A stretch of 64,000 nucleotides of DNA from contig MEOG01000105.1 of NCBI GenBank assembly GCA_001769125.1, positions 62,001-126,000 on the forward strand, read 5' to 3'. The notes under the pieces were generated by a model. It was not told the DNA's origin and made no database searches. It saw nothing but the letters and a program-made list of their open reading frames with translations. Each line of letters opens with the position of its first letter. The stretch's first letter is position 1. Shown piece by piece: positions 1 through 64,000 of this stretch. Source of the DNA: Bacteroidetes bacterium GWF2_35_48. GTDB lineage: Bacteria > Bacteroidota > Bacteroidia > Bacteroidales > GWF2-35-48. A program made the position numbers and the translations under genes.

Positions 1-2298
1 ATATTGTTTATCGAGCCTTTTTCTTAAATCTTCATAACTTATGAGATATTCATTACTATCAAAATTACCTGCAAAACGAAAGCCTCCGGTAATTTTATAA
101 TCTTCAAACAAATCGTTAGTCCCAATTTTAAACAAAACATTAAACCCTGGATTAAAATAAAACGCACCCCCATTATAGACCTGGTAAGAAGAATTTAAAA
201 ATCCGAAGTCAACCTGATTCACGATGTAATTTGTGTAGAAAGTTTTAAAATACATCATTTGTTTAGGAATTTTAAGCTTACCGTTTTCATCATATTCACT
301 GATGCGGTTTTCATAGAATTGATTTCCCTTTTTTTCTACTTCGAAAATATAATTCCGGATGTCAATAATGGAAGTATCCTTACTAACTTCAGGAACAGAG
401 TCCTGTTTCACATTTTTCAGGCTATCTTCAAGTTCCATTTTTTTATTAAATCGTTTTCTGTAATCCGATTCAATAAAAGAGCCACCATGCAAATCTTTTT
501 CACTCACAAAATCTTCAAGAAAAAGATTGTGTTTGCCGTTCTCAAGAATTATTCGTCCGATTTTATTATCTTTAGGATTTAAATCGTAATCTAAAATATT
601 CCTTGTAAAATTTGTTACAGGATACATATTTGTAAAAAAGCGATAATGCGTTGAAGTATCAATATAATTAACAGTACTGTCATATTTCGCTATAAACTGG
701 TTAAATACGCCATTGTGGTCAGATAAAAAAGAATATTTATTTTTTGAAATCTGCTGTGGCTGTATTTCGTTAATGTATTTTGTGTCTGTAATACGTTTAA
801 GTATTTTAGATCGGTTTGCAAAATCATAAACAAACACATCATTGAATTTGCTGACATTTTCATCACTTTTGCTTTTCGACAGTAACGTATCGCTTAAACG
901 GTTGGAAGTAAAAATAATTTCCCGTGACCAGTTGTTGAATTTCGGATTCAAATCGTCCGCAAGATCGTTTGTTATACGCTCACTTGTATTAGCGGCAATG
1001 TTATGAACAAAAATATCTGTAATACCATTTTTTACAGCAGACATGACTATTTTAAAACCGTCATGAGAATAAGAATAATCAAGGACTTTATCGTATCCGA
1101 AAAGGCCTGTTGTTTCTATTTCTTTTGTTTCCAGATTGTAGAATGATAAGAACGTTTTTCCCTCGCGTTCTGTGACGAAAGAAAACAATAGTCCGGAAGG
1201 ATGCCAGGCTAAAACAGGGTAAGAATAATCGGTTATCTGATCAAGTTTGTGTTCGCTTTTTAATATTTTTTTATGCTTATTTTTCTCTATATCATAAAAC
1301 CATATTTTATATTGCCCAAGCTCATTGGTGGTATAGATAATTTTTGAATTATCGGGACTTATTTTTATTTGATTGTATACTCTTGCTTTCTTAGGTCTTT
1401 TTAAAATTTTATTCTCTTTTGGAGATACAGCCTTTTTATTTGGTGCATAGAATTTTTTATCGTAGAAATCTATCCAGTCATAAGCAAGGTATTTAAGAGG
1501 AGTACCGAGAACAAATAAAAAACCGCTTTCAATATTTTTACTTATTCGCGTTACGTAAATAATAGTTGGAATAACCGAGCGCCCATAAGAATTTGCAATA
1601 AAATTCCAGATTGAATGACCTGCATATATAGCATCATCTCCGCTCAGGCGATTAAATTTTTCATATTTTTTACTTAAAATACCATCTTTAACTCTGTTCT
1701 CCATTTCAAAATCCCAGTTACGGGATACATAGGAAACAAGACCTTTGAAATACCAATCGGGAAGAGAAATTAAAGTGGAATTAGCAACCTTATTCTTAAA
1801 ATCATTGCCAAACAACATTTCTTTAAGCATTACTTCTGCAATTGCAGCACTAATTTGTTGTTCCAGCTTTTTATGGTCTCCTTCGTTATAAAGAAAAACT
1901 TTATTGTCAACAATTTTTGTAACCCCTCCGATGTTATATTGGTTGTCTCCGGTAATAAGACCTATATTGCTTTGACGAAGATCAGAAAGGTTGTTATAAA
2001 CGATAAAAATCATTCGCTTGCTCATGGTGTACTCAAGAAAATCTTCAATCTCATCGAGTTTTTTTGCGGCTGTTTCAGCAGTGTATTGCGCAAGCTCTTT
2101 CCCTCCAACATAAAAATAAACATCGTATCGCTTATAACGATAAAATTGCCATGTGAACTCACCATATTGCACCCTGTTTTTGCCGAAATCCATTTGCAGC
2201 CCGTTATAAAACTGCGCATAAGAATCAGGGCAAATCAATACGATAAGAACAACAAATAAAAAAGACCTTAATGTTATATATATTTTATGTTTTATCAA
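1..2298 (-). CDS. Secreted TolB-like beta-propeller protein, C-terminus beyond window
   Basis: An open frame of 766 codons runs off the left edge, so the C-terminal part is missing. No in-frame ATG precedes the signal peptide; I place the start at TTG 2298, giving a hydrophobic leader (about residues 1-28, cleavage after SYA) that exports the protein. Residues ~29-300 resemble the peptidase-MA-like region often found in front of propellers (PDWYFKGLVSYVSRNWDF, then an AGHSIWNFIANSYG segment), but no HExxH zinc motif is visible, so catalysis is doubtful. From about residue 304 to 470 PD40/TolB-type propeller blades follow (ISPDNSKIIYTT, SHDGFKIVMS, FTSNRLSD). The remainder looks like beta-rich envelope sequence. 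The family is common in Bacteroidota, where it is usually named translocation protein TolB-like; the role is unknown. It stands alone on the minus strand. The start codon is uncertain; an upstream or ATA start cannot be excluded. Confidence 0.75.
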   Translation of the reverse strand, partial: MIKHKIYITLRSFLFVVLIVLICPDSYAQFYNGLQMDFGKNRVQYGEFTWQFYRYKRYDVYFYVGGKELAQYTAETAAKKLDEIEDFLEYTMSKRMIFIVYNNLSDLRQSNIGLITGDNQYNIGGVTKIVDNKVFLYNEGDHKKLEQQISAAIAEVMLKEMLFGNDFKNKVANSTLISLPDWYFKGLVSYVSRNWDFEMENRVKDGILSKKYEKFNRLSGDDAIYAGHSIWNFIANSYGRSVIPTIIYVTRISKNIESGFLFVLGTPLKYLAYDWIDFYDKKFYAPNKKAVSPKENKILKRPKKARVYNQIKISPDNSKIIYTTNELGQYKIWFYDIEKNKHKKILKSEHKLDQITDYSYPVLAWHPSGLLFSFVTEREGKTFLSFYNLETKEIETTGLFGYDKVLDYSYSHDGFKIVMSAVKNGITDIFVHNIAANTSERITNDLADDLNPKFNNWSREIIFTSNRLSDTLLSKSKSDENVSKFNDVFVYDFANRSKILKRITDTKYINEIQPQQISKNKYSFLSDHNGVFNQFIAKYDSTVNYIDTSTHYRFFTNMYPVTNFTRNILDYDLNPKDNKIGRIILENGKHNLFLEDFVSEKDLHGGSFIESDYRKRFNKKMELEDSLKNVKQDSVPEVSKDTSIIDIRNYIFEVEKKGNQFYENRISEYDENGKLKIPKQMMYFKTFYTNYIVNQVDFGFLNSSYQVYNGGAFYFNPGFNVLFKIGTNDLFEDYKITGGFRFAGNFDSNEYLISYEDLRKRLDKQY

Positions 2299-2443
2299 TT
2301 TTTGAAAATTATAATAAAAAAATACTACCCAATAAAATCTATAAAAATAGATTTATTTCTATAGTTTGAAAAAACAAAGTGAAGAATTTTATCAAAAGTC
2401 GACAAAGGGAATGGACAGGCTGACTGAAATTATGCTAAAATTT

Positions 2444-3802
2444 TTATTCAACAATCATTTTTATATTTTCATATTCCAGACGCTTTTTTAGCCAGTTTTC
2501 AAGCATAGTAACATCCTTGCGTTCAATTTTATTTTTTGTCTGCATATAAACAATAAGTATAGAGTCCATTTTATTGGTTGTAATATTAAAGGATGCCGTT
2601 CGATAAGCACTGAATATTTTGATATCTGAATTCAGGGCATTAATTTCTTTGCTTATATTTTTAATTGGAATTTGTTTTCCTCTTAAAGAAATAATTTCAT
2701 TTTCAAGAACCTTAATTTTCATTTCTTTGTCTTGCAGGGCGACTTCATTTTTTTTATAAATTTCTTCTATTATTCCTGATTTTAATTGTCCCATATCAAC
2801 TTGCGCAATATTTTCACTCCCTTGTTTTAATATTAATTTTGTTTTGTAAAGTGAATACTTTTGTAATTTACTTTTAAGCTCAGTATATTTTTCTTCTTCA
2901 ATCGGTTTTCCTGCAAGAACAACCTCAATAGCGTTACTATCAGTATAACTATGAATAAAATTTTTATTAATAATGGGTGTTTCGTTAAACGACATTTCCT
3001 GGATTAAAAATATTGTTGCATTACTCTTGAAAATACTTTGCTGAATAATCTGGTATCCGAGATAAATACTAGGAAGCACCGTAATCGTAACAATAATCAG
3101 AATATACTTTTTAATTCGCTTGCTATAAATGTCTCCGGATGTAGACTTTAGAGGAAATTTAAGGAATCGGACAATTAAAAAAGCAGAAAGACTAATCATT
3201 ACTGTATTAATAAAAAACAGATAAAAAGCGCCAAGGAAAAACCATAAATTCCCTGTTGCTATTCCATAACCTGCGGTACAAAGAGGAGGCATTAAGGCTG
3301 TCGCAATTGCAACTCCGGGAATTGTATTTCCTTTTTCTTTGGAAGCTCCTGCTACAATTCCTGCCAAACCGCCAAACAAAGCAATCAGAACATCGTAAAT
3401 ACTGGGAGTGGTTCTAGCGAGCAATTCAGATTGCGCTTCTTCAAGAGGACTTAACGTAAAATAAATTGCTGAAGTAAGAATACTAATAACTACAGCAATT
3501 GTAAAGTTTTTGAGGGATCGTTTTAGCAATGCAAAATCATAAATACCTACGCTTAAACCTAAACCCATTATAGGTCCCATAAGCGGAGATATAAGCATAG
3601 CACCAATAATAACCGCGGTTGAATTTACATTCAAACCAACAGACGCTATAAAAATTGCAAAAATAAGAGTCCAAACATTGATGCCCCTGAAATCAATTGC
3701 TTTTTCAATAGATTTTATTGTTTCAAAATGGTCTTCTTGTTCATGGCTGAGATTGAAGCGATCTTTTAAAAAAATCAATATTAATAAGTATATTTTTTTC
3801 AC
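2444..3802 (-). CDS. DUF389 family inner-membrane protein
   Basis: The 452-residue protein has the DUF389 signature: a short cytoplasmic start (KDRFNLSHEQED), then several membrane helices between about residues 38 and 235 with the diagnostic stretches ASVGLNVNSTAVIIGAMLIS, PLMGPIMGLGLSVG and IATALMPPLCTAGYG. The C-terminal ~200 residues are soluble, with a coiled-coil-like segment (~345-375) and a beta-rich end that probably lies in the periplasm. The function of this family is not established; it is a conserved hydrophobic membrane protein in many bacteria. The start is GTG at 3802. A TTG a few codons downstream, just before the conserved KDRFNL, is an alternative. Neighbour 3858-4280 is on the same strand 55 bp upstream and could be cotranscribed, but I see no functional link. 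Confidence 0.85.
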   Translation of the reverse strand: MKKIYLLILIFLKDRFNLSHEQEDHFETIKSIEKAIDFRGINVWTLIFAIFIASVGLNVNSTAVIIGAMLISPLMGPIMGLGLSVGIYDFALLKRSLKNFTIAVVISILTSAIYFTLSPLEEAQSELLARTTPSIYDVLIALFGGLAGIVAGASKEKGNTIPGVAIATALMPPLCTAGYGIATGNLWFFLGAFYLFFINTVMISLSAFLIVRFLKFPLKSTSGDIYSKRIKKYILIIVTITVLPSIYLGYQIIQQSIFKSNATIFLIQEMSFNETPIINKNFIHSYTDSNAIEVVLAGKPIEEEKYTELKSKLQKYSLYKTKLILKQGSENIAQVDMGQLKSGIIEEIYKKNEVALQDKEMKIKVLENEIISLRGKQIPIKNISKEINALNSDIKIFSAYRTASFNITTNKMDSILIVYMQTKNKIERKDVTMLENWLKKRLEYENIKMIVE

Positions 3803-3857
3803 TTTGAATTAAAATTAAAAAAATAATTTTGTGTCTTTGAAAATTGCTTTTATTAAA

Positions 3858-4280
3858 TCAAACTCCAAACATGTTTAGCTCATCAGCATGATTTTTTTTC
3901 ATAAAATCATAAAATTGCATATCAATAGTAGCAAGGTGATTTGTTATCCATTGTTTCATGAATTGCAACAAAGGAATTGTTTGGTCGCTCACACCACTAT
4001 TATAATAAGAATCGAGCGTTTTCAAATCGTCCATTAGTCTTTTATGGTCTGCAATATGGTTTTCCATATCCGGATAATGAAATTTAGCCATATACCGGGC
4101 TTCTGTTGCAAAATGCGATTCGGCAAATTGCGTTAATTCTTCTAATATTTTTTTTAATGTATCCTTATTGTGTTGCAGGGAAGACCCTGTGAATAATTTA
4201 TTCAGGAAATCAAAAATCTTTTTATGCTGCGCATCAACTTCTTCAATGCCTAACGAATAGGCCGGTTTCCATGAAAACAT
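3858..4280 (-). CDS. Bacteriohemerythrin (O2-binding di-iron protein)
   Basis: This 140-residue protein has the complete hemerythrin ligand set for a non-heme di-iron centre: H19 (VDAQHKKIF), H56 and E60 (HFATE), H75 and H79 (HIADH), H115 and D120 (HLATID). The spacing and the N-terminal WKPAYSLGIEEVDAQH signature are typical of single-domain bacteriohemerythrins. These proteins bind O2 reversibly in the cytoplasm and are thought to act in oxygen storage, delivery or sensing in microaerobic bacteria. It has no fused signalling domain. The start ATG at 4280 is clear. The gene reads toward the DUF389 gene; no regulator is adjacent. The presence of this protein fits an organism meeting low or fluctuating oxygen, which is inference. 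Confidence 0.95.
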   Translation of the reverse strand: MFSWKPAYSLGIEEVDAQHKKIFDFLNKLFTGSSLQHNKDTLKKILEELTQFAESHFATEARYMAKFHYPDMENHIADHKRLMDDLKTLDSYYNSGVSDQTIPLLQFMKQWITNHLATIDMQFYDFMKKNHADELNMFGV

Positions 4281-4520
4281 ATAGTATCGTATTTGTTATT
4301 TGTTTTAAATCCTTAATCCTACTCCTTAATCCTTCATTACATCTATTCCTCTACAAAATAAAATCAGGTAAAAATACCTGCTATCTTCGGGTTAATAATC
4401 CTGTAATATTTAGATTTTTATTAATAATTTTGAAAAATATTATAACTTTGCATAAGGGTAAAAGTAAATCTATGTGTAAATAATAAAAATTCAAATTTAT
4501 AAATTTAACAAAGTAAAATT

Positions 4521-5615
4521 ATGAAAACCAAAAAAATCTTTAGTTTTTTACTAATCGGAGTAGTTCTTATAAGTATTAATTTTTCATCTTGTAAAAAAGA
4601 AGAGGAAGAGCCAAAAACAAATATTGTACCTTCTTCCTTTGTCGTTGATGTCCCTTCAGCTATTAATTCTCCGAATGTAAGTGGAAGCAAGGCGACAGAA
4701 AGTGACACGCTCAACGGAAATGTAATTTACGGAAATCTTCGTACATTTATTAATGTAGGATGCGCAGCAGCTAATGTTGTAAATACAATTATTTATTCAA
4801 TATATGTCTATAATATTAATCAAGCAATGATTTTTGATTATGTTGGCAACTATGATCAGAGGACAAAACATGTAGAAGTAATTGAAGGTGCTTCATTAAA
4901 TGGTGTGTATTTTCAGTTTAAAATGACAATCACAGATTCAGGAACAAAGGCTATTCAGGTTTTCTGGAATACCAATCCGGTTAAGGGAGTTGCCATTTTA
5001 AGTCCTTATGACATTAACAGAACTTTGTCTAACGTATTTACAAACACCCGTTATATGGTAGAATACAGCGAGGCTGAAAATGCTTATGAAAAACAAATGC
5101 TTGTTTCTATTGCTAATTATCCGACATCCATTCAGGGAACAACAAATGCTATAAATAATTTGAAAATGTTTGCCGGTAAAAATGGCAATCTTGTTACGCT
5201 TTGGGGAAATTCAAATCATCCGGCTGCTATCATTCTTGATCCAAGTTTAGTTGGAAAAGATTATGCCTTTATTGCTCACGCTGATGCAGCTTTAAATACA
5301 GGTTGCGCGCAGGTAGCCATTACTCCTACGGATGTTAATACTACTACAAACATTTTTTCAACATATAGTGTTTATAGTGTGTTAAATTCAGCAATTAATA
5401 CTGTTTATCCGGGCCTCCCACAAAATCAAATTGATGCATATCTTGCAAATACCGATGCGCCTGCTTACTTTGTTGCACCGCAAGGCTTTGTGTCATGTGG
5501 CACGAATGTACCGGCTTCTCCCGCGGGAGCATTTTCTGCATCTTTCGTAAATCTTTCAGGGCTTACGCCTTATGTTCCTTATGACGTTAAAAATTTAAGC
5601 ATTAGTTTTCAATAA
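4521..5615 (+). CDS. Hypothetical lipoprotein
   Basis: A 364-residue protein that I do not recognise. Residues 1-24 form a lipoprotein signal peptide ending in the lipobox region INFSSC followed by an acidic-lysine linker (KKEEEEPK), typical of Bacteroidota surface or periplasmic lipoproteins. The rest is Asn/Thr/Ala-rich and beta-strand-like with no repeats; three further cysteines (GCAAANVV, TGCAQVAI, SCGTNVPA) might form disulfides in the envelope. It begins at ATG 4521 and is a single-gene unit closed by a strong terminator at 5638. A 240-bp gap separates it from the divergent hemerythrin gene, so it has its own promoter region. No function can be assigned. Confidence 0.8.
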   Translation: MKTKKIFSFLLIGVVLISINFSSCKKEEEEPKTNIVPSSFVVDVPSAINSPNVSGSKATESDTLNGNVIYGNLRTFINVGCAAANVVNTIIYSIYVYNINQAMIFDYVGNYDQRTKHVEVIEGASLNGVYFQFKMTITDSGTKAIQVFWNTNPVKGVAILSPYDINRTLSNVFTNTRYMVEYSEAENAYEKQMLVSIANYPTSIQGTTNAINNLKMFAGKNGNLVTLWGNSNHPAAIILDPSLVGKDYAFIAHADAALNTGCAQVAITPTDVNTTTNIFSTYSVYSVLNSAINTVYPGLPQNQIDAYLANTDAPAYFVAPQGFVSCGTNVPASPAGAFSASFVNLSGLTPYVPYDVKNLSISFQ

Positions 5616-5637
5616 TTTTTTGATAAAACTTTTTCAT

Positions 5638-5665
5638 AAAAAAAGCTGCTTTATGCAGCTTTTTT
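5638..5665 (+). terminator. Rho-independent terminator after the lipoprotein gene
   Basis: The inverted repeat A7-GCTGC / GCAGC-T6 with a 5-nt loop lies 23 bp after the stop codon of the lipoprotein gene. The GC-rich core flanked by A and T runs is a classical intrinsic terminator and can work in both orientations. Confidence 0.85.
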
Positions 5666-5717
5666 ATTTCATTGCCTCTTACGTTTTCGATAAATTTTCT
5701 TTTCTTTGCACTCCATT

Positions 5718-6914
5718 ATGAATTTTATTCTCGACATATTCCGCGATGCCCTTATGATCACAAGTTTTGTGATGGTCATCATGCTTATTCTTGAATATGT
5801 AAATGTAAAATCTAAAGGAAACTGGAGCAATTTTTTAAAACGCTCATGGATTTTACAATTGCTTTTTGCAGGGTTTTTAGGTGCAACACCGGGTTGCCTT
5901 GGCTCTTATGCTGTTGTTTCTCTTTATACGCATAACATATTAAATTTTTCTGCGCTTCTTACTGCTATGATTGCTACTTTTGGCGATGAAGCATTGATTA
6001 TTTTCTCTCAAAATCCCGAAACTGCACTGAAACTTACAATTTTGCTGCTAAGCATTGGACTTGCAGCAGGCGCAATTATTAAATTTACTCCACTTGGGAA
6101 AATGCTTTCCAAACCAATCAGGGATTTCCATTTTCAGATACATCACGACCACGCAGAATGTCATATTCATTCAAAAAGTTCTCTAATTAATAATTTCAAA
6201 AAAATATCTTTTCAAAGAGCAATATTATTGTTCGGGCTTCTCGTTTTTATGTTTGGTCTGATTTCCGATCACATGAACCACAATCATTCCTACTTTTCAA
6301 GTACAGGAATAATGCCTAAACAAGAAAACTGCGCTGAACATAATCATGAAAAAATAGTTCTAAAAGATAATCATGAACAGGAACACATTTGTGAAGATCA
6401 TAATCAAACTGCAAATAACCAAGAAAACAAAGAAGCAATACATAAACATGAAGGAATTGACTGGATTAAAATTACATCCATTGTCGGTATTTTAATAGCT
6501 CTTTTTATCATTTGCATCGTACCCGACCATTTTCTGGAAGAACATCTCTGGGGACATATTATTAAAAAACATTTTTTGAAAATTCTTTTGTGGTCGCTGG
6601 GCGCATTAATAGTAATTCATCTGCTTCTCGATAATATTAATATCCTAGAATGGGTCAAAAACAATCATTTTATTATTTTAATAATTGCGTTATTGATAGG
6701 TATTATCCCCGAATCAGGACCTCATATTTTTTTCTTTTCTTTATATATTTCAGGCGCTGTTCCTTTTTCTATATTACTTGCCAATTCCATTGTTCAGGAT
6801 GGACACGGTGCTTTACCCCTGCTTGCTGAATCCAAAAAGAGTTTCCTTATTCTGAAATTAGTGAAACTGATTATCGGTTTTATTATTGGAGTCATCGGCA
6901 TTTTCTTGCTTTAA
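5718..6914 (+). CDS. Putative heavy-metal/manganese exporter (ArsP_2-type, 10-TM permease) with His-rich loop
   Basis: A 398-residue polytopic membrane protein beginning at ATG 5718 (an in-frame TTG lies 12 nt upstream). Two blocks of hydrophobic helices flank a long His/Glu-rich hydrophilic loop (about residues 145-265) containing HHDHAECHIH, HMNHNH, CAEHNHEK and CEDHNQ. The sequences GATPGCLGSYAVVSLY near residue 58 and IPESGPHIFFFSLY near residue 340 are related to each other, as expected for an internally duplicated permease. This matches the putative 10-TM heavy-metal exporter family (DUF2899/ArsP_2), often named putative manganese transporter. It presumably moves a divalent or thiophilic metal across the inner membrane, with the loop collecting metal. 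Substrate is not predictable from sequence. No metal-responsive regulator is next to it. Confidence 0.8.
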   Translation: MNFILDIFRDALMITSFVMVIMLILEYVNVKSKGNWSNFLKRSWILQLLFAGFLGATPGCLGSYAVVSLYTHNILNFSALLTAMIATFGDEALIIFSQNPETALKLTILLLSIGLAAGAIIKFTPLGKMLSKPIRDFHFQIHHDHAECHIHSKSSLINNFKKISFQRAILLFGLLVFMFGLISDHMNHNHSYFSSTGIMPKQENCAEHNHEKIVLKDNHEQEHICEDHNQTANNQENKEAIHKHEGIDWIKITSIVGILIALFIICIVPDHFLEEHLWGHIIKKHFLKILLWSLGALIVIHLLLDNINILEWVKNNHFIILIIALLIGIIPESGPHIFFFSLYISGAVPFSILLANSIVQDGHGALPLLAESKKSFLILKLVKLIIGFIIGVIGIFLL

Positions 6915-7126
6915 AAAATTCAAATACAAAGCATTAAGCATCTTCCCATTGTTAATACCGTGTGCAAAAGTACTTTTTGTTATTGCCTAAATATAATATA
7001 TATTCGCAATCTTTTTGTTGGTAACCTTGACTTCGACTTCGCTCAGTCTACGGTTAACCTGCAAACTGCAACCTGCAACTTGCAACAAAAAGATAAAAGA
7101 TTTATTAATAACAAAAAGCAAAAAAA

Positions 7127-7798
7127 ATGTTTTCAGGAATAGTTGAAGAAACCGCAAAGGTCGTGAAAATTGCAAAAGACAAAGGGAATGTTCATATAAC
7201 AATGACTTGTTCATTTGTGAAAGAATTAAAAATTGACCAGAGCGTTTCTCATAACGGAGTGTGTCTGACCGTAGTGAAAAAAACAGATAAAACCTATACT
7301 GTTACAGCAATCAAAGAAACTTTAATCAAATCAAATCTGGGATTACTTAAAGTGGGGAATGAAGTGAATCTCGAACGCAGTATGCGCCTTGATCGCTTGC
7401 TTGATGGTCATTTAGTGCAGGGACATGTTGATCAGACTGCTGTCTGCACTAAAGTTGAAGAAGCTGACGGTAGCTGGTATTATACTTTTGAATACGATCC
7501 GACAAAAGGAAATATCACCGTTGAAAAAGGCTCTGTTGCTGTCAATGGCGTTAGTCTGACTGTTGTAAATTCAAAAGAGAATACGTTTCAGGTAGCTATT
7601 ATTCCTTTTACTTATGAGGTTACTAATTTTCATAGCTTCAAAAAGGGAACGGTTGTAAATCTCGAATTTGATATCGTCGGAAAATATATTCAGAAAATCA
7701 TTGGTGCGCAACTTCCAGCTTTGATCAGGGAAGAAATAATAAACCTGAAAAAGGAAAAAAAAGAAAAGAAAAAGAATAAAATAAAAAAAGTAAAATAG
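7127..7798 (+). CDS. ribE: Riboflavin synthase, alpha subunit
   Basis: This enzyme converts two molecules of 6,7-dimethyl-8-ribityllumazine to riboflavin plus the pyrimidine precursor, the last step of riboflavin synthesis. The protein shows the two lumazine-binding half-domains: MFSGIVEE at the start, SVSHNGVCLTVV in half one and SVAVNGVSLTVV in half two, plus LDGHLVQGHVDQ between them. Residues ~1-200 cover the whole family length. An extra Lys-rich tail (KKEKKEKKKNKIKKVK) makes it 223 residues. The ATG at 7127 is unambiguous because the family starts MFSGIVE. The other rib genes are not nearby and I see no FMN riboswitch fold in the 212-bp upstream gap. It is followed at 116 bp by ileS on the same strand. 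Confidence 0.96.
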   Translation: MFSGIVEETAKVVKIAKDKGNVHITMTCSFVKELKIDQSVSHNGVCLTVVKKTDKTYTVTAIKETLIKSNLGLLKVGNEVNLERSMRLDRLLDGHLVQGHVDQTAVCTKVEEADGSWYYTFEYDPTKGNITVEKGSVAVNGVSLTVVNSKENTFQVAIIPFTYEVTNFHSFKKGTVVNLEFDIVGKYIQKIIGAQLPALIREEIINLKKEKKEKKKNKIKKVK

Positions 7799-7806
7799 GT
7801 ACTGTA

Positions 7807-7896
7807 ACATCTTGCTATACATAGGTCACTGCTAAAGCAGGGCAGGCAGGATCAATTAGACAAGCACATTGCATCGCAGCACAGGAGGCAAGATGT
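7807..7896. repeat. Small inverted-repeat element between ribE and ileS
   Basis: ACATCTTGC at 7807-7815 is matched by GCAAGATGT at 7888-7896, enclosing 72 bp with further short dyads (CTGC..GCAG). It fills most of the 116-bp gap between two cotranscribed-looking genes. It could be a mobile miniature element or an mRNA structure; the single copy in this window does not decide. Confidence 0.4.
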
Positions 7897-7914
7897 ATTT
7901 TATAAAATAACGAT

Positions 7915-10900
7915 ATGAACAAATTCACAGAATATAAAAATCTCGATCTTTCACAGATAAACAAAGAAATACTCGAAGCATGGGAAAAAAATAAAACATT
8001 TTCCCAAAGCATTGAAACACGTAAAGGCAATCCGGCTTATGTTTTTTATGAAGGACCGCCCTCAGCAAATGGAATGCCCGGTATTCATCATGTTATGGCG
8101 CGTACCATAAAAGATATTTTTTGCAGATATAAAACCTTACAAGGTTTTGTTGTTGATCGCAAGGCAGGATGGGATACCCACGGTCTTCCGGTAGAATTAG
8201 GCGTTGAGAAGAACCTTGGAATTACGAAAGAAGATATCGGTACAAAAATTACGGTTGAAGAATATAACAGCGCATGCAGAAAAGATGTAATGAAATTCAC
8301 AGACAAATGGGAAGAGCTTACCGACCTTATGGGTTTCTGGCTTGATATGTCTGATCCCTACATTACTTATGATAACAGATACATTGAAACTTTATGGTGG
8401 TTGCTCAATCAACTGTTTGAAAAAGGGCTTCTTTACAAAGGTTACACCATTCAGCCATTTTCTCCCGCCGCTGGGACAGGCTTGAGCTCTCATGAGCTGA
8501 ATCTTCCCGGGTGTTATAAAATGGTAAAAGACACTACACTGGTAGCGCAATTTAAAGTTATCCGCAATGAAAAATCTGAATTTTTATTTAAAGATGCCGA
8601 TTGCGAAGTATTTTTCTTAGCATGGACCACCACACCCTGGACACTTCCGTCAAACACAGCACTGGCAGTTGGCGATATTCCTTATTGCAGGGTTCGTACT
8701 TTTAATCCTTACACAGGAAAACCAGTTGTTGTTATTCTTGCAAAAGCCCTAATGAACCAACACTTCTCTGAAAAAAATCTGGAACTGAAACTTGAAGAAT
8801 ATAAAGAAGGAGATAAAAATATTCCCTTTAACATATTATCGGAACATCAGGGCAAAGAATTTTCTGAAATCCGCTACGAGCAACTCATTCCTTATATTCA
8901 GCCAACAGATGGAGATTCATTCAGAGTAATTGTAGGCGATTTTGTAACTACAGAAGACGGTACAGGTATCGTACATATTGCTCCCAGCTTTGGTGCTGAC
9001 GACTTCAGAATGTCAAAACAATACGGATTGGGAACACTCACTTTGGTTGATCGTCAGGGAAAATTTGTGGAAGGAATGGGTGAACTTTCAGGACGTTTTG
9101 TGAAAAATTCTTACGACCCTTCTATTCCGGAAAATGCAAACGAAGTGGATGTGGATATTGCCGTTATGCTAAAAAAAGAAAATAAAGCATTCCGCATCGA
9201 AAGACACGAACACAATTATCCCCACTGCTGGAGAACCGACAAACCTGTAATTTATTACCCACTCGATTCTTGGTTTATAAAAACTACTGCTTTTAAAGAC
9301 CGGATGATTGAATTGAATAACACGATCAACTGGAAACCTCAATCAACAGGCGCAGGTCGCTTTGGCAAATGGCTTGAAAATCTCGTTGATTGGAATCTTT
9401 CCCGTTCAAGATACTGGGGAACCCCGCTTCCTCTATGGGTTAGTGAAGATAAAACAGAAATAATTTGTATCGGTTCTGTACAGCAGTTGAAATCTGAAAT
9501 AGAAAAATCTGTAAAAGCCGGATTTATGAATTCAAATCCCTATGCAGATTTTAAAGAAGGCGATTTTACAAATGAAAATTATGAAAAAATTGACCTGCAC
9601 AAGCCTTATGTTGATGAATTAATTTTGGTTTCCAAATCAGGAAAACCCATGCGCAGGGAGTCCGATTTAATTGATGTATGGTTTGATTCGGGTGCTATGC
9701 CTTACGCGCAACTGCATTACCCGTTTGAACATAAAGATGATTTCTCTAAATTTTATCCTGCCGATTTCATTGCAGAAGGAGTAGATCAGACACGCGGCTG
9801 GTTCTTTACGTTGCATGCCATTGCTGTTATGCTTTTCGATTCTGTTGCATATAAAAATGTAATATCAAACGGACTTGTGCTTGACAAAGAAGGCAACAAA
9901 ATGTCGAAACGACTTGGAAATGCAGTTGATCCTTTTGAAACGATTCACAAACATGGAGCAGATCCTCTTCGCTGGTACATGATGACCAACGCGCAGCCCT
10001 GGGACAATCTCAAATTCGACATGGAAGGGATTGAAGAGGTTAAAAGGAAATTCTTCGGTACATTATATAATACGTATTCATTTTTTGTACTCTATGCCAA
10101 TGTTGATAGTTTTACAAACAGTGAACCCGAAATTCCTGTTGCCGAAAGACCTGAAATTGACCGTTGGATTCTTTCTCTTTTAAATTCTTTAATCAAACAG
10201 GTAAAAGAATGTTATGAAGATTATGAGCCAACAAAGGCAGGAAGAGCTATTCAGGACTTTGCTATTGACAACTTGAGTAACTGGTTTGTCCGTTTAACTC
10301 GCAAACGCTATTGGGGAGGAGAAAAAACTTCAGATAAAATTTCAGCCTATCAGACTTTATATGCATGCCTCGAAACAGTTTCTCTGTTAGCATCTCCTAT
10401 TGCTCCTTTCTTCATGGATAAAATTTTTGGCGACCTTAACGCAGTTTCAAAACGCCATAGTGTGAACTCTGTTCATCTTGCAACATTTCCCGTCTGTAAT
10501 GAAGCTTACATAGACAAAAGTCTTGAGGAACGTATGGAATTGGCGCAGAAAATATCCTCAATGGTTCTAGCCCTGAGAAGAAAAGTTAACATCAAAGTCC
10601 GCCAGCCATTAAGCAGAATAATGATTCCTGTTCTGGATGATTCATTTGTTCCTAAAATAAATCTTATAAAACATATTATTTTAACAGAGGTTAATGTTAA
10701 AGATATTGAATTTATTACTGAAACAAACGATATTCTCGTAAAAAAAATCAAAGCCAACTTTAAGACACTCGGTCCGAAATTTGGCAAACAGATGAAAGAA
10801 ATAGCTGCAGCAATAAGCGCGCTTTCTCAAAAAGACATTAATACGCTCGAAAAAAACGGTAATTTTTCTATTCAGATTCAGGAAAGTCCAATAAATTTAA

Positions 10901-11274
10901 GCATTGAAGATGTTGAAATATTATCTGAAGACATTCCCGGCTGGTTAGTTACAAATGACGGTAGTCTTACTGTTGCGCTTGATATTAATATTACAAACGA
11001 GCTGAGAGAAGAAGGTATTGCAAGAGAATTTATCAACAGAATTCAGAATTTGAGAAAAGACAGCGGTTTTGATGTTACCGATAAAATAGAAATTGAAATT
11101 CTTAAAAACGACACACTTGATGCTGCTGTAGAGAAGCATAAAGGGTATATCGGATCACAGACACTTGCAAATTCTTTAATTTTAGTTGAAAAAATGGAAC
11201 AAAATTCAGGAATTAACGTAGAAATCGAAGAAAATATTTGTACTTTTATCAAAATTATTAAAGCAAACAATTAA
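7915..11274 (+). CDS. ileS: Isoleucyl-tRNA synthetase
   Basis: Class I aminoacyl-tRNA synthetase charging tRNA-Ile in the cytoplasm. It has the catalytic fold with the HIGH-region variant GIHH (residues 56-59, in PPSANGMPGIHHVMART), the editing CP1 domain (TTTPWTLPSNTALAV, GTGIVHIAPSFG), the KMSKR loop at 662-666, and the LARSRYWGTPLP-equivalent LSRSRYWGTPLP. The anticodon-binding domain occupies ~700-900 and is followed by a C-terminal extension. At 1119 residues it belongs to the long, eukaryote-like IleS class common in Bacteroidota rather than the ~930-residue E. coli type; no C-terminal Cys4 zinc site of the short class is seen. ATG 7915 is the start. The downstream DksA-like and lspA genes are in the same direction, an arrangement common in this phylum. 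Confidence 0.97.
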   Translation: MNKFTEYKNLDLSQINKEILEAWEKNKTFSQSIETRKGNPAYVFYEGPPSANGMPGIHHVMARTIKDIFCRYKTLQGFVVDRKAGWDTHGLPVELGVEKNLGITKEDIGTKITVEEYNSACRKDVMKFTDKWEELTDLMGFWLDMSDPYITYDNRYIETLWWLLNQLFEKGLLYKGYTIQPFSPAAGTGLSSHELNLPGCYKMVKDTTLVAQFKVIRNEKSEFLFKDADCEVFFLAWTTTPWTLPSNTALAVGDIPYCRVRTFNPYTGKPVVVILAKALMNQHFSEKNLELKLEEYKEGDKNIPFNILSEHQGKEFSEIRYEQLIPYIQPTDGDSFRVIVGDFVTTEDGTGIVHIAPSFGADDFRMSKQYGLGTLTLVDRQGKFVEGMGELSGRFVKNSYDPSIPENANEVDVDIAVMLKKENKAFRIERHEHNYPHCWRTDKPVIYYPLDSWFIKTTAFKDRMIELNNTINWKPQSTGAGRFGKWLENLVDWNLSRSRYWGTPLPLWVSEDKTEIICIGSVQQLKSEIEKSVKAGFMNSNPYADFKEGDFTNENYEKIDLHKPYVDELILVSKSGKPMRRESDLIDVWFDSGAMPYAQLHYPFEHKDDFSKFYPADFIAEGVDQTRGWFFTLHAIAVMLFDSVAYKNVISNGLVLDKEGNKMSKRLGNAVDPFETIHKHGADPLRWYMMTNAQPWDNLKFDMEGIEEVKRKFFGTLYNTYSFFVLYANVDSFTNSEPEIPVAERPEIDRWILSLLNSLIKQVKECYEDYEPTKAGRAIQDFAIDNLSNWFVRLTRKRYWGGEKTSDKISAYQTLYACLETVSLLASPIAPFFMDKIFGDLNAVSKRHSVNSVHLATFPVCNEAYIDKSLEERMELAQKISSMVLALRRKVNIKVRQPLSRIMIPVLDDSFVPKINLIKHIILTEVNVKDIEFITETNDILVKKIKANFKTLGPKFGKQMKEIAAAISALSQKDINTLEKNGNFSIQIQESPINLSIEDVEILSEDIPGWLVTNDGSLTVALDINITNELREEGIAREFINRIQNLRKDSGFDVTDKIEIEILKNDTLDAAVEKHKGYIGSQTLANSLILVEKMEQNSGINVEIEENICTFIKIIKANN

Positions 11275-11303
11275 TAATTAAATTAAATTTTAAACCTACT
11301 GAT

Positions 11304-12467
11304 ATGGCAAAGAAAGCAAGTCCACTTAAAAAAGCAGCTCCTGCAAAAAAGGCAAGTTCAGCTAAAAAAGCAGCTCCGGCTAAGAAGTCAGCTCCGGCTA
11401 AGAAGTCAGCTCCGGCTAAGAAGTCAGCTCCGGTTAAGAAGTCAGCTCCGGTTAAGAAGACAGCCCCGGCTAAGAAAATAGTAGCAGCTAAAAAATCAAC
11501 ACCTGTTAAAAAAGTTGTATCAACAAAGAAAGCTGCTCCGGCAAAGAAAACTGCTCCAGTAAAGAAAACTGTTCCAGTAAAGAAAGCTCCGGCTAAAAAA
11601 GCTGCGCCAATAAAGAAAGTTTCGGCTAAAAAAGTGACTCCGGCTAAAAAAGTTGCGCCAATAAAGAAAGCTCCAACTAAAAAAGTGACTCCGGCTAAAA
11701 AAGCTGCGCCAATAAAAAAAGTTCCTGTAAAGAAAGCAGCTCCTGTAAAGAAAGCAGCTCCTGTAAAGAAAGCAGTTCCAGTAAAAAAAGCAGCTCCTGT
11801 AAAGAAAGCGATTCCGGTCAAAAAAACAGCTCCTGTTAAAAAGGCTGAACTCATGAAGAAAGCGGCTTCTGTTAAAAAAGTTACTCCTGTTAAAAAGGCT
11901 GAACCCGTGAAGAATGTAATACCGGCAAAAAAGGTTGCAGAGGTTAAAAAAGTTGTACCAAGTCCAAAACCAAGTCCAGCTCCAATATCAAAATCATTAC
12001 TGAAAACAGAACCTTCTGTAAAAACAACACCTGTTAAAGAAAAAGTAGTAGAAAAAAAAATGATGGCACCAAAACAGACAAAATCAGAAGAACCCGAAAA
12101 AGTAAGATATGCAGATGTAGAATTAGCTGAATTTAAAAATCTTCTCAACGAAAAACTTAATAAAGCTCAACAGGAATATGATGTTCTCAGAAAAGCACTT
12201 TCTCAAAGCGACAGTAATGATACGCTGGACACATCTCCTACCTTTAAAATACTGGAGGAAGGCGCTTCTGTTTTGTCAAAAGAAGAAGCTGGGAATCTAG
12301 CACAGCGTCAGTTGAAATTCATACAGCACCTTAAAGCAGCTCTTATTCGTATTGAAAATAAAACCTATGGAGTTTGTAGGGAAACAGGAAAATTAATTCC
12401 TAAAGAACGATTAATGGCTGTTCCTCATGCAACGCTTAGTATTGAAGCAAAATTGAAACAACGATAA
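11304..12467 (+). CDS. Histone-H1-like Lys/Ala/Pro tail fused to a DksA/TraR-type domain
   Basis: The 387-residue protein has two parts. Residues 1 to ~225 are an almost pure run of degenerate KKAAPxKK-type units (about 40), strongly basic and resembling the C-terminal tail of histone H1. Residues ~266-387 form a TraR/DksA-like domain: a coiled-coil pair (ELAEFKNLLNEKLNKAQQEY, LAQRQLKFIQHLKAALIRIE) and a C-terminal zinc-finger-shaped segment YGVCRETGKLIPKERLMAVP. Only one of the usual four cysteines remains, so zinc binding is unlikely, as in other Bacteroidota members of this family. DksA proteins bind the RNA polymerase secondary channel; a DNA-binding tail could hold it on the nucleoid, which is inference. 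It lies 29 bp after ileS and is closed by a terminator. A 296-codon antisense frame here only mirrors the repeats. Confidence 0.85.
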   Translation: MAKKASPLKKAAPAKKASSAKKAAPAKKSAPAKKSAPAKKSAPVKKSAPVKKTAPAKKIVAAKKSTPVKKVVSTKKAAPAKKTAPVKKTVPVKKAPAKKAAPIKKVSAKKVTPAKKVAPIKKAPTKKVTPAKKAAPIKKVPVKKAAPVKKAAPVKKAVPVKKAAPVKKAIPVKKTAPVKKAELMKKAASVKKVTPVKKAEPVKNVIPAKKVAEVKKVVPSPKPSPAPISKSLLKTEPSVKTTPVKEKVVEKKMMAPKQTKSEEPEKVRYADVELAEFKNLLNEKLNKAQQEYDVLRKALSQSDSNDTLDTSPTFKILEEGASVLSKEEAGNLAQRQLKFIQHLKAALIRIENKTYGVCRETGKLIPKERLMAVPHATLSIEAKLKQR

Positions 12468-12496
12468 TTTTTTCTTTGCTGTATTGAAATAGTTAC

Positions 12497-12538
12497 AACC
12501 TGTGAAATTTTATTGCTTAAATTTCACAGGTTTTTTTT
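12497..12538 (+). terminator. Rho-independent terminator after the DksA-like gene
   Basis: A perfect 14-bp stem, AACCTGTGAAATTT pairing with AAATTTCACAGGTT across an 8-nt loop, is followed by a run of T. It starts 29 bp after the stop codon and separates ileS-DksA from lspA, implying a new promoter for lspA in the following 65 bp. Confidence 0.9.
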
Positions 12539-12602
12539 CGTATATATAATTCTTAAAGAAAAAATTTGTAGGTTTGGCACATTTTTGTAAGATATTTCAC
12601 GG

Positions 12603-13274
12603 ATGACAAAACTGAAGAAAGGAATACTAATTGCTTTGATCATTATTTTAGTTGATCAAATCTTCAAAATATGGGTTAAAACCCACATGATACTTGGGGA
12701 GGAACATAAAATTTTCGGTAATTGGTTTATAATACACTTTACTGAAAATAACGGGATGGCCTTTGGAATGGAATTTAATCTCGAATTTGGTAAAATTTTA
12801 TTGAGCCTTTTCCGTGTTGCTGCTATTTTTGCTATTGGCTGGTATTTATACCATCTTTCAAAAAAAAATGCCCCTTTCGGACTTATAATTTGTGTATCAC
12901 TAATTCTTGCCGGAGCTCTTGGAAACATTATAGACAGTGCTTTCTATGGGATTCTCTTCAGTGACAGTTTATTTCAGGTAGCCGAATTTCTTCCCGAAGA
13001 AGGAGGTTACGCCGGATTTCTTCATGGGAAAGTGGTTGATATGCTCTATTTTCCTTTAATTGAAGGTCATTTTCCAAAGTGGTTTCCTTTTTGGGGAGGT
13101 GAACATTTTATTTTCTTCAGACCCGTTTTTAATATTGCAGATTCTTCCATTACTATTGGAGTAATTACTACTTTGATTTTCCAGAGGAAATTCTTTAAAA
13201 ACAACAATACTGATACTGAAAAATTAGAAGAACAAAATTTAATTGCAGAACAGAATTCTGAAAATAAATTTTAA
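12603..13274 (+). CDS. lspA: Lipoprotein signal peptidase (signal peptidase II)
   Basis: This inner-membrane aspartyl protease removes signal peptides from prolipoproteins after lipid attachment. Four hydrophobic helices are visible. The catalytic aspartates lie in GNIIDSAFYG and FNIADSSITIG, and the family motif TENNGMAFGM is present. At 223 residues it is longer than the ~165-residue E. coli enzyme: the extra length is an insertion between the two Asp motifs (FLPEEGGYAGFLHGKVVDML, then a Trp/Phe-rich stretch) plus a polar tail, both usual in Bacteroidota. ATG 12603 is the only reasonable start. The many lipoproteins in this window are its substrates in principle. Gene order ileS / DksA-like / lspA is a familiar Bacteroidota arrangement. 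Confidence 0.96.
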   Translation: MTKLKKGILIALIIILVDQIFKIWVKTHMILGEEHKIFGNWFIIHFTENNGMAFGMEFNLEFGKILLSLFRVAAIFAIGWYLYHLSKKNAPFGLIICVSLILAGALGNIIDSAFYGILFSDSLFQVAEFLPEEGGYAGFLHGKVVDMLYFPLIEGHFPKWFPFWGGEHFIFFRPVFNIADSSITIGVITTLIFQRKFFKNNNTDTEKLEEQNLIAEQNSENKF

Positions 13275-13330
13275 TTTGCAAATCTTTTTTAATAAAAATT
13301 CGTATATTTACAAAACTTTAGTGAAAGCGT

Positions 13331-14233
13331 ATGATGGGTTTTAATCGAAAATATTTTACGTTACTCGTACTTACAGTAGCATTTTTCTTCACGCAATGCA
13401 GTCCTGATAAAGCAGATGACGATGGCGGAATCGGAATCTCTGATAAAATTATTAAGGATACTGCAGACATGAATAAGGTAAAAGTAATATTTTATAATAT
13501 CCCTTCACCTGTTGAAATGACCAATATCTTACAAAGATCGGGCGTAGCATACAATCCGGATTTATTAAATTCAATTAAAAAATCAGACAAATACCTTTCA
13601 TCTTCTCAAATAGCCTTGAATTTAGGTGTATATGGCGCAGATCTTAGCTACGTTAGAATGTTCGATCAAATACAGGAATCTGTAAGTTATCTTGCCGTAA
13701 TAAGAAAATTTACTGAAAAACTGGGCATCCCAAGTGATAAAGGGCAATTAACGGTTGGAAGATTAGAAGAAAATGTTAATAATCGCGATTCTTTGCTTTC
13801 AATAATTTCTGAAACCTATGCGAATGCAGATGTTTATCTTAAAGAAAACAACAGGGGAAGCACAGCTTCTTTGATAATTCTGGGAGGTTGGGTCGAAGCA
13901 CTTCATATAGCTTGCAGTCTTGTTGACCCCAAAAATCCAAGTAAAGAAATTATGTTGCGGGTTACTGAACAAAAATTTTCTTTGAAAAATATGATAGAAC
14001 TTTTGACGAATTATAAGGATGATGAAACAATAACAGCATTTCTGCCTAAACTCGAAGAACTGAAAAATATTTACGACAAAACAAGCATTACAGCAACAGA
14101 TGCGCAAGCATCAACCAATAATAAAACAAAAGTAACAACTATAGATTCTAAACCTGATGTTCAGATTACGCTTGAACACATTGCTGAAATTAATTCTCAT
14201 ATTTCTAAAATCAGGGAGGAAATCGTAAAATAA
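13331..14233 (+). CDS. Hypothetical lipoprotein
   Basis: A 300-residue lipoprotein that I do not recognise by family. The leader MMGFNRKYFTLLVLTVAFFF ends at a lipobox Cys (TQCS) and is followed by an acidic Asp-rich linker. The mature part is predicted mainly helical (~45-240), with a Thr/Asn/Lys-rich spacer (~255-270) and a final helix (ITLEHIAEINSHISKIREEI). Such helical lipoproteins occur next to lspA in this phylum, but no function is known to me. Upstream, a TTTG (13275) and TATATTTA (13303) pair resembles the Bacteroidota -33/-7 promoter with a slightly long spacer. The gene ends 16 bp before the next one, suggesting one transcript. Confidence 0.8.
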   Translation: MMGFNRKYFTLLVLTVAFFFTQCSPDKADDDGGIGISDKIIKDTADMNKVKVIFYNIPSPVEMTNILQRSGVAYNPDLLNSIKKSDKYLSSSQIALNLGVYGADLSYVRMFDQIQESVSYLAVIRKFTEKLGIPSDKGQLTVGRLEENVNNRDSLLSIISETYANADVYLKENNRGSTASLIILGGWVEALHIACSLVDPKNPSKEIMLRVTEQKFSLKNMIELLTNYKDDETITAFLPKLEELKNIYDKTSITATDAQASTNNKTKVTTIDSKPDVQITLEHIAEINSHISKIREEIVK

Positions 14234-14249
14234 GTCAAACCTTTTTTTT

Positions 14250-14687
14250 ATGAAAATAATCAGGACCATCTCTTTTCTGATAATCTTTGCACTTATAACA
14301 TTTGCGGTGCATGCGCAGTGTAAAATGTTTGCCAAAAAATACTGCCTTGATAAGATTAAACCTTATTCTTTCAACGGGCAAATTAATACTGTTAAATTGA
14401 GCGAGGGAGAAATGGCGCAGTTATTTCTGACTTTTTACAAAGATCAGGAATATCGCGTGTACGTTTGTTCTCAGGGAAATTTTGAATCGGTTGAATTTAA
14501 ACTTGTAGATGCCGCAAATAACAACCTCCTTTTTCACAATAAAGATCATAAATATACAGATACCTGGGATTTCCTTTCTAAATCAACACATCAGGTAGAA
14601 ATACGAGTTTTCATACCCGAAGATAAATCAAGTACAATGGTACAAAGTGGCTGTGTGTCTATTTTGGTTGGGTTTAAAGAAAAATAG
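14250..14687 (+). CDS. Hypothetical secreted protein
   Basis: A 145-residue protein with a clear signal peptide (residues 1-22, cleavage after VHA before QCKMF). The mature part is small and beta-rich with four cysteines (C24, C32, C74 and C137 by my count), which could form disulfides in the periplasm. No known domain is recognised. It starts 16 bp after the preceding lipoprotein gene and is very likely in the same operon, and it converges with rimM, leaving only 2 bp between the two stop codons. A possible partnership with the neighbouring lipoprotein is inference from position only. Confidence 0.75.
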   Translation: MKIIRTISFLIIFALITFAVHAQCKMFAKKYCLDKIKPYSFNGQINTVKLSEGEMAQLFLTFYKDQEYRVYVCSQGNFESVEFKLVDAANNNLLFHNKDHKYTDTWDFLSKSTHQVEIRVFIPEDKSSTMVQSGCVSILVGFKEK

Positions 14688-14689
14688 GT

Positions 14690-15241
14690 TTATTCCTCTT
14701 CTGCATTTTTTTCTCCAAGATATATTTCAATCAATCCATCCGGAGCATTAATTGTTATCTCTTTTGAAACATCGCATATATCAGTAACTATAGCATCTGT
14801 TGCAGGAATTAACACTTCACAGTCGTCTTTATAAATCTGAAAAACAGTATTCAGAGAATAATGCAAAATAGCACTTATCGTTCCGAGTGAACCATAATTC
14901 TTATCAATAATCCGATACCCTTGCAAATGATCGTATTTAGATAAGGCTACAAGATTGTCAGGACGCATGTTATTGGGAAGAAATAAATTTGTATTAATGA
15001 ATTTTTTTCCTTCGGTTTCATCAGGAATAAGTTCAAAAATCGCAGTTGCAGTATCTTGATTATTATAAGTTAATTCTGAAATAAAAAAGGGAACAAGGTA
15101 TCCGTCAATTTCAAGGAAAAAATATTCAACAGTGTCGAAGAGCATGTCAAAAAAATCAACCTCAATTTTAATAACTAAAGCCCCATGAATTCCATGAGGC
15201 TTTAGTATTTTCCCTGTGTAAAAATAGTCTTTGTGATCCAT
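14690..15241 (-). CDS. rimM: Ribosome maturation factor RimM
   Basis: RimM is a 16S rRNA/30S assembly factor that binds S19 and helps maturation of the 30S head. The protein shows the two expected halves: the N-terminal RimM barrel beginning GKILKPHGIHGALVIK (residues ~10-25) and the C-terminal PRC-barrel (LQGYRIIDKNYGSLGTISAI, then LIPATDAIV). The length of 183 fits the family. ATG 15241 is the start. It follows rpsP by 20 bp on the same strand, the near-universal rpsP-rimM order; trmD and rplS, which follow in many bacteria, are absent here because the opposite strand begins. Confidence 0.95.
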   Translation of the reverse strand: MDHKDYFYTGKILKPHGIHGALVIKIEVDFFDMLFDTVEYFFLEIDGYLVPFFISELTYNNQDTATAIFELIPDETEGKKFINTNLFLPNNMRPDNLVALSKYDHLQGYRIIDKNYGSLGTISAILHYSLNTVFQIYKDDCEVLIPATDAIVTDICDVSKEITINAPDGLIEIYLGEKNAEEE

Positions 15242-15261
15242 AAAGGCTGTACAAAAACTAT

Positions 15262-15966
15262 CTATGCCTGAGGAGTTTCTTCTGTTGCAGCAGCTTCTGG
15301 TGTTTCAGATGCATTTTCTGCACTTACAGTTTCTACAGTTTCTGTAACTTTTGCAGTTTCTACAGCTTCTACAACTTCTACCGTTTCAACAACTTCAACA
15401 ACTTCAACAGCTTTTACAGCTTCAACAACTTCTACAGTTTTTACAGCTTCAACAGCTTCAACAGCTTCAACAGCTTCAACAGCTTCTTTAGCTTCTTTTT
15501 CAGCTAATTTTGCATTTTTCTTTGCAATTTCTGTAGCTTTTGCTTCAGCTGCTTTTGTTTCTGCAGCAAGGAGTTTATTCTCAACAGAATCTTTGTCCTT
15601 TAAAAGGCGATCTTTTTTCTGTTGAATTTTTTTCTCTTTCTGAGATAACCATTCCTGAAATTTTGCTTCTGCAACTTCTTCTGTGAGTGCGCCTTTTGTT
15701 ACGCCTTTCAATAAATGATTTTTGTAAATAATTCCTTTGTAAGATAAGATAGCTTTGCAGGTATCTGTAGGCTGAGCACCGTTCTGAAGCCATTTCAACG
15801 CTTTATTGAAATCAAGTTCAATAGTAGCAGGATTGGTATTGGGATTATACATCCCAATCCTCTCGATGAATTTGCCATCTCGTGGCGCCCGGCTGTCAGC
15901 TACAACAATGTGAAAGTAAGCATATTTTTTCTTACCGTGTCTTGCGAGTCTGATTTTTGCGGGCAT
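15262..15966 (-). CDS. rpsP: 30S ribosomal protein S16 with long acidic repeat tail
   Basis: Residues 1-~85 are canonical bS16 ([45 protein letters not shown]), a structural protein of the 30S body. Most bS16 proteins end near residue 90. Bacteroidota versions commonly carry an extension, but this one reaches 234 residues. The tail has a Lys/Glu/Ala-rich helical segment (~110-160) and then a striking degenerate tandem of EAV/EVV triplets (about residues 161-210), ending in Ala/Glu/Thr-rich sequence. The DNA shows a matching 9-bp-type repeat (cttcaacag), so the tail length probably varies by slippage. The start ATG 15966 is fixed by the conserved MPxKIRL. rimM follows. Confidence 0.95.
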
Positions 15967-16209
15967 AATACTTTTTTTTAATTAATACTTTTTTTTATTG
16001 AGCCTGCAAAGATATAATATCCTACCGGATTCACAAATATTATTTCAAAATAAATATTATTCAATCCAATTGTATAACAGGTTAAGTCTAATCATCAATT
16101 CCACTTCATTGCTATAGTATAGCATCATTGATAATATTTTATCATACGACTACCCCACTCCTTTCATTTATTTATTATTCGTAATTCATAATTCTTTTAC
16201 TTCATTTCT

Positions 16210-16264
16210 GCAATCCTGTGAGGAGTTTTCGCTCGAGCCAACGCTCGAAACCTCACAGGATTGC
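16210..16264. repeat. CTGTGAGG palindromic repeat, copy 1
   Basis: Perfect 14-bp arms (GCAATCCTGTGAGG at 16210-16223; CCTCACAGGATTGC at 16251-16264) enclose a GC-richer loop with its own dyad around CTCGAG. Related copies are at 42746-42801 and 61225-61279. Each sits beside aattcctaattc-like or similar AT words, suggesting one dispersed repeat family. Confidence 0.8.
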
Positions 16265-16429
16265 ATTTATAATTCCTAATTCCTAATTCTCATTTGCATT
16301 TCCTTTCCCATTTTATTACTTTTGAGAAAAAAAATATAAGTAAAATTACTGAACTTTTGTATGAAAAAGAAATATTTCTTTTTGTAATTAGAATCTGATT
16401 GTTAATAGTAATCCATGCAAGAGATATTA

Positions 16430-16571
16430 CGGTGCTCTGCACCTTAGTTTTTATATGTCTTTTAAGTTTTACATATATTTCGCGGCTATGCCGCTAAATT
16501 ATGCAGCGGCAGAGCCGCGATAAAATTTGTAGCAGCGATAGCTGCGTTGTTTAAAAAGGTGCAGCGCACCG
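16430..16571. repeat. GGTGC-terminal multi-hairpin element, copy 1
   Basis: Terminal inverted repeats of 16 bp (CGGTGCTCTGCACCTT and AAGGTGCAGCGCACCG, 15 of 16 paired) bound a 142-bp unit with internal hairpins (gcggctatgccgc, gcggcagagccgc, gcagcgatagctgc). A second copy with a similar plan is at 40092-40243. No coding capacity; looks like a non-autonomous miniature element or REP cluster. Confidence 0.75.
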
Positions 16572-16681
16572 GAATATTATTTTGTTTTTTGATTTCAGTC
16601 ACAATTTTTTATTAAAACAGATAAAGCAATTTTTTTCTCTTGAAAATGACTGATGAGATTTTTTTTTTAACTATTTAATTT

Positions 16682-19600
16682 ATGCGAAAGTTGATTAAAA
16701 TTATACCATCCCTGATAAGTTTTTTATGTATTTTATCCGCGTATTCACAGACTTTGAATTTGCCTACAAGGCAAGTATCTGCATTGAACGGAGCGCAGTT
16801 TGTTTCTTTGGTAACAAGTTATTCGTTTACTGCCCGCGAAGATGAAATTTTTAATCAGATTATAAGCGGCAATGTGCCCGATTTTCAACGAAATCTTATA
16901 CCGATTTTTTTTACACAAACAATCAGCAGTACTACATATAATGTTACATATTATGTATTGTCAGATTACCTTGCTATTGGCTGCGATACGAATTATTTTC
17001 TTTGCCCCATGTCGCCACTATTGGCGCAACGTATCTGCAATTATGCCGGATATTCTATGCCAACGCGAAAAATGGTAAATCAAATATGGACTGCCTCTAC
17101 TGTAAAATTAGCGCCATCAACGATTGCTCCAAGCCCACAAATGACAACCATTCCTGTTATGAATGACCACAACACAACCGTATGGGGACAACGAAGTGCT
17201 GTACTTGCATCACACCCGCTGGGCGAACTTGTTGGAGGAGATAAAAAGGATGTAATTATTTCAAATTCTATTTATGGAAATCCTGCACCCGGAAGAGTTG
17301 TAATATATGGCTGGCATCAGTTGAACGGAAGCCCCATTCAGCCCTTGTATGCAGGGCATGAGGAAACCTACGCAGATTACAGTCATGGAATCAGATTGGT
17401 GCAAAATTCTATTATGGTTAATGGCTCTGCAACGACAGTACAAGCTGTTTTGCAATCTTCCACATTAAATACTTTGTTAAGCGATGAAGGCGTAATCAGT
17501 ATTCCCTGGTATCCTTTATCTTCAGTTCCTGTAATTGCAACACCGGGTAGCTTTGCTGTTACAAGCGAGTCGAATACGTCCCTGCGTTTGCATATAACAA
17601 ACAATCCGCTGGCTTTGTCGTACTATGTGCAGTTGAGCAGTAATGGCATTTCTTTTTCTGATACCATAACATTATCTCCGGCAAACCTTGTTGTTACAGG
17701 GCTTACGCCTGACAGTCTTTATTTTCTAAGAATTGCCGCTGTTGGAGCATCGTCTGTTTCTGCATGGTCTGAAGTTTTAGGAGCAGTAACATCTTCATCT
17801 GTGCCCGAAATATTAATTGTAAATGGCTTTGACAGGGCAAGTACGGGAAATACATATAATTTTATCCGCCAACATGGAAAAGCTTTCAGAGTAAATAACT
17901 ATACGTTTAATGCTGCTACCAATGAAGCAGTAATTAATGGTCTTGTTAACCTAACAAATTACAATGCCGTTGATTATATTTTAGGAAATGAAAGCACCGC
18001 AAACGAAACATTTAGTACAACAGAACAGGAAATTGTAAAAACGTATTTGCAGAATGGCGGTTATCTTTTTGTTTCAGGCGCAGAAATAGCGTGGGACTTA
18101 GACAACATGGGCTCTGCAAGCGATAAAGAATTTTACAATTTGTATCTTAAAGCAACTTATGTTGCAGATGCGCCAAATAGTCAAAGTAATACGTACTATT
18201 CGTTTGAACCCTTTGCAGGCAGTATCTTTGAGGCTCTTTCTACAATGACGTATGATAACGGAACGCAAGGTACATTTAATGTTTCGTATCCAGATGTTAT
18301 CACCGGAAATGATGGAGGCCAGAATGCGCTTCAATACACTGGTCTTACAGATAATTTTTCAGGCATTTCTTTTGAGGGAATATTTCCCAATGGCACACAA
18401 ACAGGCAAACTTGTAAGCTTAGGTTTCCCATTTGAAACAGTATATCCGGAATCTTCGCGAAATTTATTAATGGAAAAAATTCTTGTTTTCTTTTTTCCAG
18501 AAGATACAGTTCCATTACCATTCGTGAATTCTCCACTTGTTTATTGCCAAAATGATACTGCTGCCGCTCTTGTTGCTATTGGCGAAAACCTGCTCTGGTA
18601 CTACGATTCATTAGGAGGTTCCGGTATTACAGAACCGATTGTTCCTGCGACAAATACTCCCGGAATTTTCAATTATTATGTTTCACAAACAGTACAAGGT
18701 ACTGAAAGCAGCAGAGCGCAAATTACAGTTGAAGTGATTGCAAAACCAGCAGCTCCAGCTTTAACACATATAGGCACACAATTGCATTCAGATTATTCAG
18801 GAACAAATCAATGGTATAGAAATGGATTTGCAATAAGTGGAGCAACAAATCAAAATTATCAACCCGATTCTACAGGAAATTATTTTGTGAAAGCATTAAG
18901 CAATGGATGCTATTCGAATGTTTTGGATACGTTTGTTGTTGAGGTGCCTGAATTTTCAGGTCATGATATGATATTAGGACATCCGTACTATTATTGCGAT
19001 TCAAGTCATTCTTATTTTGAGTTTAACTTTGAGCCTTCTGATACATTACATCACAATGCATTTGATTTTTATGCTCAACAGGGATTTTCTATTAATCACA
19101 ATTTATGGGAGATTGGCCAACCTTCCAAAACTTTTTTTAACACACCTTTCAATGGCAATCGTTCATTAATAACAGATTCATTGCACACGTATGCTTTAAA
19201 TAATTTTTCCTCTTTTCAATTTCGTGTAGGATACTGCTCAACGAATAATCCTCCTTATGATTACACTGTTAATTTTTTTCATAAATTAAATTCAACCGAC
19301 ATTAAAGATGGTGGATATATAGAATATTCTATTGACAATGGAGCGCACTGGGATAATATTATAAATTATTCATCTAATCCTATTTATTTTAATAATTTTT
19401 ATTCAGCCAATGATAGCATTGAAAGTATAAATGATGCAGGTTTTTCAGGAACTAATACGGATTGGCAGCATTCTGGTTTTATAATTTATCTTTACCAACC
19501 ACATTTTATTGATATAAGATTTGTTTTTAGCAGCGATTCATTAGCAGAATTAATGGATGGTTGGATAATTGAAAATTTAGTAATTGGAGGCACATGGGAA

Positions 19601-19870
19601 TCGGTTAAGCAGAATAAAAATATTAATGACAAGATAAGTATTGTTCCTAATCCTGTTTTTGATGTTTCAAATATTATATTGTTTAGTTTTGACGATCAAA
19701 TTAAGGATTATTTCATTTATAACTCTTGTGGAGAAATCCTGAAATCCTTGAAAAATGTAAATACAAATTCAATTTCTGTTAACAAAAAAGACTTTTCATC
19801 CGGTATTTATTTTTACAAAATAAAAACAGATAAGAATATTGAATTTGCCGGAAAATTTATAGTTGAATGA
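16682..19870 (+). CDS. Large secreted T9SS cargo protein with FN3 and a C-terminal sorting domain
   Basis: The 1062-residue protein has a signal peptide (1-22, ends AYSQ) and a C-terminal T9SS type A sorting domain (about 985-1062: ISIVPNPVFDVSN, then SSGIYFYKIKT), so it is exported through the outer membrane. Residues ~25-285 form a conserved-looking domain with YNVTYYVLSDYLAIGCD, PMSPLLAQRI, LPTRK-like MPTRKMVNQIW, LVGGDKKDVIISN and GWHQLNGSPIQPLYAGHEE. I have seen similar sequence in uncharacterised secreted proteins but know no function. A fibronectin III domain follows (~290-370), then a Rossmann/ThuA-like segment (ILIVNGFDRASTGN to the FPFETVYPESSRN region, ~375-605) as in xanthan-lyase-like proteins, then Ig-like/jelly-roll sequence. 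No catalytic residue can be named. The gene stands alone after a repeat-rich promoter region. Confidence 0.85.
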   Translation: MRKLIKIIPSLISFLCILSAYSQTLNLPTRQVSALNGAQFVSLVTSYSFTAREDEIFNQIISGNVPDFQRNLIPIFFTQTISSTTYNVTYYVLSDYLAIGCDTNYFLCPMSPLLAQRICNYAGYSMPTRKMVNQIWTASTVKLAPSTIAPSPQMTTIPVMNDHNTTVWGQRSAVLASHPLGELVGGDKKDVIISNSIYGNPAPGRVVIYGWHQLNGSPIQPLYAGHEETYADYSHGIRLVQNSIMVNGSATTVQAVLQSSTLNTLLSDEGVISIPWYPLSSVPVIATPGSFAVTSESNTSLRLHITNNPLALSYYVQLSSNGISFSDTITLSPANLVVTGLTPDSLYFLRIAAVGASSVSAWSEVLGAVTSSSVPEILIVNGFDRASTGNTYNFIRQHGKAFRVNNYTFNAATNEAVINGLVNLTNYNAVDYILGNESTANETFSTTEQEIVKTYLQNGGYLFVSGAEIAWDLDNMGSASDKEFYNLYLKATYVADAPNSQSNTYYSFEPFAGSIFEALSTMTYDNGTQGTFNVSYPDVITGNDGGQNALQYTGLTDNFSGISFEGIFPNGTQTGKLVSLGFPFETVYPESSRNLLMEKILVFFFPEDTVPLPFVNSPLVYCQNDTAAALVAIGENLLWYYDSLGGSGITEPIVPATNTPGIFNYYVSQTVQGTESSRAQITVEVIAKPAAPALTHIGTQLHSDYSGTNQWYRNGFAISGATNQNYQPDSTGNYFVKALSNGCYSNVLDTFVVEVPEFSGHDMILGHPYYYCDSSHSYFEFNFEPSDTLHHNAFDFYAQQGFSINHNLWEIGQPSKTFFNTPFNGNRSLITDSLHTYALNNFSSFQFRVGYCSTNNPPYDYTVNFFHKLNSTDIKDGGYIEYSIDNGAHWDNIINYSSNPIYFNNFYSANDSIESINDAGFSGTNTDWQHSGFIIYLYQPHFIDIRFVFSSDSLAELMDGWIIENLVIGGTWESVKQNKNINDKISIVPNPVFDVSNIILFSFDDQIKDYFIYNSCGEILKSLKNVNTNSISVNKKDFSSGIYFYKIKTDKNIEFAGKFIVE

Positions 19871-20039
19871 TATTGTGTTTTTCATTAAATATAAAAAAAG
19901 AATTTATTCAAAATTTATCTGTACAGACGACACATTTTTTTTTGTAACATTTTAAGATTAAATGCGCTGAACAAGTAGAAATCACTTGCAAGATAAAACC
20001 CAAATAAAGTTTATAAATACTAACAAAAACAATAAAAAT

Positions 20040-20798
20040 ATGAAACAGTGGTACGAAGAAATTTTTGAAAATTTTGCTGATGGTTACGACAGAGAAATAT
20101 TTACTCAAGGCACAATTGGTGAAGTTGATTTTTTTGAAAAAGAAATAAATTTCAATAAAAATTATAGAATTCTGGATATTGGTTGCGGTACTGGACGACA
20201 TTCTCTGGAACTTGCAAGACGGGGATACTATGTAACAGGAATTGATTTGTCTGATTCGCTTTTGCAGAAAGCTCAACAAATTGCAGAAGAGGAAAAACTA
20301 AAGGTTCGTTTTCTGAAAAAAGATGCGCGCCGTTTTTCTTTTGAAGGCAAATTCGATCTTGTGCTGATGATTTGTGAAGGAGCATTTCCGCTTATGGAAA
20401 CCGATGAAATGAATTATGAAATATTGAAAAATGCAGCAGATTCATTAAACCCCGGAGGAAAAATTATACTTACAACTTTAAACGGTTTGTTTCCGCTTAA
20501 GCAATCTGTTGATAAATTTATCAATGAAAAAGCAGAACAGGGAGTCAGTTCAGAAAGTAATTTTGATATGATGACTTTCCGCATGTATTCAACTTATGAA
20601 ACAAAAGATGACGCAGGGAATGTGAAAATTCTTAAATGCAACGAGCGATACTATATGCCTTCTGAAATAAGCTGGTTACTCCATTCTACAGGATTTAAAC
20701 AAGCTGATATTTTTGGATGCAAGCTGGGAGCATTTAGCCGCAATGATGAACTCACTTCCGAAGATTTTGAAATGCTTATTGTTGCTGAAAAAAATTAA
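20040..20798 (+). CDS. Class I SAM-dependent methyltransferase
   Basis: The 252-residue cytoplasmic protein has the Rossmann methyltransferase core: motif I ILDIGCGTGRHSLELARRGY (residues ~42-61), the acidic end of strand 2 in VTGIDLSDSLL, FDLVLMI for motif II/strand 4 and LNPGGKIILTT for strand 5. The start is ATG 20040 (MKQWYEEIFENFADGYDREI); an upstream in-frame TTG at 19986 adds an unconvincing leader. The WYEEIFENFADGYD opening is like that of uncharacterised methyltransferases of the UbiE/small-molecule class; substrate is unknown. The next gene begins 15 bp downstream, so the two are probably cotranscribed, although that neighbour is a lipoprotein with no obvious link. Confidence 0.9.
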   Translation: MKQWYEEIFENFADGYDREIFTQGTIGEVDFFEKEINFNKNYRILDIGCGTGRHSLELARRGYYVTGIDLSDSLLQKAQQIAEEEKLKVRFLKKDARRFSFEGKFDLVLMICEGAFPLMETDEMNYEILKNAADSLNPGGKIILTTLNGLFPLKQSVDKFINEKAEQGVSSESNFDMMTFRMYSTYETKDDAGNVKILKCNERYYMPSEISWLLHSTGFKQADIFGCKLGAFSRNDELTSEDFEMLIVAEKN

Positions 20799-20812
20799 AG
20801 TAAAAATACAAA

Positions 20813-21727
20813 ATGAAATACCTGAACATAATCTTTTTTCTTTCCATTTTCTTTATAGGATGTTCTGAAAAAGAGAATAAAATTGAAATCACAATTAATT
20901 CAAAAATAATTTTCTGCAATGATCAGGAAGGAGTATTCATGCTGTCTTTACCTGAAATGAGTATTACTGAAATTACAAAAAAATCGTACTCAGGAGTGTA
21001 TTTTGGCAATGCTTTTTTTAAGAAAAACGATACTGTTTTTTGTGGGGAAATTGTTGAAAAATCTGCAGAAAAAAGTCAGGCGCGCTTTGTTGTAAATTAC
21101 ACGAGTGTTCATCCATTCAATAAAAATTTATGTTTTAGAAATGAATACATCTCTCCGCTGAATGCTCCTGAAAAAACAAAACTCAAAACAGCTGAATGCG
21201 CTGGTCAAAATTTTATTGATGCGGTATTAGATTCTACCTGGTTCGTAGATGCAAGAATGGGCGCATACAATATAAAAATTGATACATTAAAAATGTATGT
21301 TCCGGCTCTTACTGCATGGAATAAAAAAGGGGATTGTGTTTTTGTGAAAGCGCAGTCAATTTATTTTCAACAAAAAAGTGAACAGCAAAAACTTTTTTCA
21401 TTTACTGAAACTTTCGATTTTGATACAAAAAACGGTGTTTTTGATGTTGCCATTGACGAAGAGGGAAAACGGATTATCTATGTTGTATGGAAAAGCCGTA
21501 TTAATGACCATGTTTTTTCAACAGAAAACAGATGTGAACTTGCCATGTATAATATAGAATCAGGAGAGCGGGATTTTTTAATTCAAAGTAATATCCGAAA
21601 ACCAAAATTTTCTCCCGATGGAAAATACATTTGTTTTGTGGATGGAGAAAATAATCTGGTAATTTTAGATATTGAAAAAAAACAAAGCATGCGAATGGTT
21701 AAATGCAATGATTTTATCTGGTTATAA
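20813..21727 (+). CDS. Lipoprotein with TolB-like propeller sequence
   Basis: A 304-residue lipoprotein: leader MKYLNIIFFLSIFFIG and lipobox Cys17 (IGCSEKENK). The C-terminal third has PD40/TolB-type blade signatures (YNIESGERDFLIQ, then RKPKFSPDGKYICFVDGE and LVILDIEKKQ). The middle part has strand-like repeats without clear blade motifs, so a complete propeller is not certain. It probably sits on the periplasmic face of a membrane; binding partner unknown. It begins 15 bp after the methyltransferase and ends at 21727, where the sequence changes to the less conserved accessory patch. Confidence 0.8.
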   Translation: MKYLNIIFFLSIFFIGCSEKENKIEITINSKIIFCNDQEGVFMLSLPEMSITEITKKSYSGVYFGNAFFKKNDTVFCGEIVEKSAEKSQARFVVNYTSVHPFNKNLCFRNEYISPLNAPEKTKLKTAECAGQNFIDAVLDSTWFVDARMGAYNIKIDTLKMYVPALTAWNKKGDCVFVKAQSIYFQQKSEQQKLFSFTETFDFDTKNGVFDVAIDEEGKRIIYVVWKSRINDHVFSTENRCELAMYNIESGERDFLIQSNIRKPKFSPDGKYICFVDGENNLVILDIEKKQSMRMVKCNDFIWL

Positions 21728-21743
21728 TTTGATAGGCAAAACC

Positions 21744-21890
21744 ATGAATGTGACATATTATGTGTTGTCTTACGACAAGTGGGAATTGAAAGTAGATAAA
21801 AGCTACAGAATTTATTTTTGTGTGCATCGTGCAAGTCCCATGTCGCAATGGATTGATGGTACTAAACCTTCGGCTATGCTCATTAAATAA
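21744..21890 (+). pseudogene. Short coding fragment (possible remnant)
   Basis: A 48-codon frame starts MNVTYYVLSYDKWEL. Its first residues echo NVTYYVLSD in the N-terminal domain of the T9SS protein at 16682, and the DNA is alike over ~30 bases (about 24 matches by eye). No other part of that domain is recognisable, so this may be a relic or chance. It is not convincing as an active gene. Confidence 0.25.
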
Positions 21891-21939
21891 GATATTGCGG
21901 CACGTTGACGTACGTAGCCGTTAGCGGTAATAAAACGAT

Positions 21940-22608
21940 ATGAAATTTAAAAAACAGATGAAACTAATATTGATTCTTGGCATTGTGATGTCATGCACGC
22001 TAGCAAATAATAAACAGAGCCAAACAAACTCAACAACTCAGATTATGAATAATAGCATAGAATCTAGTCTTATTTATTGCAATGGTAAACTAGCTACAGT
22101 TGAGATAGGAAGTACTTTGTATGAAGGTCCAAATTCCGCTTATTTTTACATAAAGGTTGAAATAAAAAATACTTCAGATAATATTATTGGAATAGACTTA
22201 AGTGATAAATGGAAAATTATCTATCCAAATCAATGGGGTAATCTCCACACGGCACAAAGATATGACATAAATGAAATGCGTATTGTACCTGACAAACTGG
22301 ATAGTTTAAAAATGGGTAAGCTAATCACAGATTATAAAAATAAAAAATTAGAATTTATAGATCCAAACAAATCGTTCATATATTACACAGAATTTAATGC
22401 TAATGGAAAAACAGCAATTGATGAAACATCAGAGATTGGCAATTTCTTTTATTTGTCATTAGATGGTCAACTGTTTTTGACAAATGGAAATAAATGTGAA
22501 CGAATAGCCTTCGAAAAGGATACAAAATGGGTTGGGAATTCTATATTAACAAAACCCTTGGTTTGGCTTAAAATTGTAAATGAAAAACTTATCATTAGCA
22601 GAATTTGA
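21940..22608 (+). CDS. Hypothetical lipoprotein
   Basis: A 222-residue protein with a lipoprotein leader (ILILGIVMSC, Cys around residue 19) and a Gln/Asn/Thr-rich linker. The mature part starts with a strand-rich module (ATVEIGSTLYEGPNSAYFYI, KVEIKNTSDNIIGIDL) that resembles an Ig-like extracellular fold of the DUF4352 kind, but the match is only by general pattern. ATG 21940 follows the sequence cgttagcggtaataaaacgat. It is one of two isolated short genes in a ~1.8-kb patch with long, unlike intergenic gaps, between two better conserved operons. Function unknown. Confidence 0.7.
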   Translation: MKFKKQMKLILILGIVMSCTLANNKQSQTNSTTQIMNNSIESSLIYCNGKLATVEIGSTLYEGPNSAYFYIKVEIKNTSDNIIGIDLSDKWKIIYPNQWGNLHTAQRYDINEMRIVPDKLDSLKMGKLITDYKNKKLEFIDPNKSFIYYTEFNANGKTAIDETSEIGNFFYLSLDGQLFLTNGNKCERIAFEKDTKWVGNSILTKPLVWLKIVNEKLIISRI

Positions 22609-22838
22609 GAAAAAAAATTAATAGTAATTAATTTTAAATAGCATTTCTTAATTCAATTAAAAAAGAGATTTATGAATTTATATAGATGTAATTGTGCGTG
22701 GGCAAGACCAAACAGCGTGCAATTCTATGAGGAAAATTTGTTATTTGTTGCAAAATGATTGCAATTCAAGATTTTAAATTCCAGGTTTTGAATTGTTTTG
22801 AAGTGAGGAATGTTATTTAAAATACAACGTATAAAAAA

Positions 22839-23432
22839 ATGAAAAAGCTATTTACAGTATTATCCCTAATAATTTTATTTTCATCAATATTTGGACAGAA
22901 TAGAGATAACCAATTTGAAGTCTTAATTAGAAAATGTTCTGATTTTAATTCTGGTAATTATAGGATAAATCCATATCTGAAATTAGCAATTTATATTCAA
23001 ACAATGGATAAGAACAAAGCGCTGGAAATTCTTAAGGAATATGCTAAAACAGGAAAATATGAAGATCAGATCATAGTTGTAATTAAAATGTTTTTTAAGG
23101 GAAAAGCAAATACAACATTAAGAAGGCCTCTGATTGGAGGTGCTGGTTTTTTGGGTAATACTGACTATAAGGACTGGCCAAATGAACCAATTGAAATAAT
23201 TGATAATATCCCTTTTTTGATTACCAGAGGTTATTCTCTTGGAGGTAAGCCTGAGCAATCTGTAAATTACCTTGAGTATTGCATTAAAAATGGCGAATGG
23301 TCTTCCAATAAATATAATATTAAAAAGGATGAAGAATTAAAGCTGACGTTGAAAACTTTTTTGAGTAGTAAGAAGTGGCATATAGAATTATCCAAGGAGG
23401 ACAAGGAATTTTTTGAAAACCAAATAAAATGA
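22839..23432 (+). CDS. Hypothetical secreted protein
   Basis: A 197-residue protein with a signal peptide (1-19, ends IFGQ). The mature protein is helical at its start (YLKLAIYIQTMDKNKALEIL, a TPR-like helix pair) and contains a Gly/Pro-rich middle (RRPLIGGAGFLG). No family is recognised. The start ATG 22839 comes after a 230-bp gap in which I see no gene. It belongs to the same accessory patch as the preceding lipoprotein gene; both may be recently acquired cargo, which is inference from isolation and lack of conserved context. Confidence 0.7.
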   Translation: MKKLFTVLSLIILFSSIFGQNRDNQFEVLIRKCSDFNSGNYRINPYLKLAIYIQTMDKNKALEILKEYAKTGKYEDQIIVVIKMFFKGKANTTLRRPLIGGAGFLGNTDYKDWPNEPIEIIDNIPFLITRGYSLGGKPEQSVNYLEYCIKNGEWSSNKYNIKKDEELKLTLKTFLSSKKWHIELSKEDKEFFENQIK

Positions 23433-23579
23433 AGTGTTGAATTTTCACCGAAACGTTAACATCGTGCGTTGAACAATGCAGCAAAATATAAATTGTATGT
23501 CAGGCTCCGCAATGAGTGTGATGAATTTTAACAGAGCAACGTTGTTCCTCTGTGTAACTCTTGAAAATGAAATTAGTTT

Positions 23580-24611
23580 ATGACCCCGATTTATAACAAA
23601 CTCATTATATTTTATTTTTCAGGTACAGGTAATGCCCTGTCTGCTTCGCAATGGATGATTGAAGAAGCACAAGCAATGGGCTTAGATGCTATGCTTGTTC
23701 CTGTAGTGAACAGCTCAGATTTTGATTTTAAACTCATTGATGAAAAAACTCTCGTGGGATTTACATTTCCTACTCATGGTTTTTGCGCTCCATGGGCAAT
23801 GCTGAAATTTATTCTGAATTTTCCGACATGCAAACCCTTTCGTTATTTTATAATGAACACCAGAGCGGGTTTTAAACTTTTCAACTGGCATGGTTTTGGT
23901 TTCAGTGGTATGGCGCACTGGATTCCAATGTTTATTTTAAAATTAAAAGGGTATGTAAATATAGCATTGAAGCCCCTTGATATGCCACATAGCTGGATTT
24001 CTTTTTTCCCTCCTAATCCCCAAAAAGCCTGTTTGTCTATTGCTGCAAATTGTCGGAATCAAGTGAGTTCTTTTTTCAAAAAAATTATTCAGGGAAAAAA
24101 TCATTATAGCTTAAATGTCTGGTTGGAACTTCCTTTAGGAATTGCCCTGCTTCCTGTAACACTTGGTTATTTACTCCAGGGACGGTTTATTCTTGCAAAA
24201 ACTTTGTATGCATCTTCGGCTTGTAACAACTGTAATATTTGTGTTAACAATTGTCCCGTTAATGCAATTGAAATCAAATGGGAGAGACCTTATTGGAAAT
24301 ATAATTGTGAAAGTTGCATGCGCTGTATGAATATTTGCCCGCAGAAAGCAATACAGTCTATGGTAACAAGGGTTGGCTTATTTTTTTATCTTGTAATTTA
24401 TCTTGGAGGAATACTTGCAATCAACAGCAAAATAAGTATTTTCATCATCGCACCTTTACTAGTTTTTTTATTTTATTTTTTTGTGCTATTTATAATCCGA
24501 AATAAATATATCAATAAAATTTTTGAATACACATCTTTTACGCGGTTATGGAATCGTTATCTTGCGCCGGGAATAAAAATCAAGAACTTCAAACATGAAA
24601 AAATCAATTAA
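23580..24611 (+). CDS. EFR1-type flavodoxin/ferredoxin fusion protein
   Basis: The 343-residue protein combines a flavodoxin-like N-terminal domain (FMN phosphate loop YFSGTGNALSAS, residues ~12-23; FTFPTHGFCAPW) with two 4Fe-4S cluster motifs in the C-terminal half: CNNCNICVNNCP (~214-225) and CESCMRCMNICP (~241-252). Two hydrophobic segments (~182-200 and ~262-305) suggest membrane attachment. The arrangement is that of EFR1 family ferrodoxins, which presumably pass electrons between FMN and iron-sulfur clusters in anaerobic metabolism; the physiological partner is unknown. ATG 23580 is the start. The next gene starts inside its last codons (24595), so translation is likely coupled. Confidence 0.88.
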   Translation: MTPIYNKLIIFYFSGTGNALSASQWMIEEAQAMGLDAMLVPVVNSSDFDFKLIDEKTLVGFTFPTHGFCAPWAMLKFILNFPTCKPFRYFIMNTRAGFKLFNWHGFGFSGMAHWIPMFILKLKGYVNIALKPLDMPHSWISFFPPNPQKACLSIAANCRNQVSSFFKKIIQGKNHYSLNVWLELPLGIALLPVTLGYLLQGRFILAKTLYASSACNNCNICVNNCPVNAIEIKWERPYWKYNCESCMRCMNICPQKAIQSMVTRVGLFFYLVIYLGGILAINSKISIFIIAPLLVFLFYFFVLFIIRNKYINKIFEYTSFTRLWNRYLAPGIKIKNFKHEKIN

Positions 24612-25374
24612 TAAAATTGTAATGATCGGCGCAGGAAATCTGGGCACTAATCTCGCTACAGCAATACATAAATCAGGTTATCAGATTGTGCAGGTTTTCA
24701 GCCGCACAAGCGAATCTGCCCGTAAACTTGCAAAAAAAACAAATGCTCTTTATACCTCTTCCCTTGATGAAATTTATCCTTATGCTGATTTATACATCTT
24801 AGCATTACCTGATGATGCTGTATTGGGGTTTCTGAAATCAAAAAAGTTAAACAATTTTTTTATGGTTCATACATCGGGAAGTTTGCCTGTTTCTGTTTTT
24901 AAACCTTTTTCAAACAAATTTGGTGTTTTTTATCCTTTACAAACTTTTTCAAAAAACAAGATTCTAAATTTTACGGATATTCCTGTTTGTATTGAAGGGA
25001 ATGATAAAAGAACAGAATCTGATTTAATGAAAATAGCAAAAAATATAAGCCGCAATGTGATGGTTCTTAGCTCGGAGAAAAGAAAACAAGCGCATCTGGC
25101 TGCTGTTTTTGCATGTAATTTTACGAACCACATGTATACCATAGCAGATGAAATTCTTTCACGCAAAAATATTTCTTTCGATTTAATAAGACCCTTGATA
25201 CAAGAAACATCTGAAAAAGTAAAACTTATGAAACCCGCACTTGCACAAACAGGTCCGGCATTAAGAAAAGATAAACAAATTTTATCTGCACACATGAAAA
25301 TGTTGGCAAAAGATGAAAATTACAAGAAAATATATAGCTTTGTGAGCAAAAGTATCTTGTCAAAAACAAAATAA
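24595..25374 (+). CDS. Rossmann-like, DUF2520-domain oxidoreductase
   Basis: A 259-residue cytoplasmic protein with an N-terminal NAD(P)-binding Rossmann domain (VMIGAGNLGTNLATAIHKSG, residues ~9-28; VFSRTSESARKLA) and a helical C-terminal DUF2520 domain (KRKQAHLAAVFACNFTNHMY, then PALAQTGPALRKD). The fold is like pyrroline-5-carboxylate reductase and F420-dependent NADP oxidoreductases; the substrate is not known. The DUF2520 / KdsC-like / UbiA / (maf) order is common in Bacteroidota. It overlaps the EFR1 gene by 17 bp and the next gene follows after 3 bp, indicating one operon. Confidence 0.9.
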   Translation: MKKSINKIVMIGAGNLGTNLATAIHKSGYQIVQVFSRTSESARKLAKKTNALYTSSLDEIYPYADLYILALPDDAVLGFLKSKKLNNFFMVHTSGSLPVSVFKPFSNKFGVFYPLQTFSKNKILNFTDIPVCIEGNDKRTESDLMKIAKNISRNVMVLSSEKRKQAHLAAVFACNFTNHMYTIADEILSRKNISFDLIRPLIQETSEKVKLMKPALAQTGPALRKDKQILSAHMKMLAKDENYKKIYSFVSKSILSKTK

Positions 25375-25377
25375 TTT

Positions 25378-25896
25378 ATGAGCAATTTTAAAGAAGACTT
25401 GTTGAACGTAAAAGCTTTTGCCTTTGATGTTGACGGTGTTTTTTCAGGAAATATATTGCTGTCATCAAGCGGGGAGCAGTTACGTCCAATGAATATGAAA
25501 GATGGTTACGCAGTTCAGTTTGCTGTAAAAAAGGGTTTCACAATTGCGATTATCAGCGGCGGTACATGTGAGTCTATAAAAAAACGTTTTTCAAATCTTG
25601 GTGTTAAAGATATTTATATTGCTTCTTCTGATAAGATGAAAGATTATGAAGCATTTCTAAATAAAAATAATTTATCGTCAGCAGATGTTTTGTATATGGG
25701 CGATGATCTTCCCGATTATTATGTAATGAAAAAAGTGGGTGTACCCACATGCCCTGCTGATGCGGCTTCTGACATTAAAGCGATTTCAAAATATATTTCA
25801 AATATTAAAGGTGGTGAGGGATGTGTGCGCGATGTAATTGAGCAGGTGTTACGCGCACAGGGCAAATGGATGGATACAGATGCGTTTCACTGGTAA
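25378..25896 (+). CDS. kdsC: KdsC-like HAD phosphatase (3-deoxy-manno-octulosonate-8-P phosphatase family)
   Basis: A 172-residue HAD-superfamily C0 phosphatase. It has motif I FDVDGVFSG (Asp nucleophile in DVDG), motif II in AIISGG and motif III/IV GDDLPDY with the upstream lysine in SDKMKDYE. The size and the SGNILLSSSGEQLRPMNMKD segment match KdsC, which makes KDO for lipopolysaccharide inner core by dephosphorylating KDO-8-phosphate. Some relatives act on other sugar phosphates, so the exact substrate remains inferred. It is cytoplasmic and translated from ATG 25378, 3 bp after DUF2520. UbiA begins 17 bp later. No kdsA or kdsD is present in the window. Confidence 0.88.
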   Translation: MSNFKEDLLNVKAFAFDVDGVFSGNILLSSSGEQLRPMNMKDGYAVQFAVKKGFTIAIISGGTCESIKKRFSNLGVKDIYIASSDKMKDYEAFLNKNNLSSADVLYMGDDLPDYYVMKKVGVPTCPADAASDIKAISKYISNIKGGEGCVRDVIEQVLRAQGKWMDTDAFHW

Positions 25897-25913
25897 AAAA
25901 TAAAATTAATAAA

Positions 25914-26852
25914 ATGTTTTTTTCAATACTCAGGCTCATACGATTCCCGAATCTTCTCATAGTTGCTGCTACGCAATATCTGATGCGTTGGTTCGTGATT
26001 AATCCTATTCTGAAAATAAACAGCTTTGAACTACAGTTGGATGAATTGCATTTTGCTTTGCTTGTTTTTTCAACAATGTGTATTACTGCCGCAGGTTATA
26101 TTATTAATGATTATTTTGACCGTAAAACAGATATGTATAATCGCCCTGAAAGAGTTGTAATCGGAAAAACTATTGACCGCAGACTAGCAATGATTCTTCA
26201 TATTGTATTTAACTCCATTGGTGTATTACTGGGTGTATATCTTTCATTTCATATTGACCAGATTGGGTTCAGCGTTGTATTTATGTTAATAGCAGGACTG
26301 CTCTGGTATTATTCCACAACTTATAAAAGACAATTTCTTATCGGGAATATAATTGTTGCAATATTAACGGCACTAGTACCATTCATAGTTGTTTTATTTG
26401 AAATCCCTTTGCTGAATGTTCATTACAAAGATTTGCTTTTACAAACAGGAATTACATTCAATGTAATAATCTGGTGGGTCGCCGGCTATTCTTTTTTTGC
26501 TTTTCTTACAACGCTGTTCAGGGAAATTATTAAAGATATAGAAGACTTTGAAGGAGACTATGAACTTGGACGAAATTCACTTCCCGTTATTATTGGAATA
26601 TTTTACAGCAAACTGATTGTAATTTTTCTGATTCTTATTACGATTGCAGCTTTGTTATATGTGTATGCAGGCTATCTTTCAGGAAATTTTTCATTGATGT
26701 ATTTTATTTTTGCATTGTTTCTGCCTCTTCTGTTTTTATTATATAAAATCATCCGAGCAAAAGATAAAAATGATTATCATTTTGCATCTAATTTAACAAA
26801 GATTATTATGTTGCTTGGATTGGCATATTCAGTGGCTTTGAATCTGCTCTGA
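25914..26852 (+). CDS. UbiA-family prenyltransferase (GGGP-synthase-like)
   Basis: A 312-residue integral membrane prenyltransferase with about eight helices. The first Asp-rich motif NDYFDRKTDMYNRPER (residues ~62-77) binds Mg-diphosphate, and the second appears as DIEDFEGDYELGRNSLP (~205-221). In Bacteroidota this class is usually annotated geranylgeranylglycerol-phosphate geranylgeranyltransferase; some members have been shown to make ether-lipid-like products, but others could act in quinone synthesis. The start is ATG 25914 (MFFSILRLIRFPNLL); an upstream in-frame ATG at 25866 would overlap kdsC and add a non-family leader. It ends the four-gene operon. Confidence 0.88.
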   Translation: MFFSILRLIRFPNLLIVAATQYLMRWFVINPILKINSFELQLDELHFALLVFSTMCITAAGYIINDYFDRKTDMYNRPERVVIGKTIDRRLAMILHIVFNSIGVLLGVYLSFHIDQIGFSVVFMLIAGLLWYYSTTYKRQFLIGNIIVAILTALVPFIVVLFEIPLLNVHYKDLLLQTGITFNVIIWWVAGYSFFAFLTTLFREIIKDIEDFEGDYELGRNSLPVIIGIFYSKLIVIFLILITIAALLYVYAGYLSGNFSLMYFIFALFLPLLFLLYKIIRAKDKNDYHFASNLTKIIMLLGLAYSVALNLL

Positions 26853-27006
26853 TTTTTACTGTATTTTCTTCATTAAGAATATCAATGAGCTCTGAATGTG
26901 AAAGCTCTCAAGTTCTGCATGATTTTGTGATTTTGTACTCCAGCCCATCTGTCTGGCAGGTTCGTGGCGAAATGATATTTTTCGGAGTGGATTCAGATTT
27001 TTAACA

Positions 27007-27615
27007 TCAAAATTTAACCACTAATCCTATTTTGAGATTCATTCCATATAGGTTCAGTTTAAAATAATCACCATTTGCATTTTTGGATATATTTCCGCTT
27101 TCATCTGTAAGTTTCGTGTAGGAATAAGATGCAAAAGCTGGTTGAATAAACATTCCGATATGTTTGGTGTAAAAATGATCCCATTGAATAGCTGCCTGAA
27201 ATACAATTCCATTTCCTTCAACAAAATTTCCAGAGCTCCCGTTTTGGTATTTGATTAAAGAATAGCCCGGCATGATGCTAATAACAAGGCTGTTTTTTTC
27301 TCCATGCAATTTGTAGGATGCTGTCCATGCTATATTAATAGAAAAGGCATGATCTGTAGAGCCTGTATCCGTAAGAAATCCATTTCGTTCAAACATTAAA
27401 CCAGAGTAAATATTTTCTTTGATCATATAATCTGCAGAAAGGTGAATGATGCCACAACCCGCATCTACAGAGGTAGTGTCTTTATCATTGGGGTCGTTTG
27501 TGCTTCCTCCGTATATTCCGAAACCAACGCCGGCATATATGTTAAATTTTTGTTCCTGAGAGAACAGAATTATAGAAATATGCAATAGCAGAAGAGTTAA
27601 AAATAGTTGTTTCAT
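27007..27615 (-). CDS. Outer-membrane beta-barrel protein
   Basis: A 202-residue protein with a signal peptide (1-19, ends LFSQ) and alternating-hydrophobicity strands with aromatic belts (FNIYAGVGFGIYGG, IHLSADYMI, FSINIAWTASYKL, LNLYGMNLKIGLVVKF). The last residue is Phe, as in substrates of the BAM insertion machinery. Its size fits an 8-10-stranded barrel. No sequence family beyond generic outer membrane beta-barrel is recognised. The gene stands alone; it converges with the UbiA operon, separated by a 154-bp gap with no gene, and its upstream side faces the hairpin-rich transposase locus. Confidence 0.75.
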   Translation of the reverse strand: MKQLFLTLLLLHISIILFSQEQKFNIYAGVGFGIYGGSTNDPNDKDTTSVDAGCGIIHLSADYMIKENIYSGLMFERNGFLTDTGSTDHAFSINIAWTASYKLHGEKNSLVISIMPGYSLIKYQNGSSGNFVEGNGIVFQAAIQWDHFYTKHIGMFIQPAFASYSYTKLTDESGNISKNANGDYFKLNLYGMNLKIGLVVKF

Positions 27616-27760
27616 AGTGTTTGTTTTTTTTGATTATATTACAAAGATAATAAGAATTTTATTAATGGATGGAAATTTTCATTACATTATTGCGTTGAAA
27701 TTATTTCTACGCCGGGAATGTTTGTATATTTGTATTTTAATTAATAGATTGTTCGTAATT

Positions 27761-27943
27761 CAACCCCTTCAGGGTTGCTATATGAGTAGTGATTATTAAC
27801 CATTGGTGCAACCAATGGTTAATAATATTCAAGTCCTTCGGACTTGCACATGCATTAAAAGCCTGAAAGGCTTTAATCTAAATAGCCATCGGTGCATCCG
27901 ATGGCGTATAATAATCAATAATAACACAACCCTGAAAGGGTTG
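27761..27943. repeat. Hairpin cluster upstream of the IS200-like transposase
   Basis: Within the 344-bp gap before the transposase lie five hairpins: CAACCC/GGGTTG (27761-27777), a 13-bp perfect arm pair ATTAACCATTGGT/ACCAATGGTTAAT around GCA (27795-27823), AAGTCCTTCGGACTT (27831-27845), the two-hairpin module AAAGCCT/AGGCTTT plus GCCATCGG/CCGATGGC (27854-27910), and CAACCC/GGGTTG again (27927-27943). The 57-bp module recurs with only three changes after the gene. No other gene is present in this gap. Confidence 0.85.
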
Positions 27944-28477
27944 AATAAAACAACAACATATGAGCACATACACACAAATTATCTATCAAATAGTATTTGG
28001 TCCAAAAAATAATGAAAAGACACTTACTAAAAAAGACAGAGCTGAACTATTCAAATATATTTCCGGTATTATTAGCAATAAAAAATGCCATTTGTATCAG
28101 ATTAATGGAGTTGAAGATCATATTCATATTGTAACACATCTTCATCCTTCAGTTGCTTTGGCTTCACTAATAAAAGATATTAAAGTTGCTAGTTCAATTT
28201 TTATCCGCAAAGCCAATTTATTTCAATCTTTTTCGGGTTGGCAAGACGGATATGGCGCATTTACTTATTCAATAAAAGAAAAAGACAGGCTTATAAATTA
28301 TGTGAAAAATCAGGAAACGCATCACAAGTCAAAAATATTAAGAGATGAAATGATTGATTTATTAAATGAGCACGGCATAGAATTCGACGAGAAGTACTTA
28401 TTGTAATAATTTAACCTTTCATTAAAAGCCTGAAAGGCTTTAATATAAATAGCCATCGGTGCAACCGATGGCATATA
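27854..28477 (+). mobile_element. RAYT/IS200-like unit bounded by two 57-bp hairpin modules
   Basis: The span from the left module (27854) to the right module (28477) is the most economical definition of a mobile or once-mobile unit: direct copies of a 57-bp sequence with two hairpins (54 of 57 identical), enclosing one transposase gene. Direct rather than inverted ends fit the IS200/IS605 mechanism. The exact cleavage sites cannot be read from one copy. Confidence 0.65.
27960..28406 (+). CDS. IS200-like / REP-associated tyrosine transposase
   Basis: A 148-residue Y1 single-strand transposase of the IS200/TnpA_REP type. It has the HUH metal motif HIH (H54, H56 in GVEDHIHIV), the catalytic tyrosine Y114 in YVKNQETHH, and the Bacteroidota-type C-terminus EMIDLLNEHGIEFDEKYLL. 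Such enzymes cut and join single-stranded DNA at hairpins. The gene is intact from ATG 27960. It is flanked on both sides by the same 57-bp two-hairpin module (27854-27910 and 28421-28477), and on the right by a nine-unit hairpin array. This is the organisation expected of a RAYT and its REP substrates, or an IS200-like element whose ends have been amplified. No second gene (TnpB) is present. Confidence 0.92.
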   Translation: MSTYTQIIYQIVFGPKNNEKTLTKKDRAELFKYISGIISNKKCHLYQINGVEDHIHIVTHLHPSVALASLIKDIKVASSIFIRKANLFQSFSGWQDGYGAFTYSIKEKDRLINYVKNQETHHKSKILRDEMIDLLNEHGIEFDEKYLL

Positions 28478-28661
28478 ATCGGTGCAACCGATGGCATATA
28501 ATCGGTGCAACCGATGGCATATAATCGGTGCAACCGATGGCATATAATAGGAGCAACCGATGGCATATAATCGGAGCAACCGATGGCATATAATAGGAGC
28601 AACCGATGGCATATAATCGGTGCAACCGATGGCATATAATCGGTGCAACCGATAGCGTATA
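28455..28661. repeat. Nine-unit 23-bp tandem array of hairpins
   Basis: Nine head-to-tail 23-bp units, atcggtgcaaccgat plus ggcatata, run from 28455 to 28661. Each unit can fold (ATCGGT-GCA-ACCGAT). Units 5, 6 and 7 differ in the left arm (ataggagc, atcggagc, ataggagc) and unit 9 ends gatagcgtata. There are no spacers of independent sequence, so this is not CRISPR. The first unit belongs to the right-hand module of the transposase locus, so the array appears to have grown from that hairpin. Translating the array in any frame gives only repeat peptides. Confidence 0.9.
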
Positions 28662-28700
28662 ATAATGAATAACAATATTTGCACAATAACATAATGAATA

Positions 28701-30938
28701 ATGACAGAAAAATTTGAAAATATCCAATTCACAAAAATCATCGGGCCTGTTAGTATTGAAGATATATCAATATTAAATGGCGCAAATTATTTCAGTGGCG
28801 AAAAAGTAATACGTTTCCGGATTAACCTCGGAGAATACGATGAACGCCCAACTAATGAAATACTTGGATTTTTTGAAAGTTTAAAGCAACTATTACCCAC
28901 TTTGTACCAGCATCATTGTTCTTTGAAAAAACCGGGTGGATTTTTTGAACGTATGCAGGAAGGAACCTTGCTGGGTCATGTAATTGAGCATGTAGCGATA
29001 GAATTGCAAACACTTGCAGGTATGAATGTGGGCTTTGGCAAAACAAGAGTATCAAAACAGAAAGGAGTGTATAATGTTGTATTTCGGTTTTTTGATGAAA
29101 TAGCCGGTGAATATGCAGGTGTTTCTTCTGTAAATCTTGTAAATTCAATATTGTTAAATCAGGCTGTGGATATAGCTTCAATAGTTCATAATCTAATATT
29201 CATTCGCGAGAATCGGATGCTGGGATTCAGTACACAGGCTATTGTTGAGGAAGCAGAAAACAGAAATATTCCCGCTTTAAGGCTTGATGAGTACAATCTC
29301 GTTCAGTTAGGAACAGGAAAGTACAGGAAAATAATTCGCGCCACAATCACTCAAGATACAAGTCTGATTGCTGTTGAAATAACAGATAACAAATTTAAAA
29401 CTGGAAGCATTTTAAGAGAATACGGCGTTCCTATTCCTGAAAGAATTATTACCGGAAACGAAGAAGATGCCATTGCTTTTTTCAAAAAACACAAGACGAA
29501 TCTTGTAATAAAACCTTCGCTTGGAGGTTATCAGGGAAAAAGGGTAAGCGTAAATCTTAAAACAGAAAAAGCAATTAAGGAAGCATTCGCCTGGGCTAAA
29601 GAATTTGATGAAGAGGTAATCGTTCAGCAGTATGTAAAAGGAGATACGTACCGTGTTCTTGTTATTGATTTCAAATTCGCTGCGGCAGTGCATTTAAAAG
29701 CGCCTCACATTATTGGAGATGGTATTTCTTCAATTCAAAATCTTATCAATAAATTAAACGAAGATCCTGTCCGCGAGATTGGAGACAAAGGAAAACTGAG
29801 TAAGCTTGTTGTTGATGAAGAAACACTGAAAATAATTTCATTGAAAAATTATACGATTGAAACTGTTTTGCCGAAAAATGAAATTCTGCATCTGAAAAAT
29901 TCGGGAAATATGAAACTCGGCTCTTTTTCAACAGATGTTACAGAAATTATACATCCATATAATATTTTTGTGTGTGAAAGAATAAGCCGTATCTTAAATT
30001 TGAATGTTGCAGGAATTGATATAATTAGTCCCGACATAACAAAACCTATTAATGAAAATGAGGCTTATGTGATAGAAGTAAATGCGGCTCCCGATTTCAG
30101 AATGCACATAAATCCCTCTGCCGGAGAGCCCCGACTTGTCCAAAAAAAATATGTGGAAATGTTATTTCCGGAAGGTCAGCCTTCTCATATTCCAATAATC
30201 TCAATAACTGGATCAAGAGGAAAAACGCTGCTTGCAAATTTATTGAAATTTATTTTTAGAAAAACAAGTTTAAATGTTGGAATATCTGATTCGCAGGGAG
30301 TGTTTGTCGGAAACCATTGCATAAGAGAAAATGTTGATTTTGATACCGTGCATCCGTCTTTAATTCTGAAAGATCCGACAATTGACCTCGCCGTTATTGA
30401 GACCAATGTTGAAACAATTTTGCAATATGGTCTGGGTTATAAATTTGCTGAAATAGCTGTTGTGCTCAATCTGGATGAAACCAAACAAGAGTATTTTGAA
30501 CACGACCATATAAGAGACATTGATGATATTGCCTACGCTAAATCTGTTGTTGCAGAAGAAGTAAATGAACCCGGGTTTTCTATTCTGAATGCAGATTCGG
30601 AATTAATTGCAGATATGGCTTTCCGTATTTACAGCAAGGCTTTTCTATTCAGCCATACAGATGCCAATGAAGATGTAAAAGCGCATTGTCTGAAAAATGG
30701 TAAAGCAGTTTTTATTCGCGATGAAAAAATTATTCTTTTCGATGGACAGGCAGAAACAGAAATACTCCCGTATGGACAAGTAGTTCTTCCGTATTTAATT
30801 CAGGAGCCTTATGTGAAAGATGTAGTTCTTGCTTTTATTGCGATTATGCATCTTCAAAATATTTCTCATGAACAAATGATTCTGATACTCTGCGATCCTT
30901 CTATGAAGGATTATGTGCAGGCGGCTTTGTTGCAGTGA
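28701..30938 (+). CDS. Cyanophycin-synthetase-like enzyme with shortened Mur-ligase domain
   Basis: The 745-residue protein matches cyanophycin synthetase in its first two parts: the N-terminal domain (LGEYDERPTNEI, PTLYQHHCSLKKPGGFFER, LGHVIEHVAIELQTLAG) and an ATP-grasp domain (~215-480, TGSILREYGVPIPE, VIKPSLGGYQGKRVSV, YVIEVNAAPDFRMH). The third, Mur-ligase-like domain starts with the P-loop ITGSRGKTLLANLL (residues ~502-515). The usual GTNGKTT is altered to GSRGKTL, and only ~240 residues follow, against ~390 in CphA of cyanobacteria (about 870 residues in total). So it may ligate Asp and/or Arg-like substrates on a polymer or dipeptide but probably not by the full two-site cycle. No cyanophycinase or second cphA lies nearby. 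ATG 28701 comes just after the hairpin array. Confidence 0.8.
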   Translation: MTEKFENIQFTKIIGPVSIEDISILNGANYFSGEKVIRFRINLGEYDERPTNEILGFFESLKQLLPTLYQHHCSLKKPGGFFERMQEGTLLGHVIEHVAIELQTLAGMNVGFGKTRVSKQKGVYNVVFRFFDEIAGEYAGVSSVNLVNSILLNQAVDIASIVHNLIFIRENRMLGFSTQAIVEEAENRNIPALRLDEYNLVQLGTGKYRKIIRATITQDTSLIAVEITDNKFKTGSILREYGVPIPERIITGNEEDAIAFFKKHKTNLVIKPSLGGYQGKRVSVNLKTEKAIKEAFAWAKEFDEEVIVQQYVKGDTYRVLVIDFKFAAAVHLKAPHIIGDGISSIQNLINKLNEDPVREIGDKGKLSKLVVDEETLKIISLKNYTIETVLPKNEILHLKNSGNMKLGSFSTDVTEIIHPYNIFVCERISRILNLNVAGIDIISPDITKPINENEAYVIEVNAAPDFRMHINPSAGEPRLVQKKYVEMLFPEGQPSHIPIISITGSRGKTLLANLLKFIFRKTSLNVGISDSQGVFVGNHCIRENVDFDTVHPSLILKDPTIDLAVIETNVETILQYGLGYKFAEIAVVLNLDETKQEYFEHDHIRDIDDIAYAKSVVAEEVNEPGFSILNADSELIADMAFRIYSKAFLFSHTDANEDVKAHCLKNGKAVFIRDEKIILFDGQAETEILPYGQVVLPYLIQEPYVKDVVLAFIAIMHLQNISHEQMILILCDPSMKDYVQAALLQ

Positions 30939-30988
30939 TTTTTTTCCATCAATGCAACTTTTATCCAAAATCATTCGTCCTTAAGAAC

Positions 30989-32449
30989 ATGAAAAAATAT
31001 ACATTTTTATTTATATCATTCGTATTATTTTTTCTGGCATCATGCAGAAAAAATGAACCTAAAAATCCGGTTGCAGATTTTGTTTTTGAGTACTCATCTG
31101 AATGCAGTGTTCCGGCTGAAGTTAGCTTTAAAAATTTTTCTTTATATGGGTCTGTATCCCGGTGGAATTTTGGTGACAGTGTTATTGAATATAAAGAAAA
31201 CCCTACTCATGTATATACAGCAGAAGGCGTTTATACAGTTGAACTGACCGTTTACGGTGAAGGTGGGATGCACAGTGAAAGCAGGCTTTTATATATTGTA
31301 AAACAGCCGCAAATTGATTATACAGTAAGTGATACACTCATTAATCCGGGAGATTCTGTTTACTTTAGCGGGAATTCTTCTGCAAGTGTTTTACCTTCTT
31401 CGTGGTTATGGAGTTTTGGCGACGGATATACTTCTCCTCAACAAAATGTGTATCATAAATATAATTACCCGGGTCAATATAATGTAACATTAATTGCAGT
31501 AAATGCCTGCGGTTCTGTTTACAATGAGAAACAAAAATTAGTAAGAGTTCGTCCCTTAATACTTACTCCTGTTGTAGATTTTTATGCAAATCTGGTTTCA
31601 ATAAATGCAGGTCAATCAGTTAATTTTACAGATATTTCTACAAATAATCCTGATACTTGGAGCTGGTCTTTTTCTGGCGGATTTCCTTCTTCTGCTGCAA
31701 TACAGCATCCTCAAAATATTTTATACTCTACTCCCGGTGTGTATGATGTTACGCTGATATCCAGCAATGCAGAAGGCTCTGGCACTTTGACAAAAACAGC
31801 TTATATTCGTGTAAACGCTACCGGTCTGCCTCCTGTTGCTGATTTCACCGCTAGCACTACAACCATTACAGCCGGAAATTCAATTAATTTTACAGACCTA
31901 TCAATTAATAATCCCGAATCATGGAGCTGGACTTTTCAGGGAGGAGTTCCACAATTTTCAGCAGATCAGAATCCTTCTTCTGTGATGTATCCAAATGCTG
32001 GCGTATTCACGGTTACTTTGACCGCCGTTAATCAATATGGTTCCAATACTGCTACTAAAATAGCCTACATCACGGTTCAGAATCCACTTTCTGTTGCTAT
32101 TAAAAAAATAAATGTATTACAGTTTCCTTTTCCTCCAGCCACTAGTTTTGTGAATCTATATTATAAAATTACTGACATGGCTGCAACAACTTATGTGGAT
32201 GCCCGCATAGATGCTATATTCGGATTAACGCCCAGTTTGCTCCCTGCATCATGGACATTAAATCCATACTTTAATATTCCTGTACTGAACAGAATCTATA
32301 AAATTGAATTGTGGGACAGAAAGGGCATGATGGCAGATATTTTCATTAATTCTGTTCAGTTTAACCCTGCGAATATGCCAAGTTATCCGCCGGTAATTCA
32401 TCTTATTCAGAATGGACTAAGTATTGATGTTGAACTTCAATGGCAGTAA
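30989..32449 (+). CDS. PKD-repeat lipoprotein
   Basis: A 486-residue surface or periplasmic lipoprotein. The leader MKKYTFLFISFVLFFLASC gives the lipid-attached Cys, so I take ATG 30989 rather than the in-frame upstream start at 30935, which overlaps the previous gene. Four PKD (polycystic-kidney-disease-type) Ig-like domains follow: about 28-105, 110-190, 200-285 and 290-370. Each has the WxFGD or WSFxGG core and the GxYxVTL strand (RWNFGDS, WLWSFGDGY, WSWSFSGGF, WSWTFQGGV). The last ~110 residues are a different beta-rich domain (LYYKITDMAATTYVDARIDA). PKD domains mediate protein or glycan contacts. The next gene starts 4 bp after the stop, so the two products probably work together at the outer membrane. 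Confidence 0.88.
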   Translation: MKKYTFLFISFVLFFLASCRKNEPKNPVADFVFEYSSECSVPAEVSFKNFSLYGSVSRWNFGDSVIEYKENPTHVYTAEGVYTVELTVYGEGGMHSESRLLYIVKQPQIDYTVSDTLINPGDSVYFSGNSSASVLPSSWLWSFGDGYTSPQQNVYHKYNYPGQYNVTLIAVNACGSVYNEKQKLVRVRPLILTPVVDFYANLVSINAGQSVNFTDISTNNPDTWSWSFSGGFPSSAAIQHPQNILYSTPGVYDVTLISSNAEGSGTLTKTAYIRVNATGLPPVADFTASTTTITAGNSINFTDLSINNPESWSWTFQGGVPQFSADQNPSSVMYPNAGVFTVTLTAVNQYGSNTATKIAYITVQNPLSVAIKKINVLQFPFPPATSFVNLYYKITDMAATTYVDARIDAIFGLTPSLLPASWTLNPYFNIPVLNRIYKIELWDRKGMMADIFINSVQFNPANMPSYPPVIHLIQNGLSIDVELQWQ

Positions 32450-32453
32450 ATAT

Positions 32454-33770
32454 ATGATGAAGGGATTTAGCAGGATTATTGTCGTTTTTTGTTTGTTGTT
32501 TTATTCACTTACAGGTTTTTCTCAGGAAAAGATATCGTACCTGAAAGCAGAGAGTTTGACCTATCAATATTTTTTGTCAGAAAAGTGGGATAGCCTTATA
32601 AATACAGGAACGGAAACGCTGAACGCAGATATAGATTTTTTCTATTTAAGAATTCGTTTGGGAAAGGCTTATTTTGAGAAAAATAATTTTGTTAAAGCTG
32701 CTCTCCATTTTGAAAAAGCACTTGTATTTAATAGTTCCGATTCTTATTCCCTGTCACACCTCTATTACTCATATCTGAATATGGGACGAAGTTTGGATGC
32801 GTATTCTTTGTTGAAAAAAAATATTACAAATTTTGATCCAGCAATTAAACCGATTTTTATTAAAAATATTTCAGCAGATGCCGGTATAACATACAACAAT
32901 AGTAACACGAATATTCTGAATCTGACAAATGGAGAAACAACCGAATGGAGTGAATTAAATCTCACTAAAAATATTGGTTTTGCAGGATTGGGATTGAGCT
33001 ATTTTGTACATAAAAATATTTTGATAACAAATTACACAAGCACTTTACATATTGATAATTCAAAGCAAATCCGGATAGCTGATGAATTTATAAGCGATAA
33101 TTATCACCTATATCAGAATGATGTATATGTAAGCAGTAAAATATTAGTAGCAAAAGGGCTTACAATAGAACCAGCTTTTCATTATATATGGGTTGATTTC
33201 TCAACTTTGTTTTCACAGTTTGACACATCATTGAATAAAGTTACAATGGAGCATAAAAATGTGTATCTGAAAAATTATGCAGCCTCTTTATCTGCGGAAA
33301 AAAGGTTTTCGTATTTTGCTATTAATGTATCAGGTGCGATTTCTTCTCTTAATAATGCAAGACAACGTTCGGGGGGAATATTCTTTTCTGCATACCCTTT
33401 TGGAAATTTTAATTTATATTCAGTTACGAGGTTTTATTATCATAAAGAGCGGCGTGACAATAATTTTATAGCAGAACAAAAAATCGGAGGGAAGCTTCAT
33501 AAATATTTGTGGGCAGAGATATTTGGGACTTATGGCTCTTTAAAAAATTATACAGAAGAAAATGCTTTTATCGTACACAACATTAATGATGCTATAAAAC
33601 AAAGGTATGGTGCTTCTTTAATAATTCCTTTTAAACAATTAAGATTTACGTTGAAATACCAGTTTATACGCCGGGCTACGAATTACTCCTATTTTAATGA
33701 AGAAGTAAAAACCGGAATTTTAAAATATAACAATCATTTTTTAATGGCAGCACTGGCATTTCAGTTTTAA
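32454..33770 (+). CDS. Outer-membrane beta-barrel protein with N-terminal TPR-like region
   Basis: A 438-residue protein with a signal peptide (about 1-23, ends GFSQ). Residues ~25-130 carry helical TPR-like repeats (LGKAYFEKNNFVKAALHFEK, YSYLNMGRSLDAYSLLKK). Residues ~140-438 are amphipathic beta strands rich in aromatic residues, ending FLMAALAFQF with a terminal Phe. This is typical of a TPR plus outer-membrane barrel protein in Bacteroidota; such proteins may scaffold surface lipoproteins. It follows the PKD lipoprotein by 4 bp and converges with the T9SS gene at 33828. Start chosen at ATG 32454 (32457 equally possible). Confidence 0.82.
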   Translation: MMKGFSRIIVVFCLLFYSLTGFSQEKISYLKAESLTYQYFLSEKWDSLINTGTETLNADIDFFYLRIRLGKAYFEKNNFVKAALHFEKALVFNSSDSYSLSHLYYSYLNMGRSLDAYSLLKKNITNFDPAIKPIFIKNISADAGITYNNSNTNILNLTNGETTEWSELNLTKNIGFAGLGLSYFVHKNILITNYTSTLHIDNSKQIRIADEFISDNYHLYQNDVYVSSKILVAKGLTIEPAFHYIWVDFSTLFSQFDTSLNKVTMEHKNVYLKNYAASLSAEKRFSYFAINVSGAISSLNNARQRSGGIFFSAYPFGNFNLYSVTRFYYHKERRDNNFIAEQKIGGKLHKYLWAEIFGTYGSLKNYTEENAFIVHNINDAIKQRYGASLIIPFKQLRFTLKYQFIRRATNYSYFNEEVKTGILKYNNHFLMAALAFQF

Positions 33771-33827
33771 ACTGTTTATCTTTTTTCTGATTTCTTCAAT
33801 ATGACCCAAGCATGGGTTATGCAGCGT

Positions 33828-35585
33828 CTATTCCACTGAAATTTTTGCCCTGCCTTTAATAGTCCCGTTGATTTTAATTTCCATGATATAAGTACCGGAT
33901 GTCAAATCATTCCTGTCAAAGGATATAAGACCTCTGCAAATTCCCTTCTTCTGATTAATTAATCGTCCTGCAAGGTCAAAAATGGAAAGCATGTATTCCT
34001 GATTTTTTTCCTGATTCCCTAAATTTATATATGTTATCTCATTGAAAGGATTAGGATAAATTTGTAAATAATTTTTTTCATAAATTACAGCGTGAATACT
34101 GCTGGAATAATAGGGTTGAATACTCAGCGAGTCGTATACATAATCTATGTCGTTATGCATGGAATTATAGACAGGTATATTATAAATGGAATCCATTCCG
34201 AGTCCGGGTATTTCAACAAAAACTTTGTAAGATTTGTTCGATACATTTTTGAAATGATAAGTGCCGATATGGTCTGTTTTTGTAAACCTTTCAATAGAAT
34301 GTGTGTTTGAATCTACCAGAAATACATTAATGCCTTCCGCAAGAGTTGCAGTGCTTTTTGAAGAGGATATAGATTCGTAAATTGTTCCTCCGACCCAGCC
34401 GGAATCATTCAGATTGATTGTGTTCATGGCATTTACAAATAAAGGAACAATACTGATTGAAGTATCGCTGGTAGGGTGAAGCGTTGCTGCATTGCTCCAC
34501 GCTGATTGATTTCCGTAATATGTAGGTTGATGATAGGGATATGCATTCGTGTCAGGATCTGCCTGTATAAGCCAGTTTCCACCTGCAACCGAACCAAACT
34601 GAAAATGTCCGTTATTATCAACATTTACGATTTCTTCTATTCCAAATAAATGATCAATGGTATCTTTTGCAATAAGTTGTACTGTTGCCGATGTCATTGG
34701 GTTTGATAGCATATCTTCATACACTGTTCCGTAAATTGTGAAATTTGGGAATGTATCTTTTAAATACTCGATATCTTTTACAATATTATTTTTATCACAA
34801 TGAACAATAGCAAGGGGATATTGAATATTTTTTGCCCAAAAATAATAATTGTTTAAAGTATCTTTATTAACAGGAAAACTATACCCCGATACAGGCGTTC
34901 CCATTATTGATGCGTAAACAGAATCTATTGTTGTAACATATTCGTGAACGCGATAAACAGAGTCGGTTCCAAAAGGCGTAGTAAGTACTCCATAAGCATC
35001 AACCGTAAGTTTTTTCTTCAAAGAACTGACATAGTTTGTATCATAATTTGAAATTGATTGCACGACATCAAACACAACTTTCCATGAGGCTTCGTTATTA
35101 AATGTATCATTTAATGCAGCCGGTACGCCCATTAATAATTCCTGTGGGTTTTCAAGAACATTTCTGTCTCCGATCCCATAATCACCACGGAAACCCACAA
35201 TACGAAAGCCTGTTGCATCTGTTTTCCAGAACATGTATCCCCAGCTTGACTGATCAACAGGAGCACCACCAAAAAAGCTTGTATATAAAAACGAGGGACC
35301 GTAGGTGTACATATTGGAACCGGGAAATGAAGGTGCATAATATTGATAAGGAGAAGTAGGAGAGAAGCTCGCTACTTTCATGTAATGCAATTGCAAATTT
35401 GAAAAATTCCATGTTTGCGAACTGTTACTTGCTGTTCCGATAGAAACATTTGTTGTAGTATCATAAGCTACCAGATTGATTCTGCCGGGTTGGGGCATAT
35501 CACTTTGTGTTAATACATAAGCAGGTTGTGAAATTGCTGCCAGCATAAATAAATTAAATAGAATGATAAGGTTTATTGTTTTCAT
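33828..35585 (-). CDS. T9SS type A sorting domain-containing secreted protein
   Basis: A 585-residue exported protein with a signal peptide (1-19, ends AISQ) and a C-terminal T9SS type A domain (~508-585: YPNPFNEITYINLG, SIFDLAGRLI, LTSGTYIMEIKING, ending KISVE). The N-terminal ~270 residues are an uncharacterised beta-rich module (QPGRINLVAYDTT, WNFSNLQLHYMK) often seen in Bacteroidota secreted proteins. Residues ~285-480 contain two carboxypeptidase-regulatory/SdrD-like modules (YGTVYEDMLSNPMTSATVQL, WVGGTIYESISSSKS). No enzyme motif is seen, so an adhesive or structural surface role is likely. Its promoter must lie in the 35586-36023 gap. No partner PorU/PorV genes are in the window. Confidence 0.88.
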   Translation of the reverse strand: MKTINLIILFNLFMLAAISQPAYVLTQSDMPQPGRINLVAYDTTTNVSIGTASNSSQTWNFSNLQLHYMKVASFSPTSPYQYYAPSFPGSNMYTYGPSFLYTSFFGGAPVDQSSWGYMFWKTDATGFRIVGFRGDYGIGDRNVLENPQELLMGVPAALNDTFNNEASWKVVFDVVQSISNYDTNYVSSLKKKLTVDAYGVLTTPFGTDSVYRVHEYVTTIDSVYASIMGTPVSGYSFPVNKDTLNNYYFWAKNIQYPLAIVHCDKNNIVKDIEYLKDTFPNFTIYGTVYEDMLSNPMTSATVQLIAKDTIDHLFGIEEIVNVDNNGHFQFGSVAGGNWLIQADPDTNAYPYHQPTYYGNQSAWSNAATLHPTSDTSISIVPLFVNAMNTINLNDSGWVGGTIYESISSSKSTATLAEGINVFLVDSNTHSIERFTKTDHIGTYHFKNVSNKSYKVFVEIPGLGMDSIYNIPVYNSMHNDIDYVYDSLSIQPYYSSSIHAVIYEKNYLQIYPNPFNEITYINLGNQEKNQEYMLSIFDLAGRLINQKKGICRGLISFDRNDLTSGTYIMEIKINGTIKGRAKISVE

Positions 35586-36023
35586 AATTTTACAAGTTTA
35601 TTTTCGGGTTATTATAATAATACAAAAGTACAATAAAATAATTGAAATAAAACAGATAAAAAGCCTTGTTTTTAAGGGAGTATTTTTACGGGTATATCAA
35701 AATGGATATCAGTCTTCAGTCTACATTTTATAAATCAATTTATTTTCAAATCTGTGATCCCATCTTGCTGGACAGGTGGCTCTGCATTATCTTCAAATCA
35801 TCTGCCACGGCGGACATTTTCAAATCTGTGATGCTCTAAATTATCTTTTACATTGAGCGTAGTCGAAATGTCAAATCATATTCAAAGAATCCCTCTCTGA
35901 CAGTCTTTTTACATAGTCACTGAAAAATAATGTAAAATAATTTTGTTTATATGCTTTGTCTTTCTATTTTTGTGCTCCCTTAAAAAAAGGGGAAATCGGT
36001 TCTTTAAATGGTATTATAATTTT
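35586..36023. other. 438-bp intergenic region
   Basis: No coding frame is convincing. It contains a short direct repeat, attttcaaatctgtgat, at about 35742 and 35816, on either side of a segment with ggtggc/gccac pairs. It must also hold the promoters for the minus-strand T9SS gene and for tRNA-Pro. I see no other structure. Confidence 0.6.
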
Positions 36024-36098
36024 CGGGGTGTAGCGTAGTCCGGTTATCGCGCCTGGTTTGGGACCAGGAGATCGCAGGTTCGAATCCTGCCACCCCGA
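36024..36098 (+). tRNA. tRNA-Pro (anticodon TGG)
   Basis: The 75-nt cloverleaf is complete: acceptor CGGGGTG (36024-36030) pairs with CACCCCG (36091-36097), discriminator A follows, the anticodon stem CCTGG/CCAGG flanks loop TTTGGGA with anticodon TGG (36059-36061), and the T arm has GCAGGTTCGAATCCTGC. It reads proline codons CCN. CCA is not fully encoded (the next bases are CAG). A terminator follows at 36112. Confidence 0.97.
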
Positions 36099-36111
36099 CA
36101 GAAAAAAGAGC

Positions 36112-36138
36112 AAACCCCTTGAGAAATCAAGGGGTTTT
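36112..36138 (+). terminator. Terminator after tRNA-Pro
   Basis: AAACCCCTTG at 36112-36121 pairs with CAAGGGGTTTT at 36128-36138 across a 6-nt loop. The GC core with a following T run ends the tRNA transcript 14 bp after the gene. Confidence 0.85.
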
Positions 36139-36791
36139 GTTTCTCTTACACCTTTCTTACACCTTTTTCTGAAATTGGTTTTTTTTAGTTTTTCTACCCC
36201 GATAACAATTTTGGGTTGAATTTAGAAAAAAGTTTGTATTGTTTTTCTTGTAATATTAATTCTTTGCCATATTATTTGTCTTCTTTTCTGGTTAGGGTTT
36301 AAACATGCAGATGGGTGGATGACTCAAATAAATATTGACCCTGTGAAAAATAGTTTTGAAGTTCACTTGTAGCCAGTGCCAGAAATTTCACATAGTAATT
36401 AATTATAAAAACCCTTTTAGGTATAGTTTGTTGCCAAGTCAGGAGTTCTAAATCTATAAAAAGGAATTCAATAGATGTACAATAGTGCAACGATAGATGT
36501 ACAATTGTTGATTTGATAGATGTACAATTGTTGATTTGATAGGTGTACAATTGTTGATTTGATAGGTGTACAATTGTTGATTTGATAGGTGTACAATTGT
36601 TGATTTGATAGATGTACAATTGTTGATTTGATAGATGTACAATTGTTGATTTGATAGATGTACAATTGTTGATTTGATAGATGTACAATTGTTGATTCGA
36701 TAGATGTACAATTGTATTTCTACTGTATTCCTACTGTATTCCAATTGAACCCCAATCTAATTCCTAATTCCTAATTCTTAATTCCTAATTC
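36139..36791. other. 653-bp gene-free region between tRNA-Pro and the sugar transporter
   Basis: No integrase or other gene is present although it lies beside a tRNA. It holds the repeated words cttacacctttcttacacc (36146-36165), the 23-bp tandem array (36469-36715) and a run of aattccta/aattctta words (36761-36800) right at the 3' end of the transporter gene. Frames on the minus strand across the array encode only repeat peptides. Confidence 0.7.
36469..36715. repeat. 23-bp direct-repeat array (iteron-like minisatellite)
   Basis: Nine complete 23-bp units (gatagatgtacaattgttgattt) run from 36492 to 36698, preceded by one degenerate unit and followed by a 17-bp partial one. Three neighbouring units (36538-36606) share gataggtg instead of gatagatg, and the last full unit ends in c. 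Each unit carries the dyads TGTACA and ACAATTGT. No spacers, so it is not CRISPR. It follows the 3' end of the sugar-transporter operon. Confidence 0.92.
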
Positions 36792-38063
36792 TTAATTCTC
36801 TCTCCTCTCCCTTACCAACAGCCAAAGTACAGCAGAAATACTCAATGAAACAGCGCTTATTATAAAAATTATTGTTTTACTATCTGCATTTTGAATTATA
36901 TTTCCTAAAAACAAACTAACAATCAATTGAGGTATTACAATGGAAAGATTAAAAATTCCCATAAATAATCCCATCCTGCTTTTATCAACAAGTTCAGACA
37001 TAATTGCAAAAGGAAGACTTACAACTACTGCCCAACCTACACCAATAATAACCATGAGAATATAAAGCATTACAGAACTGTTTCCAAATAAAACAATTCC
37101 CCAGTACCCAAGTGCCATAATGGCAATACATAGCATGTGCGTTTTCACACGTCCGATTTTTTCTGTGATCGGCTCTAATATGGGCGCAGGAAGAATAAAG
37201 CCTACTGTATTTAATATAGCAAATGCAATGGCAATAATTTTACCAACTTCGTTTTTTTGCGCATTATTCAGCAGGCTCATATCGGTAATGTTAAATTGAA
37301 ACTGGCAGATGTATACAAAAATAAAAACAAACATGGTTTGCACGCCCAGCCAAGTAAACGAATGTGCGAAATACAGCTTCAGAAGCTGGTTCCAGTTTGC
37401 TTTTGTTTTAGCGGGAATCGGGATATCTGAACTTGCATTTTTTTCTTTTTCATTTTTATATTCTTTAATAAAAAAGATTGGAATAACTGAAAACAAAAGT
37501 ACTATTACTGCACCCGAATAAATCAAAAAATAATTACCGAAAATCGCACCGACAACATAAGCTAAAACTCCAAAAAAGCCCGAAATTGTTTGCATCCAGG
37601 TGTAGCCTTTTGTGCGGGGTGTTCCTTCGGGAGTAACATCTGCAATAACAGATCGGGTTGGATTAAAACTTATGTTAATAGCCATATCGAGCGTTACAGC
37701 AACAATAATTGCTACAGCCATTAAGTTTCCAATACCCAAAAAATTATTTATTTTATCAATGTTTGGAAGTGCAATAACCATAAGGGCTGCAAGCGTGCCG
37801 CCTATTAAAACAAAAGGTCTTCTTCTTCCGCCCCAGAACCATACTTTGTCGCTTATAAAGCCTATTATTACCTGACCTAAAATTCCCGCGATAGGTCCTG
37901 CTGCCCATACAATTCCTACTTCGTGTATGTCGAGATTGTATTTTGTACTTAATATCCAACTTAAAACTGCAATCTGGATAGAAAGCGCAAATCCCATTGC
38001 TGTAGCCGGAAGCGACAATAAAACATAAAATAAATTGCTGAGTTTTTTTTGTATTTGTAGCAT
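36792..38063 (-). CDS. SLC45-like MFS sugar transporter
   Basis: A 423-residue major-facilitator protein with twelve predicted helices. The cytoplasmic loop 2-3 motif GFISDKVWFWGGRRRPFVLI (residues ~66-85) and the NPTRSVIADVTPEGTPRTKG segment are characteristic of the SLC45/plant sucrose carrier-like group used by Bacteroidota for malto-oligosaccharides or maltose. It would import the sugars released in the periplasm across the inner membrane, most likely with a cation. ATG 38063 is the start. It is the last gene of the minus-strand starch locus, 22 bp after the amylase gene, and in many Bacteroidota the same pair occurs together. The gene end abuts the repeat-rich region. Confidence 0.9.
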   Translation of the reverse strand: MLQIQKKLSNLFYVLLSLPATAMGFALSIQIAVLSWILSTKYNLDIHEVGIVWAAGPIAGILGQVIIGFISDKVWFWGGRRRPFVLIGGTLAALMVIALPNIDKINNFLGIGNLMAVAIIVAVTLDMAINISFNPTRSVIADVTPEGTPRTKGYTWMQTISGFFGVLAYVVGAIFGNYFLIYSGAVIVLLFSVIPIFFIKEYKNEKEKNASSDIPIPAKTKANWNQLLKLYFAHSFTWLGVQTMFVFIFVYICQFQFNITDMSLLNNAQKNEVGKIIAIAFAILNTVGFILPAPILEPITEKIGRVKTHMLCIAIMALGYWGIVLFGNSSVMLYILMVIIGVGWAVVVSLPFAIMSELVDKSRMGLFMGIFNLSIVIPQLIVSLFLGNIIQNADSKTIIFIISAVSLSISAVLWLLVRERREN

Positions 38064-38085
38064 TGTTTATTTTTTTCTGATTTTT

Positions 38086-39951
38086 CTATTTCTCCAATTC
38101 AAGTATCATGATGCATTTTGCTGAAACTTCTAAAGATTCATTTAGCTTGATTTTTTTATCATTTATTACATCAATTGCTGTTGCATTATTTTTAATTATT
38201 TCGTGAAATCTTTTTGTGTTTAATAAATAGGATTCTTTGTTCTGATTCATTACAATCATAATTGTTTTTTGTTCATCATATCTGAAATAAACGTAAACAC
38301 CATTTTCAGGAACAAATTGTTTTAATTTTCCTGTTTGCAATGCTGTTGTTTTTTGCCTGTACTGTGCAAGTTTCTGAATCCATTCAAAAGCTGATTTTTC
38401 TTTTTCATTCAGATTCGATTTTTCAAATTTATTAACCTTATCGGCTTTCCATCCTCCCGAAAAATCAAAGCGCACGTTCTCGTGTTTGTCAGCAAAATTT
38501 TTCATCAAAATTTCCGTACCATAATACAGACATGGAATGCCTCTCGTTGTGAGTAGAAAGCCTGTTCCCATTTTAAATTTCTCAAGGTCTTCACCTACAA
38601 CAGAATAAAAACGACTTACATCATGATTATCTAAAAATACTACATTCCGATATGGGTCTTCATATAAAAAATCATTTGCCAGACAGTAATACAAAGCTGC
38701 AACTCCTTCTGTCCATCCAAAATTATTATTTAACGCATTGTTGATAGCATAATGCAACTGGAAATCTGTTACTCCGGGCAGCGTCGGATTGTTCGGATTT
38801 TTCAGACCGGTATTCTTTGTGTAAAATGCTTGATTCGCAAGTCCGCTGACCCATGTTTCTGCAAAAATTCCTATTTGAGGATATTCTTTTAAAACAGCAT
38901 TGGTCCAGTCTGTCATAAATTTCTGACTAGGGTAAGCATACGTATCAAGACGAATTCCATCAAGTCCGGCATACTCAATCCACCAGATTGTATTCTGAAT
39001 TAAATAATTTGCAAGAAAAGCATCATCCTGATTCAAATCGGGCATGTGTTTATCGAACCATCCTTCAGAGAATTTCTTTTTGTCTGCATCAGAAACATAA
39101 GGATCCATATTTGTAACATCTCTGAAATTCGACATGGTAAACGCATCCCAATGATGCACCCAGCTTTTAAATGGTGGATTTTTAATATGCACATGATTGC
39201 TTCCAACATGATTAAAAACCAAATCCATGATTACCTTCATGCCCTTTTCATGCGCCTTTCCGACAAAATCTTTATAGATTTCATTGGTTCCAAATCGTGA
39301 ATCTGTTTTATAATGGTCAGTTACAGCATAGCCATGATACGAAGCCATAGGCTGATCATTCTCAAAAAACGGACTTGTCCAGAGCGCTGTTACTCCAAGA
39401 TTTTTCAGGTAATCTAATTTATTGGTCACACCCTGCAAGTCACCACCGTGGCGCGACATCAGCGAATCTCTGCTAAAATATTTTTCCTGCATGGATGGAA
39501 TAAAATCATTGCTTGTATCTCCATTGCAAAAACGATCGGTAATCAATAAGTAGATAAAATCGGAACTATTAATTCCTTTTTTCTTTACAGCAGTATTATC
39601 CCTTTGTTTTAATTCATAAGGAAACACAATTAATTCTTTATTTTTTTTTGATTGAAAAGTGATATTGAATTTTCCAGATTTTGCAGCAGTAGAAATTGTC
39701 AGATCAATAAAAATATATTCAGGATTTTCAGCAGCAGTAATTTTTTTTATTTGTATTCCGGGATAATTTATTTTCACATTGCAATCATTCATATTCTCTC
39801 CCTTCACGAGCAATTGCAATTGTTCATTTTTCATGCCCGCCCACCAATTGGGAGGATCAATGCGATGCACTTTAATTTCCTGAGAAAAAATAATATTTTT
39901 CAGAAAAAAAGTTAAAACGAAAGTCAGGATTATTTTACTTTTATGGTACAC
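38086..39951 (-). CDS. Periplasmic GH13 alpha-amylase/neopullulanase-like enzyme
   Basis: A 621-residue glycoside hydrolase family 13 enzyme. A signal peptide (1-23, ends IFSQ) without lipobox points to the periplasm. Residues ~25-115 form the cyclomaltodextrinase-type N-terminal Ig domain (IDPPNWWAGMKNEQLQLLV), then the catalytic barrel. Its conserved regions are DLVFNHVG (region I), GIRLDTYAY (nucleophile Asp, region II), IFAETWV (acid/base Glu, region III) and FLDNHD (region IV); a C-terminal beta domain follows. It is likely SusA-like: it cuts malto-oligosaccharides and cyclodextrins delivered by SusCD. It starts with GTG 39951, and no nearby in-frame ATG keeps the signal peptide. The transporter follows 22 bp downstream and SusD lies 342 bp upstream, with a repeat element in that gap. 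Confidence 0.92.
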   Translation of the reverse strand: MYHKSKIILTFVLTFFLKNIIFSQEIKVHRIDPPNWWAGMKNEQLQLLVKGENMNDCNVKINYPGIQIKKITAAENPEYIFIDLTISTAAKSGKFNITFQSKKNKELIVFPYELKQRDNTAVKKKGINSSDFIYLLITDRFCNGDTSNDFIPSMQEKYFSRDSLMSRHGGDLQGVTNKLDYLKNLGVTALWTSPFFENDQPMASYHGYAVTDHYKTDSRFGTNEIYKDFVGKAHEKGMKVIMDLVFNHVGSNHVHIKNPPFKSWVHHWDAFTMSNFRDVTNMDPYVSDADKKKFSEGWFDKHMPDLNQDDAFLANYLIQNTIWWIEYAGLDGIRLDTYAYPSQKFMTDWTNAVLKEYPQIGIFAETWVSGLANQAFYTKNTGLKNPNNPTLPGVTDFQLHYAINNALNNNFGWTEGVAALYYCLANDFLYEDPYRNVVFLDNHDVSRFYSVVGEDLEKFKMGTGFLLTTRGIPCLYYGTEILMKNFADKHENVRFDFSGGWKADKVNKFEKSNLNEKEKSAFEWIQKLAQYRQKTTALQTGKLKQFVPENGVYVYFRYDEQKTIMIVMNQNKESYLLNTKRFHEIIKNNATAIDVINDKKIKLNESLEVSAKCIMILELEK

Positions 39952-40091
39952 TTGTTTTTAACTGTTTTTAATAGTACACTGATTTGACTGATGGAACTGA
40001 TTTGAACAAAAAAAAGCTTTCGCATGCAAAATATTAATAATTACCTACTCGTGGGCTTGCAATTAAAAAAGCTGCTTTTTCATTTATATTA

Positions 40092-40243
40092 CGGTGCTCT
40101 GCACCTTATTTTTCATACTTATTTTTTTACTTACAAATATTACGCAGCTCTGCTGCTTTTAAAATGTGAATAATATAGCTGCAGAGCAGCGTTAATATTT
40201 GTAGCAGCAATAGCTGCGTTGTAATTAAAGGTGCAGCGTACCG
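40092..40243. repeat. GGTGC-terminal multi-hairpin element, copy 2
   Basis: The 152-bp unit has terminal inverted repeats CGGTGCTCTGCACCTT (40092-40107) and AAGGTGCAGCGTACCG (40228-40243) and internal hairpins (gcagctctgctgc, gctgcagagcagc, gcagcaatagctgc). The left end and the gcagcnatagctgcgttgt segment are almost identical to copy 1 at 16430-16571, while the middle differs. It occupies the 342-bp gap between the SusD and amylase genes and could affect their coexpression. No gene is in this gap. Confidence 0.8.
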
Positions 40244-40293
40244 AAATAATATAATATTTGCAAAACTATAAAACTAAATCAATCAAACATCCA

Positions 40294-41724
40294 TCACGGA
40301 TTTTGTATCATCAAAGGATTTCCCGACATTTCTTCCTGTGGAATTTTAAACAAACTTGCAGGGTCATTCCAGGGAACACCGGGTTTTAAATCCTGTTTAA
40401 GACGTTTAAGCGTGTGATATCTGTCGCCTTCACAAATCAATTCTCTTCTACGCTCAATTTTAATACTGTCAGAAAGAGAAACGATGTTTGTTTCATCAGC
40501 CCAGTAAGAGCCGAATGCACGGGCTTTTAATTTCTTATAGGAAAACAATGCCTGTGTTGTATCGCCCAACATAAGTGAGGCTTCTGCATTAATAAGATAT
40601 TGTTCTGCTGAACGAAGAACAACGACATTGTATGCAGGATTGCTGTTTAAATATTTTTTATTAAACAATACATCACCTGCAGGATAAATAGATACATACT
40701 TGGAACCTCTCTGGTCTTTAAAAGAAACAGCATTTAATTTCACATAAAGTTTAGAAATGGCTGAAGAACCTTTAAAAAGAGGCAGTGTGTTGTCTGAAGG
40801 ATTATAACTGTAAACAATAGCATTGCTTTGATCTGTAGAGACATTAATCAACTGAAAAATACATTCAGAAGTATTATCAGATCCACTGGTTTTGAATACC
40901 GCCTGCAAATCTGAATTTAGGCCATAGCCATTAATTCCGGTATTGTTTGCATCTACAATTTTTTGAGAATAAAATTTTGCGTTTGCATAATCTCCTTTGC
41001 TTAAATGTACTCTGGCAAGATAAGCAACGGCAGACATTTTATTAGCGCGTCCTCTTTTTGTTAAATACCGATCGTCAGGAAGTAACGATTCTGCTTCCGT
41101 GAGATCATTTATTGCTTTTGTATAAACTTCTTCAACCGTATGGCGCGCCATTGCAAGATTGTCAAACCCTGAAAGTGTGGGGGCTGTTCTGTAAGGAATT
41201 CCCATTTGTGTATTTGCTCCTTGCATCAAAATATCATAAGCTTGCGCCCAGAAACGAACAAGTTCAAAGTGAACAATAGCGCGGATAAACAAAGCCTCAC
41301 CTTTTAATTTACTTTTTTTCGTATCAAATTCTGTCCCACTCAACAAATTATTATCAATGACATGAATAATATTGTTTGCTCTGTTAATCGTACTATAAGC
41401 ATCGCTCCACATCCCACGCAACGCATTAATCTGAACAGTAGTCCTGCGATTGTATATTTCATAAGTTCCAAAATAATTCAGTCTTGATTCTTCAACTTTA
41501 ACATCATCGGCAAGTAAATCTGCATATACAACCATATTTCCTCCCAGCACATTGCCCGATTGCAAACCGTCATAAGCCCCTGCCAACACAGCTTCCAAAT
41601 CTTTCACAGAAGTTATTGCCTGCTCATTCGGTATGTTCATTTTCTGTTCGATATCGAGAACTTTTTTGCACGATACAAATACAGCACTGATAATTATTCC
41701 GGTTATGATTAATTTTGTTCTCAT
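40294..41724 (-). CDS. susD: RagB/SusD family nutrient-uptake outer-membrane lipoprotein
   Basis: The 476-residue lipoprotein (leader ends AVFVSC, Cys ~19) has the SusD architecture: helical TPR-like N-terminal region (NALRGMWSDAYSTINRANNI, then FIRAIVHFELVRFWAQAY), the GIPYRTAPTLS loop and the C-terminal RAEQYLINAEA-like segment LRSAEQYLINAEASLMLGD plus IERRRELICEGDRYHTLKRL. It acts as the surface lid that binds glycan and feeds the SusC pore. The neighbouring GH13 amylase suggests an alpha-glucan substrate. Symbol is by family, not proven orthology to the Bacteroides starch gene. Unusually the partner susC is not directly adjacent: about 1.1 kb with hairpins and a MNT/HEPN module lies between. 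Confidence 0.93.
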   Translation of the reverse strand: MRTKLIITGIIISAVFVSCKKVLDIEQKMNIPNEQAITSVKDLEAVLAGAYDGLQSGNVLGGNMVVYADLLADDVKVEESRLNYFGTYEIYNRRTTVQINALRGMWSDAYSTINRANNIIHVIDNNLLSGTEFDTKKSKLKGEALFIRAIVHFELVRFWAQAYDILMQGANTQMGIPYRTAPTLSGFDNLAMARHTVEEVYTKAINDLTEAESLLPDDRYLTKRGRANKMSAVAYLARVHLSKGDYANAKFYSQKIVDANNTGINGYGLNSDLQAVFKTSGSDNTSECIFQLINVSTDQSNAIVYSYNPSDNTLPLFKGSSAISKLYVKLNAVSFKDQRGSKYVSIYPAGDVLFNKKYLNSNPAYNVVVLRSAEQYLINAEASLMLGDTTQALFSYKKLKARAFGSYWADETNIVSLSDSIKIERRRELICEGDRYHTLKRLKQDLKPGVPWNDPASLFKIPQEEMSGNPLMIQNP

Positions 41725-41801
41725 ATTTATTTATCTATGTATATTTTCAATATTTATTTTTAGGCTCTTTAACCTGTTTAATTCATAAATTTTATATTAA
41801 T

Positions 41802-41890
41802 GGGACTAAAGTCCCTCGTTTACTCATTTTTGCTTACCCCGACTTTAAGGTCGGGGTAAAGCAAAACTCAACAAATTCGGGCTTTAGCCC
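41802..41890. repeat. Three CTAAAGT-type hairpins upstream of susD
   Basis: GGGACTAAAGTCCC (41802-41815), a long hairpin with ACCCCGAC/GTCGGGGT core and TTTTGCTT/AAAGCAAAA outer arms (41828-41866), and GGGCTTTAGCCC (41879-41890) follow each other within 90 bp. They resemble REP-type palindromes that are common in Bacteroidota. Positioned 80-165 bp before the SusD start, they may be transcript-processing sites or insertions. Confidence 0.7.
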
Positions 41891-41955
41891 ATTATATGAA
41901 TTATTCAGGTTAATAATTTATTTTTTACCAAATAAGATAATTATACTTCCAGTGC

Positions 41956-42350
41956 CTATTCATCAGATAATATCATTTCTATTGTATTAATAAATTCATT
42001 TGCAGGATTAAGTAAATCCTCAACTGTTTCCTTATCGTAGGCGATATAATCATCATAATCTCCCGTTTGTCTTTTTTCAAAAAGATTAGTAAAAAAAACG
42101 TCCTAAATCTTTAGAAATAATGCCTGTCTTTACAAAATGTAATCCGAACATTTGCCTAATTCCGTCATGTGTTTTAGCTTTTAAATCATGTTTCAGAATT
42201 AACGCATTTACTGCATAGTAACAGGAATAATACACCCTGTTTACTGCATTTATAATACCCTAAATTAATTAGTCCTTCAACTTCATTTAGCGTTTCTTTG
42301 GCTCGATTGATTCTATAACGAATCAAATCTTTTTTGTTTTTTTCATTCAT
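41956..42350 (-). pseudogene. HEPN-domain protein gene with two +1 frameshifts
   Basis: Starting at ATG 42350 (overlapping the MNT stop by ATGA), the frame reads MNEKNKKDLIRYRINRAKET and then breaks. Removing one A in the AAA before TGCAGTAAAC (about 42246) restores NAVNRVYYSCYYAVNALILK; removing one T from a run of eight (about 42092-42099) restores TNLFEKRQTGDYDDYIAYDK to a stop at 41956. The repaired 130-residue product is a typical HEPN protein, the RNase-like or toxin partner of MNT nucleotidyltransferases. The usual HEPN RxxxxH motif is represented only as RINRAKE-like helix and RQTGDYDDY tail (RxTxDYD is typical for this subgroup). Both lesions are single-base additions in homopolymers, so either real decay or assembly error is possible. 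Confidence 0.75.
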
Positions 42351-42664
42351 AATTCAATCCCCTCTTTATTTACATTTTCATAAAATGGAGTTATTTTGTG
42401 TTTGTTTTCCCATTCATTTTTTGTAAATAATAATGGACTAATAATTTGTCCGGTGTCAAATTCAATATCAAATAAAGGATATTTAATCCTTTTTTCATCT
42501 GATAATGTAATTTTGTCTTTTTCAATTAAAATTAGTAAATCAATATCTGAGTTATCTCTATTATCTCCCCGAGCATAAGAACCATATAAAATAATTTTTG
42601 CTGTCGGTTCTATTTCGTGAATTTTTTCTCTTATTCTGAATATTATTTGATTTTCAATCTTCAT
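42347..42664 (-). CDS. MNT-type minimal nucleotidyltransferase
   Basis: A 105-residue nucleotidyltransferase of the polymerase-beta fold. The active-site motif GSYARGDNRDNSDIDLLI (residues ~28-45) contains G-S, the two metal-binding Asp (DID) and the expected third acidic residue downstream (FDIEFDTG). In MNT-HEPN pairs, the MNT protein modifies and neutralises the HEPN RNase by adding AMP groups, or serves as the antitoxin. Its HEPN partner overlaps the stop codon on the same strand but is frameshifted here. The start is ATG 42664. The pair sits between SusC and SusD on the same strand, splitting two genes that are nearly always adjacent. Confidence 0.9.
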   Translation of the reverse strand: MKIENQIIFRIREKIHEIEPTAKIILYGSYARGDNRDNSDIDLLILIEKDKITLSDEKRIKYPLFDIEFDTGQIISPLLFTKNEWENKHKITPFYENVNKEGIEL

Positions 42665-42745
42665 TTTTTTTAATTAATGATTTCACTTTTTATTAAATTC
42701 CTAATTCCTAATTCTTAATTCTTAATTCATTTACACTACATCTCT

Positions 42746-42801
42746 GCAAACCTGTGAGGATATTCATCCCACTGGCTTGCGTGCATACCTCACAGGATTG
42801 C
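42746..42801. repeat. CTGTGAGG palindromic repeat, copy 2
   Basis: GCAAACCTGTGAGG (42746-42759) and CCTCACAGGATTGC (42788-42801) form arms with one mismatch. It lies only 11 bp beyond the susC stop codon (which is read on the minus strand), preceded on the plus strand by aattcctaattcctaattcttaattc words. It may act as a terminator-like or 3'-stabilising structure for susC mRNA. Confidence 0.8.
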
Positions 42802-42812
42802 CTATTCTAACA

Positions 42813-45800
42813 CTAAAACTCAATCTGTATTCCTCCTCCAAAAGTTTTTGCCTGTGGCGTTTGCAGCGAAGGACCTGCAAAAGAAATGTTTCCTTGTTGC
42901 GAATTCGGGTCAACATTTCTCATTACTTCAGGATCCCAGCCCGGATACTTCGTAAGCGTCCAGATGTTTGTTGCTGCTAAATAAATTTTCACACTTTCCA
43001 ATTTGTATTTTCTGCATATCTCAGCAGGAATTTTATAGCCTATTGTAATAGAACGTAACCTTAAAAATGAGGCATCATAAAGGTAGCGGTCTGAATTGAC
43101 TGAAGGTTCGCTGTACATGAGCATCGGCACATCGGTATCCATATTATAAGGTGTCCAGGCATCAAGAATTTCAGGACGCTGCGCAATGTGTGTAAGGTCG
43201 CCGATTTGTGTTTTAGCCGGATCATCGTATAAGGTATTGCCATACACAAAAGAAAAGAGAAAACTGAAATCAAAATTTTTATAGGTAAAAGTATTTGTGA
43301 TACCTCCGTTGAACTTAGGATTTGGATTACCTCTAGCAACACGATGTTCATAAAAATAAGGATTTTTTGATGTCATCAGATTTCCGAATTTATCGTAGTA
43401 TAGAGCCTGTCCTGCTTTTATAGATGTTGTCCCAATCGCATTCCCGTTTGCATCGTGTTCTGTAATAATCTGGTCGGTTTGTGATACTCCGGCATACTGA
43501 ACAAGAAACGCCTGCCCTACCGGATATCCCTCTATTACACGTCCTTCTCCGGGTTGTCCGCTTTCAAAAGCATCGGGAGGCAAACCCTGTACGTCAAGAA
43601 CTTTGTTTCTGTTAAAAGAAATATTAAAATCGGTTGTCCATTTAAAATTTTTCTTTACAATATTTCTGGTTAACAGTGAAAATTCAACCCCTGAATTCTG
43701 CATCTTTCCAACATTTTGGAGAATCGTTGAAAAACCTGATGAAGTAGGAATCGATACATACAGCAACATATCGGTCGTGCGCTTGTAGTAATAGCTCATA
43801 GATCCCGAAATACGGTTATCAAGGAAACCGTGATCTAATGTAATATCTAATTGTTGCGACTTTTCCCATCCTAAATCAGGATTTGATAATGTACCCGGAA
43901 TAATTCCAGCTGTTCCTGCATATCCTAACGTAGAAATATAATATCCCATATAAGCAAAGTCTCCGATATTGGCATTTCCTGTAAATCCATAACTTGCTCT
44001 CAATTTAAGAAAACTTAAATATTTATTATCTTTTAAAAAGGGTTCATCGGATATTACCCAACCTGTTGATAATGCGGGAAACCAGCCATACCGATTGTTT
44101 TCGCCAAACCGTGAAGATCCATCTAACCTGATGCTGAAAGATGCCAGATATTTATTTTTCAACTTGTAATTTGCCCTGAAGAAATTTGAAAGAAAAGCAT
44201 ATCCCGTTTCGTAATAATAACCTGTACCGTAAGAAGCACCATTAGGTGTTGTAAAAAAATCACTTGAAAAGCCTATGCCTTGTAAGCCGGCTCCATTTGT
44301 TTGAGCTTTCTGCAGGGCATTACCCAAAGTAAGTTGCACATCATGTATAGAATCAAAAACATTATTATAAGTAAAGAAATTATTCGTGGTCCAGTTCATC
44401 ACATTCGTTCTGCGGTTCCATGCGCTGGAAACAGAAGTTGCGTCCTGCGTATTTCTGAAATTAAATTCATTTTCATTTAATGCCATAAAATCAACACCAA
44501 ATTCAGAGCGGAATTTTAATTGCTTCATTATTTCATAATCGCCAAAAACAGATGAAACCGACCTGAATGTGTTTGTTGTGTAGGACTTTGTTTCAAGCTG
44601 CCAAACCGGATTGCTCGGATTTCCGCCCGAAGTCGGGTAAAAATAATCGCCATTCGTATTAAAAACAGGAAGATAGGGCAGCATTTTCTGCGCATCGCCC
44701 AAACCACCCGCATCTCCAGTAGGAACGCGCTTGTTAATTGAATATGTTAAACCGATGTTTCCCCCAAGTGTTAACTTGTCAGTTGCTTTGTTTTCAATAT
44801 TAATTCTGCCTGCCATGCGGTCAAATGAATTCCCAACAAGGAAACCATCTTCTTTATGATACGTTCCACCAATGTAAAAAATCGTTTTTTCATTTCCACC
44901 TGAAGCAGATAGATTTATATCATGATAGCTGCCCCTGCGTAAAACTTTATCAATCCAATCAGTGCCACCATTCATGGCAAGTGTGTCTGCCTGTCCCCTG
45001 CGCCAATTTCCAAAAATCAAAGAAGAAGCGCCTTCCTGAGGATTTCCTTGTTGACTGCGAAGAGAATCACGCAGAGCAAGGTGCTCACTTGCATTAAGAA
45101 ATTCGAGACGATTGGTTTCTTTTACCATACCGGCTGTGTAGCTTGCATTAAATTTTGTTTTCCCCTGCTTTCCTTTTTTTGTAGTTATGATAATAACCCC
45201 GTTCGCGCCTCTGGAGCCATAAATTGCAGCAGAAGCAGCATCTTTTAAAATTTCCATGGATTCAATATCGGCAGGGTTAATATCAGAAAGAGCGCTTGAG
45301 CCGGAGCCTAAGCCACCGGAGCTGAAATCGCCATTTGTCATTGGAATTCCGTCTATCACATATAAAGGCTCTCCCCCGGCAGAGATTGAACTTGTCCCAC
45401 GAATTTTAACTTTTGTAGGAGAACCTGCAATACCATTGGCTCCTGTAATTTGAACACCTGCTGCACGCCCCTGCATTGCTTGTTCAAAACTACTTGTTCT
45501 TTCTGTAATATCTTTTGGCTTTATTGTTTCGATAGAGCCAGTAACATCGCGTTTTTGCTTCGTGCCGTAACCAACAACCACAACCTGATCAAGCTGTAAA
45601 ATATCTTCCTTCATTCCTGTATCAAGAGTGGTTAACTTTCCTGCTTTTACTTCTATCGGAAAACTTAGTTTTTTATAACCCACAGAAGATATCAGCAATT
45701 TATAATTTCCCGGAGACAGGTTGCTAATAGTGTATTTACCGTTAAAATCAGCAGTTGTGCCTAATTTAGTTCCTTCCACAACTATTGTAGCGCCGATAAG

Positions 45801-45911
45801 CGGCTCTCCATTTTCATCTAAAATAGTTCCGGTTACTCCGGTTGTCTGTGCAAAAACAGCTAACGATGCAAAAAAGAAAAAAGCGAAAACAATTATTTTT
45901 GTATATTTCAT
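42813..45911 (-). CDS. susC: SusC/RagA family TonB-linked outer-membrane transporter
   Basis: A 1032-residue TonB-dependent transporter. It has a signal peptide (1-21, ends VFAQ), a carboxypeptidase-regulatory-like domain (~25-105, TGTILDENGEPLIGATIVVE), the SusC signature VVVVGYGTKQKRDVTGS, a plug domain with MQGRAAGVQITGANG and IRGTSSISAGGEPLYVIDGI, and a ~22-strand barrel ending IQIEF with terminal Phe. With SusD it imports oligosaccharides across the outer membrane using TonB energy. Being first in the minus-strand locus, it is likely transcribed from the 211-bp divergent region shared with the PrkA gene. No SusR or hybrid regulator is in the window. The gene is slightly longer than the classical SusC of ~1000 residues. 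Confidence 0.96.
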   Translation of the reverse strand: MKYTKIIVFAFFFFASLAVFAQTTGVTGTILDENGEPLIGATIVVEGTKLGTTADFNGKYTISNLSPGNYKLLISSVGYKKLSFPIEVKAGKLTTLDTGMKEDILQLDQVVVVGYGTKQKRDVTGSIETIKPKDITERTSSFEQAMQGRAAGVQITGANGIAGSPTKVKIRGTSSISAGGEPLYVIDGIPMTNGDFSSGGLGSGSSALSDINPADIESMEILKDAASAAIYGSRGANGVIIITTKKGKQGKTKFNASYTAGMVKETNRLEFLNASEHLALRDSLRSQQGNPQEGASSLIFGNWRRGQADTLAMNGGTDWIDKVLRRGSYHDINLSASGGNEKTIFYIGGTYHKEDGFLVGNSFDRMAGRINIENKATDKLTLGGNIGLTYSINKRVPTGDAGGLGDAQKMLPYLPVFNTNGDYFYPTSGGNPSNPVWQLETKSYTTNTFRSVSSVFGDYEIMKQLKFRSEFGVDFMALNENEFNFRNTQDATSVSSAWNRRTNVMNWTTNNFFTYNNVFDSIHDVQLTLGNALQKAQTNGAGLQGIGFSSDFFTTPNGASYGTGYYYETGYAFLSNFFRANYKLKNKYLASFSIRLDGSSRFGENNRYGWFPALSTGWVISDEPFLKDNKYLSFLKLRASYGFTGNANIGDFAYMGYYISTLGYAGTAGIIPGTLSNPDLGWEKSQQLDITLDHGFLDNRISGSMSYYYKRTTDMLLYVSIPTSSGFSTILQNVGKMQNSGVEFSLLTRNIVKKNFKWTTDFNISFNRNKVLDVQGLPPDAFESGQPGEGRVIEGYPVGQAFLVQYAGVSQTDQIITEHDANGNAIGTTSIKAGQALYYDKFGNLMTSKNPYFYEHRVARGNPNPKFNGGITNTFTYKNFDFSFLFSFVYGNTLYDDPAKTQIGDLTHIAQRPEILDAWTPYNMDTDVPMLMYSEPSVNSDRYLYDASFLRLRSITIGYKIPAEICRKYKLESVKIYLAATNIWTLTKYPGWDPEVMRNVDPNSQQGNISFAGPSLQTPQAKTFGGGIQIEF

Positions 45912-45953
45912 TTTGAATATATTTAAATAATGAAATTTTTAATATCTTTATTA

Positions 45954-45968
45954 ATCGCAATTAGCGAT
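45954..45968. promoter_or_regulatory. Dyad ATCGCAATTAGCGAT in the susC/prkA divergent region
   Basis: A 15-bp interrupted palindrome (ATCGC-AATTA-GCGAT) lies 43 bp upstream of the susC start in the shared 211-bp promoter region. Its position and symmetry suit an operator, but no regulator is adjacent and nothing else supports it. Confidence 0.3.
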
Positions 45969-46122
45969 AAAAAAATTTATCTTGTAAAAATAAAGAAAAT
46001 TTTTCTGATTTTTAAAAACAAATAAAAAAACTCTGTTTTATTTTGCTATTAACTTTAGATAATCTATTTTAGGAAAATTAAATTCTTGGTACTTATAATA
46101 AAAATATAAAATTAAATATACT

Positions 46123-48201
46123 ATGACAAAAAAGGCTTCAGGAACAGACATAACAATGACCTTGGATTATCATATTGGTCAGGTTATAAACGGTAATCGC
46201 AGATTTGAAAATATTTTTCAATCTCTTTCAAGAATGATACTCGGAGATTCGAGTAAAATTCACAGAGTAAATGTGAATGGTCGCAATACCTTTGATTTTG
46301 ATGTATTTCGTCAGGGCGATAAGCATATTATCGGCATGTTTGATGAAATCAACAGTTTTGTTTCGTATGTGAAAGATGCTGCGGAAGGAGGCTCTTCCAA
46401 AGAAATGGCTTTTGTTTTAATTGGCGAACCCGGAAACGGAAAAACATTTTTTGTTGACCACTTATCATGGCTCTACAGAAATTTCATAATGCTGCCCGAA
46501 AACAAAAGATATACATTCCGTTTTATTAATCTTGATCAGATTGGTGGTTATGGAAAAATAACCAGTATCGAATCACAGACATTTGAAGATCCCATTGTTC
46601 TTGCCATGAACCTTTATGAAGAAAAAGAAAAAAATATTGAATATTTAACTAAAGCAGGAGCGAGTGAAAAACAAATTGCAGAATGGTATAAAGCATACAG
46701 GACACTTGGCGCTTGCACGTATTATATTTTTGAAAAGATTAAAGAATATTGCGACGGTGATATTGTAAAAATAAAAGAATTCATTGAAATTATTCCTGTT
46801 CCTGTTAGTGAATCAAGAGGCACCATTACCGGAAAATATGCCGCGAAAGATAAAATTACATCATCGGCTGTTGACCTATTGGGAGAAGAATCTATTACAC
46901 GCTTGTTACACATTTCAGACACAGACAATCCTTATCGTTTTGATTTACGAAGGGGCGCTCTGGCGCGTGTAGCCGGCGGTGGTATTCATTTTGCCGATGA
47001 AATTTTCAAAAATAAACGCGACCTTGTACAGGTTTATCTGGGAGTTATTCAGAACCGCACGATTGAACAGGAAGGCTTCAAATGGCCTCTTGACACGCTT
47101 ATTATTGCTACAAGTAACAACTCTGAATTTGCGCGTTTTCTTGAAGAAAAAGAACAGGCGCCGATTGTTGACCGCTGCCGCATAACGTATATGTCGCATA
47201 ATACCAATTATCATCTGCAAAAAGAACTTACGCAGTATGCCATTGGAAGCAAAGAAAAAACAACGCTCCACAATGAAAAACTTCATATAGATCCGAATCT
47301 GAATTATGCAATTTCTGTGTCTGTAATTTTATCGCGTATGCCGGGTTCAGATAAACTAACTCCCATAGAAATGATGAAACTCGCAGCAGGAGAAGTTGCT
47401 GGAGAAAAAAGCATTAAAACATTGAGTGAAGTAATCAACGATCTGAATAACGACCCCGATATTACAAAACGCTTCGGTCAAAAAGGGCTTGGACACAGAA
47501 ATCTCGGACGTTCCATTCAGATTTTACTTGAACGTTCTGAAACACAGGAAGGAAAATGTATGTATGCAGGTGATGTTTATAAAGCAATAGAAACCGTGAT
47601 TATTGATTATATTCAAGATGTAAACGACCGCGTAAAATTCCTCAATGATTTAAAAATCGGAAAAGAACTTTATAGGAAAAATGTGATGTCTGCTATTTTC
47701 AATGCATATATGAATGAGCCCAATGCTGTTGAAAAAGATGTGATGAATTATGTAAACATGATTATTGGCATTGATGCAAAAAATCTCGGACCTGATAAAA
47801 TATGGACCTACCGCGATCCTCAAACCGGAAAACTTGTTCCCATGAAAATTGATGAAACATTTATTGATAGCGTGGAAGACAGGTTAGGTCTCAAAACAAA
47901 AGAGCAGAAACAAAGCTACCGTACCACCATTTCAAAAATTTACGGTCAGAAAATTATTAAAGACCCGAATTATGATTTTATGGACAACAACGACCTTGTG
48001 AAAGCTGTTACAGATGTTCGCCTGAAATCGGATGTTGCAGGAGCAGGAAGCCTTGTTGGCGCTTTGTCAAATCGTACAAACGAAGACAATCAGAAATTGT
48101 ACAACCGCATGATTGATACAATGATTAATAAGCTTGGCTATTGCAATACCTGTGCACAGAAAACCATTGAGTATTTCTGTACGCAAGACGATGCGAATTA
48201 A
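46123..48201 (+). CDS. prkA: PrkA-type serine protein kinase / AAA+ ATPase (first copy)
   Basis: The 692-residue protein is of the PrkA/YeaG family: an N-terminal AAA+ domain and a C-terminal PrkA domain. Walker A is GEPGNGKT (residues 101-108), the Walker B/sensor region is VAGGGIHFADEIFKNKRDLV (~283-302) and sensor 1 is LIIATSNNSEFARF. The opening HIGQVINGNRRFENIFQSLS fits the family N-terminus. PrkA proteins were described as serine kinases and in some bacteria as AAA+ proteases or chaperone-like ATPases; genes for a YeaH-like and a SpoVR protein normally accompany them. Here both follow on the same strand. The C-terminus ends with GYCNTCAQKTIEYFC, a Cys cluster that might bind metal. It is cytoplasmic; start ATG 46123 is clear. 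Confidence 0.9.
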   Translation: MTKKASGTDITMTLDYHIGQVINGNRRFENIFQSLSRMILGDSSKIHRVNVNGRNTFDFDVFRQGDKHIIGMFDEINSFVSYVKDAAEGGSSKEMAFVLIGEPGNGKTFFVDHLSWLYRNFIMLPENKRYTFRFINLDQIGGYGKITSIESQTFEDPIVLAMNLYEEKEKNIEYLTKAGASEKQIAEWYKAYRTLGACTYYIFEKIKEYCDGDIVKIKEFIEIIPVPVSESRGTITGKYAAKDKITSSAVDLLGEESITRLLHISDTDNPYRFDLRRGALARVAGGGIHFADEIFKNKRDLVQVYLGVIQNRTIEQEGFKWPLDTLIIATSNNSEFARFLEEKEQAPIVDRCRITYMSHNTNYHLQKELTQYAIGSKEKTTLHNEKLHIDPNLNYAISVSVILSRMPGSDKLTPIEMMKLAAGEVAGEKSIKTLSEVINDLNNDPDITKRFGQKGLGHRNLGRSIQILLERSETQEGKCMYAGDVYKAIETVIIDYIQDVNDRVKFLNDLKIGKELYRKNVMSAIFNAYMNEPNAVEKDVMNYVNMIIGIDAKNLGPDKIWTYRDPQTGKLVPMKIDETFIDSVEDRLGLKTKEQKQSYRTTISKIYGQKIIKDPNYDFMDNNDLVKAVTDVRLKSDVAGAGSLVGALSNRTNEDNQKLYNRMIDTMINKLGYCNTCAQKTIEYFCTQDDAN

Positions 48202-48586
48202 TTGTTAGTGTAAGCAAGAAAACGCCAATCATCCGCACAAGCTGGCTCAAACACTCACAGAGTGTTTGCCCTGTTACTCTCGACCTGAAAAACAATCATG
48301 TACATTAGTACACTCTTGATTTTCAAGTCTTCGAAAACCCCCGCAAAGCGGGGCAGGCATTGAACTAGACGTTTTCTTATCTGACACTGATTTTTCTTGT
48401 AAGCAATAGTTACTATTTACTGGAATTTTTCAAATAATGCTTTTGCAACTTGTTTAAATGTTAATGCAGCGTGTTAAATATTTTACAATATAAATTTTCT
48501 ATCCGAAAATATCTTCTGTACTTATTTTTTACCGGGGAAAGTATAAAATAATTCTTTTCTCAAATATCAGAATAATTTGAAAAATT
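48202..48586. other. 385-bp gap between prkA and the DUF444 gene
   Basis: No gene. The first half is filled by an inverted-repeat element (48207-48388); the rest is AT-rich and may contain a promoter for the DUF444 gene. Such a gap is long for members of one operon. Confidence 0.6.
48207..48388. repeat. 182-bp element with imperfect terminal inverted repeats
   Basis: Ends AGTGTAAGCAAGAAAACG (48207-48224) and CGTTTTCTTATCTGACACT (48370-48388) pair over 9 bp perfectly and about 15 in total. Inside are AAACACT/AGTGTTT (48249-48267) and CCCCGC/GCGGGG (48339-48353) hairpins and TGAAAA/TTTTCA arms. No coding capacity. A miniature inverted-repeat element or a structured RNA are both possible. Confidence 0.6.
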
Positions 48587-49951
48587 ATGAAAAATCTATA
48601 TAAAAAATTAAAACAAAAAGGTCTCAGCAAGGAGCAGGAAGAAACAATCCTGAAAGAACTTGCAATGCCAGAGACACATCCTCAAGTTGTGGCTGCTGAA
48701 ACTCAAAGCAAATCTTTTCTAAGCCTTTATGACTTTAATGATCTTGATATCTTTCAGTCGCTAAAAACTCCTGATAAAACATTGATCACTTCTTTACAGA
48801 CACTTGATGATTTATTAGAACGAGATAAAAAACGTGAAGAAGATGGCTTCCCCCGCCGTATTCGTTTGGGAAAATATATAAAACCAGGTAAGGATACCAA
48901 AGAAAAAGTGGTTGTTGTTCCCTCAACTACAGAACCAAAATTTTACCACGATGATTCTGTAACGGAAGAACAAGAAACAACAGGGGGTACAGGCGAAGGC
49001 GAAGAAGGAGAAGTTATTGCAGAAGAACAAGCTGATCCACAAGAGGGAGAAGGCGAAGGTCAGGGCGCAGGTAAAGGCAGCGGTGGCGAACATGAAATGG
49101 GGACAGATGTTTTTGATCTTGGAAAAATTCTGACTGAAAAATTTCAATTGCCGAACCTGAAAGTTAAAGGAAGAAAAGTTTCCAAAACAAAATATCAATA
49201 TGAGTTAACAGACAGGAACAGGGGATTCGGACAAGTGCTGGAGAAAAAAGAGACCATGAAAAAAGTTGTGGAAACAAATATTCAGCTTGGAAGAATTAAA
49301 CCCGGGGAGCCGGTAAACCCCGATGAATTAGTAATAAGTCCGCGGGATCTAGTGTATCGTATCTTATCTAAAGAAAAAGATTTCGAAGCACAGTGTGTCG
49401 TATTTTTTATCCGCGACTATTCCGGTTCTATGCAGGGAAAACCGACAGAAACAGTGGTTACTCAGCACTTGTTAATTTACAGTTGGCTCATGTATCAATA
49501 TCAAAATAATGTGATGGCGCGCTTTATACTTCATGATACAGATGCAAAAGAAGTCCCCGATTTTTATAGTTATTACAAATCGCAGGTTGCAGGCGGAACC
49601 AATATTTCTCCATCTTATACTTTAGTGAATAAAATTGTTACAGATGAACAATTAGCGAAAGATAATAATATTTATATTTTTCATGGTACCGATGGCGACG
49701 ACTGGGAAGAAGACGGACAAAAAGCAATAGAAGAGCTAAAACAGATGATAGGCTATGCGAGCCGCGTGGGTATTACCATTGCAAAAAATTCATGGACAAG
49801 TGCCGACTCTGAAACCGTAGTTGAAAAATATTTAAATAAATCAAATCTGTTAAAAGAAAAACCAACTTTTATCCGCATGGATACAATAGTTTCCGAACAA
49901 GTTGATGAAGCTCGGATTATAGAGGGAATAAAGAAATTGATAAGTGAATAG
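48587..49951 (+). CDS. yeaH: DUF444 / YeaH-like von Willebrand factor A protein
   Basis: A 454-residue cytoplasmic protein. After a helical N-terminus (MKNLYKKLKQKGLSKEQEET) and a basic stretch (FPRRIRLGKYIKPGK) comes a long acidic Gly/Glu linker (~125-170, GGTGEGEEGEVIAEE, GEGEGQGAGKGSGG). Then follows a vWA domain with the MIDAS motif DYSGSM (D277, S279, S281) and a Thr/Gly loop (VAGGTNISPSY, FHGTDGDDWEED). DUF444 proteins (YeaH in E. coli) are the constant partners of PrkA and SpoVR. Pairing of an AAA+ ATPase with a MIDAS vWA protein is a general theme (MoxR/vWA, RavA/ViaA), so this may be the substrate adaptor of the ATPase; that is inference. A 48-bp perfect palindrome follows the stop codon. 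Confidence 0.9.
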   Translation: MKNLYKKLKQKGLSKEQEETILKELAMPETHPQVVAAETQSKSFLSLYDFNDLDIFQSLKTPDKTLITSLQTLDDLLERDKKREEDGFPRRIRLGKYIKPGKDTKEKVVVVPSTTEPKFYHDDSVTEEQETTGGTGEGEEGEVIAEEQADPQEGEGEGQGAGKGSGGEHEMGTDVFDLGKILTEKFQLPNLKVKGRKVSKTKYQYELTDRNRGFGQVLEKKETMKKVVETNIQLGRIKPGEPVNPDELVISPRDLVYRILSKEKDFEAQCVVFFIRDYSGSMQGKPTETVVTQHLLIYSWLMYQYQNNVMARFILHDTDAKEVPDFYSYYKSQVAGGTNISPSYTLVNKIVTDEQLAKDNNIYIFHGTDGDDWEEDGQKAIEELKQMIGYASRVGITIAKNSWTSADSETVVEKYLNKSNLLKEKPTFIRMDTIVSEQVDEARIIEGIKKLISE

Positions 49952-49952
49952 G

Positions 49953-50000
49953 TTATGGTAATGTAGATGCGTCCCATGGGACGCATCTACATTACCATAA
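49953..50000. repeat. Perfect 48-bp palindrome between yeaH and spoVR
   Basis: TTATGGTAATGTAGATGCGT at the left is repeated exactly as its reverse complement, with the centre CCCATGGG at 49973-49980 and no unpaired base: 24-bp arms, no loop. It starts 1 bp after the yeaH stop and ends 15 bp before the spoVR ATG, occupying nearly the whole 64-bp gap. Transcribed, it would form a very stable hairpin in the operon mRNA. Confidence 0.97.
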
Positions 50001-50015
50001 TAAAAACCAATAAAT

Positions 50016-51623
50016 ATGGAACTGATATCCCAACATACAAAAAAAATTATGGAAGAATGCAAGATTCGTGCAAGTGCTGCAGGTCTTGTTTTTGCAGACG
50101 AAACTCTTGAGTATATCGTAACAAACCGCGACATGCTTGAATTATCGCCGAAAGTGATGATTCCAACACTATACGATTACTGGGTGCACGATGTTGAAGT
50201 ACTGCGCGAAATCGGGAAGTACAAATTGTATCCGCACAATCCTTATGAAACCGTTATAAACTCGCGACCTGCCATTTCTTTTTATAATGACAACAATCCA
50301 GACTGGCTGAACATCATGATTTTTTACCATGTATTGGGTCATATAGATTTTTTTCAAAACAACCTTTTGTTTCAGCGCACATGGAACGACGATTTCGTAG
50401 GACAGGCACTGGCAGACAAACGTCTCATAGAAAGTCTGCGCAGCCAGCATGGCAGATGGGTGGATTACGCAATCGAATTCAGCCGCAGTATAGATAATCT
50501 TGTCGGATACTTTGAAACGCTTCCCAAAAAAGGATTTCCGGAAGACATGGAGCCTTCTGAAAAAGTAAGCTTTTACTTTTATATATTTCTTCAGGAAATA
50601 AAAAAAGTATCAGAACTGGAACTCTTCAATGAAATTGATAAATATAACAAGCTTGTAACACAAAATCCGTCTCAGGCAGATGAAGCATTCTTTGCTGAAG
50701 TCAGAATTAAGTATCCCGAGTTTATTCCTGTTTTTGAAAAAAACAGAGAGAAGCCCAAACAAGAATGTGTTGATATCATGGAATACATTCGCGACAACTC
50801 TCCTTTTCTACGTAAAGAAGAAAATGTATGGATGCGTTCTGTGATGAATATTGTGCGTAACACAGCTCTGTACTTTGGTCCGCAAATGCGCACAAAAATA
50901 ATTAACGAAGGATGGGCGAGCTTTTGGCACGATGAGTTATTCAGAAGTGATGACAGAATCAAAGGAAATGAAGTTGCTTATGCCAGACTCAATGCAGGAG
51001 TTACATCTTTAAGCAGAATCGGACTTAACCCCTATGCCATTGGCTTACGCCTGATTCAGCACGTGGAAGAACAAGCAAACAAAGGAAAAATATGTACCAA
51101 TTTTCAACTTCTTAAAGGAATTGAAGAACGCGAAAATTTTGATCAGAAAACAGGAAAAGGGCGTGAAGCAATCTTTAACCTACGATCAGATTTTTCTGAT
51201 TTTACATTGGTGAATACTTTCGTAACACAGGATTTCACAGACGAACACGATTTATTTGTTGTGGGGCAGAGAATCAACCAGCAGCGCGGCACCAAAGAGT
51301 ATTATATCAAAAGCAGAAAAGCAGAAGATTACAAAGAAATGCTCATAAACACAATGATTCACCCGGTAAAAATTTCTGTGGATGAACGTAAAACAAATGA
51401 TAAAAACCTGTATCTGGTTCATGAGTTTGAGAATAGACAAATTTATAAACCATACATTCCCGATACCTTGATTGGAATTGAGTATTTATGGGGCGCTCCG
51501 GTACAACTCGAAACAATAGAAATTGTGAGAACACAAACAAAACCCGGAGAAAAAGCTGTATTTGAATTAAGAAAAATTTTGTACACATCGAAGGATGGAA
51601 AAGTTTTGAAAGTTAATATTTAA
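50016..51623 (+). CDS. spoVR: SpoVR / YcgB family protein
   Basis: The 535-residue protein belongs to the SpoVR family (YcgB in E. coli, stage V sporulation protein R in Bacillus). Conserved stretches include MIFYHVLGHIDFFQNN (~100-115, with the His-containing LGHIDFF), YMEYIRDNSPFL-like IMEYIRDNSPFLRKEE (~253-268), KIINEGWASFWHDEL (~295-309) and IGLRLIQHVEEQANKG. The biochemical role is unknown; the HxxH-like and EGWASFWH elements suggest metal-site-like residues, but no catalysis has been established to my knowledge. It starts at ATG 50016. With the AAA+ PrkA and the vWA protein it forms the known trio. A GTTGCAAG inverted repeat follows the stop codon. Confidence 0.92.
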   Translation: MELISQHTKKIMEECKIRASAAGLVFADETLEYIVTNRDMLELSPKVMIPTLYDYWVHDVEVLREIGKYKLYPHNPYETVINSRPAISFYNDNNPDWLNIMIFYHVLGHIDFFQNNLLFQRTWNDDFVGQALADKRLIESLRSQHGRWVDYAIEFSRSIDNLVGYFETLPKKGFPEDMEPSEKVSFYFYIFLQEIKKVSELELFNEIDKYNKLVTQNPSQADEAFFAEVRIKYPEFIPVFEKNREKPKQECVDIMEYIRDNSPFLRKEENVWMRSVMNIVRNTALYFGPQMRTKIINEGWASFWHDELFRSDDRIKGNEVAYARLNAGVTSLSRIGLNPYAIGLRLIQHVEEQANKGKICTNFQLLKGIEERENFDQKTGKGREAIFNLRSDFSDFTLVNTFVTQDFTDEHDLFVVGQRINQQRGTKEYYIKSRKAEDYKEMLINTMIHPVKISVDERKTNDKNLYLVHEFENRQIYKPYIPDTLIGIEYLWGAPVQLETIEIVRTQTKPGEKAVFELRKILYTSKDGKVLKVNI

Positions 51624-51715
51624 GTTGCAAGTTGCAAGTTACAGGTTACCAATAACAAAATAATATTGCCGCAAGAGCCCCAAATAAAATCAACCTGAAA
51701 CTTGCAACTTGCAAC
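51624..51715. repeat. GTTGCAAG inverted repeat after spoVR
   Basis: The arm GTTGCAAGTTGCAAGTTACA plus GGTT (51624-51647) pairs with its near-exact complement at 51692-51715, 23 of 24 positions matching, with a 44-nt loop. It begins right after the spoVR stop codon. A related aacctgcaa...cttgcaac sequence occurs before ribE (about 7056-7085). The rest of the 294-bp gap to 51918 holds gcagatttgcaat-type words and no gene. Confidence 0.85.
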
Positions 51716-51917
51716 AAAACAAAAAAACATAATACATGCAACAAAAAATAACATCAATCAGATAGTGCGGATTTGCGATGCACTGCGATGCGCTGAGCCT
51801 GCCGAAGTGAGTTTATCGAAGTGTAATCCGTGCGGAGTAAAATAACGCTTTAACCCTAGATACCTAGATAGCGCAGATTTGCAATCCATGCTTAAATAAA
51901 AAAATAATAAATACGCA

Positions 51918-52109
51918 ATGAAACCAACAATTAAAAAATCTGATACGATAAAGCAAGCAGGAATAAACAGTAAAGTTATTGCTTTTACAACAAGAGGAAC
52001 ACCCCTCGTAAAAAAACAATACGTTCAGCATATTATAAATATTAGTAAAGATGTAAAAAATGACAGATTTATTTCTCATGAAGAAATGCTAAAAGAAACA
52101 ACTCAATAA
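51918..52109 (+). CDS. Small protein of unknown function (63 aa)
   Basis: A 63-residue basic protein (MKPTIKKSDTIKQAGINSKV ... VKKQYVQHIINISKDVKNDR). No family is recognised; the size and the context (KilA-N fragment, toxin-antitoxin pair) suggest an antitoxin-like or mobile-cargo gene. Its 5' end recurs in shortened form at 53066-53119: the leader atacgcaatgaaac and the QHI-NIS residues are shared, so the island between appears to be bounded by a duplication. Coding status is moderately supported by a proper ATG and by the remnant copy. Confidence 0.5.
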   Translation: MKPTIKKSDTIKQAGINSKVIAFTTRGTPLVKKQYVQHIINISKDVKNDRFISHEEMLKETTQ

Positions 52110-52130
52110 AATAACAGGGAAAAAGCACTC

Positions 52131-52466
52131 ATGACAAAAATTACAGTTAAAAATACTGAAATCAATATAATTTCATTTACTGCAGGTGACTATATTTCGC
52201 TTACAGATATGGCAAATGCTAAAGAAAGCGAAAGCAGGGCTGCCGATATAATTAAAAACTGGTTAAGAACAAGATATGCAATAGAATTTCTTAGTATTTG
52301 GGAGCAAATTAATAATCCAGATTTTAAAGTGGTGGAATCTGACCACTTTAAATTGCAGACCGGTTTGCCAAGTTTTGTTCTTAGCGCCTCTGAATGGATC
52401 GAAAAAACCCATGCAATAGGTATCCCAGCTAGCGCAGATTTGCAATTCGTGCGGTGTAAGTCATAA
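52131..52466 (+). pseudogene. Truncated KilA-N domain protein
   Basis: Residues 1-~97 match the N-terminal KilA-N DNA-binding domain found in phage and mobile-element proteins: FTAGDYISLTDMANAKESES, IIKNWLRTRYAIEFLSIWEQ and SASEWIEKTHAIGI. Complete members continue for another 150 or more residues (GRYGGTYAHKDIAFEF region). Here the sequence switches to PASADLQFVRCKS and stops. The switch coincides with the word agcgcagatttgcaattcgtgc, which also occurs (agcgcagatttgcaatccatgc) at about 51870. Truncation by repeat insertion or recombination is the simplest reading. It could still be translated as a 111-residue protein. Confidence 0.75.
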
Positions 52467-52486
52467 CTAAAATAGAAATTGAAAAT

Positions 52487-52732
52487 ATGAGTACAGCAGA
52501 AATAAAATTAGACTTGTTCAGAAAGTTAGATACATTGGATAGTCGGAAGATTAAAGAAGTTTACGGATTAATTGTGAATTACCTTAATAAAAAGGGCGTA
52601 CCCGATTTTTGGGATGAACTTTCTGAAGAAGAAAAAAATGCAATTAACGATGGAATAGATCAGCTTGATAAAGGTCAGTCTTTATCGTATAGCGATGTAA
52701 GAGCAAATATTCGTAAAAAGCATAATATCTGA
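52487..52732 (+). CDS. Antitoxin of a ParE/RelE-type toxin-antitoxin pair
   Basis: An 81-residue small acidic protein: helical N-terminus (STAEIKLDLFRKLDTLDSRK) and a flexible end (LSYSDVRANIRKKHNI) that resembles antitoxins which wrap around ParE/RelE toxins. The position 2 bp upstream of the toxin gene on the same strand is the typical order. These antitoxins neutralise the toxin and usually autoregulate the operon, but this type has no clear ribbon-helix-helix or Phd signature, so DNA binding is not assured. Start ATG 52487. Confidence 0.85.
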   Translation: MSTAEIKLDLFRKLDTLDSRKIKEVYGLIVNYLNKKGVPDFWDELSEEEKNAINDGIDQLDKGQSLSYSDVRANIRKKHNI

Positions 52733-52734
52733 TT

Positions 52735-53031
52735 ATGAAATACAAAGAAAGATGGTCTCCTCGTGCGAGTTCAGATTTTGACGCAATAATTTCTTACCTG
52801 CTCAAAGAATGGACTGTAAAGGAAGCTCTTAATTTTATTGATAAAGTTGAAAGAATAATTGCCCTGCTTTTAAAATCGCCTAAAATGTTTAAAGCAAGCA
52901 ACAAAAAGAGACAGATCAGACAGTGTGTATTGCATCCGAATGTTTCGATGTATTATCGAATAACAGAAAATGCAATTGAAATCCTTGCCATGTTTGACAA
53001 CAGGCAGAAACCATCAAAATTGAAATTATAA
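52735..53031 (+). CDS. ParE/RelE-family toxin
   Basis: A 98-residue toxin of the RelE/ParE superfamily: the opening YKERWSPRASSDFDAIISYL (two helices), a helical middle (FIDKVERIIALLLKSPKMF) and beta strands RQCVLHPNVSMYYRITENAIEILAMFDNRQKPSKL. The C-terminal YYRI..IEILAMFDNRQ strand is characteristic of ParE-like toxins, which poison gyrase or cut mRNA; which applies cannot be told from sequence. It follows the antitoxin by 2 bp and lies inside an island between spoVR and the second PrkA-like gene. Confidence 0.92.
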   Translation: MKYKERWSPRASSDFDAIISYLLKEWTVKEALNFIDKVERIIALLLKSPKMFKASNKKRQIRQCVLHPNVSMYYRITENAIEILAMFDNRQKPSKLKL

Positions 53032-53065
53032 AAATGAAACTTTAACTTTTATAAAAAAATACGCA

Positions 53066-53119
53066 ATGAAACTAACTATCAAAAAAAAAGACGTTCAACA
53101 TATAGAAAACATTAGTTAA
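53066..53119 (+). pseudogene. 17-codon remnant duplicating the 63-aa gene
   Basis: The short frame MKLTIKKKDVQHIENIS ends in TAA. It matches the start (MKPTIKK) and the QHIINIS segment of the small protein at 51918, and both are preceded by aaaatacgcaatgaaac. This second copy lacks the internal ~25 codons. It marks the right edge of the inserted island. Confidence 0.6.
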
Positions 53120-53142
53120 AAAGTATTTCAAAAACATCAGAC

Positions 53143-55500
53143 ATGAAACAAAAAAAAATAACCTCATCACGTGGCCGTACATTGAAGAAAAAAACGGTAA
53201 AAAAGAGTCCTGCTAAAGAGATTTCGCAAGCAGATCTTGCAAGTCTAAAAAAAGATTTGCAGGAGCAAGGTCGCAGGTTGGATGAAATTTTATTAAAAGT
53301 GGAAGCAGAAAAACATCTGCGCATTCCTATATCTTTTAATGATTTTTTACATCAGGCAGCTAAAAATTCCGAGCACATTTTTCGCGATATTTTTCAGATA
53401 TTTTCCGATATGGTTCGGTATTATGTACCCGAAGGAAAAGATGAATATGGCATGTCTGACGATTCTATCGGATTTATGCATTACGACTGCTCACGCCTTT
53501 TTCAGGAAAATTGCGACAATCCCTTTTTTGCAGACCGGCTTTTTGCAAACAGGTTTGTCAACTTAGTTGATTCGTTTAAACAAGGCGCACAGGGTAAATA
53601 TATTTATCTTTTTGAAGGGCCTCCCGGAAGCGGTAAAAGCACATTCCTTAATATATTGTTACAAAAACTTGAAGAATATATTCAGATAGATGAAGGTGCC
53701 ATGTATAAGACATTCTGGAGACTCGACATTCAGATGCTTAATAAACTTGGAAAGTTTGATGCAGTAATGCAAAAAATAGGCGATCAGATTGATCTTGAAA
53801 ATTTCGACGAAAACGAACCCAAAACCTATCTTGATATTTCATGCCCGAGCAACGACCATCCTATTTTGCAAATACCTAAATCTTATAGAAAAAAATTCCT
53901 TGAAGAACTTATTCAGGATAGAACTTTCCGAAAAAAACTGTTTGAAGAAAAAGAGTACGAATGGGTTTTGAAAGAGATTCCATGCAGTATCTGTAAATCA
54001 ATTTATACTTCATTACTTGACATTTTTGGCGATCCGATGCAGGTTTTTAAGATGCTGCATGTACGAAAGGTAAACTACAACAGGCAGTTTGGCAATGGCA
54101 TCAGCGTCTTTAATCCGGGCGACCGTATTGATATTTTTCCCATACGTAACGAGTCTCTCCAAAAAACAATTAACGAAACTTTAAAAAGCGAAGAAATAAA
54201 ATACTCCTACTCCTATTTTGCAAAAACAAATAATGGAGTACTCGCATTAATGGATATAAAAGATTACAATGCCGAACGCCTTAAAAACATGCATGGAATC
54301 ATAAGCGACGGAGTACACAAAGTAGATCTGGATGAAGAAAAAATTAAATCACTTTTCATCGGATTAATCAATCCCGGAGATAAAGAACAATTCAAAAACA
54401 TCCCCTCTTTCAACGACAGGATAATTTCAGTGAACGTTCCTTACGTGCTTGATTATAATACTGAAGTTTCTATTTATAAAGACAAATTCGGAAAATATAT
54501 TGAAAATTTTTTCCTCCCACGCGTGCTTAAAAATTTCGCAAAAATCATCATTGCTTCGCGCTTGAACCGCTTCTCCCCTGCTATTACCGATTGGATAAAA
54601 GATTCCCGTCAATATGAAAAATATGCCGATGATAACCTGCTCTTGCTGAAAATGGAACTATACACCGGTAGGATTCCAACATGGCTCAGCGACGAGGATA
54701 TAAAAAAATTCGACCGCATTACAAGAAAAAGTGTTATCATGGAATCTGAATCAGAAGGTCTGAATGGATTCTCAGGAAGGCAATCTTTGAATATTTTCAC
54801 TAATTTCCTGACAAAATTCGGCAGACCGGATAAAATGATTACCATGGATATGGTAGCAAAATTTTTCTCTCAAAAAGAAGATATTTTCAATGGAAAAATT
54901 CCCGATGGATTTATTTATGCGCTTGAATCTATGTATGAATACGACACGCTTCAGGAAATCAAAGAATCTATCTATGATTTTAATGAAGACCGCGTATCCA
55001 GAGACATTCAGAATTATCTTTTTGCAATAAATTTTGAACCTATTGTAAAAGAAACTTGCACATATACAGGCGATGAAATTGAAATTACAGAAGACTTTTT
55101 TTCAAATTTTGAAGCTGTGATTCTTGGGACAACTGCGCCGATAAGAGAACGCAAATCATTCCGCCGCGACGTGCAGGGAGAATATATTTCAAAAACCCTT
55201 TCACAGGAAATCCGCCTTGAGGGAAAAAAAATTACAGACACAGAATTATATCTTAATTTATTTGAAAAATATACCAGAAACCTCAAAGAAAATGCGCTTG
55301 CTCCCTATGTTGGAAATGATAATTTCAGAAGAGCAATTCAGGAATATAGCACAGCTAATTTTGATTCTTATGATGAGAAAATGAAACGCGATATCAAACT
55401 GCTGCTTGCAAATCTTAAAAATAAATTCAAATATTCATTAGACGGCGCTGTTCAGGTAAGTTTGTACGTGTTGGATCAGAACCTTGCGAAAAGATTTTAA
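53143..55500 (+). CDS. Second, divergent PrkA-like AAA+ ATPase
   Basis: A 785-residue protein. After a basic, unstructured start (SSRGRTLKKKTVKKSPAKE) and a coiled coil (~25-55) comes an ATPase domain with Walker A GPPGSGKST (residues 159-167, in YLFEGPPGSGKSTFLNILLQ). The segment FMHYDCSRLFQENCDNPFF precedes it. A distinctive Cys-containing insertion IPCSICKSIYTSLLDIFGDP (~282-301) follows, then sensor-like RIISVNVPYVLDYNTEVSIY and the helical PrkA-type C-terminus (NRFSPAITDWIKD, FSGRQSLNIFTNFLTKF, DKMITMDMVAKFF). It resembles the first PrkA only in overall plan. Twin PrkA-like genes flanking DUF444/SpoVR suggest a heteromeric complex or division of labour. No kinase active site can be pointed out by eye. 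It is the last gene of the block. Confidence 0.85.
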   Translation: MKQKKITSSRGRTLKKKTVKKSPAKEISQADLASLKKDLQEQGRRLDEILLKVEAEKHLRIPISFNDFLHQAAKNSEHIFRDIFQIFSDMVRYYVPEGKDEYGMSDDSIGFMHYDCSRLFQENCDNPFFADRLFANRFVNLVDSFKQGAQGKYIYLFEGPPGSGKSTFLNILLQKLEEYIQIDEGAMYKTFWRLDIQMLNKLGKFDAVMQKIGDQIDLENFDENEPKTYLDISCPSNDHPILQIPKSYRKKFLEELIQDRTFRKKLFEEKEYEWVLKEIPCSICKSIYTSLLDIFGDPMQVFKMLHVRKVNYNRQFGNGISVFNPGDRIDIFPIRNESLQKTINETLKSEEIKYSYSYFAKTNNGVLALMDIKDYNAERLKNMHGIISDGVHKVDLDEEKIKSLFIGLINPGDKEQFKNIPSFNDRIISVNVPYVLDYNTEVSIYKDKFGKYIENFFLPRVLKNFAKIIIASRLNRFSPAITDWIKDSRQYEKYADDNLLLLKMELYTGRIPTWLSDEDIKKFDRITRKSVIMESESEGLNGFSGRQSLNIFTNFLTKFGRPDKMITMDMVAKFFSQKEDIFNGKIPDGFIYALESMYEYDTLQEIKESIYDFNEDRVSRDIQNYLFAINFEPIVKETCTYTGDEIEITEDFFSNFEAVILGTTAPIRERKSFRRDVQGEYISKTLSQEIRLEGKKITDTELYLNLFEKYTRNLKENALAPYVGNDNFRRAIQEYSTANFDSYDEKMKRDIKLLLANLKNKFKYSLDGAVQVSLYVLDQNLAKRF

Positions 55501-55673
55501 TCGAAAAAATTAAAAATAACTTTAATATGAATTATATTCTTCTTTTAAAGGCCTTGTACGAATCTCAAATAAAATACCTGCTGTGCGATGGTCTTGCAGT
55601 CAATATTTACGGAATTCTGCGAATGAAAACAGGACAAACAGGATATTATACAACTTCGTAAAATTACCACTAA

Positions 55674-55883
55674 ATGAAATGCTCGGAGAAAACGAATAAA
55701 ACAGGCTTTTACTATGAAGTTACAGAAAAGCAAATTGAAGAGCATCAGAAACGTTCTATTGAAGAAATTCTCAATTGGATTGAAAGTACAAATGAACTGA
55801 TATGGATGCTTCAAACAGAAGAAGAACGCAAAAGAAAATATATATTTAAACCCTTAAAAAAACATTCTGAATTTCGCAGATAA
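55674..55883 (+). CDS. Small protein of unknown function (69 aa)
   Basis: A 69-residue protein with a plausible ATG (55674) and a conserved-looking pattern: GFYYEVTEKQIEEHQKRSIE, EEILNWIESTNELIWMLQTE, EERKRKYIFKPLK. Small proteins of the form ...ITEEQIEEHQKRSxEEI..WL... are present in Bacteroidota genomes, but I know no function. It is mostly helical and cytoplasmic. It lies 173 bp after the second PrkA-like gene and 8 bp before the convergent rng stop codon. A regulatory partner role to PrkA is not supported. Confidence 0.6.
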   Translation: MKCSEKTNKTGFYYEVTEKQIEEHQKRSIEEILNWIESTNELIWMLQTEEERKRKYIFKPLKKHSEFRR

Positions 55884-55891
55884 GAAGAGCC

Positions 55892-57442
55892 TTACAACAA
55901 TATCTCTTCACCATTACTATGGAAAAGATGATATTCGAGGAATGAATAGGAAATTGAAGATTTGACTTTTATGATTTTTTTGTATTTCCATCTCCATTTT
56001 AATCTTTGAGACGGAAATCCTTTTTTAATAAAAGCAGCAACAAAAGGATGCGCTTTAATAATTATTGTTGTGTCTGTAATTTTTGAAAATAGATACGATA
56101 AATTACTTTCGATTTGGTCTATCAACAAAACAGAAGGAGTTATTTCACCACTTCCATTGCAGGTCGGGCAGGTTTCAATTGTTTTAACATTCGTTGCAGG
56201 TCGCACTCTTTGACGGGTTATCTGCATAAGCCCGAATTTAGTAAGAGGCAGGATGTGATGTTTAGCCCTTTCTGTAGACATAAACTCCTTCATCTTATCG
56301 TAAAGAATCTGCTTGTTTTCATTGCTATGCATATCAATGAAATCAATCACAATAATACCACCAAGATCGCGAAGCCGGAGTTGCCTTGCAATTTCTTTTG
56401 CTGCAGCGGTATTTACCTCAAGAGCATTGGCTTCCTGGTCTTTTTCTGAATCAGTACGATTACCACTGTTTACATCAATAACGTGGAGTGCTTCGGTTGA
56501 TTCAATTATAAGATATGCGCCGTTTTTAATAGGAACCGTTTTTCCGAAAAGAGATTTTATCTTCTTCTCAATCCCGAAGTTTTCAAAAATAGGGACTGCT
56601 CCTGAATATAATTTTAGAATTTTTTCTCTTCCCGGGGCAATCTCAAGGATGTAGTTTTTTATTTCATTATAAATTGCTTCATCATTTACAGTAATACTGT
56701 TAAACGAAGCATTCATGATATCCCTTAGAATTGCAGAGGTTCTATTCAGTTCTCCCAGTAAAAGACTCGGAGGACTAATGCTTTTTATTTTGCCGGAAAC
56801 AGATTCCCATTTCTCACATAACTCACGCAACTCAGAGTCAAGGTCGGCAACTTTTTTTCCTTCAGCAACAGTTCTTACAATAACGCCATAATTAACAGGT
56901 TTGATGCTTTGGATTAATCGTTTTAACCTGCTGCGCTCCTCTTCTGACTGTATTTTCTGCGAAACAGAAATTTTGTCGGCAAAAGGAATGAGCACCAGAT
57001 TTCTGCCTGCAATAGATATTTCGGAACTGAGCCTGGGACCTTTAGTGGAAATAGGTTCTTTTGCAATCTGGACAATTATATCTTGTCCCTGCTTAATAAT
57101 ATCAGTAATTTTTCCGTTTTTATTTATATCGTGTTCCAGCTTAAAATCGTTCAAGGACATTGTATCCTTTTTATCGTGCTGGCATATTCTGAGAAATTTA
57201 GCAAGGGAGGCAAACTGCGGACCCATGTCGAGATAATGGAGAAAGGCATCTTTTTCATAGCCTACATTAACAAATGCAGCATTCAGCCCGGGCATGATTT
57301 TTTTAACCCTGCCCAAATAAATATCACCTACAGAAAATTTTGTATTATTTTTTTCCCGGTTCAGTTCAGCCAATTCTTTATTCTCAAGCAGCGCAATTAC
57401 TACTTCATTCGAATTGACATCTATTACCAACTCATTACTCAC
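55892..57442 (-). CDS. rng: Ribonuclease E/G family endoribonuclease
   Basis: A 516-residue RNase G-type enzyme for rRNA 5' maturation and mRNA turnover. It has an N-terminal S1-domain (VGDIYLGRVKKIMPGLNAAF, VNVGYEKDAFLHYLD), the RNase H-like and 5'-sensor regions (KGPRLSSEISIAGRNLVLIP), catalytic Asp in HVIDVNSG and GGIIVIDFIDM, and the zinc-link CPTCNGSG. The start is GTG 57442 (GTG AGT AAT GAG), matching the conserved MSNELVIDV opening. No ATG is available upstream. The order rng / COX24-like small gene / HU, all on the minus strand, is common in Bacteroidota. Length fits RNase G rather than RNase E. Confidence 0.95.
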   Translation of the reverse strand: MSNELVIDVNSNEVVIALLENKELAELNREKNNTKFSVGDIYLGRVKKIMPGLNAAFVNVGYEKDAFLHYLDMGPQFASLAKFLRICQHDKKDTMSLNDFKLEHDINKNGKITDIIKQGQDIIVQIAKEPISTKGPRLSSEISIAGRNLVLIPFADKISVSQKIQSEEERSRLKRLIQSIKPVNYGVIVRTVAEGKKVADLDSELRELCEKWESVSGKIKSISPPSLLLGELNRTSAILRDIMNASFNSITVNDEAIYNEIKNYILEIAPGREKILKLYSGAVPIFENFGIEKKIKSLFGKTVPIKNGAYLIIESTEALHVIDVNSGNRTDSEKDQEANALEVNTAAAKEIARQLRLRDLGGIIVIDFIDMHSNENKQILYDKMKEFMSTERAKHHILPLTKFGLMQITRQRVRPATNVKTIETCPTCNGSGEITPSVLLIDQIESNLSYLFSKITDTTIIIKAHPFVAAFIKKGFPSQRLKWRWKYKKIIKVKSSISYSFLEYHLFHSNGEEILL

Positions 57443-57542
57443 ATCTCAATCAAATAAGGTTCACAAAAATGTATAAATACAGAAATCCCATAACGAATTA
57501 ATCGCTAAGGATTCCTGTTAAAATAAAAAACCGTGAAGAGGA

Positions 57543-57635
57543 TTATTTTTTCTTTTTGTGCCTGTTCTTTCTCAGTCTTTTTTTCCTTTTATGGGTAGAC
57601 ATTTTATGTCTTTTTCTTTTTTTCCCGCTTGGCAT
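57543..57635 (-). CDS. 30-residue AURKAIP1/COX24-domain ribosomal-type protein
   Basis: A 30-codon frame, MPSGKKRKRHKMSTHKRKKR then LRKNRHKKKK, begins at ATG 57635. The pattern KKRKRHKMxxHKRKKRLRKNRHKKK is that of tiny AURKAIP1/COX24-domain proteins annotated across Bacteroidota. These are related to mitochondrial mS38 and the small-subunit protein bS22 of actinobacteria. It is extremely basic (Lys/Arg/His about two thirds), as expected for an rRNA-binding peptide. It lies between rng and HU on the same strand. Similar genes are easily missed by gene callers because of their size. Confidence 0.9.
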   Translation of the reverse strand: MPSGKKRKRHKMSTHKRKKRLRKNRHKKKK

Positions 57636-57659
57636 GTCTTTAAATATTATCTGTTAAAC

Positions 57660-57974
57660 TTACTTACTGAATACATTTCCTTTACCATCGTCAATTACAT
57701 GACCTGATACTTCTTCTACAAATGATTTTGCAGGTTTAAAAGCAGGAATATAATGAGCAGGAATAATAATCGTAGTATTTTTCGAAATGTTTCTTGCAGT
57801 TTTTTCAGCTCTTTTTTTAACAATAAAGCTTCCAAATCCTCTCAAGTAAACATTATTACCTTTGATCATTGATGTTTTTAAATTTTCCATGAAAGCTTCT
57901 ACAGTTTTTTGTACTGTTAACTTTTCAATACCTGTGCTTTTTGCAATTTCATTGATGATGTCTGCTTTTGTCAT
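57660..57974 (-). CDS. hup: HU / IHF-family nucleoid DNA-binding protein
   Basis: A 104-residue HU-type protein that bends and compacts DNA. It has the helical body (MTKADIINEIAKSTGIEKLT), the signature GFGSFIVKKRAEKTARNISK (~46-65) and the beta arm with ITIPAHYIP-like IIIPAHYIPAFKPAKSF, where HU has the tip Pro. A short extra C-terminal tail (VSGHVIDDGKGNVFSK) is typical of Bacteroidota members. ATG 57974 is the start. The divergent mutY gene starts 135 bp away, so this gap holds the two promoters. Confidence 0.96.
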   Translation of the reverse strand: MTKADIINEIAKSTGIEKLTVQKTVEAFMENLKTSMIKGNNVYLRGFGSFIVKKRAEKTARNISKNTTIIIPAHYIPAFKPAKSFVEEVSGHVIDDGKGNVFSK

Positions 57975-58109
57975 TTTCTTAATATTTTAATATCAGTTAA
58001 TTACAATTATTTTAAAACGGACTGCAAATATATATCAATATTTGAGAAACAAAAAAATATTTGAATTAATTTTGATGAAAATTATTTTTTTTTGAAAAAT
58101 TGTTCAAAA

Positions 58110-59177
58110 ATGAGGCTTTTAGCAGGAAAAATTTTACGATGGTATAACAAAAATAAGCGCGATTTGCTCTGGAGAAAGACCAATGATCCGTATAAAATAT
58201 GGATTTCGGAAGTTATCCTTCAACAAACCAGGGTAGCTCAAGGCTTGATGTATTACGAAAATTTCATAAAAAAATTTCCGGATACAGGGAGTCTCGCAAA
58301 ATCATCAGAAAAAGAAGTGCTGAAACTATGGCAAGGTTTAGGCTATTATTCAAGGGCTAGAAATCTGCATGCATCTGCTAAATTTATCATGGACGAATTG
58401 AATGGGATATTCCCAATGTCATATAATGAACTGCTCAAATTGAAAGGAGTTGGAAAATATACCGCAGCAGCTATTGCGTCTATTTCTTTCAATGAAGCTG
58501 TTCCTGTTATTGATGGCAATGTGATGCGCGTAATTGCCCGCCTGTTTGGCATATCCACTCCAATTGACACATATAAAGGTCAAAAGGAAATATATTCTAT
58601 TGCTGAAAAACTTCTCAATAATAAACAAGCAGGGGAATTCAATCAGGCTTTAATGGAGTTTGGAGCGCTGCTTTGCACTCCCGATAAACCCAGATGTAGC
58701 AGTTGTCCTTTGTTGAAAAAATGTTATGCTCATAATAAAAAAGTAGTTAATAAACTACCCGTAAAAAGTAAGAAAACAAAAGTAACACAACGGTTTTTAA
58801 CCTATTTTCATCTTATAGACAAGAATAATACATATATTTATTTAAGAAAAGAAAAAGATATATGGAAAAACCTTTATGAATTCCCGGTGGTTGAAACAAA
58901 CGAAACGGAGCATGTCCAGCTAATAATAGAACCCTTATTAAAAAACTTTTTACCCGATACATCGAAAGTAAAAATTGAAGAAATTTATACAAAAATTTGT
59001 CATAAATTATCTCATCAAAAATTAAATATTACTTTTGTGCGGGTTCGTATGATGTCCGGATGCAATGTAACTGGGGAGCATTTGTTAAAGATTCCTGAAA
59101 AAAAGTTAGAAACTTTTCCGTTTCATGCGCTGATGGAAAAATATCTATTAAAAAAATTTAGTAAATTTGCAATCTAA
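58110..59177 (+). CDS. mutY: A/G-specific adenine glycosylase
   Basis: A 355-residue base-excision repair enzyme removing adenine mispaired with 8-oxoG. It has the helix-hairpin-helix LLKLKGVGKYTAAAIASISF with catalytic Asp in PVIDGNVMRVIARLF, the catalytic Glu region WISEVILQQTRV, and the 4Fe-4S cluster C-x6-C-x2-C-x5-C in CTPDKPRCSSCPLLKKC. A NUDIX-like C-terminal domain (~225-345) recognises 8-oxoG (EKDIWKNLYEFPVVET, HKLSHQKLNITFVRV). I choose ATG 58110; an upstream in-frame TTG (58092) would add six residues. ssb begins 18 bp downstream and gldE follows, an arrangement conserved in Bacteroidota. Confidence 0.96.
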   Translation: MRLLAGKILRWYNKNKRDLLWRKTNDPYKIWISEVILQQTRVAQGLMYYENFIKKFPDTGSLAKSSEKEVLKLWQGLGYYSRARNLHASAKFIMDELNGIFPMSYNELLKLKGVGKYTAAAIASISFNEAVPVIDGNVMRVIARLFGISTPIDTYKGQKEIYSIAEKLLNNKQAGEFNQALMEFGALLCTPDKPRCSSCPLLKKCYAHNKKVVNKLPVKSKKTKVTQRFLTYFHLIDKNNTYIYLRKEKDIWKNLYEFPVVETNETEHVQLIIEPLLKNFLPDTSKVKIEEIYTKICHKLSHQKLNITFVRVRMMSGCNVTGEHLLKIPEKKLETFPFHALMEKYLLKKFSKFAI

Positions 59178-59195
59178 AATAAAAAATAATCAAAT

Positions 59196-59621
59196 ATGTC
59201 AGTTAACAAAGTAATCTTAGTCGGCAACGTGGGGAAAGACCCGGAAGTTCGTCATTTAGACAGCGGTGTTGTCAAAACAAACTTCACTTTAGCAACCGGT
59301 GAAGTATACAAAAATAAAAACGGAGAACAAGTTCGCACTACAGAATGGCATAATCTTGTAACTTGGCGTCAGCAGGCAGAATTTGCAGAAAAAAATATAA
59401 AAAAAGGAATGTTGATTTATGTTGAAGGAAAAATTACAAGCCGTTCATGGGATGACAAGGATGGAAATAAAAGGTATATAACAGAAATTGTTGTTGATAC
59501 AATTCAATTACTTGGTAAAAAAGAAGGTGCTGGAGAAAATCAAAACCCAGAACAAAAAACTGAAGAAACTTCAGAAACACAAGGGTTGTCCTCTGTACCT
59601 GAAGATGATTTACCTTTTTAA
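59196..59621 (+). CDS. ssb: Single-stranded DNA-binding protein
   Basis: A 141-residue SSB: OB-fold domain 1-~108 (MSVNKVILVGNVGKDPEVRH, TTEWHNLVTWRQQAEFAEKN, KGMLIYVEGKITSRSWDDKD), a Glu/Thr-rich linker and the C-terminal protein-interaction tip DDLPF. It coats ssDNA in replication and repair. It is 18 bp after mutY and in the same direction; the shared operon with a repair glycosylase and gldE is a known Bacteroidota arrangement. A 206-bp gap follows with a palindrome-free, repeat-like stretch (ttttcggagtgg, also seen near 26980). Confidence 0.97.
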   Translation: MSVNKVILVGNVGKDPEVRHLDSGVVKTNFTLATGEVYKNKNGEQVRTTEWHNLVTWRQQAEFAEKNIKKGMLIYVEGKITSRSWDDKDGNKRYITEIVVDTIQLLGKKEGAGENQNPEQKTEETSETQGLSSVPEDDLPF

Positions 59622-59827
59622 TTAGGAGATCGCTCCGAAAAGTACCTTTTTGCCACAAAAGCACAAAATCACAAAATTTCACAAAAAACACATTATTAAT
59701 TATTAATATTTTGTGCGTTTTAGAGCTTTCGTATTCCTGCTGGTTGCAGACAGGTTAGTGGCATTTTGAATTTCTATGGTTTTCGGAGTGGTCTCAATTA
59801 GTGTTTTACATAAAAAACAAAATAAAA

Positions 59828-61165
59828 TTGAATCCAGACTCATATTATAATAGTCTTTTATTTATTATTTGCACGATACAATCTATCACACCGGGTATTA
59901 TTATAGCTTTGGTGTTTATTGTATTTTTCCTGTATCTTTCAGCTATATATTCGGGAGCAGAAGTTGCATTTTTTTCTCTTTCCGTTCCTGAAATTAATGA
60001 AATTAAAGAGGGAAAGGGTAAACCCGGAGAAGTTGCTTCAAATTTAATAAAAGCACCGGAAAGAATTCTTGCAACGCTTCTGATTGCCGTTAACTTTTCC
60101 AATATAGGAGTTGTTATTTTATCAACTTATGTAATTAATTCATTGTTTGATTTTTCTCTGCAACCCCTGCTTGGATTTTTTATTAATGCCATTCTTGTTA
60201 CATTCTTCATTCTCCTTCTTGCAGAAATTTTACCAAAAGTTTACGCCACGTGTAATACAATAAAATTCGCTAAAAAATCTGCTATTTATGTTCTCGCTGC
60301 CGAAAAACTTTTTTATCTGATGTCGTCTTTACTAATCCTGACAACGACATTAATAGATAAAAGACTTGCAAAAAAGAAACAAAATATTTCCATTGACGAC
60401 CTTTCACATGCGTTGGAATTAACGTATAATGAGCAAACAGATGAAAAAGAAATTCTTGAAGGGATTGTAAATTATGGCAATAAAGATGTTAAAGAAATTA
60501 TGCGACCACGAATAGATGTTGTGGCAGTTGATATTTCATCTGATTGCAAACAACTTATTGACGTAATTGTAAATTCGGGCTATTCAAGAATTCCTGTTTA
60601 TGATGAATCTTTTGACAATATTAAAGGAATATTATACATTAAAGATCTTCTTCCTCATATTAATAAAAACGATAAATTTAACTGGCAGCAACTGATTCGC
60701 AAACCCTACTTTGTGCCGGAAACCAAAATGATTAATGATCTCTTACAGGAATTCCAGCAAAAGAAAATTCACCTTGCAGTTGTTATTGATGAATATGGAG
60801 GAACTTCAGGAATAATAACTCTGGAGGACATTCTTGAGGAAATTGTGGGCGAAATAAATGATGAATACGATCAGGATGAATCCAATTATATTAAAATTGA
60901 TGACAATAATTTTGTGTTTGAAGGCAAAGTGTTGTTAAACGATTTTTGCAAAATTATTCATTGTGATGATGAGGAATTTAATGAAGTAAAAGGAAATGCA
61001 GATACACTTGCAGGACTCATTCTAGAAATGACGGGAGAGATACCTCAGAAAAACGAAAAGCTTGTCTATAAAAACTACATTTTTATTATTACAGTTGTAG
61101 ATGCTCGACGAATCAAAAAAGTAAAACTTACTATAAAGAAGAGCCAAAACCAGACATCCCGATGA
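59828..61165 (+). CDS. gldE: Gliding motility protein GldE (CNNM/CBS-domain membrane protein)
   Basis: A 445-residue inner-membrane protein of the CorC/CNNM type. It has the transmembrane domain (~10-190) with IYSGAEVAFFSLSVPEIN, a CBS pair (~205-330: VKEIMRPRIDVVAVDISSD, YSRIPVYDESFDNIKGILYI, VVIDEYGGTSGIITLEDILE) and a C-terminal CorC_HlyC domain (NFVFEGKVLLNDFCKII). In Flavobacterium GldE is needed with GldD for gliding and T9SS function; in non-gliders it persists with T9SS. The start is probably TTG 59828 (MNPDSYYNSLLF, like MDPEPPSYY of known GldE). GTG 59801 is an alternative. gldD, which usually follows, is absent: the next gene is a kinase on the other strand. Confidence 0.9.
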   Translation: MNPDSYYNSLLFIICTIQSITPGIIIALVFIVFFLYLSAIYSGAEVAFFSLSVPEINEIKEGKGKPGEVASNLIKAPERILATLLIAVNFSNIGVVILSTYVINSLFDFSLQPLLGFFINAILVTFFILLLAEILPKVYATCNTIKFAKKSAIYVLAAEKLFYLMSSLLILTTTLIDKRLAKKKQNISIDDLSHALELTYNEQTDEKEILEGIVNYGNKDVKEIMRPRIDVVAVDISSDCKQLIDVIVNSGYSRIPVYDESFDNIKGILYIKDLLPHINKNDKFNWQQLIRKPYFVPETKMINDLLQEFQQKKIHLAVVIDEYGGTSGIITLEDILEEIVGEINDEYDQDESNYIKIDDNNFVFEGKVLLNDFCKIIHCDDEEFNEVKGNADTLAGLILEMTGEIPQKNEKLVYKNYIFIITVVDARRIKKVKLTIKKSQNQTSR

Positions 61166-61224
61166 TATCTAAACTAAATTTTTCATTAACTCTACTCCTT
61201 AATCCATTTATATGCCCTATTCTC

Positions 61225-61279
61225 TCAAACCTGTGAGGAGTTACCGCACGAGTTAGCCCGCAATACCTCACAGGATTGC
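61225..61279. repeat. CTGTGAGG palindromic repeat, copy 3
   Basis: TCAAACCTGTGAGG (61225-61238) and CCTCACAGGATTGC (61266-61279) form arms with two mismatches, and the loop contains a short imperfect dyad around CACGAGTTAGC. It lies between two convergent gene ends (gldE and the hybrid kinase), where a bidirectional stop structure would be useful. Confidence 0.8.
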
Positions 61280-61339
61280 TTTCTCCTCTTAATCCTACTC
61301 TTTATTCTACATTAAAAAAACAAGTATTAATCAAACAAT

Positions 61340-64000
61340 TTACGAAGTCGCAAGATATTTAGCCAATGTCTGATAAAAAACATCGGGCTTAATTGGTTTG
61401 GATAAGCAATCATTACAACCGGCAGACAAACACAATTCTTTGTCTTCAGAGAAGGCATAGGCTGTTTGGGCAATAATTGGAATTTTATTATTGGATTCGC
61501 GAATTTTTTTTGTTGTTTCAATTCCATTCATAACAGGCATCCTTATATCCATTAAAATTAAATCTATTGAACTGTTCGTTTGAAGCAATTCCAATGCCTT
61601 AGAGCCGTCATCAGCATGTATGCAATCAGCATGCGTTTTTGAAAGAAGCTCTGTGAGATACATAAAATTTGAAATATCGTCTTCACAAATTAAGATTGTC
61701 AATCCTTGCCAATTCTGCTTAACCGGAATTTTCTTCTCATTGTTATTACATTCAGATGAAAAAGGTTTATAAGGAATTGAGAAAAAAAATTCAGATCCTT
61801 TTTCCGGTTGAGATTCCAGCCACATCCACCCGTGCATCAGTTCTACCAGATTTTTAGAAATAGACAAACCCAATCCGGTTCCACCATAGAGATGAGACGA
61901 TGAAATGCCAGCCTGTCTGAAAGGTTCAAAAATCAAATTGTGCATTTCTTCAGGAATTCCAATACCTGTATCTTTAACATAAAAGACAAGATTATCTTTT
62001 TCTCTGATTTCGCAACCAAACTCAATACTGCCTTCTTTAGTAAACTTTACTGCATTGCCGAGTAAATTTGCCATTACCTGTTTTAAACGGATTTCATCAG
62101 AAAGGATAATACACTTTTCACCAATAAATTCCCCTGAATGATTCAAATAAATATTATCCTTTCCTTTGGTAAATACTTCAGACTGGTATGACGCAAACAA
62201 TTCTTTCATCATCTCGCTTAAATCAAAGGGTTTTTCAATAACATTCAACTGACCGACTTCAATTTTCGAGAAATCAATAATATCATTAATGATTGTCAGA
62301 AGCTGATTTCCGCTGTTTTGAATAATCTGTATGAATTCGTCTTTTTGCACTTGTGAAAGATGTGATTCGCCTAACAAGTTTGAAAACCCTATAATTGCAT
62401 TCATCGGAGTACGTATTTCGTGGCTCATGTTGGCCAGAAAAGCAGATTTCAACCTATCAGATTCTTCTGCTTTCGCTTTTGCCTCCTGCAAATCATGTTC
62501 ATAATTTTTTTGCGATGTAATATCATGACATATAAATTGCAGAGCAGGCTTTCCCCTGAATTCCACTTTACTTATAACCGTAGAATGCCAGGACATAACG
62601 CCATCTTTATTATAAAATCTGCTTTCAATGTTTTCCGAATATTTTTCATTCGATTTCATAAAAGCATAAATAAATTTAAAAACATTATCAATATCATCCG
62701 GATGCACAAAACGGATATTGTCTTCAACAGCAATAAAATCATAAATAGTATACCCCGTCTGCCTTTCGAGCGATGGATTGGCATAAATCATTCGGTGGCT
62801 GTAGTCGGTAATAAATACCATATCATGAAAAGACTCAACCAGATTTCTGTAGCGAATCTCAGATTCTTTAAGTTCAATTTCTGCTATTTTTCGTTCAGTT
62901 ATATCAAGAAGAGATGCTACACTTTTTTTTGTTCCGGAAATCATATCAATGGATAGCAGAATTTCTTTTTTCTGTCCCTCTTTATTTACAAACCTGAATT
63001 CATATCTTTTTGAAACATTGTCAGGATTATCCCTTCTCTTATTATGACTTGTTTTCATTTGTTCCAGATAGACTTTATCAACAAATTCTGTCCAACTTTT
63101 TATGCCTTCTATTTCCTCTTTTGTATATCCGGATAGTTTTTCGAATTCAGAATTTGCAAGAGAAATAATAGTATTTTCTTCTATAATAACTGTTGCAGTA
63201 CCCGTATTTTCAAAAATGGAACGATAACGAGCTTCAGACTCTCTCATTTCTTTTTCAGCTTTTTTTCTCGCAGAAATATCAGTCATAAAAGCTTGGTATG
63301 TGCCGTATGGCATACGTCTGGAACGCATTTCAATAGGAATTTTCGATTTATCTTTCCTCGTAATAATTCTTTCATTCGTAATAATCTCGCCCTTCATGAG
63401 CAAGTCATAGCGCAGAGGAATTTCATCAAGAACTTTTTCAGAAAACAACTCTTTTATATTTTTTCCGATAAGCTCATCTCTGGAATAACCAGTAAGTTCA
63501 CATGCTTTTGAGTTTGCTTCAATAAAATTTCCGTTTTCGTCTCCGAGAAAAATTCCATCTACGGCTAATTCAATTGTGTTCCTATATTTTTCTTCGCTTT
63601 TACGCAAAGCAATTTCATCTATTTTGGATTTTGTTAATTCTGTAGTAAAAATATATCTTCGGTTACGATCACTATTTCCATCATCATTAATATAACGATT
63701 ATGAATATATTTTTCATTACCATTTTTTGTTAGTATCCAATATTCTATTTCATATTGTAGTAAATATGTAGAAACAGCTTCTTTGTGAAATTGCCTGACT
63801 CTTTCTTTGTCACTAGGTGCAACAAAATCAAATCCGTTAAAATTTCCGATTTCCGATTCTGATATTTCAAAAATTTCAAGAATTCGTTTATTCGCAAAAA
63901 CTACTTTTTTATTTTCAATAATAGCAATACCATCTTCAATATTTCCAACAAGGCTTCTGAAGCGGGATTCGCTTTCCCTGTTTGCATTCTCAGAATTCCG
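61340..64000 (-). CDS. Multi-PAS hybrid histidine kinase, N-terminus beyond window
   Basis: The frame runs off the right edge; 886 residues are visible. In order: a PAS domain already in progress (~8-125, NIEDGIAIIENKKVVFANKR), three further PAS domains starting at about residues 135, 255 and 382 (YRNTIELAVDGIFLGDENGN, YRSIFENTGTATVIIEENTI, YRNLVESFHDMVFITDYSHR), HisKA with FLANMSHEIRTPMNAIIGFS, HATPase with LLGNAVKFTKEG, VKDTGIGIPEEM and GGTGLGLSISK, then a receiver domain (ILICEDD, DLILMDIRMPVMNGIETT, CLSKPIKPD) with phospho-acceptor Asp in LMDIRMP. It is a soluble-looking sensor of the PAS type; no membrane segment is present in the visible part. The output is not adjacent, so the target is unknown. 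It ends in the receiver domain and stops at 61340. Confidence 0.93.
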   Translation of the reverse strand, partial: RNSENANRESESRFRSLVGNIEDGIAIIENKKVVFANKRILEIFEISESEIGNFNGFDFVAPSDKERVRQFHKEAVSTYLLQYEIEYWILTKNGNEKYIHNRYINDDGNSDRNRRYIFTTELTKSKIDEIALRKSEEKYRNTIELAVDGIFLGDENGNFIEANSKACELTGYSRDELIGKNIKELFSEKVLDEIPLRYDLLMKGEIITNERIITRKDKSKIPIEMRSRRMPYGTYQAFMTDISARKKAEKEMRESEARYRSIFENTGTATVIIEENTIISLANSEFEKLSGYTKEEIEGIKSWTEFVDKVYLEQMKTSHNKRRDNPDNVSKRYEFRFVNKEGQKKEILLSIDMISGTKKSVASLLDITERKIAEIELKESEIRYRNLVESFHDMVFITDYSHRMIYANPSLERQTGYTIYDFIAVEDNIRFVHPDDIDNVFKFIYAFMKSNEKYSENIESRFYNKDGVMSWHSTVISKVEFRGKPALQFICHDITSQKNYEHDLQEAKAKAEESDRLKSAFLANMSHEIRTPMNAIIGFSNLLGESHLSQVQKDEFIQIIQNSGNQLLTIINDIIDFSKIEVGQLNVIEKPFDLSEMMKELFASYQSEVFTKGKDNIYLNHSGEFIGEKCIILSDEIRLKQVMANLLGNAVKFTKEGSIEFGCEIREKDNLVFYVKDTGIGIPEEMHNLIFEPFRQAGISSSHLYGGTGLGLSISKNLVELMHGWMWLESQPEKGSEFFFSIPYKPFSSECNNNEKKIPVKQNWQGLTILICEDDISNFMYLTELLSKTHADCIHADDGSKALELLQTNSSIDLILMDIRMPVMNGIETTKKIRESNNKIPIIAQTAYAFSEDKELCLSAGCNDCLSKPIKPDVFYQTLAKYLATS

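Follow-up and report, generated by a model that had tools for sequence, protein, structure and literature searches.

Inverted three-hairpin modules around TnpA-Y1 subclass 1.2 transposase genes: a probable REPtron-like locus in Bacteroidota

In the REPtron/RAYT systems (TnpA-REP with REP, REPIN and BIME sequences), a Y1/HUH gene of low copy number is accompanied by inverted hairpin repeats on both sides, gene-free inverted doublets, dispersed copies and alternating arrays. The protein carries the motif Y--NP (YI--NP), and the hairpins are 5'-tagged with GTAG or GTGG. Elements of the IS200/IS605 type, such as IS608 and ISDra2, are multicopy and identical, with a YxxxQ motif, terminal hairpins and direct ends. 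REPtrons of subclass 2.6, from Bacteroidetes, show atypical secondary structures around a Y1 gene whose product contains NH[LIV]H and YIH[QN]NP, while TIRYT is marked by GGGG[AT][CG]A[CG] inverted repeats and an HTH tail. TnpA-Y1 subclass 1.2 comprises proteins of ~148 aa from Bacteroidetes that carry DH[IV]H, WQ and Y---Q--HH and occur in low copy number; REP sequences are not listed for them, nor in general are terminal structures of the IS200 type (Quentin et al. 2018, PMC6006769). Since the subclass had been described as closely related to IS200 transposases but devoid of REP or IS-type ends, its role was open.

We analysed a stretch of 64,000 nucleotides from Bacteroidetes bacterium GWF2_35_48 (contig MEOG01000105.1), hereafter the window, which contains a Y1 gene amid hairpins. 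The locus comprises the following features (h1 to h3, hairpins; R1, covariance model; CM, its score; coordinates of the window):

27753..27853, minus strand: right-end-type module, the minus strand reading h3-h2-h1 (CM R1, 74.2 bits); h1 27761-27777, h2 27792-27826, h3 27830-27846
27851..27951, plus strand: left-end module (CM R1, 90.2 bits; one of the 30 sequences used to build R1); h3 27858-27874, linker ~27875-27884, h2 27885-27905, h1 27927-27943, then GAATAAA
27960-28406, plus strand: Y1/HUH transposase ORF of 148 aa with subclass-1.2 motifs (PF01797 and NF033573 above cut-off)
28418..28479, plus strand: second left-type module in direct orientation, without h1 (CM, 55.7 bits); h3 28425-28441, h2 28452-28472
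28455..28663, plus strand: tandem array of 9.1 copies of the 23-bp unit ATCGGTGCAACCGATGGCATATA with 95% matches, grown from h2 (TRF)

Clustering of hairpins at this locus is not due to chance, because 13 of the 27 short hairpins of the 64-kb window fall within 0.9 kb (27.76-28.66 kb). An initial annotation had described an IS200-like transposase gene, a two-hairpin module before and after it with three differences, and expansion of the right copy to nine 23-bp units, some with arm changes. These observations were reproduced: the ORF encodes a Y1 transposase according to PF01797 (81.7 bits, cut-off 23), the gene is flanked by a two-hairpin repeat of 60 bp in direct orientation (27853-27912 and 28420-28479, 57/60 identities), and the array is present as listed, its units 5, 6 and 7 carrying uncompensated arm changes. 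The hairpins further upstream had been taken to be of different sequence, but represent an inverse copy of this three-hairpin module: those at 27761-27846 match the next module in inverse orientation, and a blastn comparison of the upstream region with the own genome pairs it by forward and reverse matches with two transposase-free copies. Neither do matching modules on both sides represent the usual layout, since an inverted right end is the rule. In this respect the window copy is atypical, its right module being a direct repeat of the left one where an inverted right end would be expected.

The window protein passed the IS200/IS605 transposase model NF033573 with 61.1 bits (cut-off 55). Its catalytic residues are intact, and an alignment shows H54/H56 (HUH), Y114, Q118 and H121-H122 to be invariant across 18 relatives. 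The tyrosine motif reads YVKNQETHH, and the motifs DHIH, WQ and Y---Q--HH as well as the length of 148 aa match subclass 1.2 (DH[IV]H, WQ, Y---Q--HH). By motifs and length, the protein appears to fit this subclass, which is also described with a specific C-terminal domain of 30 residues; in the window protein, a C-terminal helix is predicted at residues 127-137. A domain search found no second domain in the 148 aa. The AlphaFold model (pLDDT 88.7) retrieved TnpA of IS608 and ISDra2 as top Foldseek matches; these two are nearest by sequence and by model comparison, with the RAYT structure 4er8 lower in the list. The RAYT identity initially proposed had to be given up, and membership in RAYT/TnpA-REP (class 2) was rejected: the window clade has Y---Q--HH with invariant Q118 rather than Y--NP, the RAYT model NF047646 (NCBIfam REP_Tyr_transpos) yields 18.7 bits, far below its cut-off of 80, and the hairpins carry neither GTAG nor GTGG but GAAT beside the foot. 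TIRYT was likewise dismissed, as the module consensus differs from its repeats and the 148 aa showed no second domain. The own genome encodes four more full relatives with at most 42% identity, each amid hairpins of other sequence. In addition, on contig C140 a full Y1 gene is immediately preceded by the truncated start of another, amid hairpin repeats, as if one Y1 copy had landed in another.

The conserved module spans ~95 nt and reads h3-linker-h2-spacer-h1, with GNA triloops. The consensus of 30 modules, which were picked by perfect stems and are biased toward these, is AA.CCC-GAA-GGG.TT for h3 followed by the linker AATNTGAATA[AG], CCCCG.AT-GNA-AT.CGGGG for h2, the spacer, and CAACCCC-GAA-GGGGTTGAAT for h1. 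Because of this bias, the covariation test was redone on the 150 best matches of R1, which are model-fitted and therefore lean toward structure: 97.3% of cells pair, double-changed cells amount to 633 as compared to 159.9 in shuffles, with double changes at 19/21 pairs, and the covariation score reaches 0.583 versus 0.188 upon shuffling and at most 0.07 for slid structures. The diversity of pair types (61 distinct types versus 43.5) is harder to explain by model fitting. GNA triloops dominate one strand (138/170, 137/165 and 121/163, i.e. about four in five) and almost never occur in the reverse form, and G-T wobble pairs account for ~3%; strand bias and rare wobbles lean toward a fold adopted by DNA, short of proof. 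Column counts place GAAT 3' of the hairpin foot (ATTC on the opposite strand) and revealed no conserved motif in the flanks outside h3, where element ends or a target site were sought. No report of these modules was found in open-licence papers.

Across 81 loci (80 named loci plus the window), hairpin density is 2.27 per 200 nt adjoining the gene as compared to 0.22 far away. The nearest upstream module, present in 72 of the 79 testable loci, is in + orientation in 65 cases and in - orientation in seven, and frequently ends no more than ~10 nt from the start codon. Downstream, the module closest to the gene is -, that is inverted, in 52/57 loci and + in five. Gene-free + - doublets are mostly separated by 3-17 nt, whereas - + gaps vary widely, indicating that the unit is left-(gene)-right; doublets of this kind and single modules are also found away from genes. 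At one locus (L112), a single gene is surrounded by at least 15 modules that mostly alternate in orientation, forming a BIME-like array. R1-type flanks fall on a single protein clade (79/80 rows, 0/500 shuffles; support 100/100 in a tree of 148 columns, bootstrap not settled). The same gene clade keeps the predicted fold in Bacteroidota and neighbouring phyla, while stem sequences vary freely. More distant subclass-1.2 genes possess a simpler set, often two 5-bp hairpins ~51 nt apart per side, with GNA loops on the left and the reverse on the right. The lack of terminal structures reported for subclass 1.2 does not hold in view of the paired modules in the clade and the two-hairpin sets in distant members; it is a reported negative rather than a defining trait of the protein. 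At the level of sequence, this shows that a transposase group reported without such ends does have them.

Occurrence of the module was assessed in a class sample of 395 genomes, counting a module as strong at E up to 1e-6 and clade membership at E up to 1e-44. Strong modules occur in 21/24 genomes with the clade but in 18/371 without it (Fisher p ~3e-21), counts that rest on searches with rough E-values and on genome groups read by hand from two tables. This association is partly built in, because R1 was trained in part on gene-flanking modules of the same genomes; its independent part is the unlinked modules on other contigs (e.g. in G090, G006 and G387). According to the initial annotation, hairpins in genomes lacking the transposase would speak against its reading, and here the outcome is mixed: the structure is present in the 18 genomes without the close clade, of which 15 carry a distant subclass-1.2 gene, two carry other Y1 genes, and one, G035, has modules and no detectable Y1 gene. 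The assignment of the hairpins to the transposase as its own gains support from the module type tracking one protein clade and flanking nearly every member. In G001, modules are almost confined to gene flanks, apart from one gene-free doublet; this and the case of G035 weigh against the REPtron-like reading given below. Members are carried, for example, by Pedobacter puniceum and Dyadobacter. A plasmid search returned two distant Bacteroidota matches and no member from cyanobacteria, the source of the other half of subclass 1.2.

The exact 21-mer hairpin is limited to the two sites in the window, with no further site in the genome at up to two mismatches, but homologous, non-identical modules do occur elsewhere, and the blastn search with the upstream region detected transposase-free copies at C25:16640-16729 and C17:10943-11035. 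In the own genome, R1 has 28 matches with E no higher than 0.01, but the weaker ones mostly belong to different dispersed repeats that have the h3-linker-h2 part in common with the module; a loose loop-pattern search of the genome for hairpins gave matches mostly due to chance. One dispersed repeat of ~170 bp (L209-L221; e.g. C8:3841-3943, C25:352-428, C65:20558-20634) starts h3-linker-h2-like with CGACTCC..GGAGTCG-AATGTTTATAA-CCCCGAGC.., a start joined to the long inverted repeat GATTTTGGCGGAAAATTTGC..GCAAATTTTGTGACAAAATC, and some of its copies are bounded by CTACCGTGTGGACAC and its reverse complement. Two further similar ~170-bp repeats at different places (C44:6294-6396 and C8:57662-57766) begin with TAGATTCGAC and end with GTCGAATAACTA; they likely represent a non-autonomous element with inverted ends.

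Taken as a whole, the locus is in our view probably a REPtron-like locus of TnpA-Y1 subclass 1.2, in which the gene sits between a left and an inverted right three-hairpin end, the hairpins are recognized by the protein, and the array arose by slippage. Fold, covariation, inverted layout, gene-free copies and the tie of module type to clade are seen in the sequences, and from these we infer binding, cutting and spread. The layout, including gene-free inverted doublets, dispersed copies, alternating arrays and low gene copy number, is that of REPtrons, although there are three hairpins per module here; length, motifs, low copy number and Bacteroidetes host are those of subclass 1.2, unlike whose published account we find paired hairpin modules, in Bacteroidota as well as neighbouring phyla. 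Subclass 2.6 shares the unusual structures around the gene and differs in its protein motifs. The modules thereby provide a candidate substrate with a clear consensus for subclass 1.2, and the REPtron layout is extended from class 2 to class 1 enzymes.

Mechanistically, the protein would bind the module when it is single-stranded and folded, the lagging strand being the probable site. It would recognize shape, loop and linker and not the sequence of the stems, and would cut and rejoin near the hairpin feet, allowing gene-free modules to spread in trans. In 29 elements with both ends parsed, left and right stems are not more alike within than between elements (h2, 0.522 versus 0.494, p 0.18), whereas linkers are (0.684 versus 0.612, 0/2000 permutations), a signal to which shared genome base composition could add. 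Unlike stems and like linkers at the two ends of one element suggest that shape is recognized together with a single-strand motif, the linker. Mobility of the element is likewise presumed from sequence comparison. A pair of closely similar copies in G001 has left end and gene in common (88.8% over 609 nt), but the right ends are unlike with the fold kept; hence left end, gene and right end may not be mobilized as a single unit. More tentatively, and with slightly less than even confidence, we propose a distinct class of single-strand transposon ends read by shape, which might be made up of three hairpins a fixed distance apart, with GNA loops and a single unpaired linker; the stems would be free provided that they pair, and could differ even from one end of an element to the other. 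Because the stems covary freely, recognition of fold as opposed to sequence by such an enzyme becomes a testable question.

An ordinary IS200/IS605-type insertion sequence, with the modules as its subterminal hairpins, is an unlikely alternative. It would agree with the enzyme class and catalytic fold, the score of NF033573, the YxxxQ motif, the proximity of the IS608 and ISDra2 TnpA folds, the presence of terminal hairpins and the joint duplication of left end and gene in G001. However, the ends of the clade are inverted and not direct, the window itself being the exception, near-identical copies are missing from the own genome, where the best paralogue is 42% identical, each end has three hairpins, and gene-free doublets exist. 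Still less probable is a function of the hairpins in RNA, as leader, attenuator or terminators controlling the gene and its neighbours. The short distance of many left modules to the start codon, ~10 nt or less, and an excess of terminator-like sites over shuffles (four found, mean 0.6) would be in line with such a role, but the right end corresponds to the opposite strand of the left one, its loops being complementary, so that transcripts of the two ends differ; moreover, gene-free copies exist, wobble pairs are rare and an Rfam search gave no match.

With regard to the window, the REPtron-like reading implies that the canonical right end is missing or that a direct copy of the left end took its place. 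The middle hairpin of this copy would then have expanded to nine 23-bp units, with replication slippage at hairpin DNA as the most likely cause. The initial annotation had instead proposed that the transposase amplified its own substrate in place, which we regard as improbable for this array. Recurrence of tandem hairpin-unit expansion near these genes, at unrelated loci, upholds part of that idea: arrays are 3.7-fold denser near clade genes than far away (0.47 versus 0.12 per kb) and more often built of hairpins (20/35 versus 5/42), which indicates that in-place growth recurs. However, the full 9-bp stem is kept by the first unit alone; since the duplication begins inside the left arm, the other eight of the nine are missing the three outer pairs, and units 5, 6 and 7 retain 4, 5 and 4 of 6 pairs. 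The array thus resembles truncated-hairpin slippage and not substrate made by a transposase. Hairpins by themselves promote slippage, and the periods of other arrays (29, 66-75) correspond to the spacing of similar hairpins within a module, which would fit slippage from one such hairpin to another. Most simply, the window array would be a slippage minisatellite, which slippage accounts for without an enzyme, even if the enzyme may play a role. Recurrent hairpin arrays offer a system for separating slippage from transposase-made amplification.

Other repeats were noted alongside. On contig C64, tandemly arrayed hairpin units of the type CAGTCCGCTTTAGCG.. adjoin another Y1 gene and run into an N stretch of the assembly. 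The window contains a second 23-bp array at 36471-36715 (10.7 copies of ATAGATGTACAATTGTTGATTTG, with the palindrome ACAATTGT), located between a tRNA-like gene and a transporter ORF (36792-38063, minus strand). Finally, a 387-aa ORF at 11304-12467 encodes a long Lys/Ala/Pro repeat (KKAAPAKK), after which the C-terminal part (YGVCRETGKLIPKERLMAVPHA) is non-repetitive.
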